A stretch of 64,000 bases of DNA from Siphonodentalium dalli (taxonomy: Eukaryota > Mollusca > Scaphopoda > Gadilida > Siphonodentaliidae): the NCBI GenBank assembly GCA_032622095.1, contig CP136066.1, positions 101,763,319-101,827,318 of the forward strand. Direction: 5' to 3'. Under the pieces are notes generated by a model. That model worked only from the letters and a program-made list of their open reading frames with translations, did not search any database and was not told where the DNA came from. The position numbers and the translations under genes were made by a program. Below, piece by piece: positions 1 to 64,000 of this stretch (positions are counted from its first letter, which is position 1; each line of letters opens with the position of its first letter).

Positions 1-301
1 TAACTAAAAGTTTCTCTCCCACAGTCGTGCCTTTGTGTATCTTCCACCCGTGTTGGTTTGCTATATATGAGATCTGTTTTCGCCAAGAAACTCGAATTTG
101 TTACGCCAGAGGCGCAAACATTCCAAGCGGACGGCTTGACCCATCATTAAATTCAAACGGTGAAACTTGTGACAGGTTTGGCGTGATGACATAATCTCAT
201 AGGTATGTTCGACTTTCGAAAAATGCCGAGCTGTGGTGAAGAGTGGAAGAATATTTATCAAAATTGTTGGAGGCACTGACTGCAGTATGATGTGTTCAAC
301 A
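1..301. other. No gene or repeat recognised
   Basis: AT-rich sequence with only short reading frames of no recognisable composition. I see no repeat shared with the rest of the window. Confidence 0.5.
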
Positions 302-548
302 TATCGTCAGGCAAATAGGACCAAAAATAATCACATATATTCATATTGGACTTATTTGTTTCTGAAATAAGCTCATATATAGTGGACTTATAGGCTGTTA
401 TTCCGTTTTATGGCGAGCGATCCACAGTGAAGACACATTATACAGAGCGTACATCTGAGAAGTCGATTTAGGTTCATATTATAGCGCGTAAACAAGTAAT
501 GCTGACTTATTTGTGTTTTTGAAATAAGTTCAATATGAGCTTATGTTC
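302..548. repeat. Remnant of an ATAAG-rich inverted-repeat element
   Basis: The ends carry the inverted motifs gaaataagctcatata (about 365-380) and gaaataagttcaatatgag (about 522-540). The middle has cgatccacagtgaagacaca followed by cagagcgtacatctga. The same order, reverse-complemented, occurs at 55.06-55.40 kb. A related middle segment (acatgttaaagagcg) is found in the 48.4, 58.6 and 61.6 kb elements. I read this as a degraded member of the same non-autonomous DNA element group. No coding capacity. Confidence 0.55.
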
Positions 549-2661
549 AGCAGAACGGACCGTTCATTGCTTATATGTGTGCGTGAGCACATTATCATTT
601 ATTATCGAAATGATCATGTCACAAAGATCGGAATGATACATGGATACGATAGATACGATTTATTAGCTTATGTTGTCATGAATGTTATAATGTTGAAGCT
701 ATACAATACAGAACATGATAATACATAAAATACATGACGCATGGGCGGGTTGGGGGAGGGGTGTGAGTCGCGGTGCCATTTCAATGGAAATTGTGGCGTG
801 GTGTTATGGTAGTTCTAATGATGTTTTTTTTCTTAACAAAATGGGCGAAATCTAGAGTAAAGCCGCATGAGAAATATTAGGGGGTGGGGTGTTGTATCAT
901 GTGGTGGGGTGGGGTATCGTGGTTCTATAATGAAGTTTCATTGTTTGACATCAGGAACAAAATCTAGAGTATGAGAAGTAGTGCTTCCACAGGGAGCTAG
1001 GGGTTGGGAATATATACTTAGTATGTCCATATTGTAGGATGTGTATAGTTGTTCAGCTTGGCCCACAGTTAAGCCTCAGGATGTGGAGATGTGTACCAAC
1101 TCAGAGCAATCGGTCCCGAGTTGTGCAATATTGGGGTTTAAGCCAAAAATGGTATAGGATATTTTCAACAAAGAATTTCTTTGGATCTATATGGCGAAAA
1201 ATATTGAATTTCACATATCGTCATCTTAATTGTATATACAGAATCTGAACAATTATCAAGAGCCGATAAAAACACTGGATTTTAATGCATTAATTGAAAC
1301 GTTGAAAATATTATGTTCTTTTATGTCCCTTTCGGTATCAAGAACTGATAGAATAATTCATAATTTCACACAAACTACAATCATGCACCAATTAGCTTAT
1401 TTTCTTGACTCTATATATATATATGAGAGGAGGCTTCGTTTGTATCCAATGGGTCCCTGGTTCTTAACTAATGTGTCACAATAATTACCAATTCAATGTC
1501 GATACGATTTTTGGTGAATGGATTCAACAGTGTAATCCAGACGGTACAGAGTTTTTTTTTTTATGAAAGATGGAGAATGACTTCATACCAAGGGGAACCT
1601 GGAACGATGTCATCAATTAGTATCAAAGTTTGCAAAGTGTAAAATTATGACAAACGAGTGGTCAGATTAAGAGGACTGAGACATGACACTAAGTCAACAT
1701 AAAAGGTAAAAATATCATCAGAGTTCTAATCCCATGTTACCAACAGGTATATGTGGACAATGGTATATATTTCAGGATAAAACTGAAAAAGGACACGCGA
1801 TACAGAAGATGTCAAAGTTGTCCAAACCTTCAAGTGGATAACACAACACAATTATCAGGGTATAAGTTTAATGGCCATAATCTGGTTTTGTGAACCAAAG
1901 AACACGTGTCGATATACTCAGCATCCATCATGGCCGACCATTCATTGGCTGGGGATTTTATCGTTTCAGGTGTGAAATCGTGAAACTCATAAAACACCTG
2001 AAGACTAAAGGCATACTGGCTATACACTGGGCTGTAAACACTACACCAAACCAAAACGTGCTTAAATCACAATGGCCACCGTAAAAATCACGGTTACGTC
2101 ACAGCGAAAAAATCATTATAGACGTCGCCGCGGGGCATGAACGCGTTGTGGGCAAACAGTGACGTAACTGCGCGCACTGAAAGGAAAAAAATGAAGACAT
2201 TCCTTCGGAGTTACGTTACGTGTTTTCGTGATGACACGAGGCGAGTATTATTAGATCTATTAAGGTCTAATCGTATGACCGGCTGTGATTCTGGTGTTGA
2301 AATCACGTCATAGAACTTTTAGGAAGTATACTATATATGGAAAAGCCTGTTTCATTTAAATGTTTTAGACCCAAAGCACTGCTGCCACAAACGATTACTT
2401 TGACGTCAACCACCTGGATATGTGGAATTTGAAGACGATTATGAATATATCTTTTCCCTTCAGAAAATTAATCTATGATTCATAATTATTATAGGAATAA
2501 GAACATCGGTCTAAATAAACGTGAAGCGTGTGTTTTTTAAAGTTTTTTGTTGGCGTAGAATTCTCGAGCTGTCATGTTTCTAACCTTCATTTTCCTCAAA
2601 AATGAAAAAAAGGTTCGTCGACACAATGGCGTATATCCATCAATAACGCACCATTGAAGTA
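549..2661. other. Gene-free stretch
   Basis: No gene recognised. A G-rich patch lies at about 740-920 (ggttgggggaggggtg, gggggtggggtg). Two GTGACGTAA-like boxes and a TGACGTCA lie between 2150 and 2420, but without a gene nearby they cannot be called regulatory. Reading frames at 1230-1484 and 1890-2084 have no recognisable domain. Confidence 0.5.
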
Positions 2662-3000
2662 CTTCAACCTCTTCGCTGCTAAATGACGGTATGACGTCGT
2701 GTGCTGGGCTGTTGACGTTATTGGCATTTTCTAATGGGAAAATATAGCGGGAATGTCACAAGAACCATACAACTGACTCAGCTGAAAGCTATTATCGTTC
2801 ACAATCGTGGGACATCATACACTTTTTGAAACGTAGAGATACAGTTATTCCGATGCACTAATCTCTGAGTTCCAGTTATGTATAATGGCCTACTTCTAGT
2901 GTGCTGAAGTAGGTCCGTAGTACCTACGGACCATATAGCACACGGCGTGCACTTTTACGTCCGTAATAGTTACGGACGTCATAGCAGCGAAGAGGTTAAG
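2662..3000. mobile_element. MITE-like element with 20-bp terminal inverted repeats
   Basis: The left end, cttcaacctcttcgctgcta, matches the reverse complement of the right end (cttaacctcttcgctgcta), so the element has inverted termini ending at or next to TTAA. Just inside the right end are two separate 3-nt-loop hairpins: ggtccgtag-tac-ctacggacc (2909-2929) and acgtccgtaa-tag-ttacggacgt (2957-2979). No open reading frame. The superfamily is not certain; a TTAA-like edge would fit a piggyBac-type MITE. Confidence 0.7.
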
Positions 3001-3897
3001 CCAGACGTCAGCACGTCGTATAAAACCGTCACACAGGAATAGTGAAAATTGTACGAACATGCTCGACCTTACATTGCATGCATGTATATAATTTGCAAAC
3101 GATCGAGTGCCAATGACCATGACATCATCAGCATTAATCAGATGATGTATACCTACCACATGGCAATATATATACGAACATAACAATGGGCCGGTTTAGT
3201 TTTAACGCACCTGACTTGAACCTGGATAGTAAAGCTATATATATATATATATATTATATATATACACGTACATTTACTTTTAGGAACGCTATATATCTCG
3301 CTTTTTGTATATACACTTACAACTCGAAAACAGTGACAAAAATAGTTATCAATCGAAAGAAGACACGTAGCGCCTATATTTCATGTATGATTATGGGTCG
3401 CGGGAATATAGTGGTCCTCTACACTATACATTATTAATCGTATATACTGCGTTATAGTAAACAAGTTTGTCAAATCATCTATATTAGTGAGAATCACAAT
3501 GGGACATTATTGGGAAGGAACATTACGATAAAACAAACACTCTCAATGTACAATAGATAAACAAACGAAGTTTGCATGTAAGGCTCGGGTATACACTATC
3601 TCTTCGACGTCTGGGCTATATGTTGATCTTGCGGAGTTTGTTAACACGGGCCAGTACTATTGTCGTCCATGTCAAAATATTTCCTCTTCAAAATAATGAT
3701 GTCATCACAATAAGTTAACACTTCTGTTACTTTGGGGTTATGTCTGGAAACAAAGGTTCGTGGTATAGCGTGTATATGGCATGTGTTGATCGTTGGACTA
3801 TTTACCGTCGTATGTTGCTGAATTGACGTTAAACGGGCCGACACACGTATATGTGTAGAATTGAAGAAGCTGTGACTCAAAACACCTTAGAATTTTC
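3001..3897. other. Gene-free stretch with a TA microsatellite
   Basis: A short (TA)n run lies at about 3235-3265. The minus-strand reading frame at 2896-3186 contains an ADD tripeptide but nothing else resembling a polymerase. No gene is supported. Confidence 0.5.
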
Positions 3898-4000
3898 TAG
3901 ATCATGGCATGAATCTCTACTCTATAGGTACGCGCGTAGAGATCATATTCCACCAGTATACACAACATTGGAACTTTTAGAAGTTTTGACAATATACAGT
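3898..4000. mobile_element. Truncated copy of the AATCTCTACTC palindromic MITE
   Basis: Only one terminus is present: ctagatcatggcatgaatctctactc, then gtagagatcatattccacca and ttggaacttt. It matches the ends of the fuller copies at 6.29, 17.37 and 21.62 kb. It adds the flank ctagatcatg, which is also the right edge of the 21.6 kb copy, so the family's true terminus probably lies outside AATCTCTAC. Confidence 0.7.
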
Positions 4001-4059
4001 CGAAAAAATTTCAAAACAATTCTCGAATAAATGTTGGCTGCTGGGTGTGCCGATTTGCT

Positions 4060-4516
4060 TTCAAATTTCAAATCCAAGATGGCTACTGGCGTCCATGTTT
4101 TTTTTTATATCGAATTTCGGAAAACAAAGTCGATGGCTCCCATCTATAGTGGTCACCCAAAAAGATCTATATGGAGTTTGGTTATGATTGGATGAGGTAT
4201 GTGGTATGTAGGGTGGGTAAGATGTTTTAGTCATGGAAAGAGTAGGTGGCTGCCGGCGTCCATATTTTTCATCGAAAATCGTTCAAATTTGATAGCTTCC
4301 ATGCATCTAGATGTGATCCTAAACAATTATGCCTGTACATTTTCAAAATAACTCTCCAATAAATGGAGGATTAAAATTCAAGATGGATTTCTGAAAAAGA
4401 GGTCACCCCGAAGATCCATATGAAGTGGACGATCGGAAGATATGACCTGTATAGGGTGTGCTAAAGAAAATTGACGACAGACGCACGCACTGACGGACGA
4501 CGGACGCCAACCCATG
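4060..4516 (+). repeat. Dispersed molluscan-style repeat (aagatggc ... acggacgac)
   Basis: Contains aaatccaagatggctactgg, a second internal version of the unit (ggtggctgccggcgtccat, about 4245), gagtttggttatgattggat, and near the 3' end gacggacgacggacgcc. A related unit is at 51.43-51.65 kb. I recognise the style from marine invertebrate, especially mollusc, genomes. It is not protein-coding. Confidence 0.5.
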
Positions 4517-4736
4517 GCAAAAGGTAAAATTTGTCGAGTTGAGGCTAAAATGATATTATCATCTATATAGAACACTCATTGTTTTAATACTTCAAGTATA
4601 GATTCATTTTGACAGGAGTGTTTGTTTTTGTCTTTGAAACCAGATAGAATTTAAGTGTTCCAGATTGTAGAAGCGGTATATTGACCATCAAAATAACCAA
4701 TGTTTCTATATAGTATATAGTTAAGTGCGCTAGATC

Positions 4737-5106
4737 TTAAAGTGATGTGAAACACTCCAGCAGGGCGATCGAATGGAACTAGAGAATAATATTGTTCTAT
4801 GTAGTAATTTTTACAAATTTATATCAAAATTGACAACACACACAGTCATTCTTATATATATCAATTTAATGCAGTGACTCTCGTTGACGAAATTGTTTTT
4901 GTCAGTTTATCGCAGATGCGTTCCGAATCGAGTAGCAAATATTTACAATTGAGTGTATAGTTCAAACGATGTTTTCTATGGAGTGGTCGTTTTGCTTCAG
5001 ATTATCGGTGATGTTAGTAGAATGTTACATGCCTCCAGTTGGCATAGTGCCTGAATACTAACTTATCAGTTTTACGCATCCGAACAAGTACATAATATGT
5101 CTTTAA
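4737..5106 (+). mobile_element. 370-bp TTAA-flanked MITE, copy 1
   Basis: It begins TTAA-AGTGATGTGAAACACTCC and ends ACATAATATGTCT-TTAA. Copies with the same order of motifs lie at 24.47-24.84 kb (minus strand) and 46.08-46.48 kb. The duplicated TTAA is the signature of piggyBac-type insertion. No transposase is present, so it would depend on one in trans. Confidence 0.7.
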
Positions 5107-5200
5107 ATAGTCCAATTTGGTTTGAAACTGCTGCTTTATTTGTGGAAGATTTAGCATTGAAAAAAAATAAATGGCGAAACCAAATAACTCTGCGTCACAT

Positions 5201-5571
5201 TAAAGGGGACTGCACACTAAATACGTCCATTTATGGACCCTCTCCCTTTATACTCTACAGAATATTTGCAACAAATGAATGAATTTGAGTCATGGATTAG
5301 TGCAAAAATACACCCATGTGCTCTATGAACGATACAAACAACATAGTAAATTATAAGAAAATGAGTTTATGACTCGAGTCATTTATATTCAACAGAATCG
5401 AGTCATAAACTCATTTTCATTATAATTGCTATGTTGTTTGTATCGTTCGTAGAGCACATGCGTGTATTTTGCACTGATCCATGGCTCAAATGTTTTGTTT
5501 AATATATTATGTTGAGTATAAAACGAGATGGTCCCATAAATGGCTGCATTTAGTGCACAGTCCCCCTTTAA
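5201..5571. mobile_element. 371-bp foldback element
   Basis: Left arm 5201-5377 and right arm 5398-5571 are inverted copies of each other, with a loop of about 20 bp. Paired motifs include taaaggggactgcacactaa with its reverse complement at 5551-5571, and atgagtttatgactcga with tcgagtcataaactcat at 5398-5414. Scattered mismatches show it is not freshly made. The frames crossing it are by-products of the palindrome. Confidence 0.85.
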
Positions 5572-6284
5572 TACATATATTTGCAGTCGGTAAATTGTGT
5601 AATGTGTCGCGTCGGCTAGTTGCAGAGCCCGGAAGGCCCAACATTCAATGAATTGATAGTGAAAGTGACTTTCATGCACACCGATATTTATCTTCACCAA
5701 CAGACCTTTGAGTCTACCCGACTAACTCGTCCTAATGGAATAGGACACAAAATCAAATTGACATTATTTGTGTAAACATAACATTGAAACCGATTATTTC
5801 AGCGTCAATTTTCGGACCAATTGAGCTAATCGGCTAATCCGATTGAAAACGGAGTTAATATTTGGAAAACTTTAGAAGTTTCATCGGGAAACAAGAGTAA
5901 GCTGGTTACCACCCCATTCTAGGCGGCGTTTCTGATCCCAGCAGGCAAAGGAATAAATTAATAGTGTAAATGGCCGATGCGAAAAAAATCCCTATTGCTA
6001 CAATAGAAATGATAACAGGCTATCAGACGATTTCATTCAACTGTTACTGAATGAAATGTCCAGCGAGGGATGGACTCGCTGAAATATTCATCAGTCGTCT
6101 GATATCTCAATAAAGCCTATAACAGAATGGTAAATCCTTGCCGCGGGGCATGTGATAATTGTTGTCTGGTATCAGCACCTGCAAACAGACTGCATTGCGA
6201 AATGAAAACCGACACTTAGAGATGACTCCGACAGTGTCATGCACGCTACATTCCGGTATAGTCAGTTAGATCAATAGATAATCA
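5572..6284. other. Gene-free stretch containing a T-shaped palindrome
   Basis: The only feature seen is a nested palindrome at 6021-6104. Outer arms tatcagacga (6021) and tcgtctgata (6095) enclose two separate hairpins: ttcattca...tgaatgaa (about 6032-6055) and cagcgag...ctcgctg (6061-6081). No reading frame is recognisable. Confidence 0.6.
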
Positions 6285-6775
6285 CACGAATCTCCACTCT
6301 GGCTACGCCCATAGATCATACTGCATGCACTAGTTCAAAATTTGGGAACTTTTGGATGTTCTGACGCAGAGCTTTATAGCATTGAAATAAAAACATATTT
6401 CTGAAATAATACCTGTTCCTTAATAATGCATTCCACAGTAGGCGGATGTCCCAGCTCAAGATTGCATGATTTATATGACTTGTGTGTGCCAATATAGCTT
6501 TTCGCTTACAATCATTGAATTTCTCCAGGGTAATCAATTCAATGTTTATTGAACAATTGGCACATAAACTCGCCTAAATCATGAAATCTTGATTTGAGAC
6601 CACCACATACAGTGAAATAGATTATGAAGGAACAGGTATATCCTGCGTTATTTGTTCAGTTTTGTTAAGTTCTCCGTCAGAACAGGTCAGAACATCAAAA
6701 ATTTCACATGCACGTTTTGAACTGGTTGTGTATTATCTTTATACGAGCATATAGGCAGAGTAGAGATTCATGACA
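6285..6775. mobile_element. AATCTCTACTC palindromic MITE, copy 2
   Basis: Left end gaatctccactctggcta, right end gcagagtagagattcatg. The element is a near-complete inverted repeat: motifs such as ttgggaactttt..gatgttctga and cctgttccttaataatg recur reverse-complemented in the second half (aggaacaggtat, gaacatcaaaaa). The same architecture is at 17.37-17.88 and 21.62-22.15 kb. No coding capacity. Confidence 0.8.
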
Positions 6776-8051
6776 GTATTTAATTCAGGCAGTCAGGATG
6801 TTTCAGATTTTTGCATGTATGTCATGTATGTGATTTATAGTAAGTTAAAGCGACATGAAACTAAACCTAGTTATCATTGGTTGTTTTTGTAGAGAATATG
6901 TCGATTAATAATATATAGAATATTAATTTGGACATTTTATATTAAATTCAGCTGCCGTTTCCACCAAATTAAAGTGGCGTTTCGTGCATGTGGCCTTGTG
7001 ACCATGGTGGCATTACGTCCGGTATACCGTTACGGAAATAAGGGACCGATGTATTTCTTTGAGGCGATAAGTTATGTGATCCCAAAAAGATTATACGATT
7101 CTACGAATCCGTAAGCTGCAGAGGATGACAAAAGCGTGTCTAATAGTTTATTAAACTTTTTCCAAGCAAATATGTCTCCTTGTTTGGATCCAATGGAAAG
7201 CAGAGAAAGAAAAAGGAGGACTCACAAAGAAATGAAAAAAGAAAGAAAAAGAAGGTGCACCTTTAATAATCTGATGCTGCATACCCCGCACACAAAGGAT
7301 AACTCTAGAATGATAAACGCTAACATCGTCATTTGCCCCTCTTTTGAAAGCGGTCATCTGGCGAACCTATATACATTCATTCAGATCCTATAACCCATGG
7401 CTGAAATATATGCCCAGAGGTATGCACAGACGGACTACGTCAATCCAGTATATGAAGAAAAAAAAGAAGGAATTTGTAGACGAGAAACCCAGTCCTCGAA
7501 ATTTTAAAACGCTAGTGTGCACTAAACAAAGAAATCGCAGTAATTCTAAACCCCTCCAACATGTTTGCAATTGTAATTATGCACCTATACACCTACACCT
7601 GTCAAAGACTAATCTTCATTTGTAATTAGTATTATAGCAGGTGTAAATTTCTGATCGTCGATTAATAGCGGTTGTTGAAGGTAAATTCTGGAGGTAAACA
7701 AACCTATTTGTTTATTAAGTTGTGTTTTGTCAGTCTATTTATAAGACATGACATGTAAGCGCATTATGGGATTAGCATATATGCAGTGGTTCTTACATAT
7801 ATGCAAAGGACACCGGAGGACAAACGTTTAACTATATATATCAGCACTAATGCATATGTCTTGTTACGTGAGCTCAATCAATAGCCACAATGATAGATGT
7901 GCATGTATACACATACACTGTACACCAGTATATACTGGTACAAATATATACATTTGCGAAAACCATGTGATGCTCAACAGCAATGTCTGTATACATGGGT
8001 GATATGTATTGAACACAAATACAAGTGAATTGAACATCAATTCAAGTCATG
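6776..8051. other. Gene-free stretch
   Basis: A lysine/arginine-rich reading frame at 7136-7393 reflects a purine-rich run (gaaagaaaaaggagg) and has no domain. The sequence ttaaagcgacatgaaact at 6845 resembles the left end of the 370-bp TTAA family, but no right end was found. Confidence 0.45.
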
Positions 8052-8268
8052 TAAAATTTTAATTTTATCACATAATTAACCCACAAAAACAGCTTCATAA
8101 TTATTGGTAAGACACACGTGTAATATTAGCGCGTGTGATGACGTCACGCCATTATTTAAATGACTTGCGATTGCTGAAGTTTATAATTGTTGTTTTCGAT
8201 GAATACTTCGCGTTGCTTCGCGTTTATTTGATCATGTGATAAAAGGTATCTCAAACTCGTTCTATATG
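8052..8268 (+). repeat. About 215-bp repeat shared with 25.87-26.08 kb
   Basis: Both loci carry, in the same order, tttatcacataatt, cagcgtgtgatgacgtcac-type sequence (8130-8150), ttgttgttttcgatgaata and gtgataaaaggtatctca. At 25.9 kb the segment is the core of a larger element with hairpin ends; here the hairpin ends are missing. I take it as a truncated copy of that element. Confidence 0.75.
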
Positions 8269-8387
8269 TGTTTCCAAACCTGACCCAACTTTCCGGTTGT
8301 CGTGAATGTCTTATGCTGTTCAGATGGCAAATTTGTGCGAAAATTCAGTGCAACAGACAGCGGCCGTCTATATATATATGAAGATTT

Positions 8388-8660
8388 TCCTTAAATTTTG
8401 CCAGGCAATTTTGTCAGCTGTGCGCTGGTGCAGCATTACAAATCCTGTGCCAGTGTATTCTCTTATATATGCGAGTATCCCATAGGGAACACCTCATATA
8501 TAAGAGAACAAACTGGCTTACAAGGTCAAGGTAATTATTGTTAGGCAAATGCATTCTCTTATATATGAGACGCGACCTATGCTCGACTCGCATATATAAG
8601 AGAATGTATTGGCACAGGGTTTTCGTAAAATTTCAGGGAGCTCCAGTTATGGAGGAGAAA
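8388..8660 (-). mobile_element. Twin-hairpin element, copy A (short form)
   Basis: Hairpin 1 (about 8455-8515) pairs attctcttatatatgcgag with tcatatataagagaa. Hairpin 2 (about 8548-8610) pairs cattctcttatatatgag with ctcgcatatataagagaatg. The spacer of about 30 bp (cttacaaggtcaaggtaatt...) is the reverse complement of the spacer in copy B at 27.5 kb, so this copy is inverted relative to B. The right flank is ggcacagggttttcg ... ggagctccag. No coding capacity. Confidence 0.8.
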
Positions 8661-9059
8661 AACACAGGGATATATATTGCATACTTTTGATTGATGTATT
8701 GGAGGTTTATTGTTTTATCGCTGTATTATATAATTGAAATGCCACGAGTTATTGCGCGATTGATTCTTACCAGATCATTGAAGACTGATTTCAGGAAATT
8801 ATCAGTTGTATGACAACTTATGGAATTCCATAGATCTCACAACATATTTAGTTAACTGCTAGGCATGTGCTTTTCATGAGTCTGTGCAGTTTGGCGTTCA
8901 TAGTCTAGAAACAGACTACAACACTCTACTTATTCGAGATTTGCCTGCAAAATTTGTCAGGCAAATTTCATTTCATGACAATCGAATATAGAGGATATAT
9001 TGAAAATAATTAGAGGTATGGTACTGTCTCAGTGGGACTAAGGATACACATCGGATTGC
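8661..9059. other. Gene-free stretch
   Basis: No gene or repeat recognised. Short matches such as gcctgcaaaatttgtcaggc (about 8940) form a small local inverted repeat. Confidence 0.4.
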
Positions 9060-9345
9060 ATTTGGGCTATATTAAGGGTAGCCATATTAACATATTTGTT
9101 TTGTTTTTTTTTTCGAAAAGAGAACACAAGGACAAGCTCGGACAAAATTATGCATGTTGCGAAAAAAATGTCATGTACTAAATATCTGTGCCATGATAAA
9201 AACAATTGACTGACAAATGCAGGAATACAAGCTCAGACAAAGTTGCGTTCACCGACGGACGGACAGACGACCGGACGACTAGACGGAGACGGGCACACGG
9301 ATGGTCAAGCTGATTCATATATACCCCTTCCTAACGGATATAAAC
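9060..9345 (+). repeat. Molluscan-style dispersed repeat ending in GACGGACGGACAGACG
   Basis: Contains ggtagccatattaacatatt, acaaggacaagctcgg and a second diverged version (aatacaagctcagacaaag), then accgacggacggacagacg and caagctgattcatatatacc. The GACGGAC tail followed by 'aagctgattcatata' is typical of a repeat class I know from marine mollusc sequences. Non-coding. Confidence 0.45.
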
Positions 9346-9916
9346 ATGCCGAACCATAAAGATCCGCAATACAAAAACAAGACAAAACAGATGACAATAA
9401 ATGTAAATAAAAAGAAAAGTAGAACAGATCGAAGATTGGAATCATGTTTGGCGATTGTTTCGATGTCACAGCCACGTGGAAGTGGCATTCGAGTCAGAGA
9501 GAATTGACTTTTATCGAAATCTAAGTATTAATGGCTTTCAATCGTTAGAACCAAATCATTTCTGATATGGGGTTAAATGCATATCTAACCCCAGGACCAC
9601 TATACTATTTTTCGCATTACTCAATCTTTCTTAGCTAAACAAAGCGTTTTGAACAAACCCATGTATCATGGTAAATTTCACCATTCATATTTCAAACTCA
9701 CTGAATTCTAGGCTTTTCTTCATAACCGAGATTAGAATACAGATGAAAACCCGACATCGGCAGCAGACGTACACTCTTCACTGCTCTTTATAACACTTTG
9801 TGCTATATCTGCTATATGTATTTTTATGTATGTTCCATGATTGTATCAGGAGAGGGGCAAGTTTGTAAGTTTTGTAAGTTTTGCCCCGATCCCTGTATAT
9901 TATCTTTCTAGATGCA
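9346..9916. other. Gene-free stretch with one small hairpin
   Basis: No gene seen. A stem-loop lies at about 9853-9886 (ggggcaag ... ttttgcccc) with an internal direct repeat tttgtaagt. Confidence 0.45.
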
Positions 9917-10351
9917 TTAAATGGACATGGCTCATTCGAACCTCCAAATTTTTGTCTATGTAATTTGGAGCGACGGATACGATAGGTTGATACATAAACG
10001 AACTATTGATATAGCGGCTTCGTATGCTCTGCCAAAGTCACAGCCATTTTACAGCCGTTTTCATCTTTTCGCCAGAAGTAAGATAAACGCTCTTTATTGC
10101 TACCATATCAGGAATGGACTACCACGGAACGCTCTTTTCTGTTCCATGTCGTGCAAATGGCTGTTTTGTGTTTGGGACCCAAACACCGTATTCACAGTTG
10201 TATTTTTCATTACTTCAATGCGTCTTTTTGGGTTACACAATGCTCGTAGAAAGGTAGTTCACATATTTATCGACCTATTTCGATACTGAGAAAATTCAAA
10301 AGCGCATATTATTATGTGTATTTTTGAGCGCAAACCGCCATGTGGCTTTAA
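9917..10351 (+). mobile_element. 435-bp TTAA-flanked MITE, copy 1
   Basis: Flanked by TTAA at 9917-9920 and 10348-10351. Its termini, atggacatggctc and gccatgtggct, are imperfect inverted repeats. It contains paired boxes ataaacgctctttattgcta and ggaacgctcttttctg. Copy 2 is at 40.44-40.87 kb with the same two boxes. A start-only fragment (ataaatggacatggctcat) lies near 59.67 kb. The open frame at 9921-10289 spans the element but resembles no protein family. Confidence 0.75.
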
Positions 10352-10401
10352 AATATGCTTAAGGAAAATCAGAGGACTAAACGGCATAGGGTATAATAGA
10401 T

Positions 10402-10580
10402 TAACACCATTGCCATTCAGGGTCGAGTTGCCAAAGAAGGACTACTACTCCCAGTACACCGAAAGCAGATGTCGACGCCGGATATTATTATAACACCATT
10501 GCAGTATATCAGGGTTCGAGTTGCCAAAGAAGGACTACTACTACCAGTACAATGAAAGCAGATGTCGACGCCGGATATTA
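10402..10580. repeat. 90-bp tandem duplication
   Basis: Two adjacent units start with taacaccattgc at 10402 and 10491. Each contains gagttgccaaagaaggacta and gcagatgtcgacgccggata. The copies differ by a few substitutions and a 3-bp length change in gatattatta. A third unit begins at 10581 but breaks off. Confidence 0.9.
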
Positions 10581-10808
10581 TAACACCCTTGCTACCAACC
10601 ATCGAATTATTCTGTTGAATTAGAAACATTCGTTGCTATTGACTCTTCTGCCGAGACGTTATTTCTGCTTCGTCATTGACCAAGAGGAAGAACTCTAATA
10701 ACACCGATAACATTTCATCAGTGAAGCATTGGGCTGCGTGCTGCTCGCATAACAGATAGGCCCGAGGTTACAATCAGTGGTGTAATGTTTTCCAGATATA
10801 TGTCTCAG

Positions 10809-11335
10809 TTAAAGATACGGGCGGCGTTGGCGGTGGGTATGCTGATAAAATATTCACCTCCGTCAAAATCCGCCATAAACAGAAAGAATAGTAAAATATA
10901 GACAGACTTTGTTCTTACACCAATCAGGAATATGGCATAAATAGTATGTTATTGTAAATTTTCCCCTTTGTTATGTAAACAAAAGCAAAAAACGTTACGT
11001 TACCTGGTTTTTAGTTTAGATCCGGATATGGTAAACATAAAGAGCGTTATCTGTTATTGTTGTCCGGATATGGAAATAATATAGAGCGTTTATATCATTT
11101 TTGTGTGATTAACCAATAGAATTGCGCTGTGTTATGTAAACAGAAGCACAACCTCTGTAACACGAGCTGGCTCTTGTTTACGTACACCATCGTACGTCTT
11201 GACGACAATATACTATTTACGCGCTGATTATGTTTGGCATATGAACAAAACTATATATATTTTAATATTCCTTCTGTTGATGGCGATTTGAACAAATCTG
11301 AATATTTCTGCAACGAACGCCGCCCGTGCCTTTAA
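10809..11335 (+). mobile_element. 500-bp TTAA-flanked MITE, copy 1
   Basis: TTAA at 10809-10812 and 11332-11335 flank a 519-bp element. Its inverted ends are AGATACGGGCGGCG and CGCCGCCCGTGCCT. Two AAGAGCG-type boxes lie at about 11040 and 11072. A near-identical copy is at 42.11-42.63 kb; diverged copies are at 34.51-35.01 and 57.76-58.27 kb. The TTAA duplication is what piggyBac-type transposases produce. No coding capacity. Confidence 0.88.
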
Positions 11336-11916
11336 TATTTCGGTGCATATTGTTTCCCCCAGGTCCTGAATGTTCTTAAAATCTGATATATTGACATTTG
11401 GGGTAACTTTTTATGAAAAAAAAATCACATGTCTAGCTGTGAATATGGGTTTAGATCTTGTGTGTTCGTAACTACTGATCACTACTAGGTTCGGGACCGC
11501 ACTATAAATCCTGCTATGTTATGTAAAAAAAAACAACAACAGACAATTATGTTGACCAACCAGAGCCCAGTGTCTATTTTATTCTCTCCCATATTTACAC
11601 CATTATAACCAGCATGCGAACTGTGAACTGCCGACGAAAGTAGCCTCGGCATTCAATTTTGTGTGTGCGAGAATTAGCACCAATTTAAAATATGTGTCGG
11701 AAGGTGTGCCCGCCCATATATAGAACGAGGGGCGCAGACGTGTCATCGTGAATCACGAACAGATCGTGACCAACATTTTAAACGCCACGACTTTTTTGAA
11801 ATAAAAAAACAGCTAGCCAAAGTCAGATCCCCCGAATACGCAGAAAGTTATAAGGGAAGAGATATACCCCAGTATTAAAAGTCTGAGCAAAATTATTTCG
11901 CGTTTATATCAACTTA
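11336..11916. other. Gene-free stretch
   Basis: No gene or recognisable repeat. A polyA/AAC run is present at about 11526-11540. Confidence 0.4.
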
Positions 11917-12171
11917 TTTTAACCCATTATATATACCAAACACTCATTGACGAGTAGTTATCCTATGGGAAATGTTCAGATAATAAGTTCAACAAAATAG
12001 GTCGTTTGTTGAACTTATTATCTGAACATTTCCATCAATAAATAAGACTCCTGCATTTTTATTAGCTGTCGTCTGGTTATATTATACCTCTACATACCCA
12101 AATCAATAATAGACCATTCCGATGTACACACTTTTTAACTTGCAGGGAGAATCCATATAGAATGGGCTAAT
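11917..12171 (+). mobile_element. 250-bp central-palindrome element, copy 1
   Basis: Starts TTTTAACCCATTATA with the conserved cactcattgacgagtagtta. It has a central palindrome pairing cagataataagttcaaca with tgttgaacttattatctg (about 11977-12028) and ends gagaatccatatagaatggg. Other copies are at 19.74, 38.45 and 38.99 kb. Copy 4 preserves TTAACCCTTTC/AGGGTTAA ends, so the family probably targets TTAA. Confidence 0.75.
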
Positions 12172-12384
12172 CCCCACAACATGGCCTGAATGTGACACAA
12201 GCGGACATGGTTGAATCCTGGAGTTGCACTCGGTTTTGTTACATCCCAATCCGGTTAAATAGGTTGAAGATATACACGGAGGACGTTTTAGACGAAGACT
12301 TATTCAAGTCATAAATTTAGGAAAGTCTGACACAAGCTCTTTGGAAATCAACAACACAGACCGTCCCTTGATATCTTCATTGTT

Positions 12385-12480
12385 GGCCTATTCCCGATAT
12401 GGTAAGAATAAAGAGCGTTTATCTCACTTGTGTGGGTAAAATTGAAAACAGCTTGATAATTGCTATAATTTTTCCCCAGA
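12385..12480 (+). mobile_element. Fragment related to the AAGAGCG-box MITEs
   Basis: The segment cccgatatggtaagaataaa, then gagcgtttatctcacttgtg, matches the middle of the 500-bp and 435-bp TTAA families. The rest of the element is not recognisable. The reading frame across 12348-12560 (minus strand) is an artefact of it. Confidence 0.55.
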
Positions 12481-12521
12481 GGATATAAAGTTTCAAATCG
12501 GTATTTTCCCGTGTATTTACA

Positions 12522-12748
12522 GACATATCTTATACTGAGTCGCGGCCATATTGGATACATCGAGCCCTGTTCCGCTTTTTAGTGCAAGAGGTCAAAGTTC
12601 TGGAGCAGCATCCCATATATGGAGCTTTTGAATATTCATGAATTCCATGTATTGAATGCTACTCCAGAACTTTGATTTGTTGCACTAAAAAAAACGGGGC
12701 TGGATGGATCCAAAATGGCCGCGCATCAGTGACAAGACGTATTCATAC
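12522..12748. mobile_element. Foldback element next to the Helitron-like element
   Basis: The left arm has gcggccatattgg, gttccgctttttagtgca and tcaaagttctggag. The right arm has the reverse complements ctccagaactttga, tgcactaaaaaaaacg and ccaaaatggccgcgc. The loop is centred on about 12636. It abuts the start of the 12.76 kb Helitron-like element, which may have landed in its edge. Confidence 0.75.
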
Positions 12749-12755
12749 CTCCAAA

Positions 12756-12782
12756 TCAATTATATATTTTGGAAGATCTGTC

Positions 12783-12828
<46 letters not shown>

Positions 12829-13507
12829 CGCGATGAACTCGAAAACGGCCTAGCCGATTTCGATGAAACTTGGTGTGTGGGGGTATTTTCGGTCGGGGGT
12901 GGCATGGGCCTATTAATTTGTCCGTGCAACGTGACCTTGAAATCGGATCATTTCAAGGTCAAACGCCCGAATATCACGGGATTTCGATGAAACTTGGTAT
13001 GTGGGGGTATTTTCGGCCGGGGGGGGGGGGGGGTGGCATGGGCATATTAATTTGCCCATGCGACGTGACCTTTACCTTGAAATCGGGTCATTCCAAGGTC
13101 AAACCCCCGAATATCACGGGATTTCGACGAACCTAGGGGGTACCTTCGTATGGGGAGTCTCATAAGCATATTCATTTGCCCGTACGACGTGACCTTGACC
13201 TTGAAATCGGGTCAATTCAAGGTCAAATCGCCAAATGGGATTTCGACGAAATTTTATACATAGGGTTACTTTTGTCCACTGAGTGCTTTGGACGGGTCAA
13301 ATCGTGACCCCGACATGACCTTCACCTTCAAAATGATCAATTCAAGGTCAAATCGGGTAAAACCGGATGGATTTCGACGGGCCCGTTTGTCGGGTACTTT
13401 TGTCCGGGCAGTGTTTTGGACTGGTCAAATCGTGACCCCACTTGACCTTGACCTTCAAAATGGACAATTCAATGTCAAAGCCCGGACGAAGTCGGGTCAC
13501 CTTCTAG
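12756..13507 (+). mobile_element. Non-autonomous Helitron-like element, 12.8 kb
   Basis: Likely 5' end TC at 12756 after A, followed by aattatatattttgg and gtctgtctg, a (TG)n run (12786-12828), then diverged tandem units of about 110-140 bp. The 3' end has a hairpin (cccggac-gaa-gtcggg, 13481-13496) and then CTAG-T at 13504-13508. A hairpin about 10 nt before CTRR, insertion between A and T, a GTCT microsatellite and internal minisatellites are hallmarks of DINE/HINE-type Helitrons. No Rep/helicase. The units carry TGACCTTGA and TCAAGGTCA boxes. Confidence 0.65.
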
Positions 13508-14193
13508 TTACATATATAAACACAATGTGGAGGTTTAAACGAACCATGTCCGCAACGTTTAACATAACCATAATGCATGTACGGTCAACAAACAACATCC
13601 CATGCTGTTTTGTCGAACATATCAGAATCCTTACAACCAATGAACTGGAACGATGTAAATATATCGATCAGAAAAAAATATGTTGAATGGCATATTAGTT
13701 AATAAATATATCATGTCTTGGAGTTGACAATATATACACGCGTTATGATTGGCTGCACATTGCTGTACTATTATACAGATAATGAATGGCTTGGAGTTGA
13801 CTATGCCAAAATCGTGACCCCACTTGAACTTGACCTTCAAAATGGACAATTCAAGGTCAAAGCCCGGACGAAGTCGGGTCACCTTCTAGTTACATATATA
13901 AACACAATGTGGAGGTTTAAACGAACCATGTCCGCAACGTTTAACATAACCATAATGCATGTACGGTCAACAAACAACATCCCATGCTGTTTTGTCGAAC
14001 ATATCAGAATCCTTACAACCAATGAACTGGAACGATGTAAATATATCGATCAGAAAAAAATATGTTGAACGGCATATTAGTTAATAAATATATCATGTCT
14101 TGGAGTTGACAATATATACACGCGTTATGATTGGCTGCACATTGCTGTACTATTATACAGATAATGAATGGCTTGGAGTTGACTATGCCAAAA
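13430..14193. repeat. 382-bp tandem duplication including a Helitron-like 3' end
   Basis: Two copies with period 382 bp: cccggacgaagtcggg at 13481 and 13863, CTAG at 13504 and 13886, ctatgccaaaat at 13801 and 14183. Only a handful of differences are visible, so the duplication is recent. Each unit holds about 80 bp of the element's 3' end plus about 300 bp of what was flanking DNA. The identical reading frames in both copies (ending near 13686 and 14068) are by-products. Confidence 0.92.
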
Positions 14194-14286
14194 TAGCGGT
14201 CCGAGAGTAGGAATAGTTCACGAGTCGCAGGCGAGTGGACTATTCCTCATCGAGAATAACTATTTTGGCATATTCAACGACAAGAT
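14171..14286. repeat. Palindrome with CTATTTTGGCA arms
   Basis: The outer arms tggagttgactatgccaaaa and ctattttggcatattcaacg are inverted. The inner arms aggaatagttcac and gtggactattcct pair around 14224. A similar arrangement with the same ctattttggca box is at 36.34-36.44 kb, and half of it at 46.73-46.83 kb. Probably MITE debris of one family. Confidence 0.7.
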
Positions 14287-15046
14287 ATCCATTATTTATG
14301 ATATCCTCATAGAATACCAAATCGGGCTTGTTGTAAGCTTGTGCTGTGCATTTTGTAAATGAATGTGTTATCAATATCATCATTCCCTTCATCTAGGATG
14401 ATTTCAGTCATGTAACGCGACAAAACTGGGTTTTTTAGTGTAAGAATAACTAGGTTAATACTCACAAAAGAACGTCATTATTAAGTCGTCCGCGGAGATG
14501 CAGAATGTATGTATACTGGAGGTTTTAGTGCATTCATATGTGATCATCAGAATGTTTACATCGTGTTGTAATTGCGTAGTTTCGATATAAACACGAGGCG
14601 GAACGCACACGTCGGTCACCAGCATCGCTGTGTATAAATACTAACCGCATAACAGCAGGACCCACCAGCATCATAGCACTTCTGCGGGACCACTTTACCA
14701 GGGGTGAAATATCCTTGCCTTATTCCAGTTTGTTATTTATTTGATAGTTCACAGTTATATAGATAATGAAAACAACAACTATAAAATAGATTAAGCGGGA
14801 ACTAATTTTCAAATTTCAAGTTTTACCTTATAGCATTTTTTTGCCATAGCAATAAAATCGGAGAAATATTTAATTGTACATACGCACAGAGTCCATTATA
14901 ATTTACTTACACACAAATCAGTTGTATTATATATACTGGTGTGTGTAAAAAAAGACATCCGACCATCTCTACATAAATTCTCGTCTGTGTTGAGTTCATT
15001 CGAAGATACCATGTTCAGGACTGCATGTGTGTTATTTGTGATTTAG
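14287..15046. other. Gene-free stretch upstream of the transposase relic
   Basis: No gene recognised. If the relic downstream had 5' exons they should lie here; I see no THAP-domain C2CH signature. The bases before 15047 (ttatttgtgatttag) resemble a splice acceptor. Confidence 0.45.
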
Positions 15047-16380
15047 GTTCAGGAAACAGAGCATTATTTTAAAACCTTGGCATATGCAGTGATAAGCCAT
15101 TCTTTGAAAAAGATGGAAGCAAAATATCTGGGATGTTCGATCCACCCCATCTAATCAAATGCACAAGAACTAATATCATGAAATATGAATTCAAGACTGA
15201 CAATGATATTATCAAATGGTGATATGTGCGAGAACTTTGTGATAGGGATTCAAAACAGCAAATTCGTTTGTGTCCAAAAATCTGACTAACATTTGTAAAA
15301 AATGTGTGATTCAGTTATCAAGAAAATCTGACTAACATTTGTAAAAATGTTGTGATTCAGTTATCAAGAAAATCCATTCAGCATTGAAATTATACACCTA
15401 TATTTCTCTTGTTGCTTCACCAACAGACAGTTTCACTCAAAAAATTGATATACGTTTTTAATGCTTCAACTCAAAGCAAATGAAAAGCACACTCAAACCC
15501 CACCAAGCAGCATTGCAGAATGGGTCGCTCCACGAACAATTTTTAAAAGAGTGCAAGATCTGGGTGGAGAAAATTAGACCAATTGGAAACAAGAAGGAAC
15601 TACACTTCCTAAATGGGTGAAAGGTTACCATCGCTTGTCTGTGGAACTTTGGAAGCAACTATATATCTGACGACGGACTTAAATACCTCCTTACTAACAG
15701 ACTAAATCGGGATTGTCGAGAGAACTTGTTTTCAGGTATCGGATCTTCAGGTGAATTTCGGGACAATCCAGAGGCTGATTACTTCGCGCACTAAAACCGC
15801 CGAAAACATCAAATTGTATCGATGATGGTGACAAGATTTTAGTTACGATCGGAAGTATCTGTACCAAACAATCAAGCGAATCAAATTATTTGGATTTACC
15901 AGTATACCCCAAGACACTCCAGCACAAATTGTCACAGGCATCAGTGATATTGTGGTATCATTAACCATATCTAACGCATTAATGTACATTGCAGGATACC
16001 GCATCTTTAAAGCAACTGAAACCCACACAAGTTGCAATTGTGTTGATAATTTAATTGTGAACAAATAGCAATCTTCTCTGAAAGACATCGATCGACCAAG
16101 AGGAGAATATGGAGGACTCAAAATCCCGACCGACGAAACCTTCATGAAATTCACGCTCCTTGAAGGAATATTGGTCACCCTCTTTCCAAATGTAATGTAC
16201 CTTGGCAAGATACACGAAAGGCTGAGAGCATCCATGCATGGTGCCAGAGATGTGAAATTCCAATGTTGTGATTCAGTTATCAAGAAAAACCATTCAGCAC
16301 TGAAATTCCAACATCACGACACTAAACAGAAAACAAAGAAGCGCAAGGATAGAAAGTTACTAAAAATTAGTCACTTGTAA
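15047..16380 (+). pseudogene. P-element/THAP9-like transposase relic
   Basis: Three blocks in order match the RNase-H-like transposase of P elements and THAP9. Block 1 (about 15049-15297) reads ...DKPFF...FDPPHLIKCTR...YEFKTDNDIIKW..., the conserved FDxPHLxK region. Block 2 (15464-15794) reads FNSKQMKS...QFLKECKIW...DGLKYLLTNRLNRDCRENLF...RDNPEADYF, the C-terminal region of the fold. Block 3 (about 15890-16380) reads SNALMYIAGYRIFK...EYGGLKIPT, the C-terminal tail. Stops interrupt at about 15064, 15215 and at 15618 (TGA where W is expected), 15792 and 16066, with a frameshift near 15885 and a 46-bp duplication at 15277-15369. The THAP DNA-binding N-terminus is not visible. Clearly non-functional; assignment from remembered family motifs, not a search. 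Confidence 0.78.
15277..15369. repeat. 46-bp tandem duplication inside the transposase relic
   Basis: aaaatctgactaacatttgt ... gattcagttatcaag appears twice with period 46. The last part (gttgtgattcagttatcaag, then aaaa.ccattcagca.tgaaatt) is found again at 16262-16305 near the 3' end of the relic, so the same short sequence has been copied within the pseudogene. Confidence 0.85.
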
Positions 16381-17367
16381 ATACATGTATAAGGATCAAT
16401 TTTCTCATCTGCACTAGCATGGGTATGTATTTGATTTTTTTGTCTGTGAAAGACTGGAAAAACGCGACAGATTATGTGATAAAACATAGTTTATTCCCTA
16501 TATTAGTTTTCTATTGCCAACAATCTCTCCTGGCATAGAGACCCTCTCGGAAACCTATGCTAAGTGTGCAAATTAATTACATAAAGCTGTAATCGAGTGT
16601 CGTATCTCTCTATATATATAGTAACTCTGGTGGGGGTCGCTGTCCATTGCTTTTTGCATGTAAGTTTGATATAGTGTTGTGCTAAACATACAATTATTAA
16701 CTGTAGTGGGTTAAATTTAGCATAACACTATATCGTATAGGACGTATATCTCGACCACAGGCGCCATTTCTGTGTGAGGTGAAATATACATGTATAGATT
16801 CCACTGGTTAGGAGAAAATAAACGTAAGAAGACAAATAGCTTAAATTGATATTTTGATTATACAGGGACTTCGCCCACAGTTTCCATGTATAAGATGTTG
16901 TAGGCGTTGATGCCAAGCGAAACTTCGAAAAGTGCTTAAATACTATATACTAAACCAAATTTTGGCCATATATGACTAATGTGTTAACTATATATGGCAT
17001 AGTTGCCCGATTCAGTGTTTTTCTGATGAAATGTCAATTGTTAAAAAGAAAACAAATATCTGTTATTGAGATCGTTTATAAACATCATGCATGCAGTGGT
17101 AATTCCATCACAGCTGACTCGTACTTTTTTGTAATATTCTATTTTCTCATCATATTCATTTTCCCTCAACTCTTCAACTGTTATTTTCAACTCAACTTCT
17201 TGCCATTCATTCTTTGTACATACAATCTGCATGCATATGCTTTTCTTCACTCGTGAGATATCTTAACATATAAAGCAAGCAGTGATCCGCCTGTTGATAG
17301 GTCCTATTCACTCTCTTCTAAACAAAATCACGTAGTCATCAAGCAAGTTTGAATCCAGATCATACCA
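16381..17367. other. Gene-free stretch with one stem-loop
   Basis: A stem-loop at 16668-16735 pairs gatatagtgttgtgctaaa with tttagcataacactatatc around a loop of about 28 bp. Reading frames at 16972-17256 are AT-rich and unrecognisable. Confidence 0.5.
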
Positions 17368-17883
17368 AGAATCTCTACGCTAGCTAACACCCCTATATAG
17401 AGATCATATTCCACCAGTACAAAAACTGGGAACTGTTTGATGTTTTAACAGTGAACTTTATAAATTCGAAACAATATAACACTGGGTGTATATTTATTAG
17501 TTATTGCCTGTTCCTTAATAATGTACTTCACTGTATATGTGAAGGTCCCAACTCGAAATTTCACGATTTAAGTGACTTTGTGGGCGATTTTGCTTCGTGT
17601 CGCTTACAATTATTGAATTTCTCATCGGAAATTAATTCTGTTTTTTTGCGATATCGGCTCATGAAAGTCACAGAAAAGCATGCAATTTCGAGTTGGGACC
17701 TTTACCTATAGTGAAGTACATTATCATGGAACAGGTACTAACTAAGAATGATACTCCATGCGTTATTTTTTCGACTTTATATATAAGGTTCCCTGTCAAA
17801 ACTTCAAAAAGTTCCCATGTTTTGTACTGGTGGAATATGATCTCTACGGGCGTTATAGCCACGCAGAGTAGAGATTAATGGCA
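17368..17883. mobile_element. AATCTCTACTC palindromic MITE, copy 3
   Basis: Left end agaatctctacgctagcta, right end gccacgcagagtagagatta, with gtagagatcatattccacca internally at the left and its reverse complement (tggtggaatatgatctctac) at the right. The two halves are inverted copies: cctgttccttaataatgtac versus gtacattatcatggaacagg. No coding capacity. Confidence 0.85.
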
Positions 17884-18586
17884 TGATCTAGCTTGAATCA
17901 TATATATTGTCAAATGTATTCAGGGTATAGAATAAATACTGTTTGAACCAAAAGTGCATAAATATTATAATCAGATTTACACCACACACATAGAGATTAG
18001 AAGTGAAGCGTGTTTTCCAGCTATAATGGTCGATAGAGACAGGCAAGAAAAATGTCAGGTCGGTATTTCTGAATGAAAGGCTTGCAGGATTATAGACCTA
18101 TATTATAATAGTTTGCAGATCATTTTCCGATTATGATATAACCTTTTCTATACAACAATATGTTCTGGGACACTAGTGAATATTTTCCATATAAGCGTCC
18201 ATAGATCACCAGCACGTCGTCCGTGATTCTAATAGTATTATAGATTGAACAAAATGGACTGTTGGGGTATTACGGAGCATAATTTGTTCGGATTTACTAG
18301 TAAATCTTCTTATGAACGGATCGATGGGACTTTAATATGTTTTCATTATGAATGCCTATGTTTGCGTGCGTTATCACAGCTCCCTCGGGGCTTCTTTTAA
18401 TACACCTGTGTGGACGGTTCATATGTAGGGGACTTATGTTTCCATTGGATACCACACGGTACAGTAATGACACACGCATCAGCAATATTGAAATACATCT
18501 TAGAGAAATATCGGATCTATCCGTGTTTGACGAAAATGTATCAACTTTTGATCGAAAATCATAGCCTTACGGGCCAGGGGGCCCAA
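17884..18586. other. Gene-free stretch
   Basis: No gene recognised. A short segment at about 18415-18455 (ggttcatatgtaggggactt) recurs at 19.27-19.32 kb on the other side of the 18.6-19.0 kb repeat. The overlapping frames at 18352-18595 are not recognisable. Confidence 0.4.
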
Positions 18587-19062
18587 ACGTTTTGAAAGCT
18601 CAAAATTCGGGCAAATTGGATATATTTTCAGTCAAATTCGGGCAAATTGAATGGCATTTCAAGGGAAAAATGTTGTAAATTACAGTATTTTTCACATTTC
18701 TGCCCGAATTATACATTTTTATGGTTAATTTGAATCTATTTTGTTATATATCTGTGTATACACAAAGTATATTCTACAAAAACCGTGTTACAACCAAGAA
18801 TATATAATGTAAGAAAATTCGGGCAAATTGAATGGCATTTCAAGGGGAAAATGTGGTAGATTACAGTATTTTTTCACATTTCTGCCCGAATTATACAGTT
18901 TTATGGTTAATTTGAATCTATTTTGTTATATATCTGTGTATACACAAAGTATATTATACAAAAACCGTGTTACAACCAAGAATATATAATGTAAGAAAAT
19001 TCGGGCAAAAAGTCTCAGCCCCCCCCCCCCCCCCCCCCCCCCCTATAATAATGCTGGCGCCC
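18587..19062. repeat. 181-bp tandem duplication ending in a poly-C tract
   Basis: Two units start with aaattcgggcaaattgaatg at 18634 and 18815, and a third start at about 18996 breaks off. The unit contains ctgcccgaattatac, an inverted partner of aattcgggca. A run of about 23 C (19020-19042) and ctataataatgctggcgccc follow. Poly-C plus CTGGCGCC looks like the edge of a known kind of invertebrate DNA transposon, possibly hAT, but I could not pair the two ends. Confidence 0.75.
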
Positions 19063-19737
19063 ATACGACTATGACGAAAATTATAAAAAATCTAGGGAAT
19101 CTTAAAATATTCTGTGAAATGAGCCTCTGCCGTGCACTGCAGACCCACCGCCCAATAAATGTCGGGAAAATTTCAACGTTTTTACGTTCAACTGTCTCCG
19201 GCATTCCTGGATTCGGACTCAATGTCTTCACCGTGGCATGGGCTCATTACATACACCAGCCGATATGTGGTGGTTCATACATGTATGTAGGGGACTTATG
19301 TTTCCCTAATTGGATACCATTTTCTGGTCATTATTTTACAAATGCCAGAGTTCATTCCGTGCATGGTATAGAAGTGTGTCCTTTCCATATACACTTATCC
19401 GAACACTCCATCATTATCATTTCGCTTTCCGTAAATTTCTCCATTTTAGGGTTCGTTTACACGCTGGCAAATTTGTAGAAAATTCGTTGCAGACGTTCTG
19501 TTAAACAATAAAACAACCGAAGACACTTACTCTGTAATTCCAAACTTAATAATTCAAAAGTGTGCAATATAGATGGCCATCATGAAAATTTGGCAAACAA
19601 TTGTGCCAGCTGAGCTATGGCGAAATACAGGCCCAGTTTGTTTTTTCTTCAAGTATGCTGAATTATAATAGAGTTATTTCCCCATTTCTGGATAAAATTG
19701 GTATTTCCATGCATGATTAGGATGTGTTTAAATGTCT
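19063..19737. other. Gene-free stretch with an orphan Harbinger-like terminus
   Basis: At 19447-19477, ttagggttcgtttacacgct, then ggcaaatttg, closely resembles the terminal repeat of the 30.78 kb Harbinger element (ttagggtacgttcatacgct, ggcaat). I found no matching right end, so this is a truncated or solo terminus. Confidence 0.45.
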
Positions 19738-20020
19738 CTTTAAACCCCTTTCTTTACTAGATACTCATTAACGAGTAAATTCCATAGTAAGTGACCAGCT
19801 AATAAGTTTTACATAAGACAATATTTATAGGCCGTTTGTTGAACTTATGCTCTGAACATTCCATATACCATTGAATCCTTCTGCACATATATATAGTGTC
19901 TGTTCGTGTCCCCGTCTTCTGCTTATATTTCTTGAACATTCATCCCGGGTAAATAATAGGTCATCAAATGTTTAATTTTATAACTGAATTATAGAGAATC
20001 AATTCAGCAAAGAAAGGGAT
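19738..20020 (+). mobile_element. 250-bp central-palindrome element, copy 2 (diverged)
   Basis: It has TTTAAACCCCTTTCTTTACT at the left, atactcattaacgagtaaat, ctaataagttttacataag facing ttgttgaacttatgctctg, and an AAAGAAAGGGATAA right edge. The central palindrome is more decayed than in copies 1 and 4. Confidence 0.65.
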
Positions 20021-20087
20021 AAAGATGATTTCATCGACATTGATTTCCATGAAGTTAAAATAACATACCAAAACAAATTTGACACTT

Positions 20088-21600
20088 TTAGGGCGCGTAC
20101 ACATGAAGCTGCAAGAAAATATCTGCAAGAAAATATCAGGTACAATTGTACTCTGATATTTTCTTGCTGCAAAGATTACGCCCGTGAGAAATCGACGGGT
20201 TATATGGCGTTGATTGAGCTCAATGTGACTAGCGTTAGTCGTGCTTGTTGAAGTGAATTACTGCGGACAAACAACCTATAGTCCATACCGAATATTCATA
20301 GAGTTATGGAAAATTTTAAATGCCACCTATTTTAACGAGAAAGGAACGCGCCCTCGTCGCTGGAGTAGTGATGTATGTTCTTCATGAACACACGAAAGGA
20401 CATCTAAACAGACGTTGGTGGGTTCGGCCCTGGGCCACATCCCACATGCGAGAAGATCGAGGAGCCGCCAACAATGTCTTATTCGAAACGTACATACAGT
20501 CCAAATTAAAGTAAAAGAACTAAATCAAGGCATGTGAGGTACCAAATATAAAGCGTCCCCATACATGCAGGAATGTGGCTAGAGGGTTTCCGTTGGGGGT
20601 ATCCACCTTGGGAAATTCCAACTGCACCCCCCCCCCCTTGAATCAGAATCAGACCAAACACAAGTTTTCCATAATTCCATTTGCACCCCCTTGCACCTCA
20701 GTGCTCTTAGACCTAATATTAGACCATGGGGTTCGGCCCGGTGTGCGAAAATTTTGTAATCTTAACAAGAAAATAGCTAAATCCTACCATCTAGACTATC
20801 CTCAAGCATTCCTAGAGTTGGAAATTTCAAACCTGAGACCCCACTTAGGTTGGAAAATTTACAACTGATGACAATTCCAATGACAATGTTGACCAAATGT
20901 ATGACAATATTGTTATTCTTAAATTAACTAGCATTTTTTTTTACTTTTGACTGGCCACGGGGGAGGGACCAGGACACAAGCTTTCCAAGTGTTGGAAATT
21001 TCCAACCTGTCACCCCCCTGAGGTTGGAAAGTTTCCAACTGATAACCATTTCAGACCATATTTGTTTTACCGAAAATAAGCAAATATTGGTCCAAAAACA
21101 ATTAATTCCCCACAAGAAATTTTTTGAAAATCAAACTGCAAGAACATTTTCAAACTATTGTTGGTGTGAAATTTCCAACTAATGTTTTGGCAGGTATGAA
21201 AATTCCATCTGTAGAAAGATTTGACAAAAGCTGGGGTGAGACACCCCCAACACCCCCACCTGTCGCCACGTCTCTGCACACACGTATATACATGTATATA
21301 TATAATACATCAGCGGTTCTGACAGCCAATATAACATGGAAATACGTGGTATGTTGAAACAGAAGATACTATTGATGGATCATAACTCGAGCGTTTGAAT
21401 TGTTACGATCATATCCCCGCGAGATTAGTTAACGGATACCGATGGCCACCTATCAAGGTGAACACATATCACCAATTGGCGATAAAATATCAGCGCGCTG
21501 CTTTCGTCTGATATTTTCCGGTATTATTTATTTCATTGGTCAAGTGAGTCACATGGGGCATACCTGATATTTTCTTGCTGGCCATGTGTACGCGCCCTTA
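20088..21600 (+). mobile_element. PIF/Harbinger element 1 (1.5 kb, internally deleted)
   Basis: TTA at 20088-20090 and 21598-21600 is the 3-bp target duplication typical of PIF/Harbinger. The terminal repeats gggcgcgtacacatg and catgtgtacgcgccc are inverted and continue into gcaagaaaatatcagg. The left end also carries a duplicated tgcaagaaaatatc that forms a stem-loop (about 20124-20171). Inside is a HARBI1-like exon stub (20320-20514) followed by C-rich patches and palindromes of the form gttggaaatttccaac (about 20994). Not autonomous. Confidence 0.85.
20320..20514 (+). pseudogene. HARBI1-like transposase N-terminal stub
   Basis: The translated stretch contains GHLNRRWWVRPWATSHMRE, matching the N-terminal RRWWVRPW motif of PIF/Harbinger (HARBI1-like) transposases. 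It then runs ...RGAANNVLFETY before a stop at 20512. The DDE domain is missing. It lies inside a 1.5-kb element with Harbinger ends, which supports the call. A second stub with the same motif is at 31.1 kb. The start codon shown by the frame (20320) is a guess. Confidence 0.7.
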
Positions 21601-21623
21601 TTGCGTTCTTCCGTATATCAAGT

Positions 21624-22149
21624 CATGAATCTCTACTCTGGCTAATGCCCGTAGAGATCATATTCACAAGTACAAAACCTTGGAACTTTTTGAAGTTTTG
21701 ACAGGGAACTTTATAAAGTTGAAAAATAAAGCGGGGAATATATTTCTTAGTTGTTATATGTTCCTTAATAATGTACTTCGCTGTAGGTGAATGTCCCAGC
21801 TCAAAATTGCATGCTTTTCTCTGACATTTGTGAGCCGATATCGCAATAAACATCGAATTAATTATCCAGTATATATATATATATATATAGAAGTTCCATA
21901 ATTGTAAGCGACGCAAAGCAAAATCACCCAAAATTCACTTAAATCGTGAGGTTTTGAGTTGGGACCTTCACCTAAAGTGAAGTACACTATTAAGGAACAG
22001 ATATATACCTAAGAAAGATATTCCCCGTGTTATTTGTTCAGCTTTATATGGTTCCCTGTCAAAACTTTAAAAAGTTCCAAGGTTTTGTATATATACTGGT
22101 GCAATATGATCACTACGTGCGTTAGCCAGAGTATAGAGATTCGTGGCAT
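21624..22149. mobile_element. AATCTCTACTC palindromic MITE, copy 4
   Basis: Left end tcatgaatctctactctggc, right end gccagagtatagagattcgt. The two halves are inverted copies (ccttggaactttttgaagtt versus aactttaaaaagttccaagg). A (TA)n run at about 21869-21890 sits near the middle. The element starts just 24 bp after Harbinger element 1. No coding capacity. Confidence 0.87.
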
Positions 22150-23028
22150 GATCTAGTTCTTCCGGTGAAACAATGATGAAGACATAAACATAAACTAGAC
22201 CTAATACCATTTTTCATTATTTCAGAAATAATTAACTATAATTGTTGTTGCCCCTTTAACACGTCGATACTATCTGAAATAAATGGACAACCAAATCAAT
22301 ATTAAACTGTATAATGTGTCCTTTGCTTGGCACATATTCAATCGTGATATTTCATACCCGAGAAACATAATAAGTAAAAGATAGCTTTCATAAAAAAAAA
22401 CATATCATATACTAGATAAAATTGGGCCGGGAATCCCCAATTGCAAGATATTAGTAGATAATCAACTGTATGAATATACATATATATATTACACACCTTG
22501 AACCCCGTCTTTCTTCGTGATTAATTCGCCGAATCCGGATATTTCCTCACAAGTGTTCGTCGCCAATGTAACGCCAGAAGACTTGGCATATACCGGTCTC
22601 ATGGTTTTAATAACATAACTCGAATATTAATAGAAAAAATATCCTTAGCATCCGTCGGAAAGCGCACACTGTTTGAACCATTAATTTATATACCAAGAAA
22701 GTAAGATCTGCCGAAACCACCGTCGAGAAAGAAATATTTTGCATTTAAAACATTGGCGATTTGATACTTTTACAAAGAGAAACATCGATGGACTTAAGTC
22801 ACGTTCGGGACAACACATGAACGTGTTGCAAAGACAGTTACGATTGTATGTCCCGATGAGGAATTTGGAAAAAGGAGTATACGGTGACACTCTATGTGCA
22901 TACCTTAAATATGACGAACAAAGAAGTTATGGAAACATAACTGTGTGTAACTTCCTCAAATAGTCTCGATTCTGTACAACTTAAGGTGGCACATGCAGAG
23001 TTGGGTAATCTCAACATTGATGGTTATG
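22150..23028. other. Gene-free stretch
   Basis: Two frames at 22681-22890 (minus) and 22739-22963 (plus) are complementary and unrecognisable. No repeat shared with the rest of the window. Confidence 0.45.
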
Positions 23029-23842
23029 CACTGAGAAAAAAATCGGGTCAATATGACTATCTTAAGGTTAGTCACACGCATTTGGGGCCACCTTGACCTG
23101 ACCCACACCTTTCAGCGAGTCACTATGACTGACTCTGGTGTTAGTCATAGTGACTAATTTACATCAAGAATAACTCTAATTGCAACACTGCCTTGAATTA
23201 CGCTTAATATTCATTGCTAAATATTCCGTTATAGTTCCATAATAAATATACAAATATTTCCATTTTATCGCAGTTCTTTTTTATCTTTAATTGAACAAAT
23301 GTGATGGGATGATATAATGGCATACATCTCATGTAGAACTTCCCTCCCACATCATCAAAAGCTACACTATAATAGGATAAAGGTTCTTACTACATGGTAC
23401 CACAGACATCTCGGTAAAATGGACTAGTTAAACAGACCTATACCACAAACTATTGTTACACAACTCAATAGACCAGTACTGAAATATGTGTTTTAGAGAA
23501 TGGATTTTAAACTTGTTCCTGCTTTCAATTCGGTCTCTGATTCTGGATAATATATCATCTGGTTGAGTATTGAAATTATTTGCACACAATTTCCACAAAA
23601 TTACATGTTCATCACATTCTCAGTCATTATGACTCAATCTTGGTCATGTTGACAAACACAATTGTAGTCTAATAGCCTATTTGTTGTTTTGACTAACTTC
23701 CTTAGTCGCTTTGACTAACATCACATTAATCAGTATGACTAATTTTTGCCTTTGTCATTATGACTAAGCTAAGGTAGTTATCGTGTGGAAAAATAGTTGA
23801 CTAATCTAAATTAGTCATATTGACTAACTTATTTTTTCAGTG
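23029..23842. mobile_element. 814-bp element with CACTGA termini and TTAGTCATA-type motifs
   Basis: The ends are inverted: cactgagaaaaaaatcgggt followed by caatatgacta at the left, and tagtcatattgactaact ... ttttttcagtg at the right. Between them the box TTAGTCAYWDTGACTAA recurs many times (about 23121-23160, 23630-23660, 23690-23830), largely near the ends. CACTR-like termini occur in the CMC superfamily, but I found no clear target duplication, so the superfamily is open. Confidence 0.65.
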
Positions 23843-24469
23843 GCTTTTTTTTCAGAAACTTAATATTACAGAATTGAACATACATTCTCAAACTTATGGA
23901 TTCATTGAAAAGCTAAACACTTATCTAGTTCAAGTGTTGGTTTTGTTTGCGGGAAATATAATATTAGTGCAATTTTATCCACTTCTGTCTGTATTAAAAG
24001 ACAGTCCATTTTCTCCCCAAAAATAATCTATTTCAACTAATAACGCAGTGAAAGTACTCGGTCACAATTTGAGCTTTCTGTTTTTGTGATTTTCGTATCG
24101 ATTTAACTATAGAGTTTGATTTTATTTAGTTTTTCGAAATATTTGCTTTCTGTTCAAAAACATATCATTTAATTCTGTGGTATGAATTATCACCATTTGA
24201 AATCCAACAACACCTATACATGTAGAGTCAGGAAAGAGTCTAATGTACTGTACATACCAATCAGTTTACTCAACTATATCAAATGTGCAGATGTGAGGAA
24301 CTGATATTTCTGTGATGTTTGGGAAAATGGGCCACCTCCGCGCCATATTCAGCCCACGTACGTGTAACTTGTAACGTGTGTTGCCATTGCCAGCGAAATT
24401 CTCCTCATTCGCGTGACCATTCCGCCTACACGTACGCGGTCAACCCGCTGTATAGTTTTGTGTCCAAAG
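23843..24469. other. Gene-free stretch
   Basis: No gene or recognisable repeat. Frames at 23820-24026 and 24319-24504 resemble nothing I know. Confidence 0.4.
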
Positions 24470-24844
24470 TTAAAGACATATTATGTACTTATATCAATCA
24501 ATAAAACCAATCACTTAGTATCCAAACACTATCCACATTGCAAAAATGTAACCATGAGCTAAGATTATCGAAAGATCCAACCACATCGACAATAACAATT
24601 CAGAGAACACAACGTTGTAACTACGCACACATGTAAATATTTACTACTTTATTCGGAACGATTTATTTGGCATAAACATTACAGTAGTGATTGCGCCAAT
24701 AATAGTCACTTTGTATAATTCGTATATAACAATGAAGCTGTTTTCTGACTATTTGGATATAAAATATATGAAAACAACTTATTTTGGATGAGTATGTCTT
24801 ATTCCGTTCGTAACACCTGAGCGGAGTGCTTCACATCGCTTTAA
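24470..24844 (-). mobile_element. 370-bp TTAA-flanked MITE, copy 2
   Basis: TTAA at 24470-24473 and 24841-24844. Left AGACATATTATGTACTTATA and right GAGTGCTTCACATCGCT are the reverse-complemented ends of copies 1 and 3. Internal motifs shared with 46.1 kb include gaacacaacgttgtaac and gactatttggatat. No coding capacity. Confidence 0.8.
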
Positions 24845-25364
24845 CTTTACGAAACGTGTAGCAAAGAGGAATAATCAAATCTTCTGATATGATGATCTAT
24901 ATTGAGCAGCCAACGCCATTCGGGCAGTGGTGAGTTTCTGCGCGGAAAGATTATATTTTGATTGAAACCATTTAAGCATATATCGTTTATTGGACAGCCT
25001 GGATCTATACCACCGGATTACTGTTTACATGTACGTTCTGCTAAAAGTTGGTCCGATATCTCATCAAGTGTAGATTTGGCGTCGTAAAATCACATGACTT
25101 TCCCGTCAGGTGCATAACCATAGCAATACGACAGTAACATACGTTATAAGTTATACACACGTAGGCCTATGTGTGGCTGAACATGGCTACTAAAGAGCTA
25201 TACACCATATTCTGATCTCACATAGGCTTGGTCTGTTGACTGGACGTGATGTTGTGCATGTATAAAACTGCGCACACACAAATAAACCTTATATTAGAAC
25301 ATAAAATCTATCGCAACTATAGGCAAATGGCCATTTTGAACTCAGCCATCGTGGCTGAAAATAC
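24845..25364. other. Gene-free stretch
   Basis: No gene or repeat recognised. Confidence 0.4.
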
Positions 25365-26208
25365 TATATATAGAGGATCTACAACGAGGCCCCAGTTTAT
25401 AGCGGAATTTACAAAACGAGTTTAGTAAATTAGGTCTGGACCAAGCCTTTGGCAAGGTCCAGACCTAATTTACTGGACGAGTTTTGTAAATTTCGCTATA
25501 AACTGGGGACGAGTTGTAGATTCTATTTAATACAGGATCCAAAACCTCAACAAAACAAACTTAAATAAACAAATGGGACGCGAAACTAACATTATTCTAT
25601 AAGGCATGCAATGTCGTTTCACATATCTATGCGTTGTTTGCCCGCGTAAAGAAATAGTCCCAGATAAATAAAGACTCTTTGGCATATTTAATGGCGTATA
25701 TTTAATGACGTAACTTTTCAAACTCTTCATTCATTATAGTTTGTTGGAAAAATATTGGAAGCCGTAGTATTTTGAGACGTATAGCTTCTCGAATGTAAAC
25801 AGATGACAAACCGGGAGTCAAAGGTCACCTGGCACCATTTCCTGTTATTAAACGAACGTTTAATATCACAATTTATCACATAATTTGGCCATAAAAGCAG
25901 TTTCATAATTATCGGTAATAGACACGTTTAATATCAGCGCGTGCGATGACGTCACGGCGTTCTTCAAATAACTTGCGATCGCTGTAGTTTATGATTGTTG
26001 TTTTCGATGAATATTTCGCGTGGCTTCGGGTTCATTTGATTATGTGATAAAAGGTATCTCACACTCGTCCTATTTTATACGTAATTTATCAACCTCGTCC
26101 TCTAAATTCTATTTGAGCCTCGGTAAACCTCGGCTCAAATCGAATTTAGTGAACTCGGTTGATAAATTCCGTATAAAATAGAAACTCATGTGAGATCCTC
26201 TATTTATA
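25365..26208. mobile_element. 844-bp element with a hairpin at each end
   Basis: The outer ends tatatatagaggatct and agatcctctatttata are inverted. Inside each end is a large hairpin: 25378-25521 (arms of about 65 bp, paired through taaattaggtctggac and gtccagacctaattta) and 26056-26196 (arms of about 65 bp, paired through attctatttgagcctcgg and gctcaaatcgaattt). Both hairpins carry repeated GGACGAG/CTCGTCC boxes. The core (25866-26078) matches 8.05-8.27 kb. No coding capacity. Confidence 0.75.
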
Positions 26209-27395
26209 GAATGGGTTTATTGAATGGAATAAGGGTTGGTTCATGTAATAAAATCACCATTATATTACTTCTGTATCTCGCCCACACATGTGGAACCCCG
26301 TTAGTAAACGTCATATACCCCCAATCTATCAAAGCGTAATTTTTGCTTGCATGCATGGATACCATTTAAAGGCCCACTTGATGTTCGAACCACCAGATCA
26401 CATATATAGAATATATACCATATTATATACTATTTGAAAGAGGAAGCTCCAAAACATTGTTTTATCAACTTATCCGGTGTAATAAACTGTGAACATGTTG
26501 TTTTTGTTGAGTTACTGACGTGTTTGTTTAATCTGCATTGTAGTTCAACATGAATTATATTCAATGGAGGGGAATATCTCTAAATCTTAAAGTTATAGTT
26601 ATTCCCCTTCCATTGAAAATACATTTTTGAATTCTGATGCATTCTGGGTGCGTGCCAGGGGGGTTAACTTTATATGATTTCAGCTGTTTTCTATTTCTCT
26701 ATGGGCATCTTCTGAGGCACAGACGTTTCAAATGGTGATGAATTATAGTATTTTAATCATATATTATGTCATAGATTGTTATTAAAACCGTATATGATGG
26801 CACTAGAAAAAAAAACAGTGACCCGAAAATTATATGGGCCTTTAAGAGACTTCTGATCGTTTGCCCTTCTACGGCTTATACATATACGAGTTCTTAAATT
26901 ATTATGCATCAAGGACTATTCTGGGAAATGCACCCGTGAGGGTGGTTTACGCCAAACGTACTTCAGATCCATAGCCATTAGTCTTTTGCGTCACGAAGTG
27001 GTCGCGTTGAACGGCGAAATGACAAACACGACCGACCCCCGCCGGGCAGCGGAAACAATGGCGCTCATAAGGAGCGGATTGTGTCATCAACAACGAACGC
27101 CAGATCATCATCGACGTGCTTCATTGAATTAATAACTTGACATTTATCCCACTTCGACCAAGAAAAGGAGAATTTATTTCATTAACCGAGGTGGTCTGGT
27201 TTTTCGCTGCGAGCGGTTTTCTCCATTACAACGTCAGAGCCATTCTGTACTTCGTCCATACGTGCCTCGCGCCATGCATTGGATTAGACGATCTTTCTCG
27301 TTTGTCAGAATTCGGGGACCCATGTCAATCAAATGTTGAGTCCCCTGAAAATTTCACATCTTAACGTTTTCTGGCGATTTCCCAGCTCGACTATA
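26209..27395. other. Gene-free stretch, GC-richer after 26940
   Basis: No gene recognised. The last 430 bp is visibly richer in GC and free of the repeats seen elsewhere. A 75-codon frame at 27137-27364 has no recognisable domain. Confidence 0.45.
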
Positions 27396-27662
27396 AACCC
27401 TTCCATGACTGCATGGAGCTTCCTAAAATTTTGCGAAAATCCTGTGCCAATGCATTCTCTTATACATGCGAGTCTCCCATTTAGGAGCCTCGCGTATATA
27501 TAAGGGAATGCAGTTGCCTAACATTATTTACATTGACCTTGTAAGCCAGTGCATTCTCTTATATGGGAGAATCCATATGGGAGACTCCCATATATAAGAG
27601 AAAGCACTGTCACTTTATTTTTAATACTACACCAGCGCATCTCCAGCCATGAAAGGGTTAAT
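27396..27662 (+). mobile_element. Twin-hairpin element, copy B (short form)
   Basis: Left flank ggagcttcctaaaattttgc, then hairpin 1 (about 27453-27512; attctcttatacatgcgag pairs with cgcgtatatataagggaat), the 30-bp spacer gcctaacattatttacattg..., and hairpin 2 (about 27551-27604; cattctcttatatgggag pairs with ctcccatatataagagaa). The right edge is atgaaagggttaat. It has the same layout as copy A but opposite orientation. Confidence 0.82.
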
Positions 27663-27853
27663 ACAGAGTTGGGAATCTATATATATTATACACGTCATAA
27701 TTTGCTCGAAAATAACGGTAGGATATCACCCCTGGCAATTATAATATAGCTTTTTTTTTTATAATTTCCAAAGATATCAGCAATCTATTAGACTAATGAG
27801 CTATCACAACAACTCATATCGCACACTGCAAAACGGATATCGAACATACTTGT

Positions 27854-28377
27854 TTAACCCTTTCACGACGGGAGCTGGCCCAACATTAAAGACGCTGTGC
27901 CAATGCATTCTCTTATATATGCGAGTCGACCATAGGTCGCCTCGCATATATAAGAGAATGCATTGGCCTAACCATTTTTTTCATTTTTTATCTTTTTTTC
28001 TTACATTCTATAACCATTTTTATGATTTGTTCTTATATTGTGTAACAACTAATTATTTTTTTTTATCATATTTTCTTACATTCTTTGACAATTTTATGAA
28101 TTTTTTTTATAATTTCTTCTTACATTCTTTGTCAATTTTATTTTTATTATTTTTTTTTTACATTCTTTGACAATTTTTTATCATTTTTTTCTTACATTCT
28201 TTAACAATTTTTTATAATTTTTATTATTTTTTTCTTACATTCTTTAACAATTATAAAACATAATATAAAATTTGTTAGGCCAATGCACTCTCCTATGGTC
28301 GACTCGCATATATAAGAGAATGCATTGGCACAGGGTTTTCGCAAAATTTCAGGAAGCTCCCGTCATGAAACGGTTAA
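27854..28377 (+). mobile_element. Twin-hairpin element, copy C (minisatellite form)
   Basis: TTAA at 27854-27857 and 28374-28377. Hairpin 1 (about 27908-27962) is a 26-bp stem with one mismatch and a 3-nt loop. Hairpin 2 (28285-28327) keeps its outer arm, while the inner arm is cut to cactctcctatgg. Between ggcctaac and gttaggcc lies about 300 bp of a TTTTTCTTACATTCTTTAAC minisatellite in place of the short spacer. Homology with the 43.15-43.34 kb flank continues past the right TTAA, so the true boundary may lie outside. Confidence 0.82.
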
Positions 28378-28699
28378 GGAGATTTTGGAGTTCAAATTTC
28401 AAAACCTCTAAAAATGGTGACCAGAGTTTCTTGAATACTTTCCAACAATCATATTTATATGGGGACCTGATTCATAATTGCATAGTGACCTATATAGCAA
28501 AAATAGATACATAGCTCGTTCGCTATCTGTTTTAGTTCAGATATTTATATTTATATTTTACTTCTTTATAGTAAGAGATTCGAATAAACCTCCTAAATAT
28601 GCAGAAAGTATAAATGACAGGTTATAATACAAAGTTATTATTTCAGCCAAACCTTGGCTGTTTATTTCACAGTGGTTTCTGGGATGATCTGTGTGTCGA
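28378..28699. repeat. Flank homologous to 43.15-43.34 kb
   Basis: gagattttggagtt, aaatggtgacc, tatatggggacctgattca and tagctcgttcgctatctgtt reappear in order at 43155-43335, after twin-hairpin copy D. This suggests that C and D sit in copies of one older repeat, or that the element is longer than its TTAA edges. Confidence 0.65.
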
Positions 28700-28845
28700 C
28701 TGAGAACCTGTGTGTCGACTGAGGAGAACACATGGAGGATTTGTGTAAATGTTAGCCCAAACTACATTTCGAAGTAACGAGGGCTTTGTTGTTTATTTCG
28801 AGGAATAATACCGCATAAGATGAATTCAGCCCAAATATATTGACA
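28700..28845 (+). repeat. 145-bp repeat shared with 52.49-52.64 kb (inverted)
   Basis: Contains gtgtgtcgactgag twice in tandem (19-bp period), then tggaggatttgtgtaaatg, ttagcccaaactacatttcg, ttgttgtttatttcgaggaa and gatgaattcagcccaaatat. The reverse complement of 52490-52640 matches at most positions. Few mismatches in non-coding sequence at two distant sites point to a dispersed repeat rather than a gene. Confidence 0.75.
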
Positions 28846-30673
28846 TGTGTCGAGGGTCTAACTCTATACTGAGCAATAAAAAAGTAATATAATAAATACC
28901 GAGTATATTTAATTTAACGCCAATGGGTCGTTTCTGTGCGTTTTAGAGTGTATTTATGCCTAAAGCAAAGTGAAATAACGATCTTAAAATGAATTGGCCG
29001 GTATATTTTATTAGTTATCAGGGTTACCAGGGTCGTAGTTGCATAAATTACAATATATCTTATTTTTATACTAAGATAACTTGATCGGTATTGAGGTTAA
29101 CACAAATCCGATATATGGAAATTCCAAATATGGAAAGTGACTTGCGCATGCGCAAAACAGATACAATGGTCTTACTAAAAACGAAGCAATAAATGATTGA
29201 TAACAACAAACACCGACCCAGTTAAATAACGACATTAAATGGCGCTGTATTGCGTCTTTAAGAGTGTGTTGATGTCTCTATCATGTGATTAACTAATTAA
29301 AAATTATTTCGCCTACATATTTCGAAAATTATCAGGTCCGCAGTTCGATTATGAAACGTTAAGATTATTGCTTGGTATTTGTTTCAAATCAGATAGCTGC
29401 ATATCGGTTATCTGGATCAGATATATTTATAGCGTCGAAGCGAAGAAATGTTGTCAAATTCCACGTCTGAATACGCGTCTTATTCTCACTTATACCGTGT
29501 TTATATCAGTTTTATTCTATGTGTTGTTGTGTATTGTATTACTTTGATCAAGGTTGCGCTGTTGTTATTCTCACAAAAGGTAAATTTTATGCGTGTTTGA
29601 TGCGTGTTTACATTTCAAAATTGCGTCTGCCATGTACACAGTACAGTCTGCGACGGAATTCCACATGTCCGAGCGCCATTGATTCCTTAATTACGAGACT
29701 AATTTATCGAATGAGGTCAAATGTTCGCATATAACAAGACTCGTATGTTATTCTGCACCATTCTGACGAGTGCCGACTTTCATTTGGCATTATTTTCGTT
29801 TTTATCGAAAAATAATCGTTCTCTATGGAGATTCCCATGTAAATTTTTTCAACCAAAAAAAATTCATTGTTTTGCCAATTTCAAGCTAGTTTATAGCATG
29901 GTCATGGCATAATTTGACCTAGCGAGTGTCGGTAGACGTTCCTTGACTGTGCACAACAAATTTTGGTCCCAACGAAGCAGGCTAAAATCCTGAAATTTGT
30001 CAATTTTACTTTGCGTGTGAAGAAAATATTCATTTAAATTTAAACTTCCAAAATTGGTTGAAATATGCTCAACAACATTCAGTTGAATGGTGACATTATT
30101 TATAGTCACCGACTAACTTCCACGATGAATCAAATTTGTTTTTATTGGTGACAATTATGTCGCGAGAGATAAAAATGTAAATTTTTTAAAGAAAATGTTA
30201 AATTTTAGCTCATTTTAAGACTTTAATTGCTTGTAGATCGGTGTTAATTATCTTCGTCAATGATGTAATGTCACGCTTGTTAATAATTCATTTGTTCGGA
30301 AATACTTATTGGGGGTTGAAATGTATAAAATTGAACTACCACCACTTCCAAAAACAACACCGATACACAATAACGCTCTTTTCTGTTCCATGCAATGGAA
30401 ATGGCTATTTATTGTCCTGATATCAGTGATATAAATGAATGCCTAAAATTAGTATTATCCTGAAATAAATTTATGCCACTTTGGCGAACATGGGAACCAC
30501 GGTACAATTTATGCCATTTAGGCACACTTCAGAGTGAAATCAGGGCTTATATTTCGGCGAGAATCCAAATCTAGATTCTCATAAATATTCTCGCAAATTA
30601 CCCTGGATTCTCGTGAAAAATTATATATGGATTCTCGCAAAATCAGATGAAATATATGCCCTGGAAATATAGC
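28846..30673. other. Gene-free stretch
   Basis: No gene recognised. The sequence gattctcgYRaaaa recurs three to four times at 30555-30650 as a decayed short repeat. At 30370-30405, aataacgctcttttctgttc is a fragment of the AAGAGCG-box element group. Confidence 0.45.
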
Positions 30674-31068
30674 AAATCGTTTAATGCTTTAGAATTTTTG
30701 TTTTCGGAGATTTATATATATGCTTAAAGACATATTATGGACTTGTTATGGACTTTTTCGGGTGCGATAAATTGATAAGTTAGGGTACGTTCATACGCTG
30801 GCAATATTGCACTGCAAACTGCAAAAATGCCAGCTACAAAATTGCCAAAACGGATTAATTTCTGCCCGCTGTCAACAAATCAGCGTTAGTAGTGATCAAT
30901 GAACGACAGCCGTTTTGCGTGATTGATGAGCTGTTTGCAATATATCAGAACACGGTGCGTGTTGGTATTCTTAGGCCAGTCAAAATAATATCACTTGACA
31001 TGTTGGAATGTGATATCGCCACGGCCATCTCTCTCGGTGGGATGCTGCTCATATATTAGTACAATAAA

Positions 31069-31160
31069 CGTCACCTAGACAGGAGATGGTGCGTCCGCAC
31101 TTGGCTCAACGAAGATAACCGACGAATTCAAATCTTCTCGGATATCATCCCAAACTCCAA
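31069..31160 (+). pseudogene. HARBI1-like transposase N-terminal stub 2
   Basis: The frame reads RHLDRRWCVRTWLNEDNRR, the same (G/R)HL(N/D)RRWxVRxW motif as in the 20.4 kb stub and in HARBI1-family N-termini. Upstream bases do not give a clear start, and the frame ends within about 30 codons downstream. The catalytic DDE region is absent. Its position inside an element with perfect Harbinger ends supports the call. Confidence 0.6.
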
Positions 31161-31539
31161 ACTTGTCATTCCAATAATTTTAGTCACATACTCGTTGGTA
31201 TTCATGTTAAGCAAAACAATAAGTTAAGAAAAACGGGGGGAGGGGACGTGGTGCTGATGTTAAACAAAACAAAGAAATCATATAAATAGTAATACAAGTT
31301 AATCAAAAGCACACAATATATTGTTATTCAAATGGCATGAATAATAATATTGGCCCATATATGCTTTATAAATGCCAAAGACTAACATCCCATTATACCT
31401 ACTGTTAGACCCCACCACCACGACGACACAACCAGTCACCTTTAAACCACTACAATTACATCGATATCGCAGTCTTGGTAGATGGTGTTGGCACGTATTC
31501 GAACCCCAGCTTGATCTGAATTGAGTGATATCTCAATGT

Positions 31540-31645
31540 GCCATTCTGATCGATACATGACCATTTCGATAACAATTGAGAATTTGTACACTGAAGTAAG
31601 CACATTTGAAGCAATGCATGGATACTCATAGTGAGTCCTGCCACC
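31540..31645. repeat. Segment of Harbinger 2 shared with 46.84-46.96 kb
   Basis: gatcgatacatgaccatttc, gataacaattgagaatttgt and gaagtaagcacatttgaagc match 46850-46935. A neighbouring segment (gtattcgaaccccagcttga, 31495) matches 47058-47085 in a different order. So the 46.8-47.1 kb locus holds rearranged Harbinger-like interior sequence. Confidence 0.6.
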
Positions 31646-33947
31646 ACCTCCCAATAGCTCCGATATTTATGACTCGGGAAGCATTACTTTTGGTACTATT
31701 TGTATCACGCCATATCATCATATCCTCATATAACGGAGATCCACATGTATAATTATGTGTGCATGACAATCACAGAGAACACACCCGATCCCATTCGATC
31801 GTATCAAGGACGGTACAGACACAATCAATTATTGTAAGTGGCCTTGTGTTGTGACCACCGGCAGAGAGGTATACACCCGTTATCATTTTACACCGTTGAT
31901 TGTTGACGACCAGCCACGACACAGCACGAGCTCGTCGGTATACAGCTGGCAAAAATGCCAGCTAACAAAACAAAACAAAACAACCTTTGCAGCTGGCATT
32001 TTTGCAGTTTGCAGTGCAATATTGCCAGCGTATGAACGTACCCTTTGTGCTCAGGCACTTTGCCAACCTGGGGAATGTTATCATTCTACTAACATCACTG
32101 AAAATTTCCAAAAAAATCTACCACATCACTTCATAGAGAACATCGTCTGAACTACTCCAAATTGTAAATATTTACATCTCGATTCGGGGCGCAACTATCG
32201 GCTATAATTAAACAAAAATGATTTCGCCATCGAGAGTCATTGCATTTAACTAATATATAAGAATGACGTTGTGTATCATCCATTTGGATTAATATTCGTA
32301 ACAAATAACTACTTTTAGAAAGATTATTCTTAATTTCTATTTGATCACTCTGCCCGGTGTCTGCCGGAGTGTTTCCATCACTTTAATCAAGGAAGACTGT
32401 TCAGAAAAACTGCATTTCAAGAAATCGTTTAATGCTTTAGAATTTTTGTTTTCGGAGATTTATATATATGCTTAAAGACATATTATGGACTTGTTATGGA
32501 CTTTTTCGGGTGCGAGAAATTGATAAGTTAGTGCTCAGGCACTTTGCCAACCTGGGGAATGTTATCATTCTACAAACATCACTAAAAATTTCCAAAAAAA
32601 TCTACCACACCACTTCATAGAGAACATCGTCTGAACTACTCCAAATTGTAAATATTTACATCTCGATTCGGGGCGCAACTATCGGCTATAATTAAACAAA
32701 AATGATTTCGCCATCGAGAGTCATTGCATTTAACTAATATATAAGAATGACGTTGTGTATCATCCATTTGGATTAATATTTGTAACAAATAACTACTTTG
32801 AGAAAGATTATTCTTAATTTCTATTTGATCGCTCTGCCCGGTGTCTGCCGGAGTGTTTCACATCACTTTAATCAAGGAAGACTGTTCAGAAAAACTGCAT
32901 TTCAAGAAATCGTTTAATGCTTTAGAATTTTAGTTTTCGGAGATTTATATATATGCTTAAAGACATATTATGGACTTGTTATGGACTTTTTCGGGTGCGA
33001 GAAATTGATAAGTTAGTGCTCAGGCACTTTGCCAACCTGGGGAATGTTATCATTCTACAAACATCAATGAAAATTTCCAAAAAAATCTACCACATCACTT
33101 CATAGAGAACATCGTCTGAACTACTCCAAATTGTAAATATTTACATCTCGATTATGGGCGCAACTATCGGCTATAATTAAACAAAAATGATTTCGCCATC
33201 GAGAGTCATTGCATTTAACTAATATATAAGAATGACGTTGTGTATCATCCATTTGGATTAATATTTGTAACAAATAACTACTTTGAGAAATATTATTCTT
33301 AATTTCTATTTGATCACTCTGCCCGGTGTCTGCCGGAGTGTTTCACATCACTTTAATCAAGGAAGACCGTTCAGAAAAACTGCATTTCAAGAAATCGTTT
33401 AATGCTTTAGAATTTTTGTTTTCGGAGATTTATATAAATGCTTAAAGACATATTATGGACTTGTTATGGACTTTTTCGGGTGCGAGAAATTGATAAGTTA
33501 GTGCTCAGGCACTTTGCCAACCTGGGGAATGTTATCATTCTACTAACATCACTGAAAATTTCCAAAAAAATATATACCACACCACTTCATAGAGAACATC
33601 GTCTGAACTACTCCAAATTGTAAATATTTACATCTCGATTCGGGGCGCAACTATCGGCTATAATTAAACAAAAAATGATTTCGCCATCGAGAGTCATTGC
33701 ATTTAACTAATATATAAGAATGACGTTGTGTATCATCCATTTAGATTAATATTCGTAACAAATAACTACTTTGAGAAAGATTATTCTTAATTTCTATTTG
33801 ATCACTCTGCCCGGTGTCTGTCGGAGTGTTTCACATCACTTTAATCAAGGAAGACTGTTCAGAAAAACTGCATTTCAAGATCACCAAACAACTTTCCTTT
33901 TTAGGGCCACCACATCTTTCCAAAGATGTACTTCTTCCATTTTGCTA

Positions 33948-34250
33948 TCAAAGACCGAAAAATGTCGTTAAACTAGAGATCCAAATACCCACTAAGGGCC
34001 CCTATATCTTGAAATAGTAAAGACCGAGAATGTCGTTAAACTATAAAGACCGAAAAATGTCGTTAAACTAGAGATCCAAATACCCCCTATATCTTGAGAT
34101 ATTATAAAGACCGAAAAATGTCATTAAACTATTAAAGACCGAAAAATGTCGTTAAACTACAAAGACCGAAAAAATGTCGTTAAACTAGAGATCCAAACAT
34201 CCCCATCCCCTATTTTTTTTTAGACAATAAAGAACGAAATATGTCGTTAC
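33948..34250 (+). repeat. AAAGACCGAAAAATGTCGTTAAACTA minisatellite
   Basis: About seven copies of aaagaccgaaaaatgtcgtt, some followed by aaactagagatccaaatacc, with irregular spacing of 24-60 bp. The copies degenerate toward the right (aaagaacgaaatatgtcgtt). Non-coding. Confidence 0.85.
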
Positions 34251-34512
34251 ACCATTAATACATAATTTGTGTTTATGAAAGTCTGGCACCCATTAGCAGT
34301 TTGTTTTCAGTACATTTTAATATTCATTGGAACGTAAACAATTATTCGCTGACAGAAATCATGTTAATATCGCCTTTCGTTACTGGTTTCCTCGACTCAA
34401 ATATTTCTCACTGCTCAATACTTATAATTAAATAAAATGTTCTGTGTTTTGTGTCACTTCTTAATAGCATTATGTATTCTGCTATTGACAAGAAAAAAAG
34501 TTGCAGTATACC

Positions 34513-35013
34513 TTAAAGGTACGGAAGGCCTTGGTGGGTATCCTGTGAACATATTTCCACCTGTCAAAAACCGCTACAAACGAAAATAATATTCAAATAT
34601 AGACATACTTTGTTAATATACAAATGAGAAATATCTCATAAACAGTATGTTATTGTCGTAAATTTGACGATTGTTATGTAAACAAAGCATAAAAAGTTAC
34701 TTTCTTGGTGATTCTTTACATTATGATGGTAAACATAAAGAGCGTTCTTTGTTGCTCAATTCCTTATTTGGAAATAATAAAGAGCGTTTATACCATTTGT
34801 GTGTGATTAGCCAGTAGCATTGTGCTGCCTTCTATAATAACACAATCAGACTATTGTTTAGGTAAAATTTAGTAGGTCTTTATGTAAGCATGATGTTTAC
34901 ACGATAGTGATCGTATATTTGAACCAAAATGTATGCGTTTTAATATTTTTCTGTTTACGGTGTTTGGAACAAATATGAATATTTTCGACAACTAAGCCCC
35001 CTCGTCCCTTTAA
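34513..35013 (+). mobile_element. 500-bp TTAA-flanked MITE, copy 2 (diverged)
   Basis: TTAA at 34513-34516 and 35010-35013. Ends AGGTACGGAAGGCC and GCCCCCTCGTCCCT. Internal boxes aacataaagagcgttctttg (about 34734) and aataataaagagcgtttata (about 34771) match copies 1, 3 and 4, as does aaaatcgcc/gttatgtaaacaaa-type sequence. Confidence 0.82.
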
Positions 35014-35787
35014 TATAATTAATATAACATCCCTCATCCAATAATCTCCAAATTACATATCTAATTTCAATCCTAGTTACACGTCACGCCGCCCCTCATC
35101 ATTTGCCAATTGTACACCCCTTTTTTTGCTGCTGCTGCAACTGTTCAATTTCTTTAAAAATTATTGAAAAAATGGCCCTCCCGCCCGCCGACATTTACCT
35201 CTGATTTTTTTTTTGATCATCGGTCCGCACTAGAATTGAGCACACGTCCCTATATAATACACCTATTTAAACCGAGTATACACGGTGGTGTAATAGATCA
35301 ACCGTCAATTTAACTGTTTAGGTAGCATATTTCCAAGTATACGTTATCACGACAAATCCCTGCTGATCTGTTATTAATGAACTAAACAATTAACATGTCA
35401 ACACACTCTGGCCCGCCAATGCTACAGTGTATAAACGTAACGGGGCAAATATGCACATTATATTGGCAGCTAACGAGAACATTCATCGCCAGCAATCTGC
35501 TCACCCCTTTTAGCCGATACGATAGAAACTAAACGATTTGTTACTTCTAATTACCCGTACTTAATTACACTACTTGCGTGTTAATAAAGTACGACCCCAT
35601 TACCACTAAAGGTGAAACATGGGATTTAGAACATTAATATTCACTCTTACATAGTTTCCACATTTAAGGTTCGTCTTGTGTAATCGAATGTCAGTTGTAA
35701 CGTTGTGAAACTGCAACCGAACTGAATTATTCTATGCTAAATAGTTCATGGCTGACCTGATGCATGCATCTTAGTTTTCTTGTAAAA
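35014..35787. other. Gene-free stretch, largely repeat-free
   Basis: Apart from poly-T runs near 35120-35215, this shows none of the window's repeats. It contains several TAATTA-type boxes between 35370 and 35600 (gaactaaacaattaac, cttctaattacccgtactta). It might be conserved non-coding sequence; that is only a suspicion. Confidence 0.35.
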
Positions 35788-35930
35788 TGTTGTGTACAGA
35801 ATGTGTTTTTCTTGTACGAGTCCAGGTTGTGGTGAAAAGTCATATTGGACGAGACACGCAGTGTCGCGTCCAATACGATTTTTCACCACAACCTGGACGA
35901 GTACAAGAAAAACTCATACTGTACACAACA
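35788..35930. repeat. 143-bp near-perfect palindrome
   Basis: tgttgtgtacag at the left pairs with ctgtacacaaca at the right. The two arms (about 70 bp each) meet at a 3-nt centre within gacacgcagtgtc (about 35859). Boxes cttgtacgagtccaggttgt and acaacctggacgagtacaag are exact partners. It shares the GGACGAG/CTCGTCC motif with both hairpins of the 25.4-26.2 kb element. It would extrude as a cruciform. Confidence 0.9.
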
Positions 35931-36229
35931 TAGTATAATGACATTTTTATTATCCATCTGTATGTTTATCCAAATTTTGGGAATAAATATTTTGTGGTTA
36001 TTTTTGGTATTTGTCGGCGCTTAATTCTCTATTAGTATAAAAGCCTATATTTTGATCATCAGAAAGCATGATTTGGAACAGTAAACACGGAAGTGAAAAA
36101 AAACTCAATGCGGAAGTGAAACGTCTGCTAAATCCAACAGTGTTGACCACGCATCACAATTGCACCTATTCATTTCGCAATAGAGTTAATTCGTGACGTC
36201 ACAGAGACCCGATAAAAAAGTGATATTGC

Positions 36230-36440
36230 ACACTTGGGAGTCCAATATGACATTCGGGAGTCCAATATGACTTTTCCCCGACTTTTGCCCAATCAGACAT
36301 AGTGTTAGTTAAGGGGTGGATAACAATATATAAATATTGCACGGTTTGGAAGTGACTACTTGTATATGCCAGTGGGCGAGGGGACAATTCCTCTACCGAG
36401 GACCACTATTTTGGCATAGTAACAGACAAGCCGTGCAATA
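36230..36440. mobile_element. MITE debris: 20-bp direct repeat and CTATTTTGGCA palindrome
   Basis: A tandem gggagtccaatatgac pair at 36237-36280 is followed by a palindrome. gcacggtttggaagtgacta ... tatgccagtgg faces ccactattttggcatagtaa ... aagccgtgcaa (36340-36440). The palindrome resembles the one at 14.17-14.29 kb. Confidence 0.6.
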
Positions 36441-36966
36441 CTTATTATATTGTATCGAACGTTCTTCATGCTGTCCCAGATCCCATATGTAATGATTTCC
36501 TTTTCATCGTAGAAAGATTTCGGAATTTTCAGTGCGAATTTTATTATCTCTTCTTTTTTTTTTGCTGGTCAAACTCTTTTCAATAAATTGTCTTGCTTCT
36601 AACTGTGAAAATATTGAATCTTCTTCTTCGTGAGTCATTGTTGCCATGTGGAAAGCAATGGAAAGCAGGCGTCGTTGTTGTTGTTAAACAAACGATGGCA
36701 TCAAATCAAAACTTTTTAAAACCGAAAACAAACAGAAGATTCGTTTAGAAAACTTATAGTAGCGGGAAATTAGGAAATTGACAAAAATATCAAAGCGATA
36801 TTGGGATCAGCGGGGAAAGAAATTTGATACACCGTTATACCAATCATGGGGAAAACATCACAAATAACACATACATAATTTGCTTACGATCATTTATTGT
36901 GCTCTGCATGGTTGTCGGTTACAAAAACATTCCTGACAAAAAATGTTGAACTTTTGCAGCGAGGCG
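36441..36966. other. Gene-free stretch
   Basis: No gene or repeat recognised; a poly-T run lies at about 36555-36565. Confidence 0.4.
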
Positions 36967-38228
36967 GAGATTACTTTCAAATTACCTCCCCGGAATAGTG
37001 GCATGCTAAAAATAGATTTCTGGATTTCCCAAGCGATAGTTGGTATGCTACATTTTAAGGAAGCCCACTATCGTGTTGTGGATGACACTATCGGTACTAT
37101 TGAATGTCAAGCAGCCAATCAAAAGCATGGTTTAGGATTAGATAGGCACGTGAGATAAAATATCATGAAATAGTGTGGGTATATTCACATGGAATCGGGC
37201 TCAAATTACGGAAATTATCAGAGCCCCTCTGCCATGGCGTTTAGATGGCAATGACCGTTGATGAAGTTCGTGCTTTAAATTTGGGTATGGCGTATGAGTA
37301 TGTATGTGGATATGGCATTGCGGTGTGGGTAAGTATTCCTTCGCCCTAGCCCCCCTCCAGTCACACACTGTACGGGGAACATATGAGATTACTTTCAAAT
37401 TACCTCCCCGGAATAGTGGCATGCTAAAACTAAATTTCTGGATTTCCCAAGCGATAGTTGGTATGCTAAATTTTAAGGAAGCCCACTATCGTGTTGTGGA
37501 CGAAACTATCGGTAATATTGAATGTCAAGCAGCCAATCAAAAGCATGGTTTAGGCTTAGGTAGTCACGTGAGATAAAATATCATGAAATAGTGTGGGTAT
37601 ATTCACATGGAATCGGGCTCAAATTACGGAAATTATCAGAGCCCCTCTGCCATGGCGTTTAGATGGCAATGACCGTTGATGAAGTTCGTGCTTTAAATTT
37701 GGGTATGGCGTATGAGTATGTATGTGCCTATGTGGATATGGCATTGCGGTGTGGGTAAGTATTCCTTCGCCCTAGCCCCCCTCCAGGCACACACTGTACG
37801 GGGAACATATGAGATTACTTTCAAATTACCTCCCAGGAATAGTGGCATGCTAAAAATAAATTTCTGGAATTCCCAAGCGATAGTTGGTATGCTAAATTTT
37901 AAGGAAGCCAACTATCGTGTTGTGGACGAAACTATCGGTAATATTGAATGTCAAGCAGCCAATCAAAAGCATGGTTTAGGCTTAGGTAGTCACGTGAGAT
38001 AAAATATCATGAAATAGTGTGGGTATATTCACATGGAATCGGGCTCAAATTACGGAAATTATCAGAGCCCCTCTGCCATGGCGTTTAGATGGCAATGACC
38101 GTTGATGAAGTTCGTGCTTTAAATTTGGGTATGGCGTATGAGTATGTATGTGGATATGGCATTGCGGTGTGGTTAAGTATTACTTCGCCCTAGCCCCCTC
38201 CAGTCACACACTGTACGGGGAACATATG
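36967..38228 (+). repeat. Three-unit tandem array of about 420 bp
   Basis: Units begin with gagattactttcaaattacc at 36967, 37385 and 37811 (418 and 426 bp apart; the longer one has an extra tatgtgcc). Each carries ttagatggcaatgaccgttg and cacacactgtacggggaaca. An open frame of 70-96 codons is kept in each unit on the plus strand and a 72-73-codon frame on the minus strand. The differences between units are mostly amino-acid-changing, which argues against coding constraint. Confidence 0.92.
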
Positions 38229-38445
38229 ACCCCATGAAGAAAACAACTCCCTTGTCAGACCCATACATAAAGCTATCTCACACGACCTACGTGGTTGATT
38301 TACCTATTTTGGTTAACTTTGGTTCAATTAGGACTGTGTTTTAATTGTAACGCTCTATACAGGACGCTATTATGAGTAACCTTATTTTCGTGAATAAATC
38401 TTACCCGACAAGTCTAATTGTTTGACAACAAAACGTACTTTATAA

Positions 38446-38662
38446 ACCATTTATTTACTAAATACTCATTGACGAGTAGTTCTCTTAGTAAATGTTCAAA
38501 CAATAAGTTCAACTAACGGCATGATATGCCATATAGGTCGTGTGTTGAACTTATTTCTGCCGTCTGCTCACTTTTCCTATACATCACTCCAAATGAATAG
38601 TAGACCATTCCAATGTATATCTTTATACCTGAATGTGAGAATCCATTAGTAAAGAAATGACT
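38446..38662 (+). mobile_element. 250-bp central-palindrome element, copy 3 (diverged)
   Basis: Contains tttactaaatactcattgac, gagtagttctcttagtaaat, caataagttcaactaacggc facing gtcgtgtgttgaacttattt, and gaatagtagaccattcca near the right end. The centre carries an extra palindromic insert (ggcatgatatgcc). Confidence 0.7.
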
Positions 38663-38985
38663 AAGAGTTGGAACTATTTATTTATCGAGACATCAGTATA
38701 TGTCACCGTGTCATAACTAAAACGGCGGAGACCAACCATAGATACGTTTCACTAACTCACGATTATACAATTAGCAGTTACAAACTGTATGGCTCACTGT
38801 GCCTCGTCATTCACGGAACATCAGTTTATTAGCAATAACGAGAAAGTAATATAACTTCTTCCATAAAATCTTAAAACGATGAAGTTTGGCACTTGAATGC
38901 TATATTCCAGCGTACTTTTAAAAAATACAGTGATGAATAGCGAACTTTGGAGAACATTATAAAGGTAGACGTTATCGTGTGAAGA
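38663..38985. other. Gene-free stretch
   Basis: No gene or repeat recognised between the two palindromic elements. Confidence 0.4.
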
Positions 38986-39240
38986 TTTTAACCCTTTCTA
39001 TACTATAAATGGATTCTCCCATCAAGTTAAAAAAAAGTGTCATTGGAATGATCAATTATTTATTTGGAGGGATGTTCATGTAATATAAGCAGACGACAGA
39101 TACTACAAGAAAGAGTCCTATTTATTGGAGGGAATATATTCAGATAATAAGTTCAACAAACGTTTGTTGAACATATTATCTGAATATTTTCTAATGTATA
39201 ACTACTCGTCAATGAGTATTCAGTATAGACAGGGTTAAGG
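38986..39240 (-). mobile_element. 250-bp central-palindrome element, copy 4 (best preserved)
   Basis: The ends TTAACCCTTTCTATACTA and tagacAGGGTTAA are inverted, with TTAA outermost on both sides. The centre pairs cagataataagttcaacaaa with tttgttgaacatattatctg. It runs in the opposite orientation to copies 1-3. TTAACCC-type ends resemble piggyBac-class termini. Confidence 0.85.
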
Positions 39241-40440
39241 GAGTATTGGCATTCCTCTTCCTCCTAAGAATATCGTGATTGAGCAAGTTTCTGAAGTTTC
39301 GGGGAACATGTTGCTCAGGGACCCCAAAATATTTCTAAGCGTTCATTGTAATCGTGAATATGCAAAACCTCTGGTAACACTTCATGATTTAAAGAGACAC
39401 AAGGCATTCGAAGTAGGTTCATGTGAAATAAGATGAATTATAAAAGCAGTCTGATAAACCACTTTATCATCAACAGGTATATTTAAAAATATGTCGACTT
39501 ATTCTATAGTATTCATTATGAATAGCTCTCCATGCAGTAATGAGATTTCGCATGTTGAAACCATTGTTATGTAAACATTACTGTTACAATGGTATTACCG
39601 ATCAACGTCCAATCAGTCCAATAAGATACCAATGTTTAATAAAAACTTGAAATTAAACATTGCAAATGGTCAATGCATTGAACAATATTTTGAAAATAAT
39701 ATTTAGACCAAATTAAGTCAGCGATGTTATAGTTGAAAGTTTTGTTTGCATAACATTGATTTCAACACGCGAAATTTCGTTTTTGAAGAACTATCTGTAA
39801 TGAATATAAGATCAAAGTTTATCTATTGCTCCGTGTTCTTCTTCGTGGTGATCGATGTTATTGCAGACTTTTATATGCCCCTAAATGTTGGAATGCTTCA
39901 AGATATATAAGTCAATTTTGCAAACGCGGAGTTATACTATATATACGGGTGAACGTTTGAAACGGAAGGCGATTTCTCCAAATGGAATACTGTAGATATA
40001 TTGCAACGGCAATAAGTGTACATTTAGTATGCAACAGACGTTTCACATATGACGAAATAAATAGTTTCACTTTCGTTAAACTAATAATTCTTCAACCATG
40101 TTTCCCTTCCCCATTTGTCATGCAGGGGCTATCTCCGCAGCAAATACATTTGGCCTATAGTTAAAATGTTTCATTTAAATACTTGTTGGTAAAATCTTGT
40201 AACGTAGCAATGTCGATTAACAAAAACACTATATATATGGCAAGTAGTGCTCTCCTCCAAATAAGGTAGTTTTATTTCACCGCGGTGTCTTTTTTAGGAA
40301 TGAAATATTTGTTTCTGGAAACAAGCATTGAATAAAACTTACTTCCCACTGTCTATGTTTTTTTTTATCCTCGAGATAGGACCGCGGTGTGTAACACAAC
40401 CGTACGTACATGAGTTCAGTCTTCAAACCGCCGTATGACT
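39241..40440. other. Gene-free stretch
   Basis: No gene recognised. The frame at 39982-40164 (60 codons) and its neighbours have no domain. Confidence 0.4.
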
Positions 40441-40870
40441 TTAAACTGACATGGCTCATTCGAGCTTCCAAATTTGTTGAAAAGAGGTATAAGATAAGTT
40501 AACGATACACGACTACACGACATATTGCTATGCCCTGCAAAATACTTGCCATGGTCACAGACATTTTCCAGCTGTTCTTAGTTTTTCGCACAGAAGTGAA
40601 ATAAACGCTCTTTATTTCTACCATATCAGGAATAGACTAACACGGAGCGCTCTTTTCATGCTATGCCGTGCAAAACTGTTTTTTTAGGACACAAACATCG
40701 TGTTTAAAGTTGTATTTTGTATAACTTAGATGCGTCCTACTTTGACATGCATGTACATGTATAATGCTCGCAGAAAGATAGTTCAAGTATGTATCGTCCT
40801 ATTTCGATACCGGGAAACATTCAAATATTATGATGTGTATTTAAGAGCGTAAGCCGCCATGTGGCTTTAA
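40441..40870 (+). mobile_element. 435-bp TTAA-flanked MITE, copy 2
   Basis: TTAA at 40441-40444 and 40867-40870. Ends actgacatggctc and gccatgtggct. Internal boxes gaaataaacgctctttattt and cggagcgctcttttcatgct match copy 1 at 9.92-10.35 kb in order and spacing. Confidence 0.8.
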
Positions 40871-42109
40871 AATTCTCTCCAGCGTTCTTGAAAATGTGAT
40901 ATGTACGGATAGTTCACATATAGTGTGGACTATAATGTCACAATGGTGGACGAGAAAATTCAAGGTAACCGTTATAGCGTTGTAACATACAAGTGTTTCT
41001 AATCCTCTGAAACTAAACTAACTTCACAATTAACACGTGTATAGGCACCGTGCATTTACTCACTTGAGTTGTTATGTAATAGCACGTGCTGTCGCCATTG
41101 TGACGTCACGCGCCTGATTTGTTGACCGAGTAATCCACTGAAAAGTGCAAACTGAATTTCGAAAAACAGTCTGGCAAAGTTCCCATTGATTTAACCATAT
41201 TCCAAAATGTCCTGGGTAAATACACATCACAAGGTAGGAAAACATATTCGGGTATGGAGGAGAAGCAATCGTGACGAGGGAAAATTTGTACTGGATTTAT
41301 TTGAGCTTTTACCAGGTTTTATATGGAGTTAGATCTAATGCCGTATTTAAAAAAGGCAGTGTATTGATGGTGGAAAAGAGGATGAAGGGAGCTTTCAGAT
41401 GATCAGCTTTATTTTCCAGCCAAGACAGGCAACACATATAGACTGAGGGAAATCTTCTTATTGGCTTAGGATTTTGTGATTTAACACTGGCCCCATCGAG
41501 CACACAACCTCGAATTGAACCTTGAGATCTTATTCGACAGATAACACCGTTTATGGGCGAATATATCACGTGATTTTCCTAATCATGACGTGCAATGCCG
41601 GCGGTCGGAGATGACTTGAGAGGATTAGGGATTTTGTTATACGTGTCGTGCTATCTCAGGCACACCGAATGCATTAGGGGGATTAACTCCGTCTATAACA
41701 TCACGTCGACAACTCTACGCTGATTGCTCGGCGGAAAATCTCCGCATTACTCGGTAATTACGTCGGAATAGCCCCCGGGAGAAATCAAGTGAAAACGCCG
41801 AAGCTTTAATTTTGCTCTTTTCGGAAGTTCTGCGTTCCCGATGGCAGAGAGAAGAGAGAGCGAATTTTATGGTTGGAAACCAAATATGGATTATGTTAAT
41901 AAATTTGCCGATGCCGCCCGTCTCGATGGAATCGTTGTGTCATGGTTGGTGTGTTTATTACAATTAGAGCAGGGAAATTAAATATCACCAAACACATAGG
42001 ACATACTAAACCATGATGACCACGAACCTATAAATTACATGACCGGGAACTTACGTCTTATTTGCCAGAAAATGGCGACAATATATCACGCATGGTCATT
42101 TAAAGATAC
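40871..42109. other. Gene-free stretch, repeat-free and GC-richer at 41.58-41.95 kb
   Basis: No gene recognised. The segment 41580-41950 contains none of the window's repeats and has a more balanced composition (cggcggtcggagatg, cggcggaaaatctccgcatt). I cannot tell whether it is a conserved element or part of a non-coding exon. Confidence 0.35.
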
Positions 42110-42626
42110 GGGCGGCGTTGTCGGTGGGTGTGTTGTTAAAATATTCACCTCCGTCAAAAACCGCCATAAATAGAAGGAATAGTAAGATATAGACAGACTG
42201 TGTTCTTATGCCAATCAGAAATATGGCATAAACACTATGTTATTGTCAATTTTTCCCCCTTTGTTATGTAAACAAAAGCAAAAAACGTTACGTTTCCCGG
42301 CTTTTGTTTAGATCCGGATATGGTAAACATAAAGAGCGTTATTTGTTACTGTTTTCCTGATATGGAAATCATAAAGAGCGTTTATATATTTTTGTGTGAC
42401 TAACCAATATAATTGCGCTGTGTTATGTAAACAGAAGCACAACTTCTGCAACACGAGCAGTCGCTTGTTTACGTACACCATCCTACGCCATGACGACAAT
42501 ATACTATTTACGCGATGATTATGTTTGGCATATGAGCGAAACTGTATATATTTTGGTGTTCCTTCTGTTGATGGCGATTTGAACAAATATAAATATTTCT
42601 GCAACGAACGCCGCCCGTGCCTTTAA
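42110..42626 (+). mobile_element. 500-bp TTAA-flanked MITE, copy 3
   Basis: TTAA at 42110-42113 and 42623-42626, with ends AGATACGGGCGGCG and CGCCGCCCGTGCCT. It is very similar to copy 1 over its whole length (gttatgtaaacaaaagcaaa, gatccggatatggtaaacat, gaacgccgcccgtgcc). The minus frame at 42308-42604 is incidental. Confidence 0.9.
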
Positions 42627-42639
42627 ATATTCGTTTTTT

Positions 42640-43154
42640 TATATTTCACGACGGAAGCTGCGCTGGCGCAACATTAAAAACCCTGTGACAATGCATTCTC
42701 TTATATATGCGAGGCGACCTATGGCCTAACAATTTTTTATCATTATTTATCAATTTTTCCTACATTTTTAATAATTTTTATCATTTTATATAACTTGTTC
42801 TTACATTCATTAACATTTTTTATCATTTTTTCTTACATATTATAACATTTTTTATCATTTTTTTCTTATATTCATTAACAATTTTATCATTTTGTATAAT
42901 TTTTTCTTACATTCTTTAACAATTTTATCAATTTTTATGATTTATTTCTTATATTCTTTCTTTAACATATTTTTATATCTTTTTTTCATTTTTTCTACAT
43001 TTTTTTCTACATTCTTTAACAATTATAAAAAATTACATAAAATTGATTGGGCCAATGCGACCTATGGTCGACTCGCATATATATATATATACGAGAATGC
43101 ATTGGCACAGGGTTTTCGCAAAAATTCAGGAAGCTCCAGTCATGGATGGGTTAA
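42640..43154 (+). mobile_element. Twin-hairpin element, copy D (minisatellite form, both hairpins halved)
   Basis: Left cacgacggaagctgcg and cattctcttatatatgcgag-gcgacctatgg, then directly cctaac: the inner arm of hairpin 1 is missing. A TTTTTCTTACATTCTTTAAC minisatellite follows (about 42720-43040). Hairpin 2 starts gcgacctatggtcgactcgc and keeps only its outer arm, with an expanded (TA)n. Right edge gatgggTTAA (43151-43154). Confidence 0.8.
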
Positions 43155-43581
43155 TGAGATTTTGGCGTTAAAATTTCACTACTTGAAAAAATGGTGACCG
43201 AAATCAATAGAACACTTATACATGTGTATCTTATCATCAGTCATACACACACATATATATGGGGACGGGATTCACAGTGAGCTAGGTATAAATGATAGCT
43301 CATTTGCTATTTGTTTTGTTGTTATGATTTATATAGGTGAAGAAAACGAAGGATATGCCTACTCACTTCGATGTGAGTCTTCTGGCGCCATCTTCGAGCA
43401 AATTACGGCGAAGGTTGCCGGACCCGAAGTACGCATTGCATGCGTTCCCTAATGGCCGTTATTTCATTTTCATATATGGCAGATTTTGTGGCAGAAACAA
43501 TACGACGCATTTGCAACGAGTTACTGGGTTACAAATATGTGGTGTTTTTTTTTTACAAGTCGACTCAACGTTTGCTCGTGT
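43155..43581. repeat. Flank homologous to 28.38-28.56 kb, then unassigned sequence
   Basis: The first 185 bp repeat the right flank of copy C (aaatggtgacc, atatatggggac.ggattca, tagctcatttgctatttgtt). After about 43340 I see no repeat. A frame at 43337-43777 crosses the boundary without a domain. Confidence 0.55.
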
Positions 43582-43681
43582 GTTAGCTCCGACCAGTAAC
43601 CCAGTTACAAATGTCTTAGCTCCGACCAGTAACCCGGTTACAAATGCGTTAGCTCCGACCAGTAACCCGGTTACAAATGCG
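43582..43681 (+). repeat. 33-bp tandem repeat, three units
   Basis: ttagctccgaccagtaaccc-(g/a)gttacaaatg(c/t) is repeated three times at 33-bp spacing. Because 33 is a multiple of three, it keeps a reading frame of 11-residue repeats (LAPTSNPVTNx). The unit contains the small palindrome gtaacc-c-ggttac. No sign of a real gene around it. Confidence 0.9.
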
Positions 43682-43712
43682 CCCTATTTTTTTGGCATTT
43701 GGAGTTTAATTC

Positions 43713-44310
43713 GGAAGTCGTTTAAAAAATCCGACGTGTTTTTTGTCACAAAGTTACAAATGTTTATCAGAGAATAGCTCCAACTAGAACAATGAAAATA
43801 TTTCACCTATCCTTGTTAACAAAGGGTTACAAAGTTACATCTGGAAGTCGTTTCAAAAATCCGACGTGCTTTTTGTCACAAAGTTACAAATGCTTGTCAG
43901 AGAATAACTCCAACTATATATAAAAATGAAAATATTTCACCTATATGCTTGTTAAAAAGGGTTACAAAGTTACATTTGGAAGTCGTTTCAAAAATCCGAT
44001 GTGTTTTTTTGTCACAAAGTTACAAATGTTTATCAGAGAATAGCTCCAACTAGAAAAATGAAAATATTTCACCTATCCTTGTTAACAAAGGGTTACAAAG
44101 TTACATTTGGAAGTCGTTTCAAAAATCCGACGTGCTTTTTGTCACAAAGTTGCAAATGCTTGTCAGAGAATAACTCCAACTATATATAAAAATGAAAATA
44201 TTTCACCTATATGCTTGTTAAAAAGGGTTACAAAGTTACATTTGGAAGTCGTTTCAAAAATGCGACGTGGTTTTTGTCACAAAGTTACCAATGCTGATCA
44301 GAGAATAACT
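43713..44310 (+). repeat. Two-monomer higher-order tandem array (130/135 bp)
   Basis: ggaagtcgttt starts at 43713, 43843, 43978, 44109 and 44244, giving spacings of 130, 135, 131 and 135. Type A monomers read gagaatagctccaactagaa and cctatccttgttaacaaagg. Type B monomers read gagaataactccaactatat and cctatatgcttgttaaaaag. The order is A-B-A-B-partial A, so the array grew by copying an A-B dimer. Confidence 0.93.
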
Positions 44311-45620
44311 CCAACATTTTGGGTTTCCGGTCACGCGCAGTGACCATGCATAAGTGAGGACTGAGAAATCGCTCCGATTATTTGTTTAAGAAATTTCATC
44401 ACCCACCTCAATCTAATAATTTAAAGCAAACAATTTGGATAATCAATCGATATTCTATTGAAGTATTTACTTGTTATTTGTGAGAAACCGAGGTAACTAT
44501 TTCCTCGAAATGGACGATGAAATGGACAAACTAAAAGGGAAAGCGATTCAGGAATTGATAAGTCCACCACCGGTACCGTCTTATCTAAGTTTCCTTCGAC
44601 GTAAACCAGCTATATATAGTGAAACCGGTTGTGATAATACTGCTTTACGTCGAAGTCCCGTGTATATATCTTTCTATATGGGGGTTTAGCGTTGTTGACC
44701 CGCTCAAATAAAATTCCCCAAAATAACTGTAATACAATGGTGATAGTAAACCGATTTATTCCATAGAAAATATGACATTTGTTCTGAACTCCACAAAAAT
44801 GTCAACTGAAAGTAGTAATGTAATATATATTTTATCACAATGTTTACATAAATACGAACTCATTTGACCTCGCGTGTGATTAAATGTAAACACACCGAAG
44901 TTAATCATCATTCCACGGCATATTATGCGCATGCGCAATTTAACATGAAAGTTATATCATAATACACCAATATGAACGTATAGCCGAGCAAAATCCGATT
45001 AAAATTGACGAAAATTCCCGCCACTGGATATGGGCGCAAACTCTGCTATAGGAAGATATATACACGGGACTTCGACATAAAACAGCATTATCCCAACCGA
45101 TTTCACTATTGATGGTTCCGTCCAAGGAAACTTTGGATGCAAATCAACAATGAATGAAATACACTGGTAGAAATTCAGCCGAATACTATAAAAAAAATAA
45201 CTTTTGTATAACAAAATTAGTAAATTACATAGGAATTTTACAAGAATTACACAGGAATATTATAAGAATTGTGTTTTGTAGTATATAGGGCCGGCCAAGA
45301 GAGGGGCGGTGCATATATTCGGGACCTGGTCATAATAGCAGACGCACAATTAATATCTGTCAAGTCTTCGTCATCGCGGTCCAATGCGCTATGTGCCTCT
45401 ATGTGTACCCACATGCAAAGGCTCGGAGCCCCTACATTTCAAACATAATTATATTCTATATTCTTAATAGAAGCGATTATTTGAGATAAACTAACAAGTT
45501 GACACACTTTTTGCAACGTTTGTTGTCGGCCAGGTAGGCCTTATAGTTACTGCTTCAAACAATCCTTGAGTTATCACACCCAGCGCAACTCTGAATACAG
45601 GACATTCTGACGATTTACGG
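44311..45620. other. Gene-free stretch
   Basis: No gene recognised. At 44598-44660, ttccttcgacgtaaaccag and ctgctttacgtcgaag form an inverted repeat. The frame at 44471-44689 runs through it and is unrecognisable. Confidence 0.4.
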
Positions 45621-45955
45621 CAGGGCCATAACTCATTCCCTCCATAGCAATGCTTAACATAACTTCTTCTGCAGAATCATAAGACCGAATGGGTTCATAT
45701 TTGGTGCGGATGTTCCCTAGCTGACTCGCATTCAGATTTGTTCAAATAAAGTCACTATGTCAAATAGTTGTGAAGCCAGGACCATAACTATTTCCCTTCA
45801 TAGTAATTCTTAAACGACTTCTTCTTTTCAAGAAACATTGGACCTATTTAGCTCATATTTGGTATGGAGGGCCCTTGGATGATCGGGGTTCAGATTTGTT
45901 CAAATGGGGTCACTGGGTCAAATATGGCGAAGCCAGAGACATAACGTGGCATTGT
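45621..45955 (+). repeat. 156-bp tandem repeat of molluscan style
   Basis: ccataactcattccctccat (45626) recurs as ccataactatttcccttcat (45782), and a third start is at about 45939. Each unit holds cttcttctgcagaatcataa-like sequence, ttcatatttggtgcgga and ttcagatttgttcaaataaa. I know this unit type from bivalve genomes, where it is very abundant. This is the main basis for the taxon guess. Confidence 0.75.
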
Positions 45956-46083
45956 TTATACAAAATGTTGTGCCCATGTTGTGTTCAGAACAATTTATTT
46001 TTGGCCAATACCTCCATTCGACAATGCAAAGCTACCATAAGTGATGAATATTCCATTGGTGAAATATCAGTGCCCTCTTATCC

Positions 46084-46478
46084 TTAAAGTGACGTGAAAC
46101 ACCCCGCTGAGGTGTTCCGAACGGAATAAGACATACGCATGCCAACATAAGTTATTATCATATATTTGATATCCAAATAGTCAGAACACAGCTTCATTGT
46201 TGTATATATAAGCGATTTATATGCAGTGACTATTATTGGCGCAATCATTGCTGTAATGTTTATGCCAATCAAAGCGTCCCGAATAAAGTAGTACATATCT
46301 ACATGTGTGCGTATAGTTACAACGTTGTGCTCTCTGAAATGTTATAGTCGATGTGGTTGGAACTTTTGACAACCTTTTAGTTCATTGCTACATTCTTCAA
46401 ATTGGGATACTGTTTTGATACTAACTGATTGGAAACTGGTTTTGCATTCAATGATATAAGTACATAATTTGTCTTTAG
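46084..46478 (+). mobile_element. 370-bp TTAA-flanked MITE, copy 3
   Basis: Starts TTAA-AGTGACGTGAAACACCCC and ends TACATAATTTGTCT-TTAG (TTAA with one change). Internal gtccaaatagtcag-like sequence, gactattattggcgcaatca and tagttacaacgttgtg match copy 2 reverse-complemented. Confidence 0.75.
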
Positions 46479-46720
46479 CTCAAGTAACTTGAACATGCAA
46501 TATATATATCCGCACAAATATTTGTTTTCGAAAGCATAAGCATGAACCACGCACATGCGTTCAACGACAAGCTCAAAGCGACAAACTTGCTAACAATAGC
46601 CGGGAGTATACGTGTATAAATGTCGTGATTATCAGCGGAAGGGATGCACTCTACAAGGAATAGAGCTAAAGCTATCAGCCAGTCAAAAGGCGAGAACGTC
46701 ACATGATATGAAATAAGGGT
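46479..46720. other. No gene recognised
   Basis: AT-rich sequence with one minus-strand frame (46475-46702) of no recognisable domain. Confidence 0.35.
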
Positions 46721-47095
46721 CCACCATCTAGGAGGATTAGTCCAATCGCCGACGGCTCGTGGTAGACAATTACTTCCCTCATACCACTATTTTGGCACAA
46801 ATAACTTCAAACCATGCATTATCTATAACTCGAACCGATTCTCCATTCCGATCGATACATGGCTATTTCGATAAGAAATGAGAATTTGTTAACGTTCACT
46901 GAAGCAAGCAAATTTGAAGCGATGGACACTCTCACTGAGTCCGTGCCTCCACAAATCTGATACACGCTAGATAATATATATCAGTAATCGTTTTGTGACA
47001 AACAATTTCGGAGAAAGTGCATTGTGCTGTTATAATATAATGGTAGATCCGTTCTGTGTCAATATTCGAACCCATGTTCAGCCTGATACGCTTCC
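46721..47095. repeat. Rearranged fragments of repeats seen at 14.2, 36.4 and 31.5 kb
   Basis: accactattttggcacaaat (about 46785) is half of the CTATTTTGGCA palindrome. gatcgatacatggctatttc ... gcaagcaaatttgaagc (46850-46925) and aatattcgaacccatgttca (about 47060) match parts of Harbinger element 2 in another order. The frame at 46995-47276 starts inside this debris. Confidence 0.5.
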
Positions 47096-48361
47096 CAACT
47101 ATCGATGGAAGAACATTCTTTGGTATGTTCTCTTAGTCGATGTGGTTAGTTCGTGGATAAGATCATCACAGTATAGGCCATACAAGGTTGACGCAGGTTC
47201 CAAACCATTGAAAACATGGCGTGGACAGTGTGTATTCATTGCCGTTTGTCTCGCCCTCTCTCTCTATATATATTGATTCGTTGTTTTTCTCAGTATACAC
47301 GAACGCAGCAATGACCCCTCGTTTGTAGTTCACAGCAACCCGATATCCTGTTGGAAATGAAGCTCGTATTCCTTCTGTATGCCGCTGGTTCCTAAATCTT
47401 CCATTAAATGTTCAATCAATTTCCTCCATATGTCGCTAATCCGCTTATCTGGGCAATCAGATGCGCTGGTTGTAAAAAGGCGTATGCTAAGCCGGTCCCT
47501 CTAATCTTAGTCTCCACTGATTAATTATCGATTACTGTTATTAATTAATTACACTACAAAACGATGTTCTCGTGTGCACCCACGTGACGCGACAACACGC
47601 GAGAGTGAGGACATGGAGCTCAGGAGACAATGTCATTTCCATTAATAATAATTGTGTTGCACCATTGGCTACCACTTCGAAATGCGATTGGTCATGTATT
47701 GATCATTCATATCGGACGTATATATTTTCAGAGGTATTGTAGTTACAGTCGTTTAAAGATGGCATATTTCTTCCTGTCATCACTTTCTACAACAAAAAAC
47801 TTTTTCTACAAAAAAAAAAATTACTACGAAAATAGTTTTGAAGGCACCGTAGCACTACTGTTCACAAACAAACACATGAGAAATAACTGGTTACAAATAT
47901 TTCACATGTAAGTGTTTTAAAAGATAAATTTCCAATCAAACTATAGTAAGGTTCTAAAATTTAGCTACATAAACTGCCTCGATTCATAGTAAATAATTCC
48001 CTACCTATAGTGACAGAAGCTATAGTTGACTTGATTTCCCGGACCCATAATTATTATTTCACACCAGAATAAATGCAAAAAGTTCAGGGAACAGATGCAT
48101 CATCTTGAATTTTTGACATTTCCACCACATCGTGGTGGTTAAAATGCTAATAGCTCCTCGTGTGGAATGCACAAATCAACGATGAAATCACAGACAAACT
48201 GTCTTTCCCCTCATATTGTTCGCACTTCGAAGTTCGCACAATATAGAGCCGAGAACGTACGTTATAAAATATGATCCATAATAATTTGTTCGAACGGTAA
48301 GATATAACGCCTGGCTATTTGAACATTAGTTTTTTCTATATTTTCGAAAGATATTAAAAAG
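47096..48361. other. Gene-free stretch
   Basis: No gene recognised. The segment 47390-47580 is repeat-free and rich in TAATTA-type boxes (ctgattaattatcgattact, gttattaattaattacac). From about 48280 the sequence is similar to 27.69-27.78 kb (ataatttgttcgaacggtaa, gatataacgcctggc). Confidence 0.4.
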
Positions 48362-48735
48362 CTCTTTAACATATCCTCGCGCAAATACGCACACAATCGT
48401 CTTATAATGTGAAATAGGTACGTATAGTGTGATTATTTGATTCTGAAATAAAAAGATAATGGACTCATCGCCGTTATTTCATTTTACGGACCGCAGTGAA
48501 AACACATGTTAAAGAGCGCACACCTGAACATTTGTGAGCTGACTTGTTTGTATCATTGTCCGCGCATAACCTGCTTAGAATCGCCTCATTAAGAGTCGGT
48601 AATGTGACAAAAACGCTCTCATTTTCAGCACAGTAACGACTCAAAATGAGGCGGTTCTAAGCAGATTATATACCTAAAACAAGTTCTTTATAAGCAGACA
48701 ATGTGCATATATTCGGGAGAACAGGCTGAGCTGTT
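48362..48735 (+). mobile_element. About 370-bp stem-loop MITE, copy 1
   Basis: Begins cgcgcaaatacgcacacaat, has acatgttaaagagcgcacac, then a stem of about 45 bp. ctgcttagaatcgcctcatt ... agtcggtaatgtgac faces cagtaacgactcaaaatgag ... ttctaagcag, around an aacgctctcattttc loop. It ends gggagaacaggctg. Copies are at 58.53 kb (minus) and 61.57 kb. Comparing its flanks with 27.75-27.80 kb shows that locus without the insertion. Confidence 0.8.
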
Positions 48736-49097
48736 AGACTAATTTACATCCCAACAACTCATCTCGGATACTGAAAAACCCACGCAGACAAGAGCTCTTT
48801 CCATCAATTTATCACATTATTATAATCAATAAATTTGAAAAATGATCAAGGAAATATGGGTTGATACAAAAATCGGACTTGGCACTGAAAGGGTTAATAC
48901 ATACTTTCAGAAAATTGACAGTTGACTGCATGCATATGGAGTTGTTCGTCAGGATGGTGCCCGTGCAGCTCGGGGTCGTGATAGTTTATGTGACTCATGG
49001 TTTGATATGTGACTTGCTGTATGATATATACATAACCTCATCTTACTTTGTACAATGAGTATATATAGATAACATCAATAGAAGACAATTTCGAGGT
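48736..49097. repeat. Flank resembling 27.78-27.84 kb
   Basis: gttagactaatttacatccc and aacaactcatctcggatact resemble ttagactaatgagctatcac and aacaactcatatcgcacact at 27.79-27.83 kb. aaagggttaatacat (48886) resembles the right edge of twin-hairpin copy B. Otherwise no gene. Confidence 0.5.
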
Positions 49098-49292
49098 TTG
49101 CGCGGAACAAGTGACACGTATACACGCATGCAAGAAGATGCAGCACCGACTGTTCGGGTCAAGAATACAGTTGCTTGCGACATATGCGGGCACAAAGCTA
49201 CAGTTAAATATAACACCGGAAGACATAAGAGAAGCCAACACGCTGACAAAATAGACAAGAAAACTAAGATGCATGCATCAGGTCGGCCGTGA
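49098..49292 (+). pseudogene. C2H2 zinc-finger fragment
   Basis: The frame reads ...VKNTVACDICGHKATVKYN then TGRHKRSQHADK, a C-x2-C-x12-H-x4-H pattern with basic residues after it. That spacing is right for one C2H2 finger. It has no methionine start in a good context (the frame opens with TTG) and ends 14 codons past the last histidine. It may be an isolated exon or a relic; a chance match is possible for a single finger. Confidence 0.4.
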
Positions 49293-49329
49293 ACTATCTA
49301 CCATAGAATTGTTGTAGCTATCGATTATA

Positions 49330-49711
49330 CATTTTGAAACACCTGTCTGTATGTATGTATGTATGTGTGTATGCGTGAATGCATGTGTGTATGTGTTATA
49401 GACTCTAACACTGCTCGAATTTGGTATTTAACGTGTCAACTTGACCTCGCTCATAGGCATGTTTCTGGACCTTGACCGATCCGACTAAAAATTTGTGTGT
49501 AGGACTACTTCGATCCCGGGAGCAATATGGACGGGTCCAATTTCACGTGGGACCATGTTCTCGAACGTGCTGATATATATATATAGGCATGTTTCTGGAC
49601 CAATTGAACAATAGTTTGGCCAGACGCTGTATATACTGGGTACTGTCCAGATGGAGGCGATCACAAAAAAAATCCCTAACTAGCCCGAACGAAGTCGAGT
49701 ACATCAGCTAG
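49330..49711 (+). mobile_element. Helitron-like element, 49.3 kb
   Basis: cacctgtctgtatgtatgta (GTCT/GTAT microsatellite) lies near the 5' end. Two partial repeats of ataggcatgtttctggacc follow. The 3' end has a hairpin (cccgaac-gaa-gtcgag, about 49683-49698), then about 9 nt, then CTAG-T at 49708-49712. It resembles the 12.8 kb element's terminal structure. Confidence 0.55.
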
Positions 49712-50213
49712 TTTAATATATATTTTGGACATTTGTCTGTCTGTTTGTCTGTTAGCTATGGCCGGGAAAACTGCCGGACAGATTTGACGAAATTTGATAC
49801 CTAGGGGAAATTATTTCCAGGGAGTATTTTGGACGGGTCAAATCTTGATCCCGACCTGACTTTGACATTCAAAAAGATCAATTCAAGGTCAAATCTGGTA
49901 AAACGGAAGTATTTCAACGAAATTTGATACCTACTGTTACTTTTGTCCCAGGAGTGTTTCGGGTGGGTCAAATCATGACCCTGACCTGATCTTGACATTC
50001 AAAATTGTCAATTCAAGGTCAAATCGGGTATAAAGCCGGGCGGATTTCGACGGGTACTTTTGTCGTGACTTTTGTCCGGGGAGTGTTTTGGACGGGTCAA
50101 ATCGTGACCCCGACACGATCTTCACCTTTAAAATAGTCAATTCAAGGTTAAATCGCGCATTTCCACGAAAATCAGAGGGGAACATCCCGGACGAAGTGGG
50201 GTCCACGAGCTAC
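49712..50213 (+). mobile_element. Helitron-like element, 49.7 kb (adjacent to the previous one)
   Basis: It starts ttaatatatattttggacat, then ttgtctgtctgtttgtctg, as in the 12.8 kb element. Three units of about 125 bp follow, each with ggacgggtcaaat, ttgac/cttcac and aattcaaggtcaaat. It ends with hairpin cccggacgaagtgggg (about 50186) and CTAC-T at 50210-50214. It follows the CTAG of the previous element directly, so the two sit in tandem. Confidence 0.6.
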
Positions 50214-51429
50214 TATTATATATTTCTAGATTTAGTTACAAACTAAATACCTGTATATTGTACAAAGAAATGTTTGACAAATATATCTGTATCAATATTA
50301 CCATACGGGTCATTAAAATAGATACGACGAAACAAATTTTGAAGGGTGCATGTATCAGGTAAATTTTTATATTTCAAATGATGACAGGAATGCAGAAAGT
50401 TGAAGTACCTACGTAATACTGGCTATCCGCATGAAGAGATATACATGTATATACAAACCAGATGAGGGATATGTCTGTACAGTTGCTAAACAATTCAGTC
50501 ATGCAAAAGAGGATCAAAGAGTAAGATACCAAATTGCTGCCTGTGGTAATGTTTTTTAAGAAATTCGGGAAAATTAGATTACTCTCACCCTGGTTATCCA
50601 GAAGATAATTGTGGAATCTGATGACGATCGGACAAGGGGTCTCGTCTGTAGGATCAACCAAATTATTTAGCCATAAAAATAGTAAAATTGAAGATCACCG
50701 CTGGCAGTGATGTCTTCACAAGGACAGTTTGAGAACAAAATATGGCTCACATCTAGCGGTGACCCAAAATATCCACATAAGAAAAAGTTCTCCAATAAAA
50801 GCTGGCTGCAGGGTGCGCCAATTGATTCAAATTCGAAATTTAGCAGGGTGTACTGCTTGTGGCCATGTTTTCCCCGCAAATTTGATAGACTGATGGACAA
50901 AACCACTGAATCCGTTGAATCAATATACATGTATACATGGATTAATTTATATGCATTGTTATACACAGTACTGGTATATAAAGGTACTGAAAATAACTAT
51001 ATTACTAGTATACACAAAATAAACCATATATCATGGCTATGGGTTCTAATATCCGAACATGACAGCTGAGAACTTGGTGTGAATTAAAGAGTGGTGGTTT
51101 CTCAAGCATATCTAACCCTCCACGTTAGAAACATGCCATTAAATGTCATAAGTATAATCTAGCTTGAGGACAGAAGTTATCCATAAAACCCCCTTAATTC
51201 AACCAGGTCCTCGCGCGATGTATGATCGATCACATGATGATCTAGGGGGATTAGAATTGATGTATAAAAACAGCACTGCATGTAAATATAAAATAAAATA
51301 GTGCTACATCTTATTACAGATTATTGCCATATATAATCAGTGATTATACAGACAGTCTGACAAAATAAAGTTTCAGTGACACTCTATCCGAAGAGGGGAA
51401 TAATTTCATCTGTTACAGTCAATGGAGCA
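50214..51429. other. Gene-free stretch
   Basis: No gene recognised. gatgacgatcggacaagggg (about 50618) and ggtgacccaaaatatccaca (about 50757) echo the 4.1 kb and 51.5 kb dispersed repeat, so part of this is probably diverged repeat. Confidence 0.4.
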
Positions 51430-51655
51430 ATTATGAATCTGGAAAGGTGAAATTTCTAAGTAATACTAGATATCGACATGACGCGATAAAATATAACGTA
51501 AATGCAATATGGCCGCTGGCGACCATTTTTTCCTATGAAATTAAAAAAATATTTGATAGCTCTCATCTGATAGATCAATATCAAGATAAATATGAAGTTT
51601 GGTGATGATCGGATGAGTGAAGTGGACTGTGGTCTGTGCTAAACGGTTTAGTAAT
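51430..51655 (+). repeat. Dispersed repeat related to 4.06-4.52 kb
   Basis: atatggccgctggcgaccat, gatagctctcatctgataga and gaagtttggtgatgatcgga, then tgag, match the unit style at 4.1 kb. Non-coding, of a type common in marine invertebrates. Confidence 0.5.
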
Positions 51656-51985
51656 GCTTAAAAAGATTCTTACCTTAATATTTTTATGTTCACTTTATAA
51701 ACTTCACTGAGTCATCTTTGTCATGTATTGAGTTTGATATCTTTTGTTAACAGTTTATAAATCATGTATGTCTCATGTTTGTTATTTTAATTTATGTGTT
51801 TATTATCATTAAATAAAGTTGCATTCCTTAAAAAGATTCTTACCTCAATGTTTTTATGTTCACTTTATAAACTCCACTGAGTCATCTTTGTCATGTATTG
51901 AATTTGATATCTTTTGTTAACAGTTTATAAATTATGTATGTCTCGTGTTCGTTATTATATTATATACACTTTATAGTGTGTTTTC
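51656..51985 (+). repeat. 170-bp tandem duplication with polyA-signal-like end
   Basis: aaaagattcttacct starts at 51661 and 51831. Both copies carry ttatgttcactttataaact, gagtcatctttgtcatgtat and tcttttgttaacagtttata. Between them lies cattaaataaagttgcattc, which looks like the 3' end of a retroposed transcript (AATAAA). It may be the duplicated 3' tail of a LINE or SINE. Confidence 0.8.
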
Positions 51986-52489
51986 AGAACGAAAACAAAT
52001 TGAATAAAATCAACAAATTTGTAAATTTAAAAACAATTCAAACGTTGTTGTATTCCATGTCCCAGCCCGGACATATACACCAAATTTCAATAATATTCAT
52101 TGAGAAACAACGGACCAAACGCTATATAACACCCGTATACATCTTTTATTCCGAATCGGACTCGGGTACATGTTATAGTAGGTACCGAATTGACACACGT
52201 CGACTGGGCGAGTTGGCCCTGGGGCGATTAGGCCGATTCCGGCACATTCTAGAATTTACCGTATGTATCCGTTTACGCGTAGTTTACTTTAGAAAGTTCC
52301 GCAATTAATACCGTAAATAGAGCGACCTTATTTGACAGAGAATGCCTCTGTTATTGATTATCAAGTTGCTGTACATTAAAAACGACAAATTCACATGCTC
52401 GTTCAAGCGCAGTTAGTCTATTTTCCCCATGTTAAAGGACATCCACAAATACTAAATAACGCTAACCTACTGCCGAATGTTTGACACGA
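51986..52489. other. Gene-free stretch
   Basis: The frame at 51934-52308 has no recognisable domain. No repeat seen. Confidence 0.4.
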
Positions 52490-52640
52490 CAACTGTTAAC
52501 ATATTTGGGCTGAATTCATCTGACGCGGTATTATTCCTCAAAATAAACAACAAAACCATCGTTACTTGGAAATGTAGTTTGGGCTAACATTTACATAAAT
52601 CCTCCAGATCAATTATCCGACACACACGTCAGATGAAAAA
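52490..52640 (-). repeat. Inverted copy of the 28.70 kb repeat
   Basis: The reverse complement reads tggaggatttatgtaaatgt, tagcccaaactacatttcc, aagtaacgatggttttgttg and gatgaattcagcccaaatat, matching 28735-28845 with scattered substitutions. It ends against the zinc-finger relic. Confidence 0.75.
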
Positions 52641-52905
52641 GTCACATGAAGTAACCGGCCAAATTGGCCGAAATGAGTGCGATAAATGTACCAACACATT
52701 CGGAGAACTCTATAAACGCATTGCGATGCCACCCCATGTGTTGCGGTCACGCTTGTATACGAAAGACTACAACTCGCGACAAGGGCTCAACTCGCTTATC
52801 AAAATGATTCACGAGAAGTCAGCTGTGGCCATGTGCACCATTTGTTCCAAGATGTTTGGGATAAAAAAAATATCCACAAACACACCAAATAACAGCAATG
52901 AATGA
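52633..52905 (+). pseudogene. Degenerate multi-C2H2 zinc-finger relic
   Basis: Three decayed fingers can be read. (1) NECDKCTNTFGELYKR with no histidine pair in place. (2) YNSRQGLNSLIKMIHEKSA, the second half of a finger with the first histidine replaced by leucine, followed by a linker. (3) AMCTICSKMFGIKK, after which a one-base shift at the A-run (52863-52870) restores NIHKHTK with C-x2-C-x12-H spacing before a stop. The combination of linker and spacing makes chance unlikely. Non-functional as it stands. Which zinc-finger gene it came from cannot be told. Confidence 0.5.
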
Positions 52906-53277
52906 AACGCCTTTTGAAATACCTCACTTTTCTGTTGTTATATTTCATGTTGCCGAATGATAACCTGGAAAATTGATAAAAACAAAACATTTGTCATATT
53001 TGTGATCGCATGTCGGAATTAACGTCGTTTATCGACAGACAATAAGGCACATATTGTCTACATATAGTATACATATCACAATTTCCAGCAATTTCCTCAT
53101 TGACTTCGGTGCTAAATATGTTGCCTGAAAAGAAAAAGACGAGTTAGAAGATGTGGTGAACACATATACATGTAATGCATATTTGACAATCACTTGGGAT
53201 TGTAGACCATTATGGCTTTCTCATAAGTGAAAATAGCAAGTAGACTAAAGGCGCACATATATATAGTCAAGCCTGTT
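52906..53277. other. No gene recognised
   Basis: AT-rich sequence without recognisable features apart from acatatacatgtaatgcata (53162), which pairs loosely with atatatgcattacatgaatt at 53640. Confidence 0.35.
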
Positions 53278-54088
53278 TTATACGTCGTGTTAAACACGAG
53301 TCGCGCTATCTCAACCTGGCTCGACGTTAGCGCGTGTTCGGTGCCTCGACAGAGAGTTTGTTTTATACGACGTGCTATAGCTAACACCGTGTCTTTATCG
53401 TACATGATATTTCGAACACTTTCATCATTTCTGATACAAAATTCAGTCTGCTATAACCATAATTTTCCTTGGGAAGTTCATGAAAATTAGTCGTAATTGT
53501 GTCCTCTGACAATGCGGTATAAAATGGCCCTCGCTGTGTCTTTATAATACGTCTATAGTAACCATCGGAATTTGACGCTTCCGTTTGTTTCGAAATCGGG
53601 ATCTTGTCATTCATCTCCCCTGATATACTTCAACTTTCATATATGCATTACATGAATTACCAAATTTCGTAAAACTTCCTTTGTCATTCAATACATTCAC
53701 CGTAGTACCGTATATCATAGACTGCAATGTATACTGACAACGGGTTGCGCTATAGGACGACCCAGGGATGATGCAATTTAGGTAAAAACTTCAAATTGCG
53801 CATGCTCTCCACCAAAGAAGTCCGAAATGGGTGGCGACTTTAGATGTCGCGAAGCCTGTTTAGCGCGACATGCATGCATGTATGCGACGAGCCACACTCG
53901 TCCCGTGTCCGATAGCTCGCAGTAGCACGTCTCCAACCAGACGTGCGAGACATGAGCTCGTGCCTGGGAAAACTCAACGAGCCAGATGGTTTTATACTTC
54001 GAGCCTCACACGCTAATTTCCTGGACTTTGCCATTTTCACCGAAATGCACGACACGGCTCGTATTTAGCTCGACGTATAAACAGGCTT
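53278..54088. mobile_element. 811-bp element with AAGCCTGTTTTATACGTCG ends
   Basis: The left aagcctgttttatacgtcg (53279-53297) and right cgacgtataaacaggctt (54071-54088) are inverted repeats. TAGT lies just outside each end (53274-53277 and 54089-54092) and may be the target duplication. A second inner copy of the terminal motif (gtttgttttatacgacgtgc) lies at about 53357. Interior frames are unrecognisable. Superfamily unknown. Confidence 0.65.
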
Positions 54089-54344
54089 TAGTTGGCTTAT
54101 CTGTGGAAGAAGTACACACAGCGACGAACTTCGTACATACTGGGAATATAATTGTAGGTTTGTTCCCGGTGTCAACAACAACCAAGTTTTATATATAATA
54201 TAGGGGAGGTATGGTGCTGTCATTGGGGGGTAGCAGTACACGATTTATCGTGTTGTGGAGGGGGGTCTGGAAAATATAAAAAAAATAAGTATCTGGGAGG
54301 GATGTTAGGAAAAAAATGCAGATTTGGAGGTGATCCTTTCTTTA

Positions 54345-54665
54345 GCAGCACATCTGGTATCCACCAACTCCAACGTGCAAAACAAATATTGTTGTCCGCG
54401 CATATGGGACATGAACGATCCATTGCAGCATGTGCATGAACCATGACAGTTTGAAAACTGTTTTGGTTTTGTGCAATCCTAATGGTCATGTCCATAATCA
54501 GAACAGCGTGCACATATGGTTTCTTTGCTCTTACAATGTGCCTGGCCATGATCGTATCCCTGACAGTTAAAGCACGACAATGGATTTGGAACATAAGTAC
54601 TTAAATCTCCTCCATGTACCAAACATTCAATTTGATCCAATGCTCGCGGATGTATTGAGTAATGA
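54345..54665 (-). pseudogene. Non-LTR retrotransposon ORF1 relic (zinc knuckles)
   Basis: On the minus strand one frame reads HPRALDQIECLVHGGDLSTY, then VPNPLSCFNCQGYDHGQAHC and ...ICARCSDYGHDH*DC. Both cysteine clusters fit C-x2-C-x4-H-x4-C exactly; a TAG interrupts the second (about 54480). A third, frameshifted cluster follows. 'VPNPLxCFxCQxxxH' before two CCHC knuckles is typical of ORF1 proteins of jockey/I-like non-LTR elements. No reverse transcriptase is seen nearby. A relic about 100 codons long, 5'-truncated or broken by later events. Confidence 0.68.
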
Positions 54666-55055
54666 CCTCAGATCGGTGGAACGTAGCGTGTTACAATTCT
54701 TACGTTTTTGTTTGTTTTGAGTTGCCAAAAGGAAATAATCGACATCACAGGTGGAAGAAAATAAGCAATAGGTGGTGCTTAATGTCTGACATTGTCAAGA
54801 TATTTATAATATATAATGCATCCGGTGTGAGTCGAATGTTGCTTCTCATCCAAAATGGAAGCCTCAATCCACAAATAATATTTTGTATCTTTCAAACTCA
54901 AACGTTTTTCTTCGAACTTTCCTATAACTCGAATATCAACCTGTTTCTGAGTCAAACTGTTCGAGATTTTGACTATTGTTTTGGAGAAACAGCCTCAACT
55001 TGAGTAGACTGCTGTTGGGGCAACTGGCTCAACCGTCAGTATATGTGTCCATGCA
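54666..55055. other. No gene recognised
   Basis: The frame at 54662-55003 has no domain. No repeat seen. Confidence 0.35.
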
Positions 55056-55059
55056 GCCT

Positions 55060-55395
55060 GATCTCTCGTAAATAAGCTCATATAAAACTTAAATAAAACA
55101 CGATAAATCCCCATATAGGGACTATTTGAATCTGAATTAAGCTCTATATGAACCTAATGTGATACGATCAAACCAGTCGTATATCAGCTTATTTAAATTT
55201 CGAAATAAGCTCATATAGGCACTATTTAATCTACTTTTTTTTATTGACACGATCTACCAGATGAACGCTCTTTATAATGTATTTTCACTGCGGCCATCGC
55301 CATTCAACGAAATAACCGACATAAGTCCTATAATATCTTATTTCAGAATCAAATAAGTTCCATATGAACCTATGTGAATATTTAGGTCCTATACG
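55060..55395. mobile_element. ATAAG-rich inverted-repeat element
   Basis: aataagctcatata at 55072 and 55201, and tatttcagaatcaaataagttc ... atatgaacctat at the right, form imperfect inverted ends. The middle has agatgaacgctctttataat and gtattttcactgcggccatc. It resembles, in reverse, the 302-548 remnant, and its middle resembles the stem-loop MITEs at 48.4, 58.6 and 61.6 kb. Confidence 0.6.
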
Positions 55396-56017
55396 AAACC
55401 ATTTCCACAAGCATATGTTGGTACATTGATTGTACATGTAATACAGGTTCGGGACCGACGAAATGTCGGTTTATTTAGTTTGAATTGCTAGTGATACACT
55501 GACTACAGCTCCAACAATATCTCAGACGTAGACGAATCAGATATTTCACGGGTCCCCAACACATCCCTGCTGCTATTCAATGTATTGTGAGGGGTGACAG
55601 GCGTTTGTGCAAGATATGTTAACCGAACAAGAATATCAGGTTCTAGCTGTATTCGTGAAAGTTTTTATGCCAAATCAATTAGTAAATGTTCTTCGTTAAT
55701 ATAGCTGGCGCTATATATATAGGGTTTGGTTAAAGCTTGAAAAATAATTGCTTATTGGGACGAAATAGGGGATTCCACAACAGTTATCCGTCCTGGTGGT
55801 GGCATATATCTTCATTACCATTTGATATATTATATCATTCATCACAATTATCGTTGAGACTTAGCAAGTCATCATATATACGTTCAATACGTTATTTTTA
55901 GTTTCAGTTGCCATATGGAAAGCAAATAATGGACAACTAGCCCGCTTCGGACTACCATTCGAATTATGGTCGGGCTAAAGACTGGTACATAGCTGAAGCG
56001 GTGATTTGTTTAGCCAC
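55396..56017. other. Gene-free stretch
   Basis: No gene or repeat recognised. Confidence 0.4.
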
Positions 56018-56460
56018 TACACATATGGGACTAACTTTAATCCGGATTCCGGATCCGGATTTGGCCGAAATAGTGTTTTTTTCCGGATCCGGATCCGACC
56101 CACTTTTGAAAAATTGCTTTAAATCACTATTATGTGACATTTTCGCATAATATCACCGTTGTGTGTGCTATTATCAGCTGGATAGATGTCCTAGTCACGA
56201 ATCCGGGCCGAAAAAGTGCCTTTTCACGGATTCCGGATCCGGATCCGACCTACTTTTTTCAATTGCTTTAAATCACTATTATGTGACATTTTCGCATTAT
56301 ATCACCGTTGCATATGCTATTATCAGCTAGATAGATGTCCTAGCCACGAATCCGGACTTCCCGTGGTTGCAAACAGACGACTGTCTCGTACAAGTGAATC
56401 CGGATTGTTCTCGCTTGTTAATCCCGGACCCGGACTGGGTCACTTGTCTCGTTACTATCT

Positions 56461-56478
56461 CTCTCTCCATCCCTCCCC

Positions 56479-56513
<35 letters not shown>

Positions 56514-56534
56514 GAAAATATCACATAATAGTGG

Positions 56535-56621
<87 letters not shown>

Positions 56622-56658
56622 ATAGATACAGAAGAGAGATAGAGAAACGGGCAGACAT

Positions 56659-56730
<72 letters not shown>

Positions 56731-57115
56731 GTATATATGACTAAGTACCTGATAACATGACAGTTATTTATAGAAAGCCGTCTTGAAATACAAGTAAATG
56801 GACGAGAAAATGCGACGGATTGTTTGTTGATAGGTGTTTATATAAGGTCCAGACACCCTAATCCTTTTATCTTATAATCCCTTTATAATCCCTTTAATTA
56901 ATACACATTGACCAGTGTCCTTAAATGACCCGAGTTTCAAATAGGCAACAGAAAATAACCCGGCTTCGATTCCCGATTTGTATGTACATCTGCACTCTCA
57001 GCGATCATGGACTAATGAAATAACGAGAGAGAGAATGTGTGAGAGAGAGAGCGAGAGATAGAGAGAGAGAGAGAGAGCGCACGATTGAGAGATACAGAAG
57101 AGAGAGATAGAGAGG

Positions 57116-57149
<34 letters not shown>

Positions 57150-57185
57150 AACGGACAGACATAGTGGAGGGAGAGAGAGAGAGAG

Positions 57186-57222
<37 letters not shown>

Positions 57223-57381
57223 TATATATATGACTAAGTTCCAAACTAACTACCTGATAAAATGACAGTTATTTAGAGAAAGCCGCCTTGAACTGAAACT
57301 AGACGACAGGTATGCACACGCGCCGCCTTTCGAATGCCCAGGGGCTAATGAATAAACGAAAGACGTGGATAGAGAGAGAGA

Positions 57382-57460
<79 letters not shown>
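56461..57460. repeat. GA/CT microsatellite cluster
   Basis: Blocks of (CT)n at 56461-56512 and (GA)n at about 56539-56618, 56660-56728, 57021-57220 and 57370-57460, separated by short unique pieces. gatacagaagagagatagag and acggacagacatag each occur in two blocks, so the cluster itself has been duplicated. The long arginine/glutamate and serine/leucine frames here are artefacts of the repeat. Confidence 0.95.
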
Positions 57461-57763
57461 AGTCCGGTCCGGGATTAACTAGCGAGAACAATCCGGATTC
57501 ACTTGTATGAGCCAGTCGTCTGTTTGCAACCACGGGAAGCCCGGATTCGTGGCTAGGACATCTATCTAGCTGATAATAGCATATATAATGCGAAAATGTC
57601 ACATAATAGTGATTTAAAGAAATTGAAAAAAGTGAGTCGGATCCGGAATCCGGAATCCGTGAAAAAGCACTTTTTCGGCCCGGATTCGTGGCTATGACAT
57701 CTATCCAGCTGATAATAGCACATTCAACGGTGATATTATGCGAAAATGTCACATAATAGTGAT

Positions 57764-58265
57764 TTAAAGGCACGCGAGGCCTTAATTGTCGAAAATATTC
57801 ATATTTGTTCCAAACACCGTAAACAGAAAAACATTAAAACGCATACAGTTTCGTTCATATATACCATGACCATCGCGTAAACAGCATGTTATCATAAAGA
57901 CCTACTATATTTTACCTAAGCAAGAGCCTGATTGTGTTACAGAAGACAGCACAGTGTTACTGGCTAATCACACGCAAATGGCATAAACGCTCTTTATTAG
58001 TTCCATATCAGGAATTCACCAACACAGAACGCTCTTTATGTTTACCATCATAATATAAACAAACACCAGAAAACTTACTTTTTATGCTCTTGTTTACATA
58101 ACAATAGTCAAACATGTGACAATAACATACTGTTTATGCGATATTTATTATTTGTATACGGACAAAGTCGGTCTATATTTTGATGTTCTTTCTGTTTGTA
58201 GCGGTTTTTGACGGGTGGAAATATTTTCACAGGATACCCACCGCCAAGGCCAACCGTACCTTTAA
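57764..58265 (-). mobile_element. 500-bp TTAA-flanked MITE, copy 4 (nested)
   Basis: TTAA at 57764-57767 and 58262-58265. Ends AGGCACGCGAGGCC and GGCCAACCGTACCT. Boxes ataaacgctctttattagtt and gaacgctctttatgtttacc are the reverse complement of those in copies 1-3. The matching place in the left arm of the host foldback (gctttaaatcac, about 56116) shows the uninterrupted site with a single TTAA. Confidence 0.92.
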
Positions 58266-58525
58266 AGCAATTTTTAAAAAGTGGGTCGGATCCGGATCCG
58301 GAAAAAAAACATTTTTTCGGCCAAATCCGAATCCGGAATCCGGATTAAAGTTAGTCCCTACACATAGCAGCCTCCCAGAACATCCATACGATGAGACAGG
58401 CGTGAGCAATACTAGATACAACAAACATCAAGACGAAATTCAAACGTGCATGATATGACTGAAACATCACACATGAATAAACAAAACGGCAAACTTCATT
58501 TAATACAATACATCAGTTAACAAAA

Positions 58526-58889
58526 CAGACTGTTCTCCCGAAAATACTCAAATTATCTGCTTATATTAAAACTTATTTTAGGCAGTAATCTGCTTAGAAT
58601 CGGCTCATTTTGAGTCGACAATGTGCTGGAAATGAGAGCGTTTTAGTCACATTATCAACTCATAAGGAGGCGATTCTACGCAGATTATGTGCGGACAATG
58701 ACACAAATAAGCTAACTCACGACTTTTCAGATGTACGCTCTTTAACATGTGTTTTGAATGTGGCCCGCGCCGTAAAACAAAATAACGGGCATGACTCCAT
58801 TATCAAATACAGAATAAAATAACCACATTATGCACCTATTTCACTCTATAGGTCGATTATGTGCGTATTTGTGTAAGGATATGTTGAAC
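58526..58889 (-). mobile_element. About 370-bp stem-loop MITE, copy 2
   Basis: The reverse orientation of the 48.4 kb element: cagactgttctcccg at the left, ctgcttagaatcggctcatt facing aaggaggcgattctacgcag, gtacgctctttaacatgtgt, and ttatgtgcgtatttgtgtaa with ggatatgttgaac at the right. Confidence 0.82.
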
Positions 58890-58892
58890 AGA

Positions 58893-60700
58893 AATTTAGT
58901 ACGAAACAATGCGGAGAGGCATGATATAGCTGATTGGTTGAGGCGGATCTACTCATCCATCTTGGAACAGATGTAGGACCGAAGTGTACCACGAGCTAAG
59001 CAGTATTTGTGGGTCGATGCCTCACATGAAACGACCGCCCTATACAGTGCACACTGACTCATATACACCACACATCGCGGGATGCACATAACGACAAACA
59101 CGTTGCCGCATTAGGGGATTCTATAACCCATCGCAGAGGGGCGATGCTCATATTCTACCCGATCCCACACGGGGCAAAGTGAAGGACATGCTAGTGAAAA
59201 CGACATGCTATATTCGTTTGCGAAACTTCTGAAAATTTAGAATATAAGATTAAAAACAAAAAACGCAAATTTATTGAGATCCGCGACAGAAAACGGAGGT
59301 TGAAGACATCAAGAAATATAGCAAATGAAGGATATGACTACATTATATATATACATGATTTGTTTTGTCTTTAAATGGGTCATATTTCAGCTCCTTTTCG
59401 TATGCCATCTTCGTGGGTACATACTGTAGTCCGTTTTATACACAAGAACCACTACTTTTTGGTGGATTTATAAGCATATTTACACCAGTCATTAACTGTC
59501 TATATGAACATCTGATTGGGATTAGTTAAAATAAATAACTCGAGGTTTAGTTCCTCGTTTGGTGTCGAGCACTGAGTAGTATAATCCACTATTGCGATTC
59601 CCATACTTTGAGAGTTTAGATCCAAAACTTTCTTTTTATCATTTTCGACCACAGATATGACCTGTGTAATAAATGGACATGGCTCATTTGAACTTCGTGT
59701 ATTTATACGTAAATTGTGAAGAGGGATCTTATAGGTAGATAATATACGAAAATCGAGGCATACATTATATACTTTGAAAACGGCATATCCATTTATGCAT
59801 TCCATTTAATTCATTACAAATATAAAGTACAGAATAACTATTAATCTATAAGAACGCACAATAAGATGTTCTCTCTTTATCGCTATCAGACGGACCACAT
59901 GCGGTCTTTAATTTGTCTTGCATTCTTTTTGAGTGACGTATGTTAAATGACATCGGCCTATTTCACCCGAAGGATGTGGGAAATCGGCAAGTTCTGGGCT
60001 CAATATTAGTGCAAGTGACTTTAAGTCACGTTGGGCTATTAACAGCTCATCGTTGGTGACAATATGAAAATTCAAAGCTAAATTGTTATAAAATATATAT
60101 GTCAGTCAACAACTCGCTAAGTTGCCCTTATATTATACGACACTGTGCCCCCATTTAAAACCTATAGACACAGACCTTCTAGCGACAAGAACCGAATGAA
60201 ACTGTTTTCATTATTATTAAATTCAGGCTTCAAACCGCTATTTTCCATACTTTATACGGACTTTATATTTAAAAGTCGTATTATAACACTATACAAATTA
60301 GGGGAAAAAATGAAGAGTCTTTCTCACTTATGTGCTAACGATTGAAAACAGCTGGAACATTGCCTAGTTTTGTCAGAGCATATATATAACGTATGCCGGT
60401 ATATCGGTATTTTTAGTTTATTTGCTGACCTTATTGGTCATACTACATGTATAACACATTGCGTTATGTAACTTTTAAATACAAATGAGCAATGTCCGTT
60501 TTAAGGTTTATTGTATCTAAGTGTTAACTGTTATCGTTAGTGTTATAAAATTAAGCAGTTTTCCGTTGATTACTGACCGGCGAGCAATATGACACATCTA
60601 CTATTTAAATAATCATATGTTCAATTAATGAGAGATAACTCTATTCGTCTATTCGTCGAAAAGTTCCCAATTGAGAAAGCTCTTTATTATCTACTTTTGG
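58893..60700. other. Gene-free stretch
   Basis: No gene recognised. ataaatggacatggctcatt (59668) is the start of the 435-bp TTAA family without its right end. The minus-strand frame at 59500-59805 (101 codons) crosses that fragment and has no domain. Confidence 0.4.
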
Positions 60701-61091
60701 GCGATCATTGTAATTTTTGCCAGGCGGACACAAATGAAATTCCTTCTTAAAAAACGTCCTCTTCTGAAATGATAAAATTGTTAAAGAATGTAAGAAAACA
60801 ATTATAAAATTGTTAAAGAATGTAAGAAAGAATAATAATAATAAAAAAATTGTTAAAGGATGTGAGACAAAAATGATAAAAAAAAGAGAAAAAATTGTCT
60901 TAAAAACGTCCCCTTCTGACAATGATAAAATTGTTAAAGAATGTAAGAAAAAAATTGTAAAAAATTACAAATTTTATGAAAAAATGATGAAAAATGAAAA
61001 ACAATATTAAAGAATGTAAGAACAATTGATACAAAAATAGAAAGAAAATGTTAGGTCAATGCATTCTCTTATATATGCGAGGCGACCTATG
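60700..61091 (-). mobile_element. Twin-hairpin element, copy E (truncated, minisatellite form)
   Basis: The minisatellite gttaaagaatgtaagaaaaa runs from about 60778 to 61030. It is followed by gttaggtcaatgcattctct and tatatatgcgaggcgaccta, i.e. one arm of a hairpin in inverted orientation. The element stops in the middle of that hairpin at about 61091, where another foldback begins. aaacgtccYcttctgaRatg occurs twice in the minisatellite (about 60753 and 60903). Confidence 0.75.
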
Positions 61092-61300
61092 TCTGAAACC
61101 TGGTTAATAGCAAAGTTTGGTCACATATAGCTTACGCTAATGCGAAAATCCCACATAATAGTCATAAGAAAATACAAAAAAATATCTGGAATCTTTAACC
61201 CGGAATCCGGATAAATTTCTTATGACTATTATGTGGGACTTTCGCATTAGCGTACGCTATATGTGACTAACCATTGCTATTGACCAGGTTGCAGACATAT
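61092..61300. mobile_element. 209-bp foldback related to the 56-58 kb element
   Basis: Arms of about 80 bp: gtcacatatagcttacgcta, then atgcgaaaatcccacataat, face attatgtgggactttcgcat and tagcgtacgctatatgtgac. The loop holds aacccggaatccggat. The arm motifs cgaaaatcccacataatagt and ccggaatccggat are also found in the 56-58 kb arms, so the two are related. Insertion or rearrangement at this point removed the rest of twin-hairpin copy E. Confidence 0.8.
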
Positions 61301-61567
61301 ACCGTGACGGCTGACAAATGTTGCCACAGTTGAGGACGAATTGCGTCTGAAGAAACATGGGTTATACAGTAGTAGCTACCTATTTAGCACACACATGCAT
61401 GCATTCATCTATTGTATATATCGATATGAATGTGGAGCGTGTGTACTATCGCTTTCATACGGCTCCTTGAGTCCTTGTTGTTCTGAAACATTACGTTCTT
61501 TCGCTCTTTGTCCCATTCGCGCGTTCATCCTAATGAAAACAATGCGCAGCGTATATATCAATATAGC
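61301..61567. other. No gene recognised
   Basis: The plus-strand frame 61341-61601 and its minus-strand partner show no domain. Confidence 0.35.
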
Positions 61568-61930
61568 CTTGCTCAAATACGCACATATAATCGACATATA
61601 ATGTGAAATAGGTACATAATGTGATTATTTGATTTTTAAATAAGCAGCAGATAATGGATCATACACGTTATTTCGTTTTACGGCGCGGGCCACGGTAAAA
61701 ACACATGTTAAAGAGCGTGAATCTGAACAATCGTGAGTTTGCTTATATGTGTCATTGTGCGCACATAAACTGCTTCGAATCGCCTCGTTGTGAATCGATA
61801 ATTTGACTAAAACGCTATCATTTTCAGCACACAATCGACTCAAAATGAGGCGATTCTCAGCAGTTTATCAACCTAAAACAAGTATATTTTAAATAGATAA
61901 TATGCGGAAATTTGGGAGAACAGTCTGAAT
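61568..61930 (+). mobile_element. About 370-bp stem-loop MITE, copy 3
   Basis: gctcaaatacgcacatataa, acatgttaaagagcgtgaat, ctgcttcgaatcgcctcgtt facing aaaatgaggcgattctcagc, and gggagaacagtctg match copies 1 and 2 in order. Confidence 0.82.
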
Positions 61931-62185
61931 AATCATCTTCAATGCACTTATATAGTGTCGATTCATATTATATTTGGGACGATCTCGTACCTTTTCTCTC
62001 TCTCTGCTTCGCTCCCCATCTCTCTCTCCCTGTTCAGAGAGCCCCGGGTCGTTCTGACTATCTGTCTCCGTCCCATGTAACTCGTTCATCCTGATGCGAA
62101 TATCTTTAAATCAATATGATGTTATCAGCTAATTTGTTAGCAAATTTGTTCGGACTTACGTGCATATCAGAATGAACGTGAAACG
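61931..62185. other. No gene recognised
   Basis: Contains a short (CT)n-rich patch at about 61996-62030 and nothing else recognisable. Confidence 0.35.
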
Positions 62186-62330
62186 TGGGTCCACGACATC
62201 TTTGTTGAGGTCCTGAACACGAATCCGTGTTTTCCGTGGTTGCATGCTAACTGCGGAATGGGTCATCCGAGTGAATACGGATTTTTCTCGATTGATAATC
62301 TCGGTCTTCTAAGGTCAAGACACGTAGGTC
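62186..62330. repeat. Diverged piece of the 56-58 kb element arm
   Basis: gtcctgaacacgaatccgtg, ttttccgtggttgcatgcta and gtgaatacggatttttctcg resemble gtcctagccacgaatccgga, cttcccgtggttgcaaacag and gtgaatccggattgttctcg at 56338-56415. Only this subsegment is present. Confidence 0.65.
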
Positions 62331-62339
62331 CGAATCGGC

Positions 62340-62740
62340 ATCTCTGGTTTAGACTAGGTTTTATTCTAGACCAGGTTTAACTCCAGTTTAAACTAGGTTT
62401 AAGTAGGATTTAAACTTGGTTTTACTGTAGTTAAACTAGGTTTTATGGGAGTGAAACTGGGTGTTAGTGTAGTTAAACCCAGTTTTGTGATAAACTCAGT
62501 TTAAGTTTGTGGAATTCGATCTCAATTGAAACTAGGTTTTATTGACGTGATAAAGATATGGTAATATTACTAATTGTTAGTGGTGAATTGGCTATATAAT
62601 CATCAGTATAAGCTTATGTATTTATACGTACCATACGTCTGGTCTCGAAAATATACCTTTAAATATACTTTGAAAAAACATCAAAGTTAAACCACCCTAC
62701 CCCAGGTTTTACTAAAACCTAGTTTTTTGGGTTTAATTAT
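62340..62740. repeat. Degenerate TAAACTAGGTTT repeat
   Basis: The core aaactaggtttta, with variants (aaaccaggttta, aaacttggtttta), recurs about ten times at 62345-62545, and again with its inverted form (actaaaacctag) at about 62700-62735. Spacing is irregular. The unit is itself partly palindromic (aaacctagttt). Confidence 0.7.
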
Positions 62741-63060
62741 TCGGACGATTTTTTCCGCCCAGTATTGATGTTCTTTCTTCGCGTATATGGGAGTGTTTAT
62801 TTTGAATTGGGGGAGGCGTTTATGCGCGGGCGTTTGTCACTCAATGTACATGCAGGAGAGTCTTAGTGGAATTCGGGGAGGCGATGTCGGTACTTATGAG
62901 ATCAATTCTAACAAAAAATGTGCCAGTGTGATGGATTATTTCTTGCTATATATGTCTGTTTGCAATTCGCTCGTTCGGATGTCGGTTTGGCGGAATCGGA
63001 CTGATCAGATTGACACGTTAGACATGAACATGACTTTTGAAACTGATTCCTTATTCACAA
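62741..63060. other. No gene recognised
   Basis: A frame starting at 62787 runs into the array to the right and has no domain. Confidence 0.35.
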
Positions 63061-64000
63061 AAAGGTCTCTTTCGGTCAATTTGACGCATGGGTTGGTGGT
63101 CCGCCAAATACCCATCAGAGACACCCAGCCTTCACCCGGAGGAGGGTAACGGCCACCCTGAGGGGGTGGAGTATGGACTATTTTGGAGAACTGTAATGAT
63201 TTCGGCCAATTTGATGGTATGGGTGGCTCGCCCCAAATAACCCATAGAAACACCACACCCCTCACATCCGGGGGGGGGGGGGGGTACGACCAGAGGGGAT
63301 GAACGTGGGATATGGACCATTTTCGAGACTGGTAAGGATTTCGGCCAATTGACGGCATTGATAGATGGCCCGCTCAAATGTCCCATAGAAACAGCCCACC
63401 CCTGAACGCTGGGGGAACCACCACAGGAGGTGAAAATGGGGTATGGACCATTTTCGAGAACGGTAAGGATTTCGGTCAATTTGACGTCAGCAGTGTGGGT
63501 AGCCCGCTCCAACTACCCCCTAGAAACACACTCACCCGGGGGTACCACCCGAGTGAGTGAAATGGGGTATGGACCATTTTCGAGAACGGTGGGTGGCACA
63601 TCCCAAATGCCCCCCATAGAAACACCCCAACCCCCACCGGACCATTTTCACCCGCACGGGTAGAAACACCGGGGTGAGGGTGTGGGTGTTTCTATGGACT
63701 ATATTTGAGGGCGGACCGCCCACCAATGACGTCATGTTGGCCGAAATCCTTACCGTTCTCGATAACGGTCCATACCCCATTCCGAGTGGTGGGGTGTTTC
63801 TATGGGGTATTTGGGGCGGGCCACATACACATGCCGTAATATTGACCAACAGAGGCATTTTGTTGCGAATAATGAATAAAATGCTCCATACCCCATTTTC
63901 ACCCCAGCATGGTGGTACCCTCCAGGTATGAGGGTAGGGTGTCTATATGGGGTATTTGGAGCGGGCTACACACCCTGTCGTTAAATTTGCCGAAATCCTT
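63061..64000. repeat. C-rich tandem array of about 135-bp units with an orientation switch
   Basis: ttcggYcaatt marks forward units at 63071, 63201, 63340 and 63471 (spacings 130, 139, 131). Each has ccatagaaacacc, a C-rich patch, ggtatggaccattttcgaga and acggtaagga. After a truncated unit near 63590-63665 the repeat reads in reverse (gtgtttctatgg, ggccgaaatccttaccgtt at 63739) to the end of the window. Overlapping proline/glycine-rich frames are artefacts. Confidence 0.88.

Follow-up and report, generated by a model that had tools for sequence, protein, structure and literature searches.

The 64,000-nucleotide stretch analysed here (the window) corresponds to C6:101763319-101827318 of the 2.23-Gb, nine-contig genome of Siphonodentalium dalli. 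It contains five related copies, A to E, of a short element that is built on hairpins. Matches to the hairpin arm, GCATTCTCTTATATATGCGAG, with three mismatches or fewer number 11 in the window, versus a mean of 0.00 in shuffled sequence, and blastn links all five loci to one another. The five related copies named in the original prediction are therefore real, as are the ~30-bp spacer in A and B and the minisatellite common to C, D, and E. The features are as follows.

8405..8665, + strand: copy A, short subfamily, tips decayed; hairpins at 8449-8517 and 8545-8613, spacer at ~8518-8542
27394..27661, - strand: copy B, short subfamily; left TTAA at 27658-27661, right TTTA (one change from TTAA) at 27394-27397; hairpin 1 at 27547-27609, hairpin 2 at 27446-27517
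27662..27853, + strand: host repeat R, left part, the insertion site of copy C
27854..28377, + strand: copy C, long subfamily, TTAA at each end
27868..27873, + strand: ACGGGA at bp 11-16 of the left tip of copy C (piggyBat counterpart, GCGGGA at bp 11-16)
27899..27967, + strand: hairpin 1 of copy C, with a 27-bp stem, one mismatch, 5 bp, and a 3-nt loop; z -13.7
27968..28275, + strand: AT-rich minisatellite of copy C, unit approximately TTCTTACATTCTTTAACAATTTTT
28279..28329, + strand: hairpin 2 of copy C, one arm shortened; z -3.7
28378..28582, + strand: host repeat R, right part; a homologue adjoins copy D at 43156-43370
42637..43154, + strand: copy D, long subfamily, left tip damaged and hairpins mostly lost; minisatellite at about 42728-43050
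42659..42670, + strand: palindrome TGCGCTGGCGCA at bp 19-30 of the left tip of copy D, the best preserved in the window
60745..61091, - strand: copy E, a fragment without tips that consists of one hairpin-1 arm (61051-61091) and minisatellite

The family has thousands of copies in the host genome, in two subfamilies. Members of the short subfamily (the A and B type) are ~263 bp long and have a 25-30-bp spacer, and those of the long subfamily (the C and D type) span ~400-600 bp and include the AT-rich minisatellite. Genome queries with C and A returned at least 124 matches (4835 first-look candidates, 40 scored) and at least 84 matches (8032 first-look candidates, 40 scored), respectively. Exact matches to the left tip (25 nt) number 5503 in the genome, in part within satellite arrays, and those to the right tip (26 nt) number 2023; the same tips read backward as a control occur 0 times. 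Divergence from the consensus at non-CpG sites ranges from 3.6% to 14.3% among 33 short copies, with a median of 7.2%. A derivation of the minisatellite from the spacer of A and B is unsupported, since in six comparisons the score is equalled or exceeded by 56 to 276 of 500 shuffles.

No open reading frame of at least 150 aa overlaps copies A to E, and the window holds no tRNA. A Pfam scan of 10 of the 66 window open reading frames of at least 85 aa detected no domain above the cut-off; one frame gave two sub-threshold matches, to zf-Vps39_C and NMD3. An exact search of viral contigs with the arm returned 0 matches. The element is thus short, non-coding, and present at high copy number with inverted tips, which is the profile of a miniature inverted-repeat transposable element (MITE). 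Its long inverted repeats cover most of its length (74 of 79 positions beyond bp 45 in the short consensus), as in foldback elements, a term that describes a structure rather than a superfamily.

Other repeats also lie in the window. A self-complementary repeat at 61088-61299 starts at the loop of E's broken hairpin, and the other half of that hairpin does not follow. Positions 13427-14194, 32047-33880, and 36967-38229 are occupied by large tandem repeats with 382-, 485-, and 426-bp units that are 96-99% alike.

Insertion at TTAA and the two ends

When the flanks of copy C were joined through a single TTAA and used as a query, at least 40 matches were found in the genome (40 scored of 1573 candidates). 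C's own flanks account for two of these, covering query positions 1-138 and 135-261, and the overlap between them is the four bases TTAA. The other 38 cross the junction at 135-138 as one match, judging by match extent, and a few of them look like mutual duplicates. One further site, in L106, was read base by base and is continuous, with 73% identity over 192 columns and GTAA where C has TTAA. Because C lies in repeat R and 38 places match its joined flanks unbroken, these places appear to be without the element. Of the two joined-flank queries inspected, only that of C reveals a clean empty site; most spanning matches for the joined flanks of other copies look tandem or nested.

Ends were compared in 30 short copies, after removal of copy A itself (L078) and of a duplicate of L093 (L094). 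Eleven of them have an exact TTAA on both sides, 12 have it on one side only, and 7 have none. L089, one of those with two, shows no tip after its left TTAA. The mean frequency of the top base is 0.84 in the first 30 columns on the left and 0.91 in the last 30 on the right, and it is 0.39 and 0.38 just outside. The family thus exhibits the TTAA target-site duplication of the piggyBac superfamily, and the earlier proposal of a transposon-like family with TTAA duplications is supported, including at the empty site.

Copies C and D both reside in copies of repeat R. Their right flanks are ~64% alike and their left flanks match weakly (E 0.0013), which is what would be observed if both belonged, flanks included, to a single larger repeat and were not separate insertions. 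However, this reading is very improbable, and as a claim about boundaries it is already contradicted: the flanks are repeat R itself, 38 scored places match the joined flanks unbroken, the flanks of C and D have no match among the other fetched long copies, and A and B sit in other contexts. The two copies may descend from one ancestral insertion that was copied with R, or the same TTAA may have been hit twice. Another copy of the left part of R, at 48242-48367 and 48712-48799, is apparently split by a ~370-bp repeat that recurs at 58526-58887 and 61558-61927.

The tips of the element consist of TTAA followed by CCCTTTCA. The inverted ends that had been predicted are present, with TTAACCCTTTCA or near copies (two mismatches or fewer) at both ends of B and C. 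The 16-bp inverted repeat, CCCTTTCATGACGGGA, agrees between the ends at 14 of 16 positions in the short consensus, where both changes are at the right end, and at 16 of 16 in the long consensus. These CCC tips with short inverted repeats conform to the pattern of piggyBac elements, in which CCCTT is described as the most conserved tip motif (PMC10813416).

At the left end, bp 17-32 read GCTGCGCTGGTGCAGC in the short consensus and GCTGCGCTGGCGCAAC in the long consensus. This segment is a palindrome centred at bp 24.5, and ACGGGA precedes it at bp 11-16. Palindromic pairs were counted on alignment columns, with a maximum of 8. In the 30 short copies, the left end forms 7 pairs in 5 copies, 6 in 8, 5 in 7, 4 in 9, and 3 in 1. 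Hence, 20 of 30 left ends have at least 5 pairs, and all 30 right ends have at most 2. Among 16-mers of the window as a whole, at least 5 pairs occur in 4.0% and at least 6 in 0.84%. As the palindrome at bp 19-30, most of the 19 long copies carry TGCGCTGGCGCA or a near variant. A palindrome from approximately bp 17, the presumed site of the transposase C-terminal domain, is thus found at the left end only.

Two piggyBac-type transposases with solved DNA complexes use sites in this region. The piggyBac palindrome spans bp 17-33 and is bound by a dimer of the cysteine-rich domain (PMC7351741). In the left end of piggyBat, GCGGGA (bp 11-16) and an imperfect palindrome (bp 19-30) are bound by the transposase core and a cysteine-rich-domain dimer; its right end is without a palindrome (PMC11707139). 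Unlike ends are required in piggyBat: on a pair of left ends, the form of the transposase that was tried did not work until it was given an additional C-terminal domain (PMC11707139).

The asymmetry of the element is confined to the same region. When the left half of the short consensus is compared with its right half in reverse, 14 of 16 positions agree over bp 1-16, 15 of 30 over bp 17-44, and 74 of 79 from bp 45 onward. The corresponding values for the long consensus are 16/16, 18/31, and 67/97, of which the last includes the minisatellite and a 13-base cut of hairpin 2. Apart from its ends the element is palindromic, in that each hairpin forms a palindrome of its own and the second is approximately the first in reverse complement. 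The mismatch over bp 17-44, set against this palindromic remainder, means that the two ends are unlike at the very place where transposase binding is expected. The element is thus symmetric except for the presumed transposase site at ~bp 17-44, and the small palindrome near one tip, which had gone unnoticed, is likely the enzyme-binding site.

Superfamily assignment and piggyBac families of the same genome

Searches of the genome for the piggyBac transposase domain (PF13843) listed at least 128 matches (649 candidates, 116 scored), many of which are in open frames of 500-720 aa. In 14 of the listed matches, a 562-aa frame is broken by TGA, and in two of these also by TAG, which suggests either that these copies go back to a single source and share its stop codon or that an intron went unrecognised. 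Thirty transposase loci were fetched. Of these, 25 belong to six examined groups, and L054, L065, L067, L073, and L075 were left out. Tips were mapped in five groups by the similarity edge between copies or, for family F77, from matching TTAA tips that flank the gene.

In three of the five families with mapped tips (F57, F66, and F77), bp 17-32 form 7 of 8 pairs. Family F50 has 2 of 8 pairs there and a 23-base palindrome at bp 17-39 that was read by eye, and the readable tip of F48 has 3 of 8 and is without a palindrome. In the remaining group, F49, one unmapped TTAA tip scores 7 in this segment. F77 is the only control family with both tips readable, and its second tip scores 0.

Based on these features, we propose to place the element in the piggyBac superfamily as a non-autonomous, MITE-like transposon, putatively moved in trans, and we assign this reading a probability of roughly 0.92. 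Several observations count against it. No transposase-bearing element with the same tips is present among the 30 fetched loci of the at least 128 listed matches, where the nearest candidates are a weak blastn match in L077 (E 0.32) and one L056 tip with 17 of 26 letters. The seven short copies that are without an exact TTAA at either end form a second objection. Finally, among the window copies only D has a well-preserved palindrome, F48 is without one, and F77 is the sole control family in which the restriction of the palindrome to one end can be read.

The other superfamily that duplicates TTAA includes Kolobok-type elements such as T2-MITEs, and the target duplications would suit them as well. 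However, Kolobok termini are described as 5'-RR and YY-3' (PMC9587614), whereas the tips here start with CCC and end with GGG, and their layout matches that of the genome's own piggyBac families. A Kolobok-type origin is already contradicted by these data and retains next to no probability.

The assignment to piggyBac places the element with a known kind, the piggyBac-type MITE; what is new is the nested-palindrome body, the localized end asymmetry, and the satellite derived from the tip. No description of the family was found in openly licensed full-text papers, in agreement with the original statement that no described family has this plan, but the superfamily itself is well known.

Several described elements resemble it in part. 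As in piggyBat of Myotis lucifugus, TTAA is duplicated, bp 11-16 hold a GCGGGA-like motif, only one end has a palindrome over bp 19-30, and the two ends are unlike (PMC11707139). This likeness rests on the position of the palindrome, not on its letters. In contrast to piggyBat, the element has no transposase gene and no motif and palindrome pair repeated at 44-bp steps. The element also has large nested palindromes, which piggyBat is not known to share. With piggyBac of Trichoplusia ni, the element shares TTAA, a CCC tip, and a palindrome at bp 17-33 (PMC7351741), but the piggyBac palindrome is present at both ends, asymmetrically placed from the tips (PMC11707139), and that of the element at one end only. 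The Pokey-family, piggyBac-type MITEs mPok1 and mPok2 of Daphnia are likewise short and non-autonomous (PMC4912750); they are not known to have a nested-palindrome body or a minisatellite.

Within the element, the transposase core may read bp 11-16 at both ends, by analogy with the piggyBac and piggyBat structures, and a cysteine-rich-domain dimer on the left-end palindrome could provide the left/right asymmetry that the reaction needs. Two rounds of inverted duplication might have produced the element, with the two ends kept different only over ~bp 17-44. By this account, the body would have been free to become palindromic, and the ends would have had to stay different. The minisatellite would be a secondary expansion that marks the long subfamily.

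Other piggyBac-like sequences also occur in the window. A ~536-bp repeat at 42096-42631 abuts the left end of D and recurs at 10805-11339 (91%), 57762-58266, and 34513-35013. Because parts of it match the flanks of transposase domains in L066, L069, L071, L074, and L076, it looks like a non-autonomous derivative of that piggyBac family. At 48842-48897 there is another tip, TTAA-CCCTTTCAGTGCC, and the same tip with the bases that follow it is found beside the element in L092; it probably represents a further piggyBac-like family.

Hairpins and their possible roles

Nine segments of the five copies were folded. Both hairpins of A, both of B, and hairpin 1 of C are strong (z -6.6 to -13.7). Hairpin 2 of C (z -3.7) and hairpin 2 of D (z -4.0) are weaker, and the segments for hairpin 1 of D (z -1.0) and for E (z -1.4) are not hairpins. 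With five strong, two weak, and two absent, the full twin plan exists in only two of the five copies. The original prediction that five copies share two hairpins is thus wrong, since both are full only in A and B: C has one full and one shortened hairpin, D is without most of one arm of each stem, and E retains a single arm. The best hairpin of C does exist, but its extent was understated as 27908-27962 with a 26-bp stem, and it actually occupies 27899-27967.

In the short consensus, both hairpins are perfect, with 27 bp, one mismatch, 5 bp, and a 3-nt loop, and they start ~45 bp from each tip. Because hairpin 2 is nearly the reverse complement of hairpin 1, the whole short element also folds as one long hairpin. 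The majority consensus of the long subfamily (n=19) has an equally good hairpin 1 and a hairpin 2 that is shortened as in C, although, judging by fold counts, some of the long copies appear to retain more of that hairpin. Between the subfamilies, the inner stem differs by pair-preserving changes, which could reflect selection on source copies or conversion between arms.

Two roles had been suggested for the hairpins, as recognition structures for the transposase and as precursors of small RNAs. The first would make them extra transposase-binding sites, or cruciforms that aid or restrain synapsis or excision in the manner of the inner sites of piggyBat. Such a role is compatible with the piggyBac assignment and differs from it only in what the hairpins do. 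In its favour, piggyBat has inner repeated sites, and removal of the innermost is described as raising activity (PMC11707139). The position of the hairpins at ~45 bp from the tips in the consensus, the perfect stems of the short consensus, and the pair-preserving differences between subfamilies also fit, as does divergence that is lower in stems (0.061) than at the ends (~0.09) among 33 short copies. However, the predicted site is at bp 11-32 of the left tip, and this motif is undetectable in the three consensus hairpins tested, where 103 to 992 of 1000 shuffles score as high. The idea that the hairpins are copies of the tip-binding site is therefore unsupported. The shortening of hairpin 2 in the long majority consensus is also unfavourable, even though some copies keep more of it. 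We consider an extra binding or cruciform role doubtful, with perhaps a minor share of the probability.

Small RNAs derived from MITEs are known, and the size and stem length of the hairpins fit precursors of microRNAs or siRNAs, as does the single long fold of the short consensus. Pairing and covariation also lie above all 500 shuffles (91.5% versus 90.6% for pairing, 0.072 versus 0.060 for the covariation score), although related sequences can exceed shuffles in this test. The number of cells with a two-sided change is reached by only 2 of 500 shuffles. However, the excess in pairing is small, and neither the number of pairs with a two-sided change (reached in 108 of 500 shuffles) nor that of pair types (79 of 500) stands out. 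In 33 short copies, changes in paired positions comprise 166 one-sided breaks and 69 one-sided G-U changes, as opposed to 15 two-sided Watson-Crick changes, 4 two-sided G-U changes, and 13 two-sided breaks. Stem divergence is no lower than that of the spacer and loop (0.052). Pairing within copies thus decays near-neutrally, which speaks against small-RNA genes that are being maintained. Moreover, no hairpin RNA family of Rfam matches the window at the gathering threshold, so that the hairpins have neither the match to a described family nor the maintained pairing expected of a microRNA or other Rfam RNA. A role as precursors for which the hairpins are kept is accordingly quite improbable.

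With the motif undetected and the decay near-neutral, a role of the hairpins in transposition is possible but unsupported, and a small-RNA role is unlikely. Under the piggyBac assignment, the hairpins would simply be part of the mobile template, and would be neither a recognition site nor structures selected after insertion.

A 37-bp satellite made of the left tip

An unexpected result is that the left tip, bracketed by its terminal and an internal TTAA, is also found in arrays of a 37-bp satellite. Among the first 100 listed left tips, all of which are on contig C1, 49 lie within 5 kb of another. Of 42 short spacings among them, 25 deviate from a multiple of 37 by at most one base, versus 3.4 expected. 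Right tips listed in the same stretch of C1 are not clustered (0 of 25). When listed left and right tips were paired in the first 36 Mb of C1, one short element of 271 bp and one convergent pair of 1376 bp (C1:11013907-11015282) were found. Exact unit-to-unit junctions number 202 genome-wide. Satellite arrays are found at the following places.

C1:3257437-3272879
C1:4907860-4910905
C1:4922016-4924003
C3:37594442-37597134
L108

A 181-base sample of L108 consists of head-to-tail 37-bp units. Three units have the tip at their start, as TTAACCC or ATAACCC, the two after them start with TTAATTATTTTAT, and all keep the GGAGCTGCG part that follows. The unit begins with the terminal TTAA and extends to a second one at bp 34-37 that is kept in both the short and the long consensus. 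Because of this second TTAA, the unit (TTAA, the 16-bp repeat, the 16-bp palindrome, and one further base) is bracketed by two target sites.

The arrays could have arisen if one element inserted into the internal TTAA of another and the rest was lost, leaving tandem 37-bp units that might then have grown into arrays of presumed transposase-binding sites. That the left tip is a transposable or amplifiable module of its own is a speculative and rather unlikely extension. A precedent for a foldback-like, non-autonomous element whose terminal repeats feed a satellite is Tetris of Drosophila virilis, the source of the TIR-220 satellite (PMC4079207). The Tetris repeats are 220-bp tandem units inside long terminal repeats (PMC4079207), whereas the 37-bp unit described here is the tip itself between two TTAA sequences.

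The element illustrates how an odd structure can be assigned to a superfamily by a reusable test, namely a 16-bp inverted repeat followed by a palindrome from bp 17 at one end. This layout holds for the element and for four of the five unrelated transposase families with mapped tips in this genome (one by eye), and agrees with two solved transposase-DNA structures. The element constitutes a natural experiment in end asymmetry. The 37-bp tip satellite offers a direct case of how transposon ends may seed satellite DNA, and if its units are indeed transposase-binding sites, the tip arrays could titrate transposase.

Follow-up and report, generated by a model that had tools for sequence, protein, structure and literature searches.

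Long palindromes near the ends of two candidate TTAA mini-transposon families in Siphonodentalium dalli

Positions 27854-28377 of the window, that is the whole 64,000-nt stretch of Siphonodentalium dalli contig CP136066.1 analysed here, hold a complete 524-bp element on the plus strand (copy C), with TTAA at both ends and terminal-repeat matches at 27854-27874 (+) and 28357-28377 (-). These are exactly the bounds, TTAA included, that an earlier sequence-only reading of the window had given. The five related copies it had proposed are likewise real, as all 12 matches to TTCTCTTATATATGCGAG found in the window at ≤3 mismatches fall inside copies A-E (expected, 0.09). Copy B (27394-27661, minus strand, 268 bp) carries TTAA at one end and TAAA at the other; copy A (8421-8653, plus strand), its span being that of its matches to B, C and D, has no intact TTAA ends; and copy D (42641-43154, plus strand) combines an intact TTAACCC right end with a mutated left end and an approximate left boundary. 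Copy E (60745-61089, minus strand) is a fragment, comprising the tandem repeat and the inner half of the left palindrome. Copy B and fragment E are both inverted with respect to A, C and D. An nhmmer search with the end alignments of A-D found no sixth copy in the window, the sole extra row being 8330-8351 (E 0.66).

The window is AT-rich, with a GC content of 0.345-0.403 in 4-kb steps. No gene was found in it: there are ten stop-to-stop open reading frames of at least 130 aa, the 10 frames compared with Pfam gave no match above cut-off, and there was no Rfam match. Tandem arrays at 32047-33880, 36967-38229 and 13427-14194 have units of 485, 426 and 382 bp, respectively, with 96-99% matches.

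Element ends of the TTAACCC type, which the earlier reading had described, were confirmed: TTAACCCTTTCATGACNGGAG matches only at ends, with four matches at ≤3 mismatches and 4/4 of these at element ends (one in B, both in C and one in D; expected, 0.00), although the right end of C reads TTAACCG. An inverted terminal repeat of ~13 bp with a CCC start is present (CCG at C-right), and the terminal repeat common to both ends, taken by eye from the alignment, is about CCCTTTCATGACTGGAGCT. Exact TTAA adjoins this repeat at 4/8 ends of A-D, the remaining ends being mutated or unrecognisable; TTAA at both ends, as a target duplication would leave, occurs in C and in P2, a member of the second family described below. 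In element orientation, the left end runs from TTAA through a terminal repeat of ~19 bp (CCCTTTCACGACGGGAGCT in C) and a left-specific segment (GCGCTGGCGCAACATTAAA in D) to AACCCTGT (in D; diverged in other copies) and then to the palindrome. At the right end, a like terminal repeat is followed by a right-specific segment (TCCTGAAATTTTGCGA in C), by AAACCCTGT and again by a palindrome, so that the segments between terminal repeat and palindrome, each of about 15-20 bp, differ between the left and right ends. Counting the bases from TTAA to the palindrome gave 41 for C-left, 44 for both C-right and D-right, 46 for B-left and 48 for B-right, the last counted from the mutated TAAA; the set leaves out A (both ends) and D-left, which have no usable TTAA, and E, which has no end. 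Left and right spacing differ by just 2-3 bp in B and C, in contrast to 3 versus 31 nt in Ifp2. Elsewhere in the window, TTAACCCTTTCAGTGCC at 48881-48897 (minus strand) resembles the terminal repeat with 3 mismatches, and no element was definable around the TTAACCC end at 48897.

The best hairpin had been given a 26-bp stem and a 3-nt loop; the loop (ATA) stands, but the structure is longer. This C-left palindrome (27899-27967, plus strand, 69 bp) has 33-bp arms with one mismatch, begins 41 bp inside TTAA, and scores 29, compared with a maximum of 13 when the window was dinucleotide-shuffled 20 times. Complete palindromes are found at five of the nine ends seen (two each in A-D, one in E): at the left end of C, at both ends of A (left, 8449-8517; right, 8545-8613; plus strand, 69 nt each) and at both ends of B (right-type, 27446-27515, 70 nt; left-type, 27544-27612, 69 nt; minus strand). 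Those of A and B are imperfect, with 28 matched arm positions in A-left, 27 in A-right and 26 in each of B-left and B-right. At C-right, D-left and D-right the palindrome is broken near its axis, with the loss of most of its inner arm, and E retains half. The C-right palindrome (28292-28330, minus strand) keeps its outer arm and axis and has lost ~18 nt of the inner arm; the D-right remnant (43055-43107, minus strand) keeps the axis and an outer arm with a TA expansion, the inner arm being lost; and the D-left half-palindrome (42689-42726, plus strand), broken near the axis, has its core orientation flipped. The claim that all five copies share two separate hairpins does not hold, since twin complete hairpins occur in A and B alone. 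Copies with one or no intact hairpin, which the sequence-only reading had itself named as counter-evidence, exist in C, D and E.

Between copies, the outer arms vary less than the inner ones (among the five complete palindromes, the 10 pairs total 47 mismatches and 8 gap columns in the outer arms and 59 and 50 in the inner), and the truncated palindromes of C and D keep the arm at the outer place in 3/3 cases. This is a small number and, given the flipped core of D-left, the arm retained there could be the inner one turned round. Read off the alignment, C-right, D-left and D-right show one break each, within about 6 nt of the axis. Human palindromic AT-rich repeats are described as breaking near the axis likewise (PMC4255720). 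We did not accept near-axis breakage as proof of cruciform extrusion, since three events are few and the cause in E is another mini-element. The latter (61088-61299, unstranded), itself a palindrome whose arms measure 84 nt and which is flanked by TA, starts at the axis of E's palindrome, and copy E does not visibly resume past it; it carries TTAACCCGGAATCCGG in its middle. Compensatory change preserving the pairing was likewise considered and is suggestive only, as 4/120 arm permutations (native included) do as well, and gene conversion within the palindrome would also give the observed arm pairing.

The middle of the element differs among copies. An AT-rich tandem repeat occupies 27985-28256 (plus strand) in C, with a unit of about 32-44 bp and a TTCTTACATTCTTT-like core, and 42727-43017 (plus strand) in D. 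It had been correctly recognised in C, D and E, but not the two complete hairpins said to flank it (one in C, none in D, half of one in E), because the palindromes there are broken or halved. That the spacer of A and B equals one repeat unit of C, D and E is unproven, at least 58/300 shuffles scoring as well in 5/6 comparisons; for B versus C alone, 5/300 shuffles were as good. The tandem repeat would be a passive expansion of the middle, not read by the transposase.

The window contains a second TTAA family, comprising four copies of 222-283 bp (P1-P4). P1 (11919-12170, plus strand, 252 bp, TTAACCC...GGGCTAA) has a palindrome at 11968-12033 (plus strand) with 29-bp arms and the 8-nt loop ATAGGTCG, 45 bp inside TTAA. 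P2 (38988-39238, minus strand, 251 bp, TTAACCC at both ends) has one at 39132-39191 (minus strand) with 30-bp arms and no loop, 43 bp inside TTAA. The palindromes of P3 (19740-20022, plus strand, 283 bp) and P4 (38443-38664, plus strand, 222 bp) are degenerate. Exact TTAACCC is found at both ends of P2 and at the left end only of P1, both ends being mutated in P3 and P4. Each element has a single palindrome, which lies near the left end and has decayed in P3 and P4 but is complete in P1 and P2 (60-66 bp); of the 17 window palindromes that were scored, none falls at the right end of this family.

The two families place their palindromes at like distances from TTAA, 43-45 bp in the second and 41-48 bp in the first, and their arms are not alike beyond chance, the arm score being reached by 591/1000 shuffles. 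A gapless palindrome lies 38-50 bp inside at 3/12 exact TTAACCC sites (random mean, 0.04; 0/20000 placements reach 3), a result that, together with the axis 8-mer considered next, overstates the case because both interval and 8-mer were picked after seeing the data. Three of the other nine sites belong to the two families, the palindrome being gapped or broken (27661 and 43154) or absent at that end (38988), and six have none; most of the 17 scored palindromes do not adjoin TTAACCC. The 8-mer ATAGGTCG sits at palindrome axes at 7/9 of its sites in the window (expected, 1.11), two of them in the second family and five in the first, where they come from related copies. Counted from the first base of TTAA, it starts at 78 in both C-left and P1, and at 89 in D-right, 93 in P4 and 87 in P3 (one mismatch), whereas P2, both B ends, A-left and C-right have an altered form of it or none. 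Taken alone, the axis 8-mer is weak, with 67/2000 shuffles sharing at least 8 bases at an offset of ≤5, and 108/400 anywhere. The first 17 bases of the two families are loosely alike. With ≤3 mismatches allowed, an end pattern of this length drawn from both, TTAACCCTTTCWTKACT, matches 12 times, of which 11 fall on ends of the two families and 1 elsewhere (expected, 0.99); none of the matches is to P1, either A end or D-left. RNA fold energy at five of the 12 TTAACCC sites was below the 5% point (-36.4) of 300 random stretches, these being four family ends and one non-family site (26667); D-right (-27.8) and the P2 right end (-20.4) were not low. We did not find 60-70-bp palindromes at a fixed distance in two arm-unrelated families in open-licence papers, and a repeat-library entry for these elements may exist.

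In our reading, the five-copy family is probably a piggyBac-like, non-autonomous transposon, and a transposase provided in trans would bind its palindromes as subterminal sites; we assign this reading a probability of roughly 0.6. The assignment is based on the TTAA target, the CC...GG ends starting CCCTTT, the short length and the lack of a gene. Counting against it, a transposase gene was not found in the window (ORF list; Pfam search of 10 ORFs, nothing above cut-off). The piggyBac-like elements, or pbles, treated in PMC12324416 (Ifp2, Tcr-pble, human MER75, MER85 and Looper) share with our family a TTAA target, a short terminal repeat and, in each end, inverted repeats in an inner or subterminal position, with TTAACCC ends common to Ifp2 and Tcr-pble as they are here. 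Further precedents for such a terminal repeat are CCCTTGTATGGTGTTC in a cichlid piggyBac and TTAACCCTAG in piggyBac; a subterminal repeat of 25 bp is described for a moth element (PMC4273485). Since published piggyBac-like elements carry subterminal palindromic repeats at both ends (PMC12324416), the sequence-only reading went too far in stating that it knew of no described family with this plan. As described in PMC11707139, piggyBat and piggyBac ends also resemble ours in having a terminal motif, a palindrome further in and asymmetric ends. The difference is one of scale: the inner-repeat search in PMC12324416 was limited to arms 5-15 nt long separated by spacers of 2-10, compared with arms of ~29-33 bp here, and the piggyBat and piggyBac palindromes given in PMC11707139 measure 14-19 bp and lie nearer the tip, unlike the single ~70-bp dyad here. 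Because subterminal repeats and palindromes of the piggyBac type are already published, we read the large palindromes as an enlarged version of a known end design.

TTAA is also the target of Sola3, and a Kolobok- or Sola3-type element must be weighed against a piggyBac-like one. Kolobok elements share the TTAA target and have been reported from animals, molluscs among them (PMC9587614). Xmix/T2-MITE of Xenopus, a short TTAA element placed in Kolobok, resembles our family in the amplification of an internal segment (PMC6004289), a further precedent for part of the plan. However, Kolobok termini are given as 5'-RR...YY-3' (PMC9587614), whereas those here are 5'-CC...GG-3'; the Xmix/T2-MITE ends are of Kolobok type (AGGRR) and the word 'palindrome' has 0 occurrences in the main text of that report (PMC6004289), again unlike the present elements. 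We consider a Kolobok or Sola3 origin most improbable. In searches outside the window, ATTCTCTTATATATGCGAG was not found in viral contigs or prokaryote genome contigs, a 25-mer from the right end had 0 matches in viral contigs, copy C had no match among plasmids, and six short palindrome or end sequences had no text match in papers.

In the piggyBac-like reading, a related transposase would cut at TTAA, its core contacting the terminal repeat and its paired C-terminal domains the more internal dyad, in the arrangement that has been solved for piggyBac and piggyBat. For those two, the tip motif is described as held mainly by the transposase core and the neighbouring palindrome by the two C-terminal domains (PMC11707139). 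The outer arm and axis would then do the work, and the inner arm would be a mirror copy that can be spared; breaks close to the axis, of the kind that other long palindromes undergo, would lead to its loss. The earlier suggestion, a transposon whose hairpins are recognised by the transposase, is borne out in outline by the TTAA-CCC ends, the asymmetric subterminal segments and the same placement of the second family's palindrome. Against docking stand the length of the palindromes, several times that of described piggyBac-family dyads, and their presence in one end only of the second family; and as D lacks a complete palindrome, a complete one may not be needed. According to PMC11707139, activity can be restrained by subterminal sequences.

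A different account keeps the TTAA mini-transposon and takes the palindromes to be functionless and decaying, having arisen by snap-back copying or from a palindromic mini-element inserted into the ancestor's ends. Palindromes and palindromic mini-elements are otherwise common in the window, deletions have broken those of C-right, D-left and D-right, another element interrupts that of E, and within-copy arm pairing beats arm swaps weakly (4/120 permutations, native included, equal or better). A passive origin does not, however, predict a second family with unrelated arms in which the palindrome lies at a like distance from TTAA, with the axis 8-mer in two copies, and we regard it as possible but rather unlikely. 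The same second-family evidence, post hoc as its figures are, favours a putative DNA-level docking site for transposase over a small-RNA precursor, the weaker of the two functions suggested by the sequence-only reading. In RNA form, C-left folds at -54.3 kcal/mol with its 33-base arms paired. Such a near-perfect 33-bp stem suits an siRNA better than a microRNA. Made1 elements, of mariner type with a TA target, each form a single hairpin in their entirety, unlike the hairpins here, which sit inside element ends. Like the present family in its probable nature, Made1 is a short non-autonomous DNA transposon; it gives RNA hairpins, and the human mir-548 microRNA family is described as deriving from Made1 mini-elements (PMC1784062). 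Yet no Rfam 15 match at gathering score was obtained anywhere in the window, near-perfect arms occur in just one of the five complete palindromes, and the inner arm, which would make up half of a precursor, is worse conserved and lost in 3/8 ends of A-D; processing of the palindromes as microRNA or siRNA precursors is accordingly very unlikely.

Returning to the transposase-binding reading, a more specific version holds that the TTAA lineage has ends read by shape, the signal being a long dyad that extrudes ~45 bp from the end to form a cruciform. Arm sequence would then be free to change between families, with palindromic form, position and axis fixed. For the subterminal (STIR) and inner (IIR) inverted repeats of pbles, a capacity to fold into hairpins or cruciforms has been suggested in PMC12324416, which also proposes structure-based binding for the domesticated transposase PGBD5, although B-form probes of Ifp2 and MER75 ends gave no shift there. 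We consider shape reading unlikely for the present elements. For the question whether dyads in piggyBac-type ends act through their sequence or as hairpins or cruciforms, two families with different 60-70-bp palindromes at a single fixed distance would offer a natural test; the finding itself concerns repeat anatomy.

Several further palindromes were recorded in the window. Those at 48566-48669, 58586-58687 and 61765-61868 have similar starts (CTGCTTAGAATCG or close) and look like copies of another hairpin element. Three long palindromes, at 35780-35938, 25369-25529 and 5305-5470, have 76-79-nt arms and spacers of 3-14 nt and each differ in sequence; the one at 25369-25529 has a diverged relative at 26063-26203.
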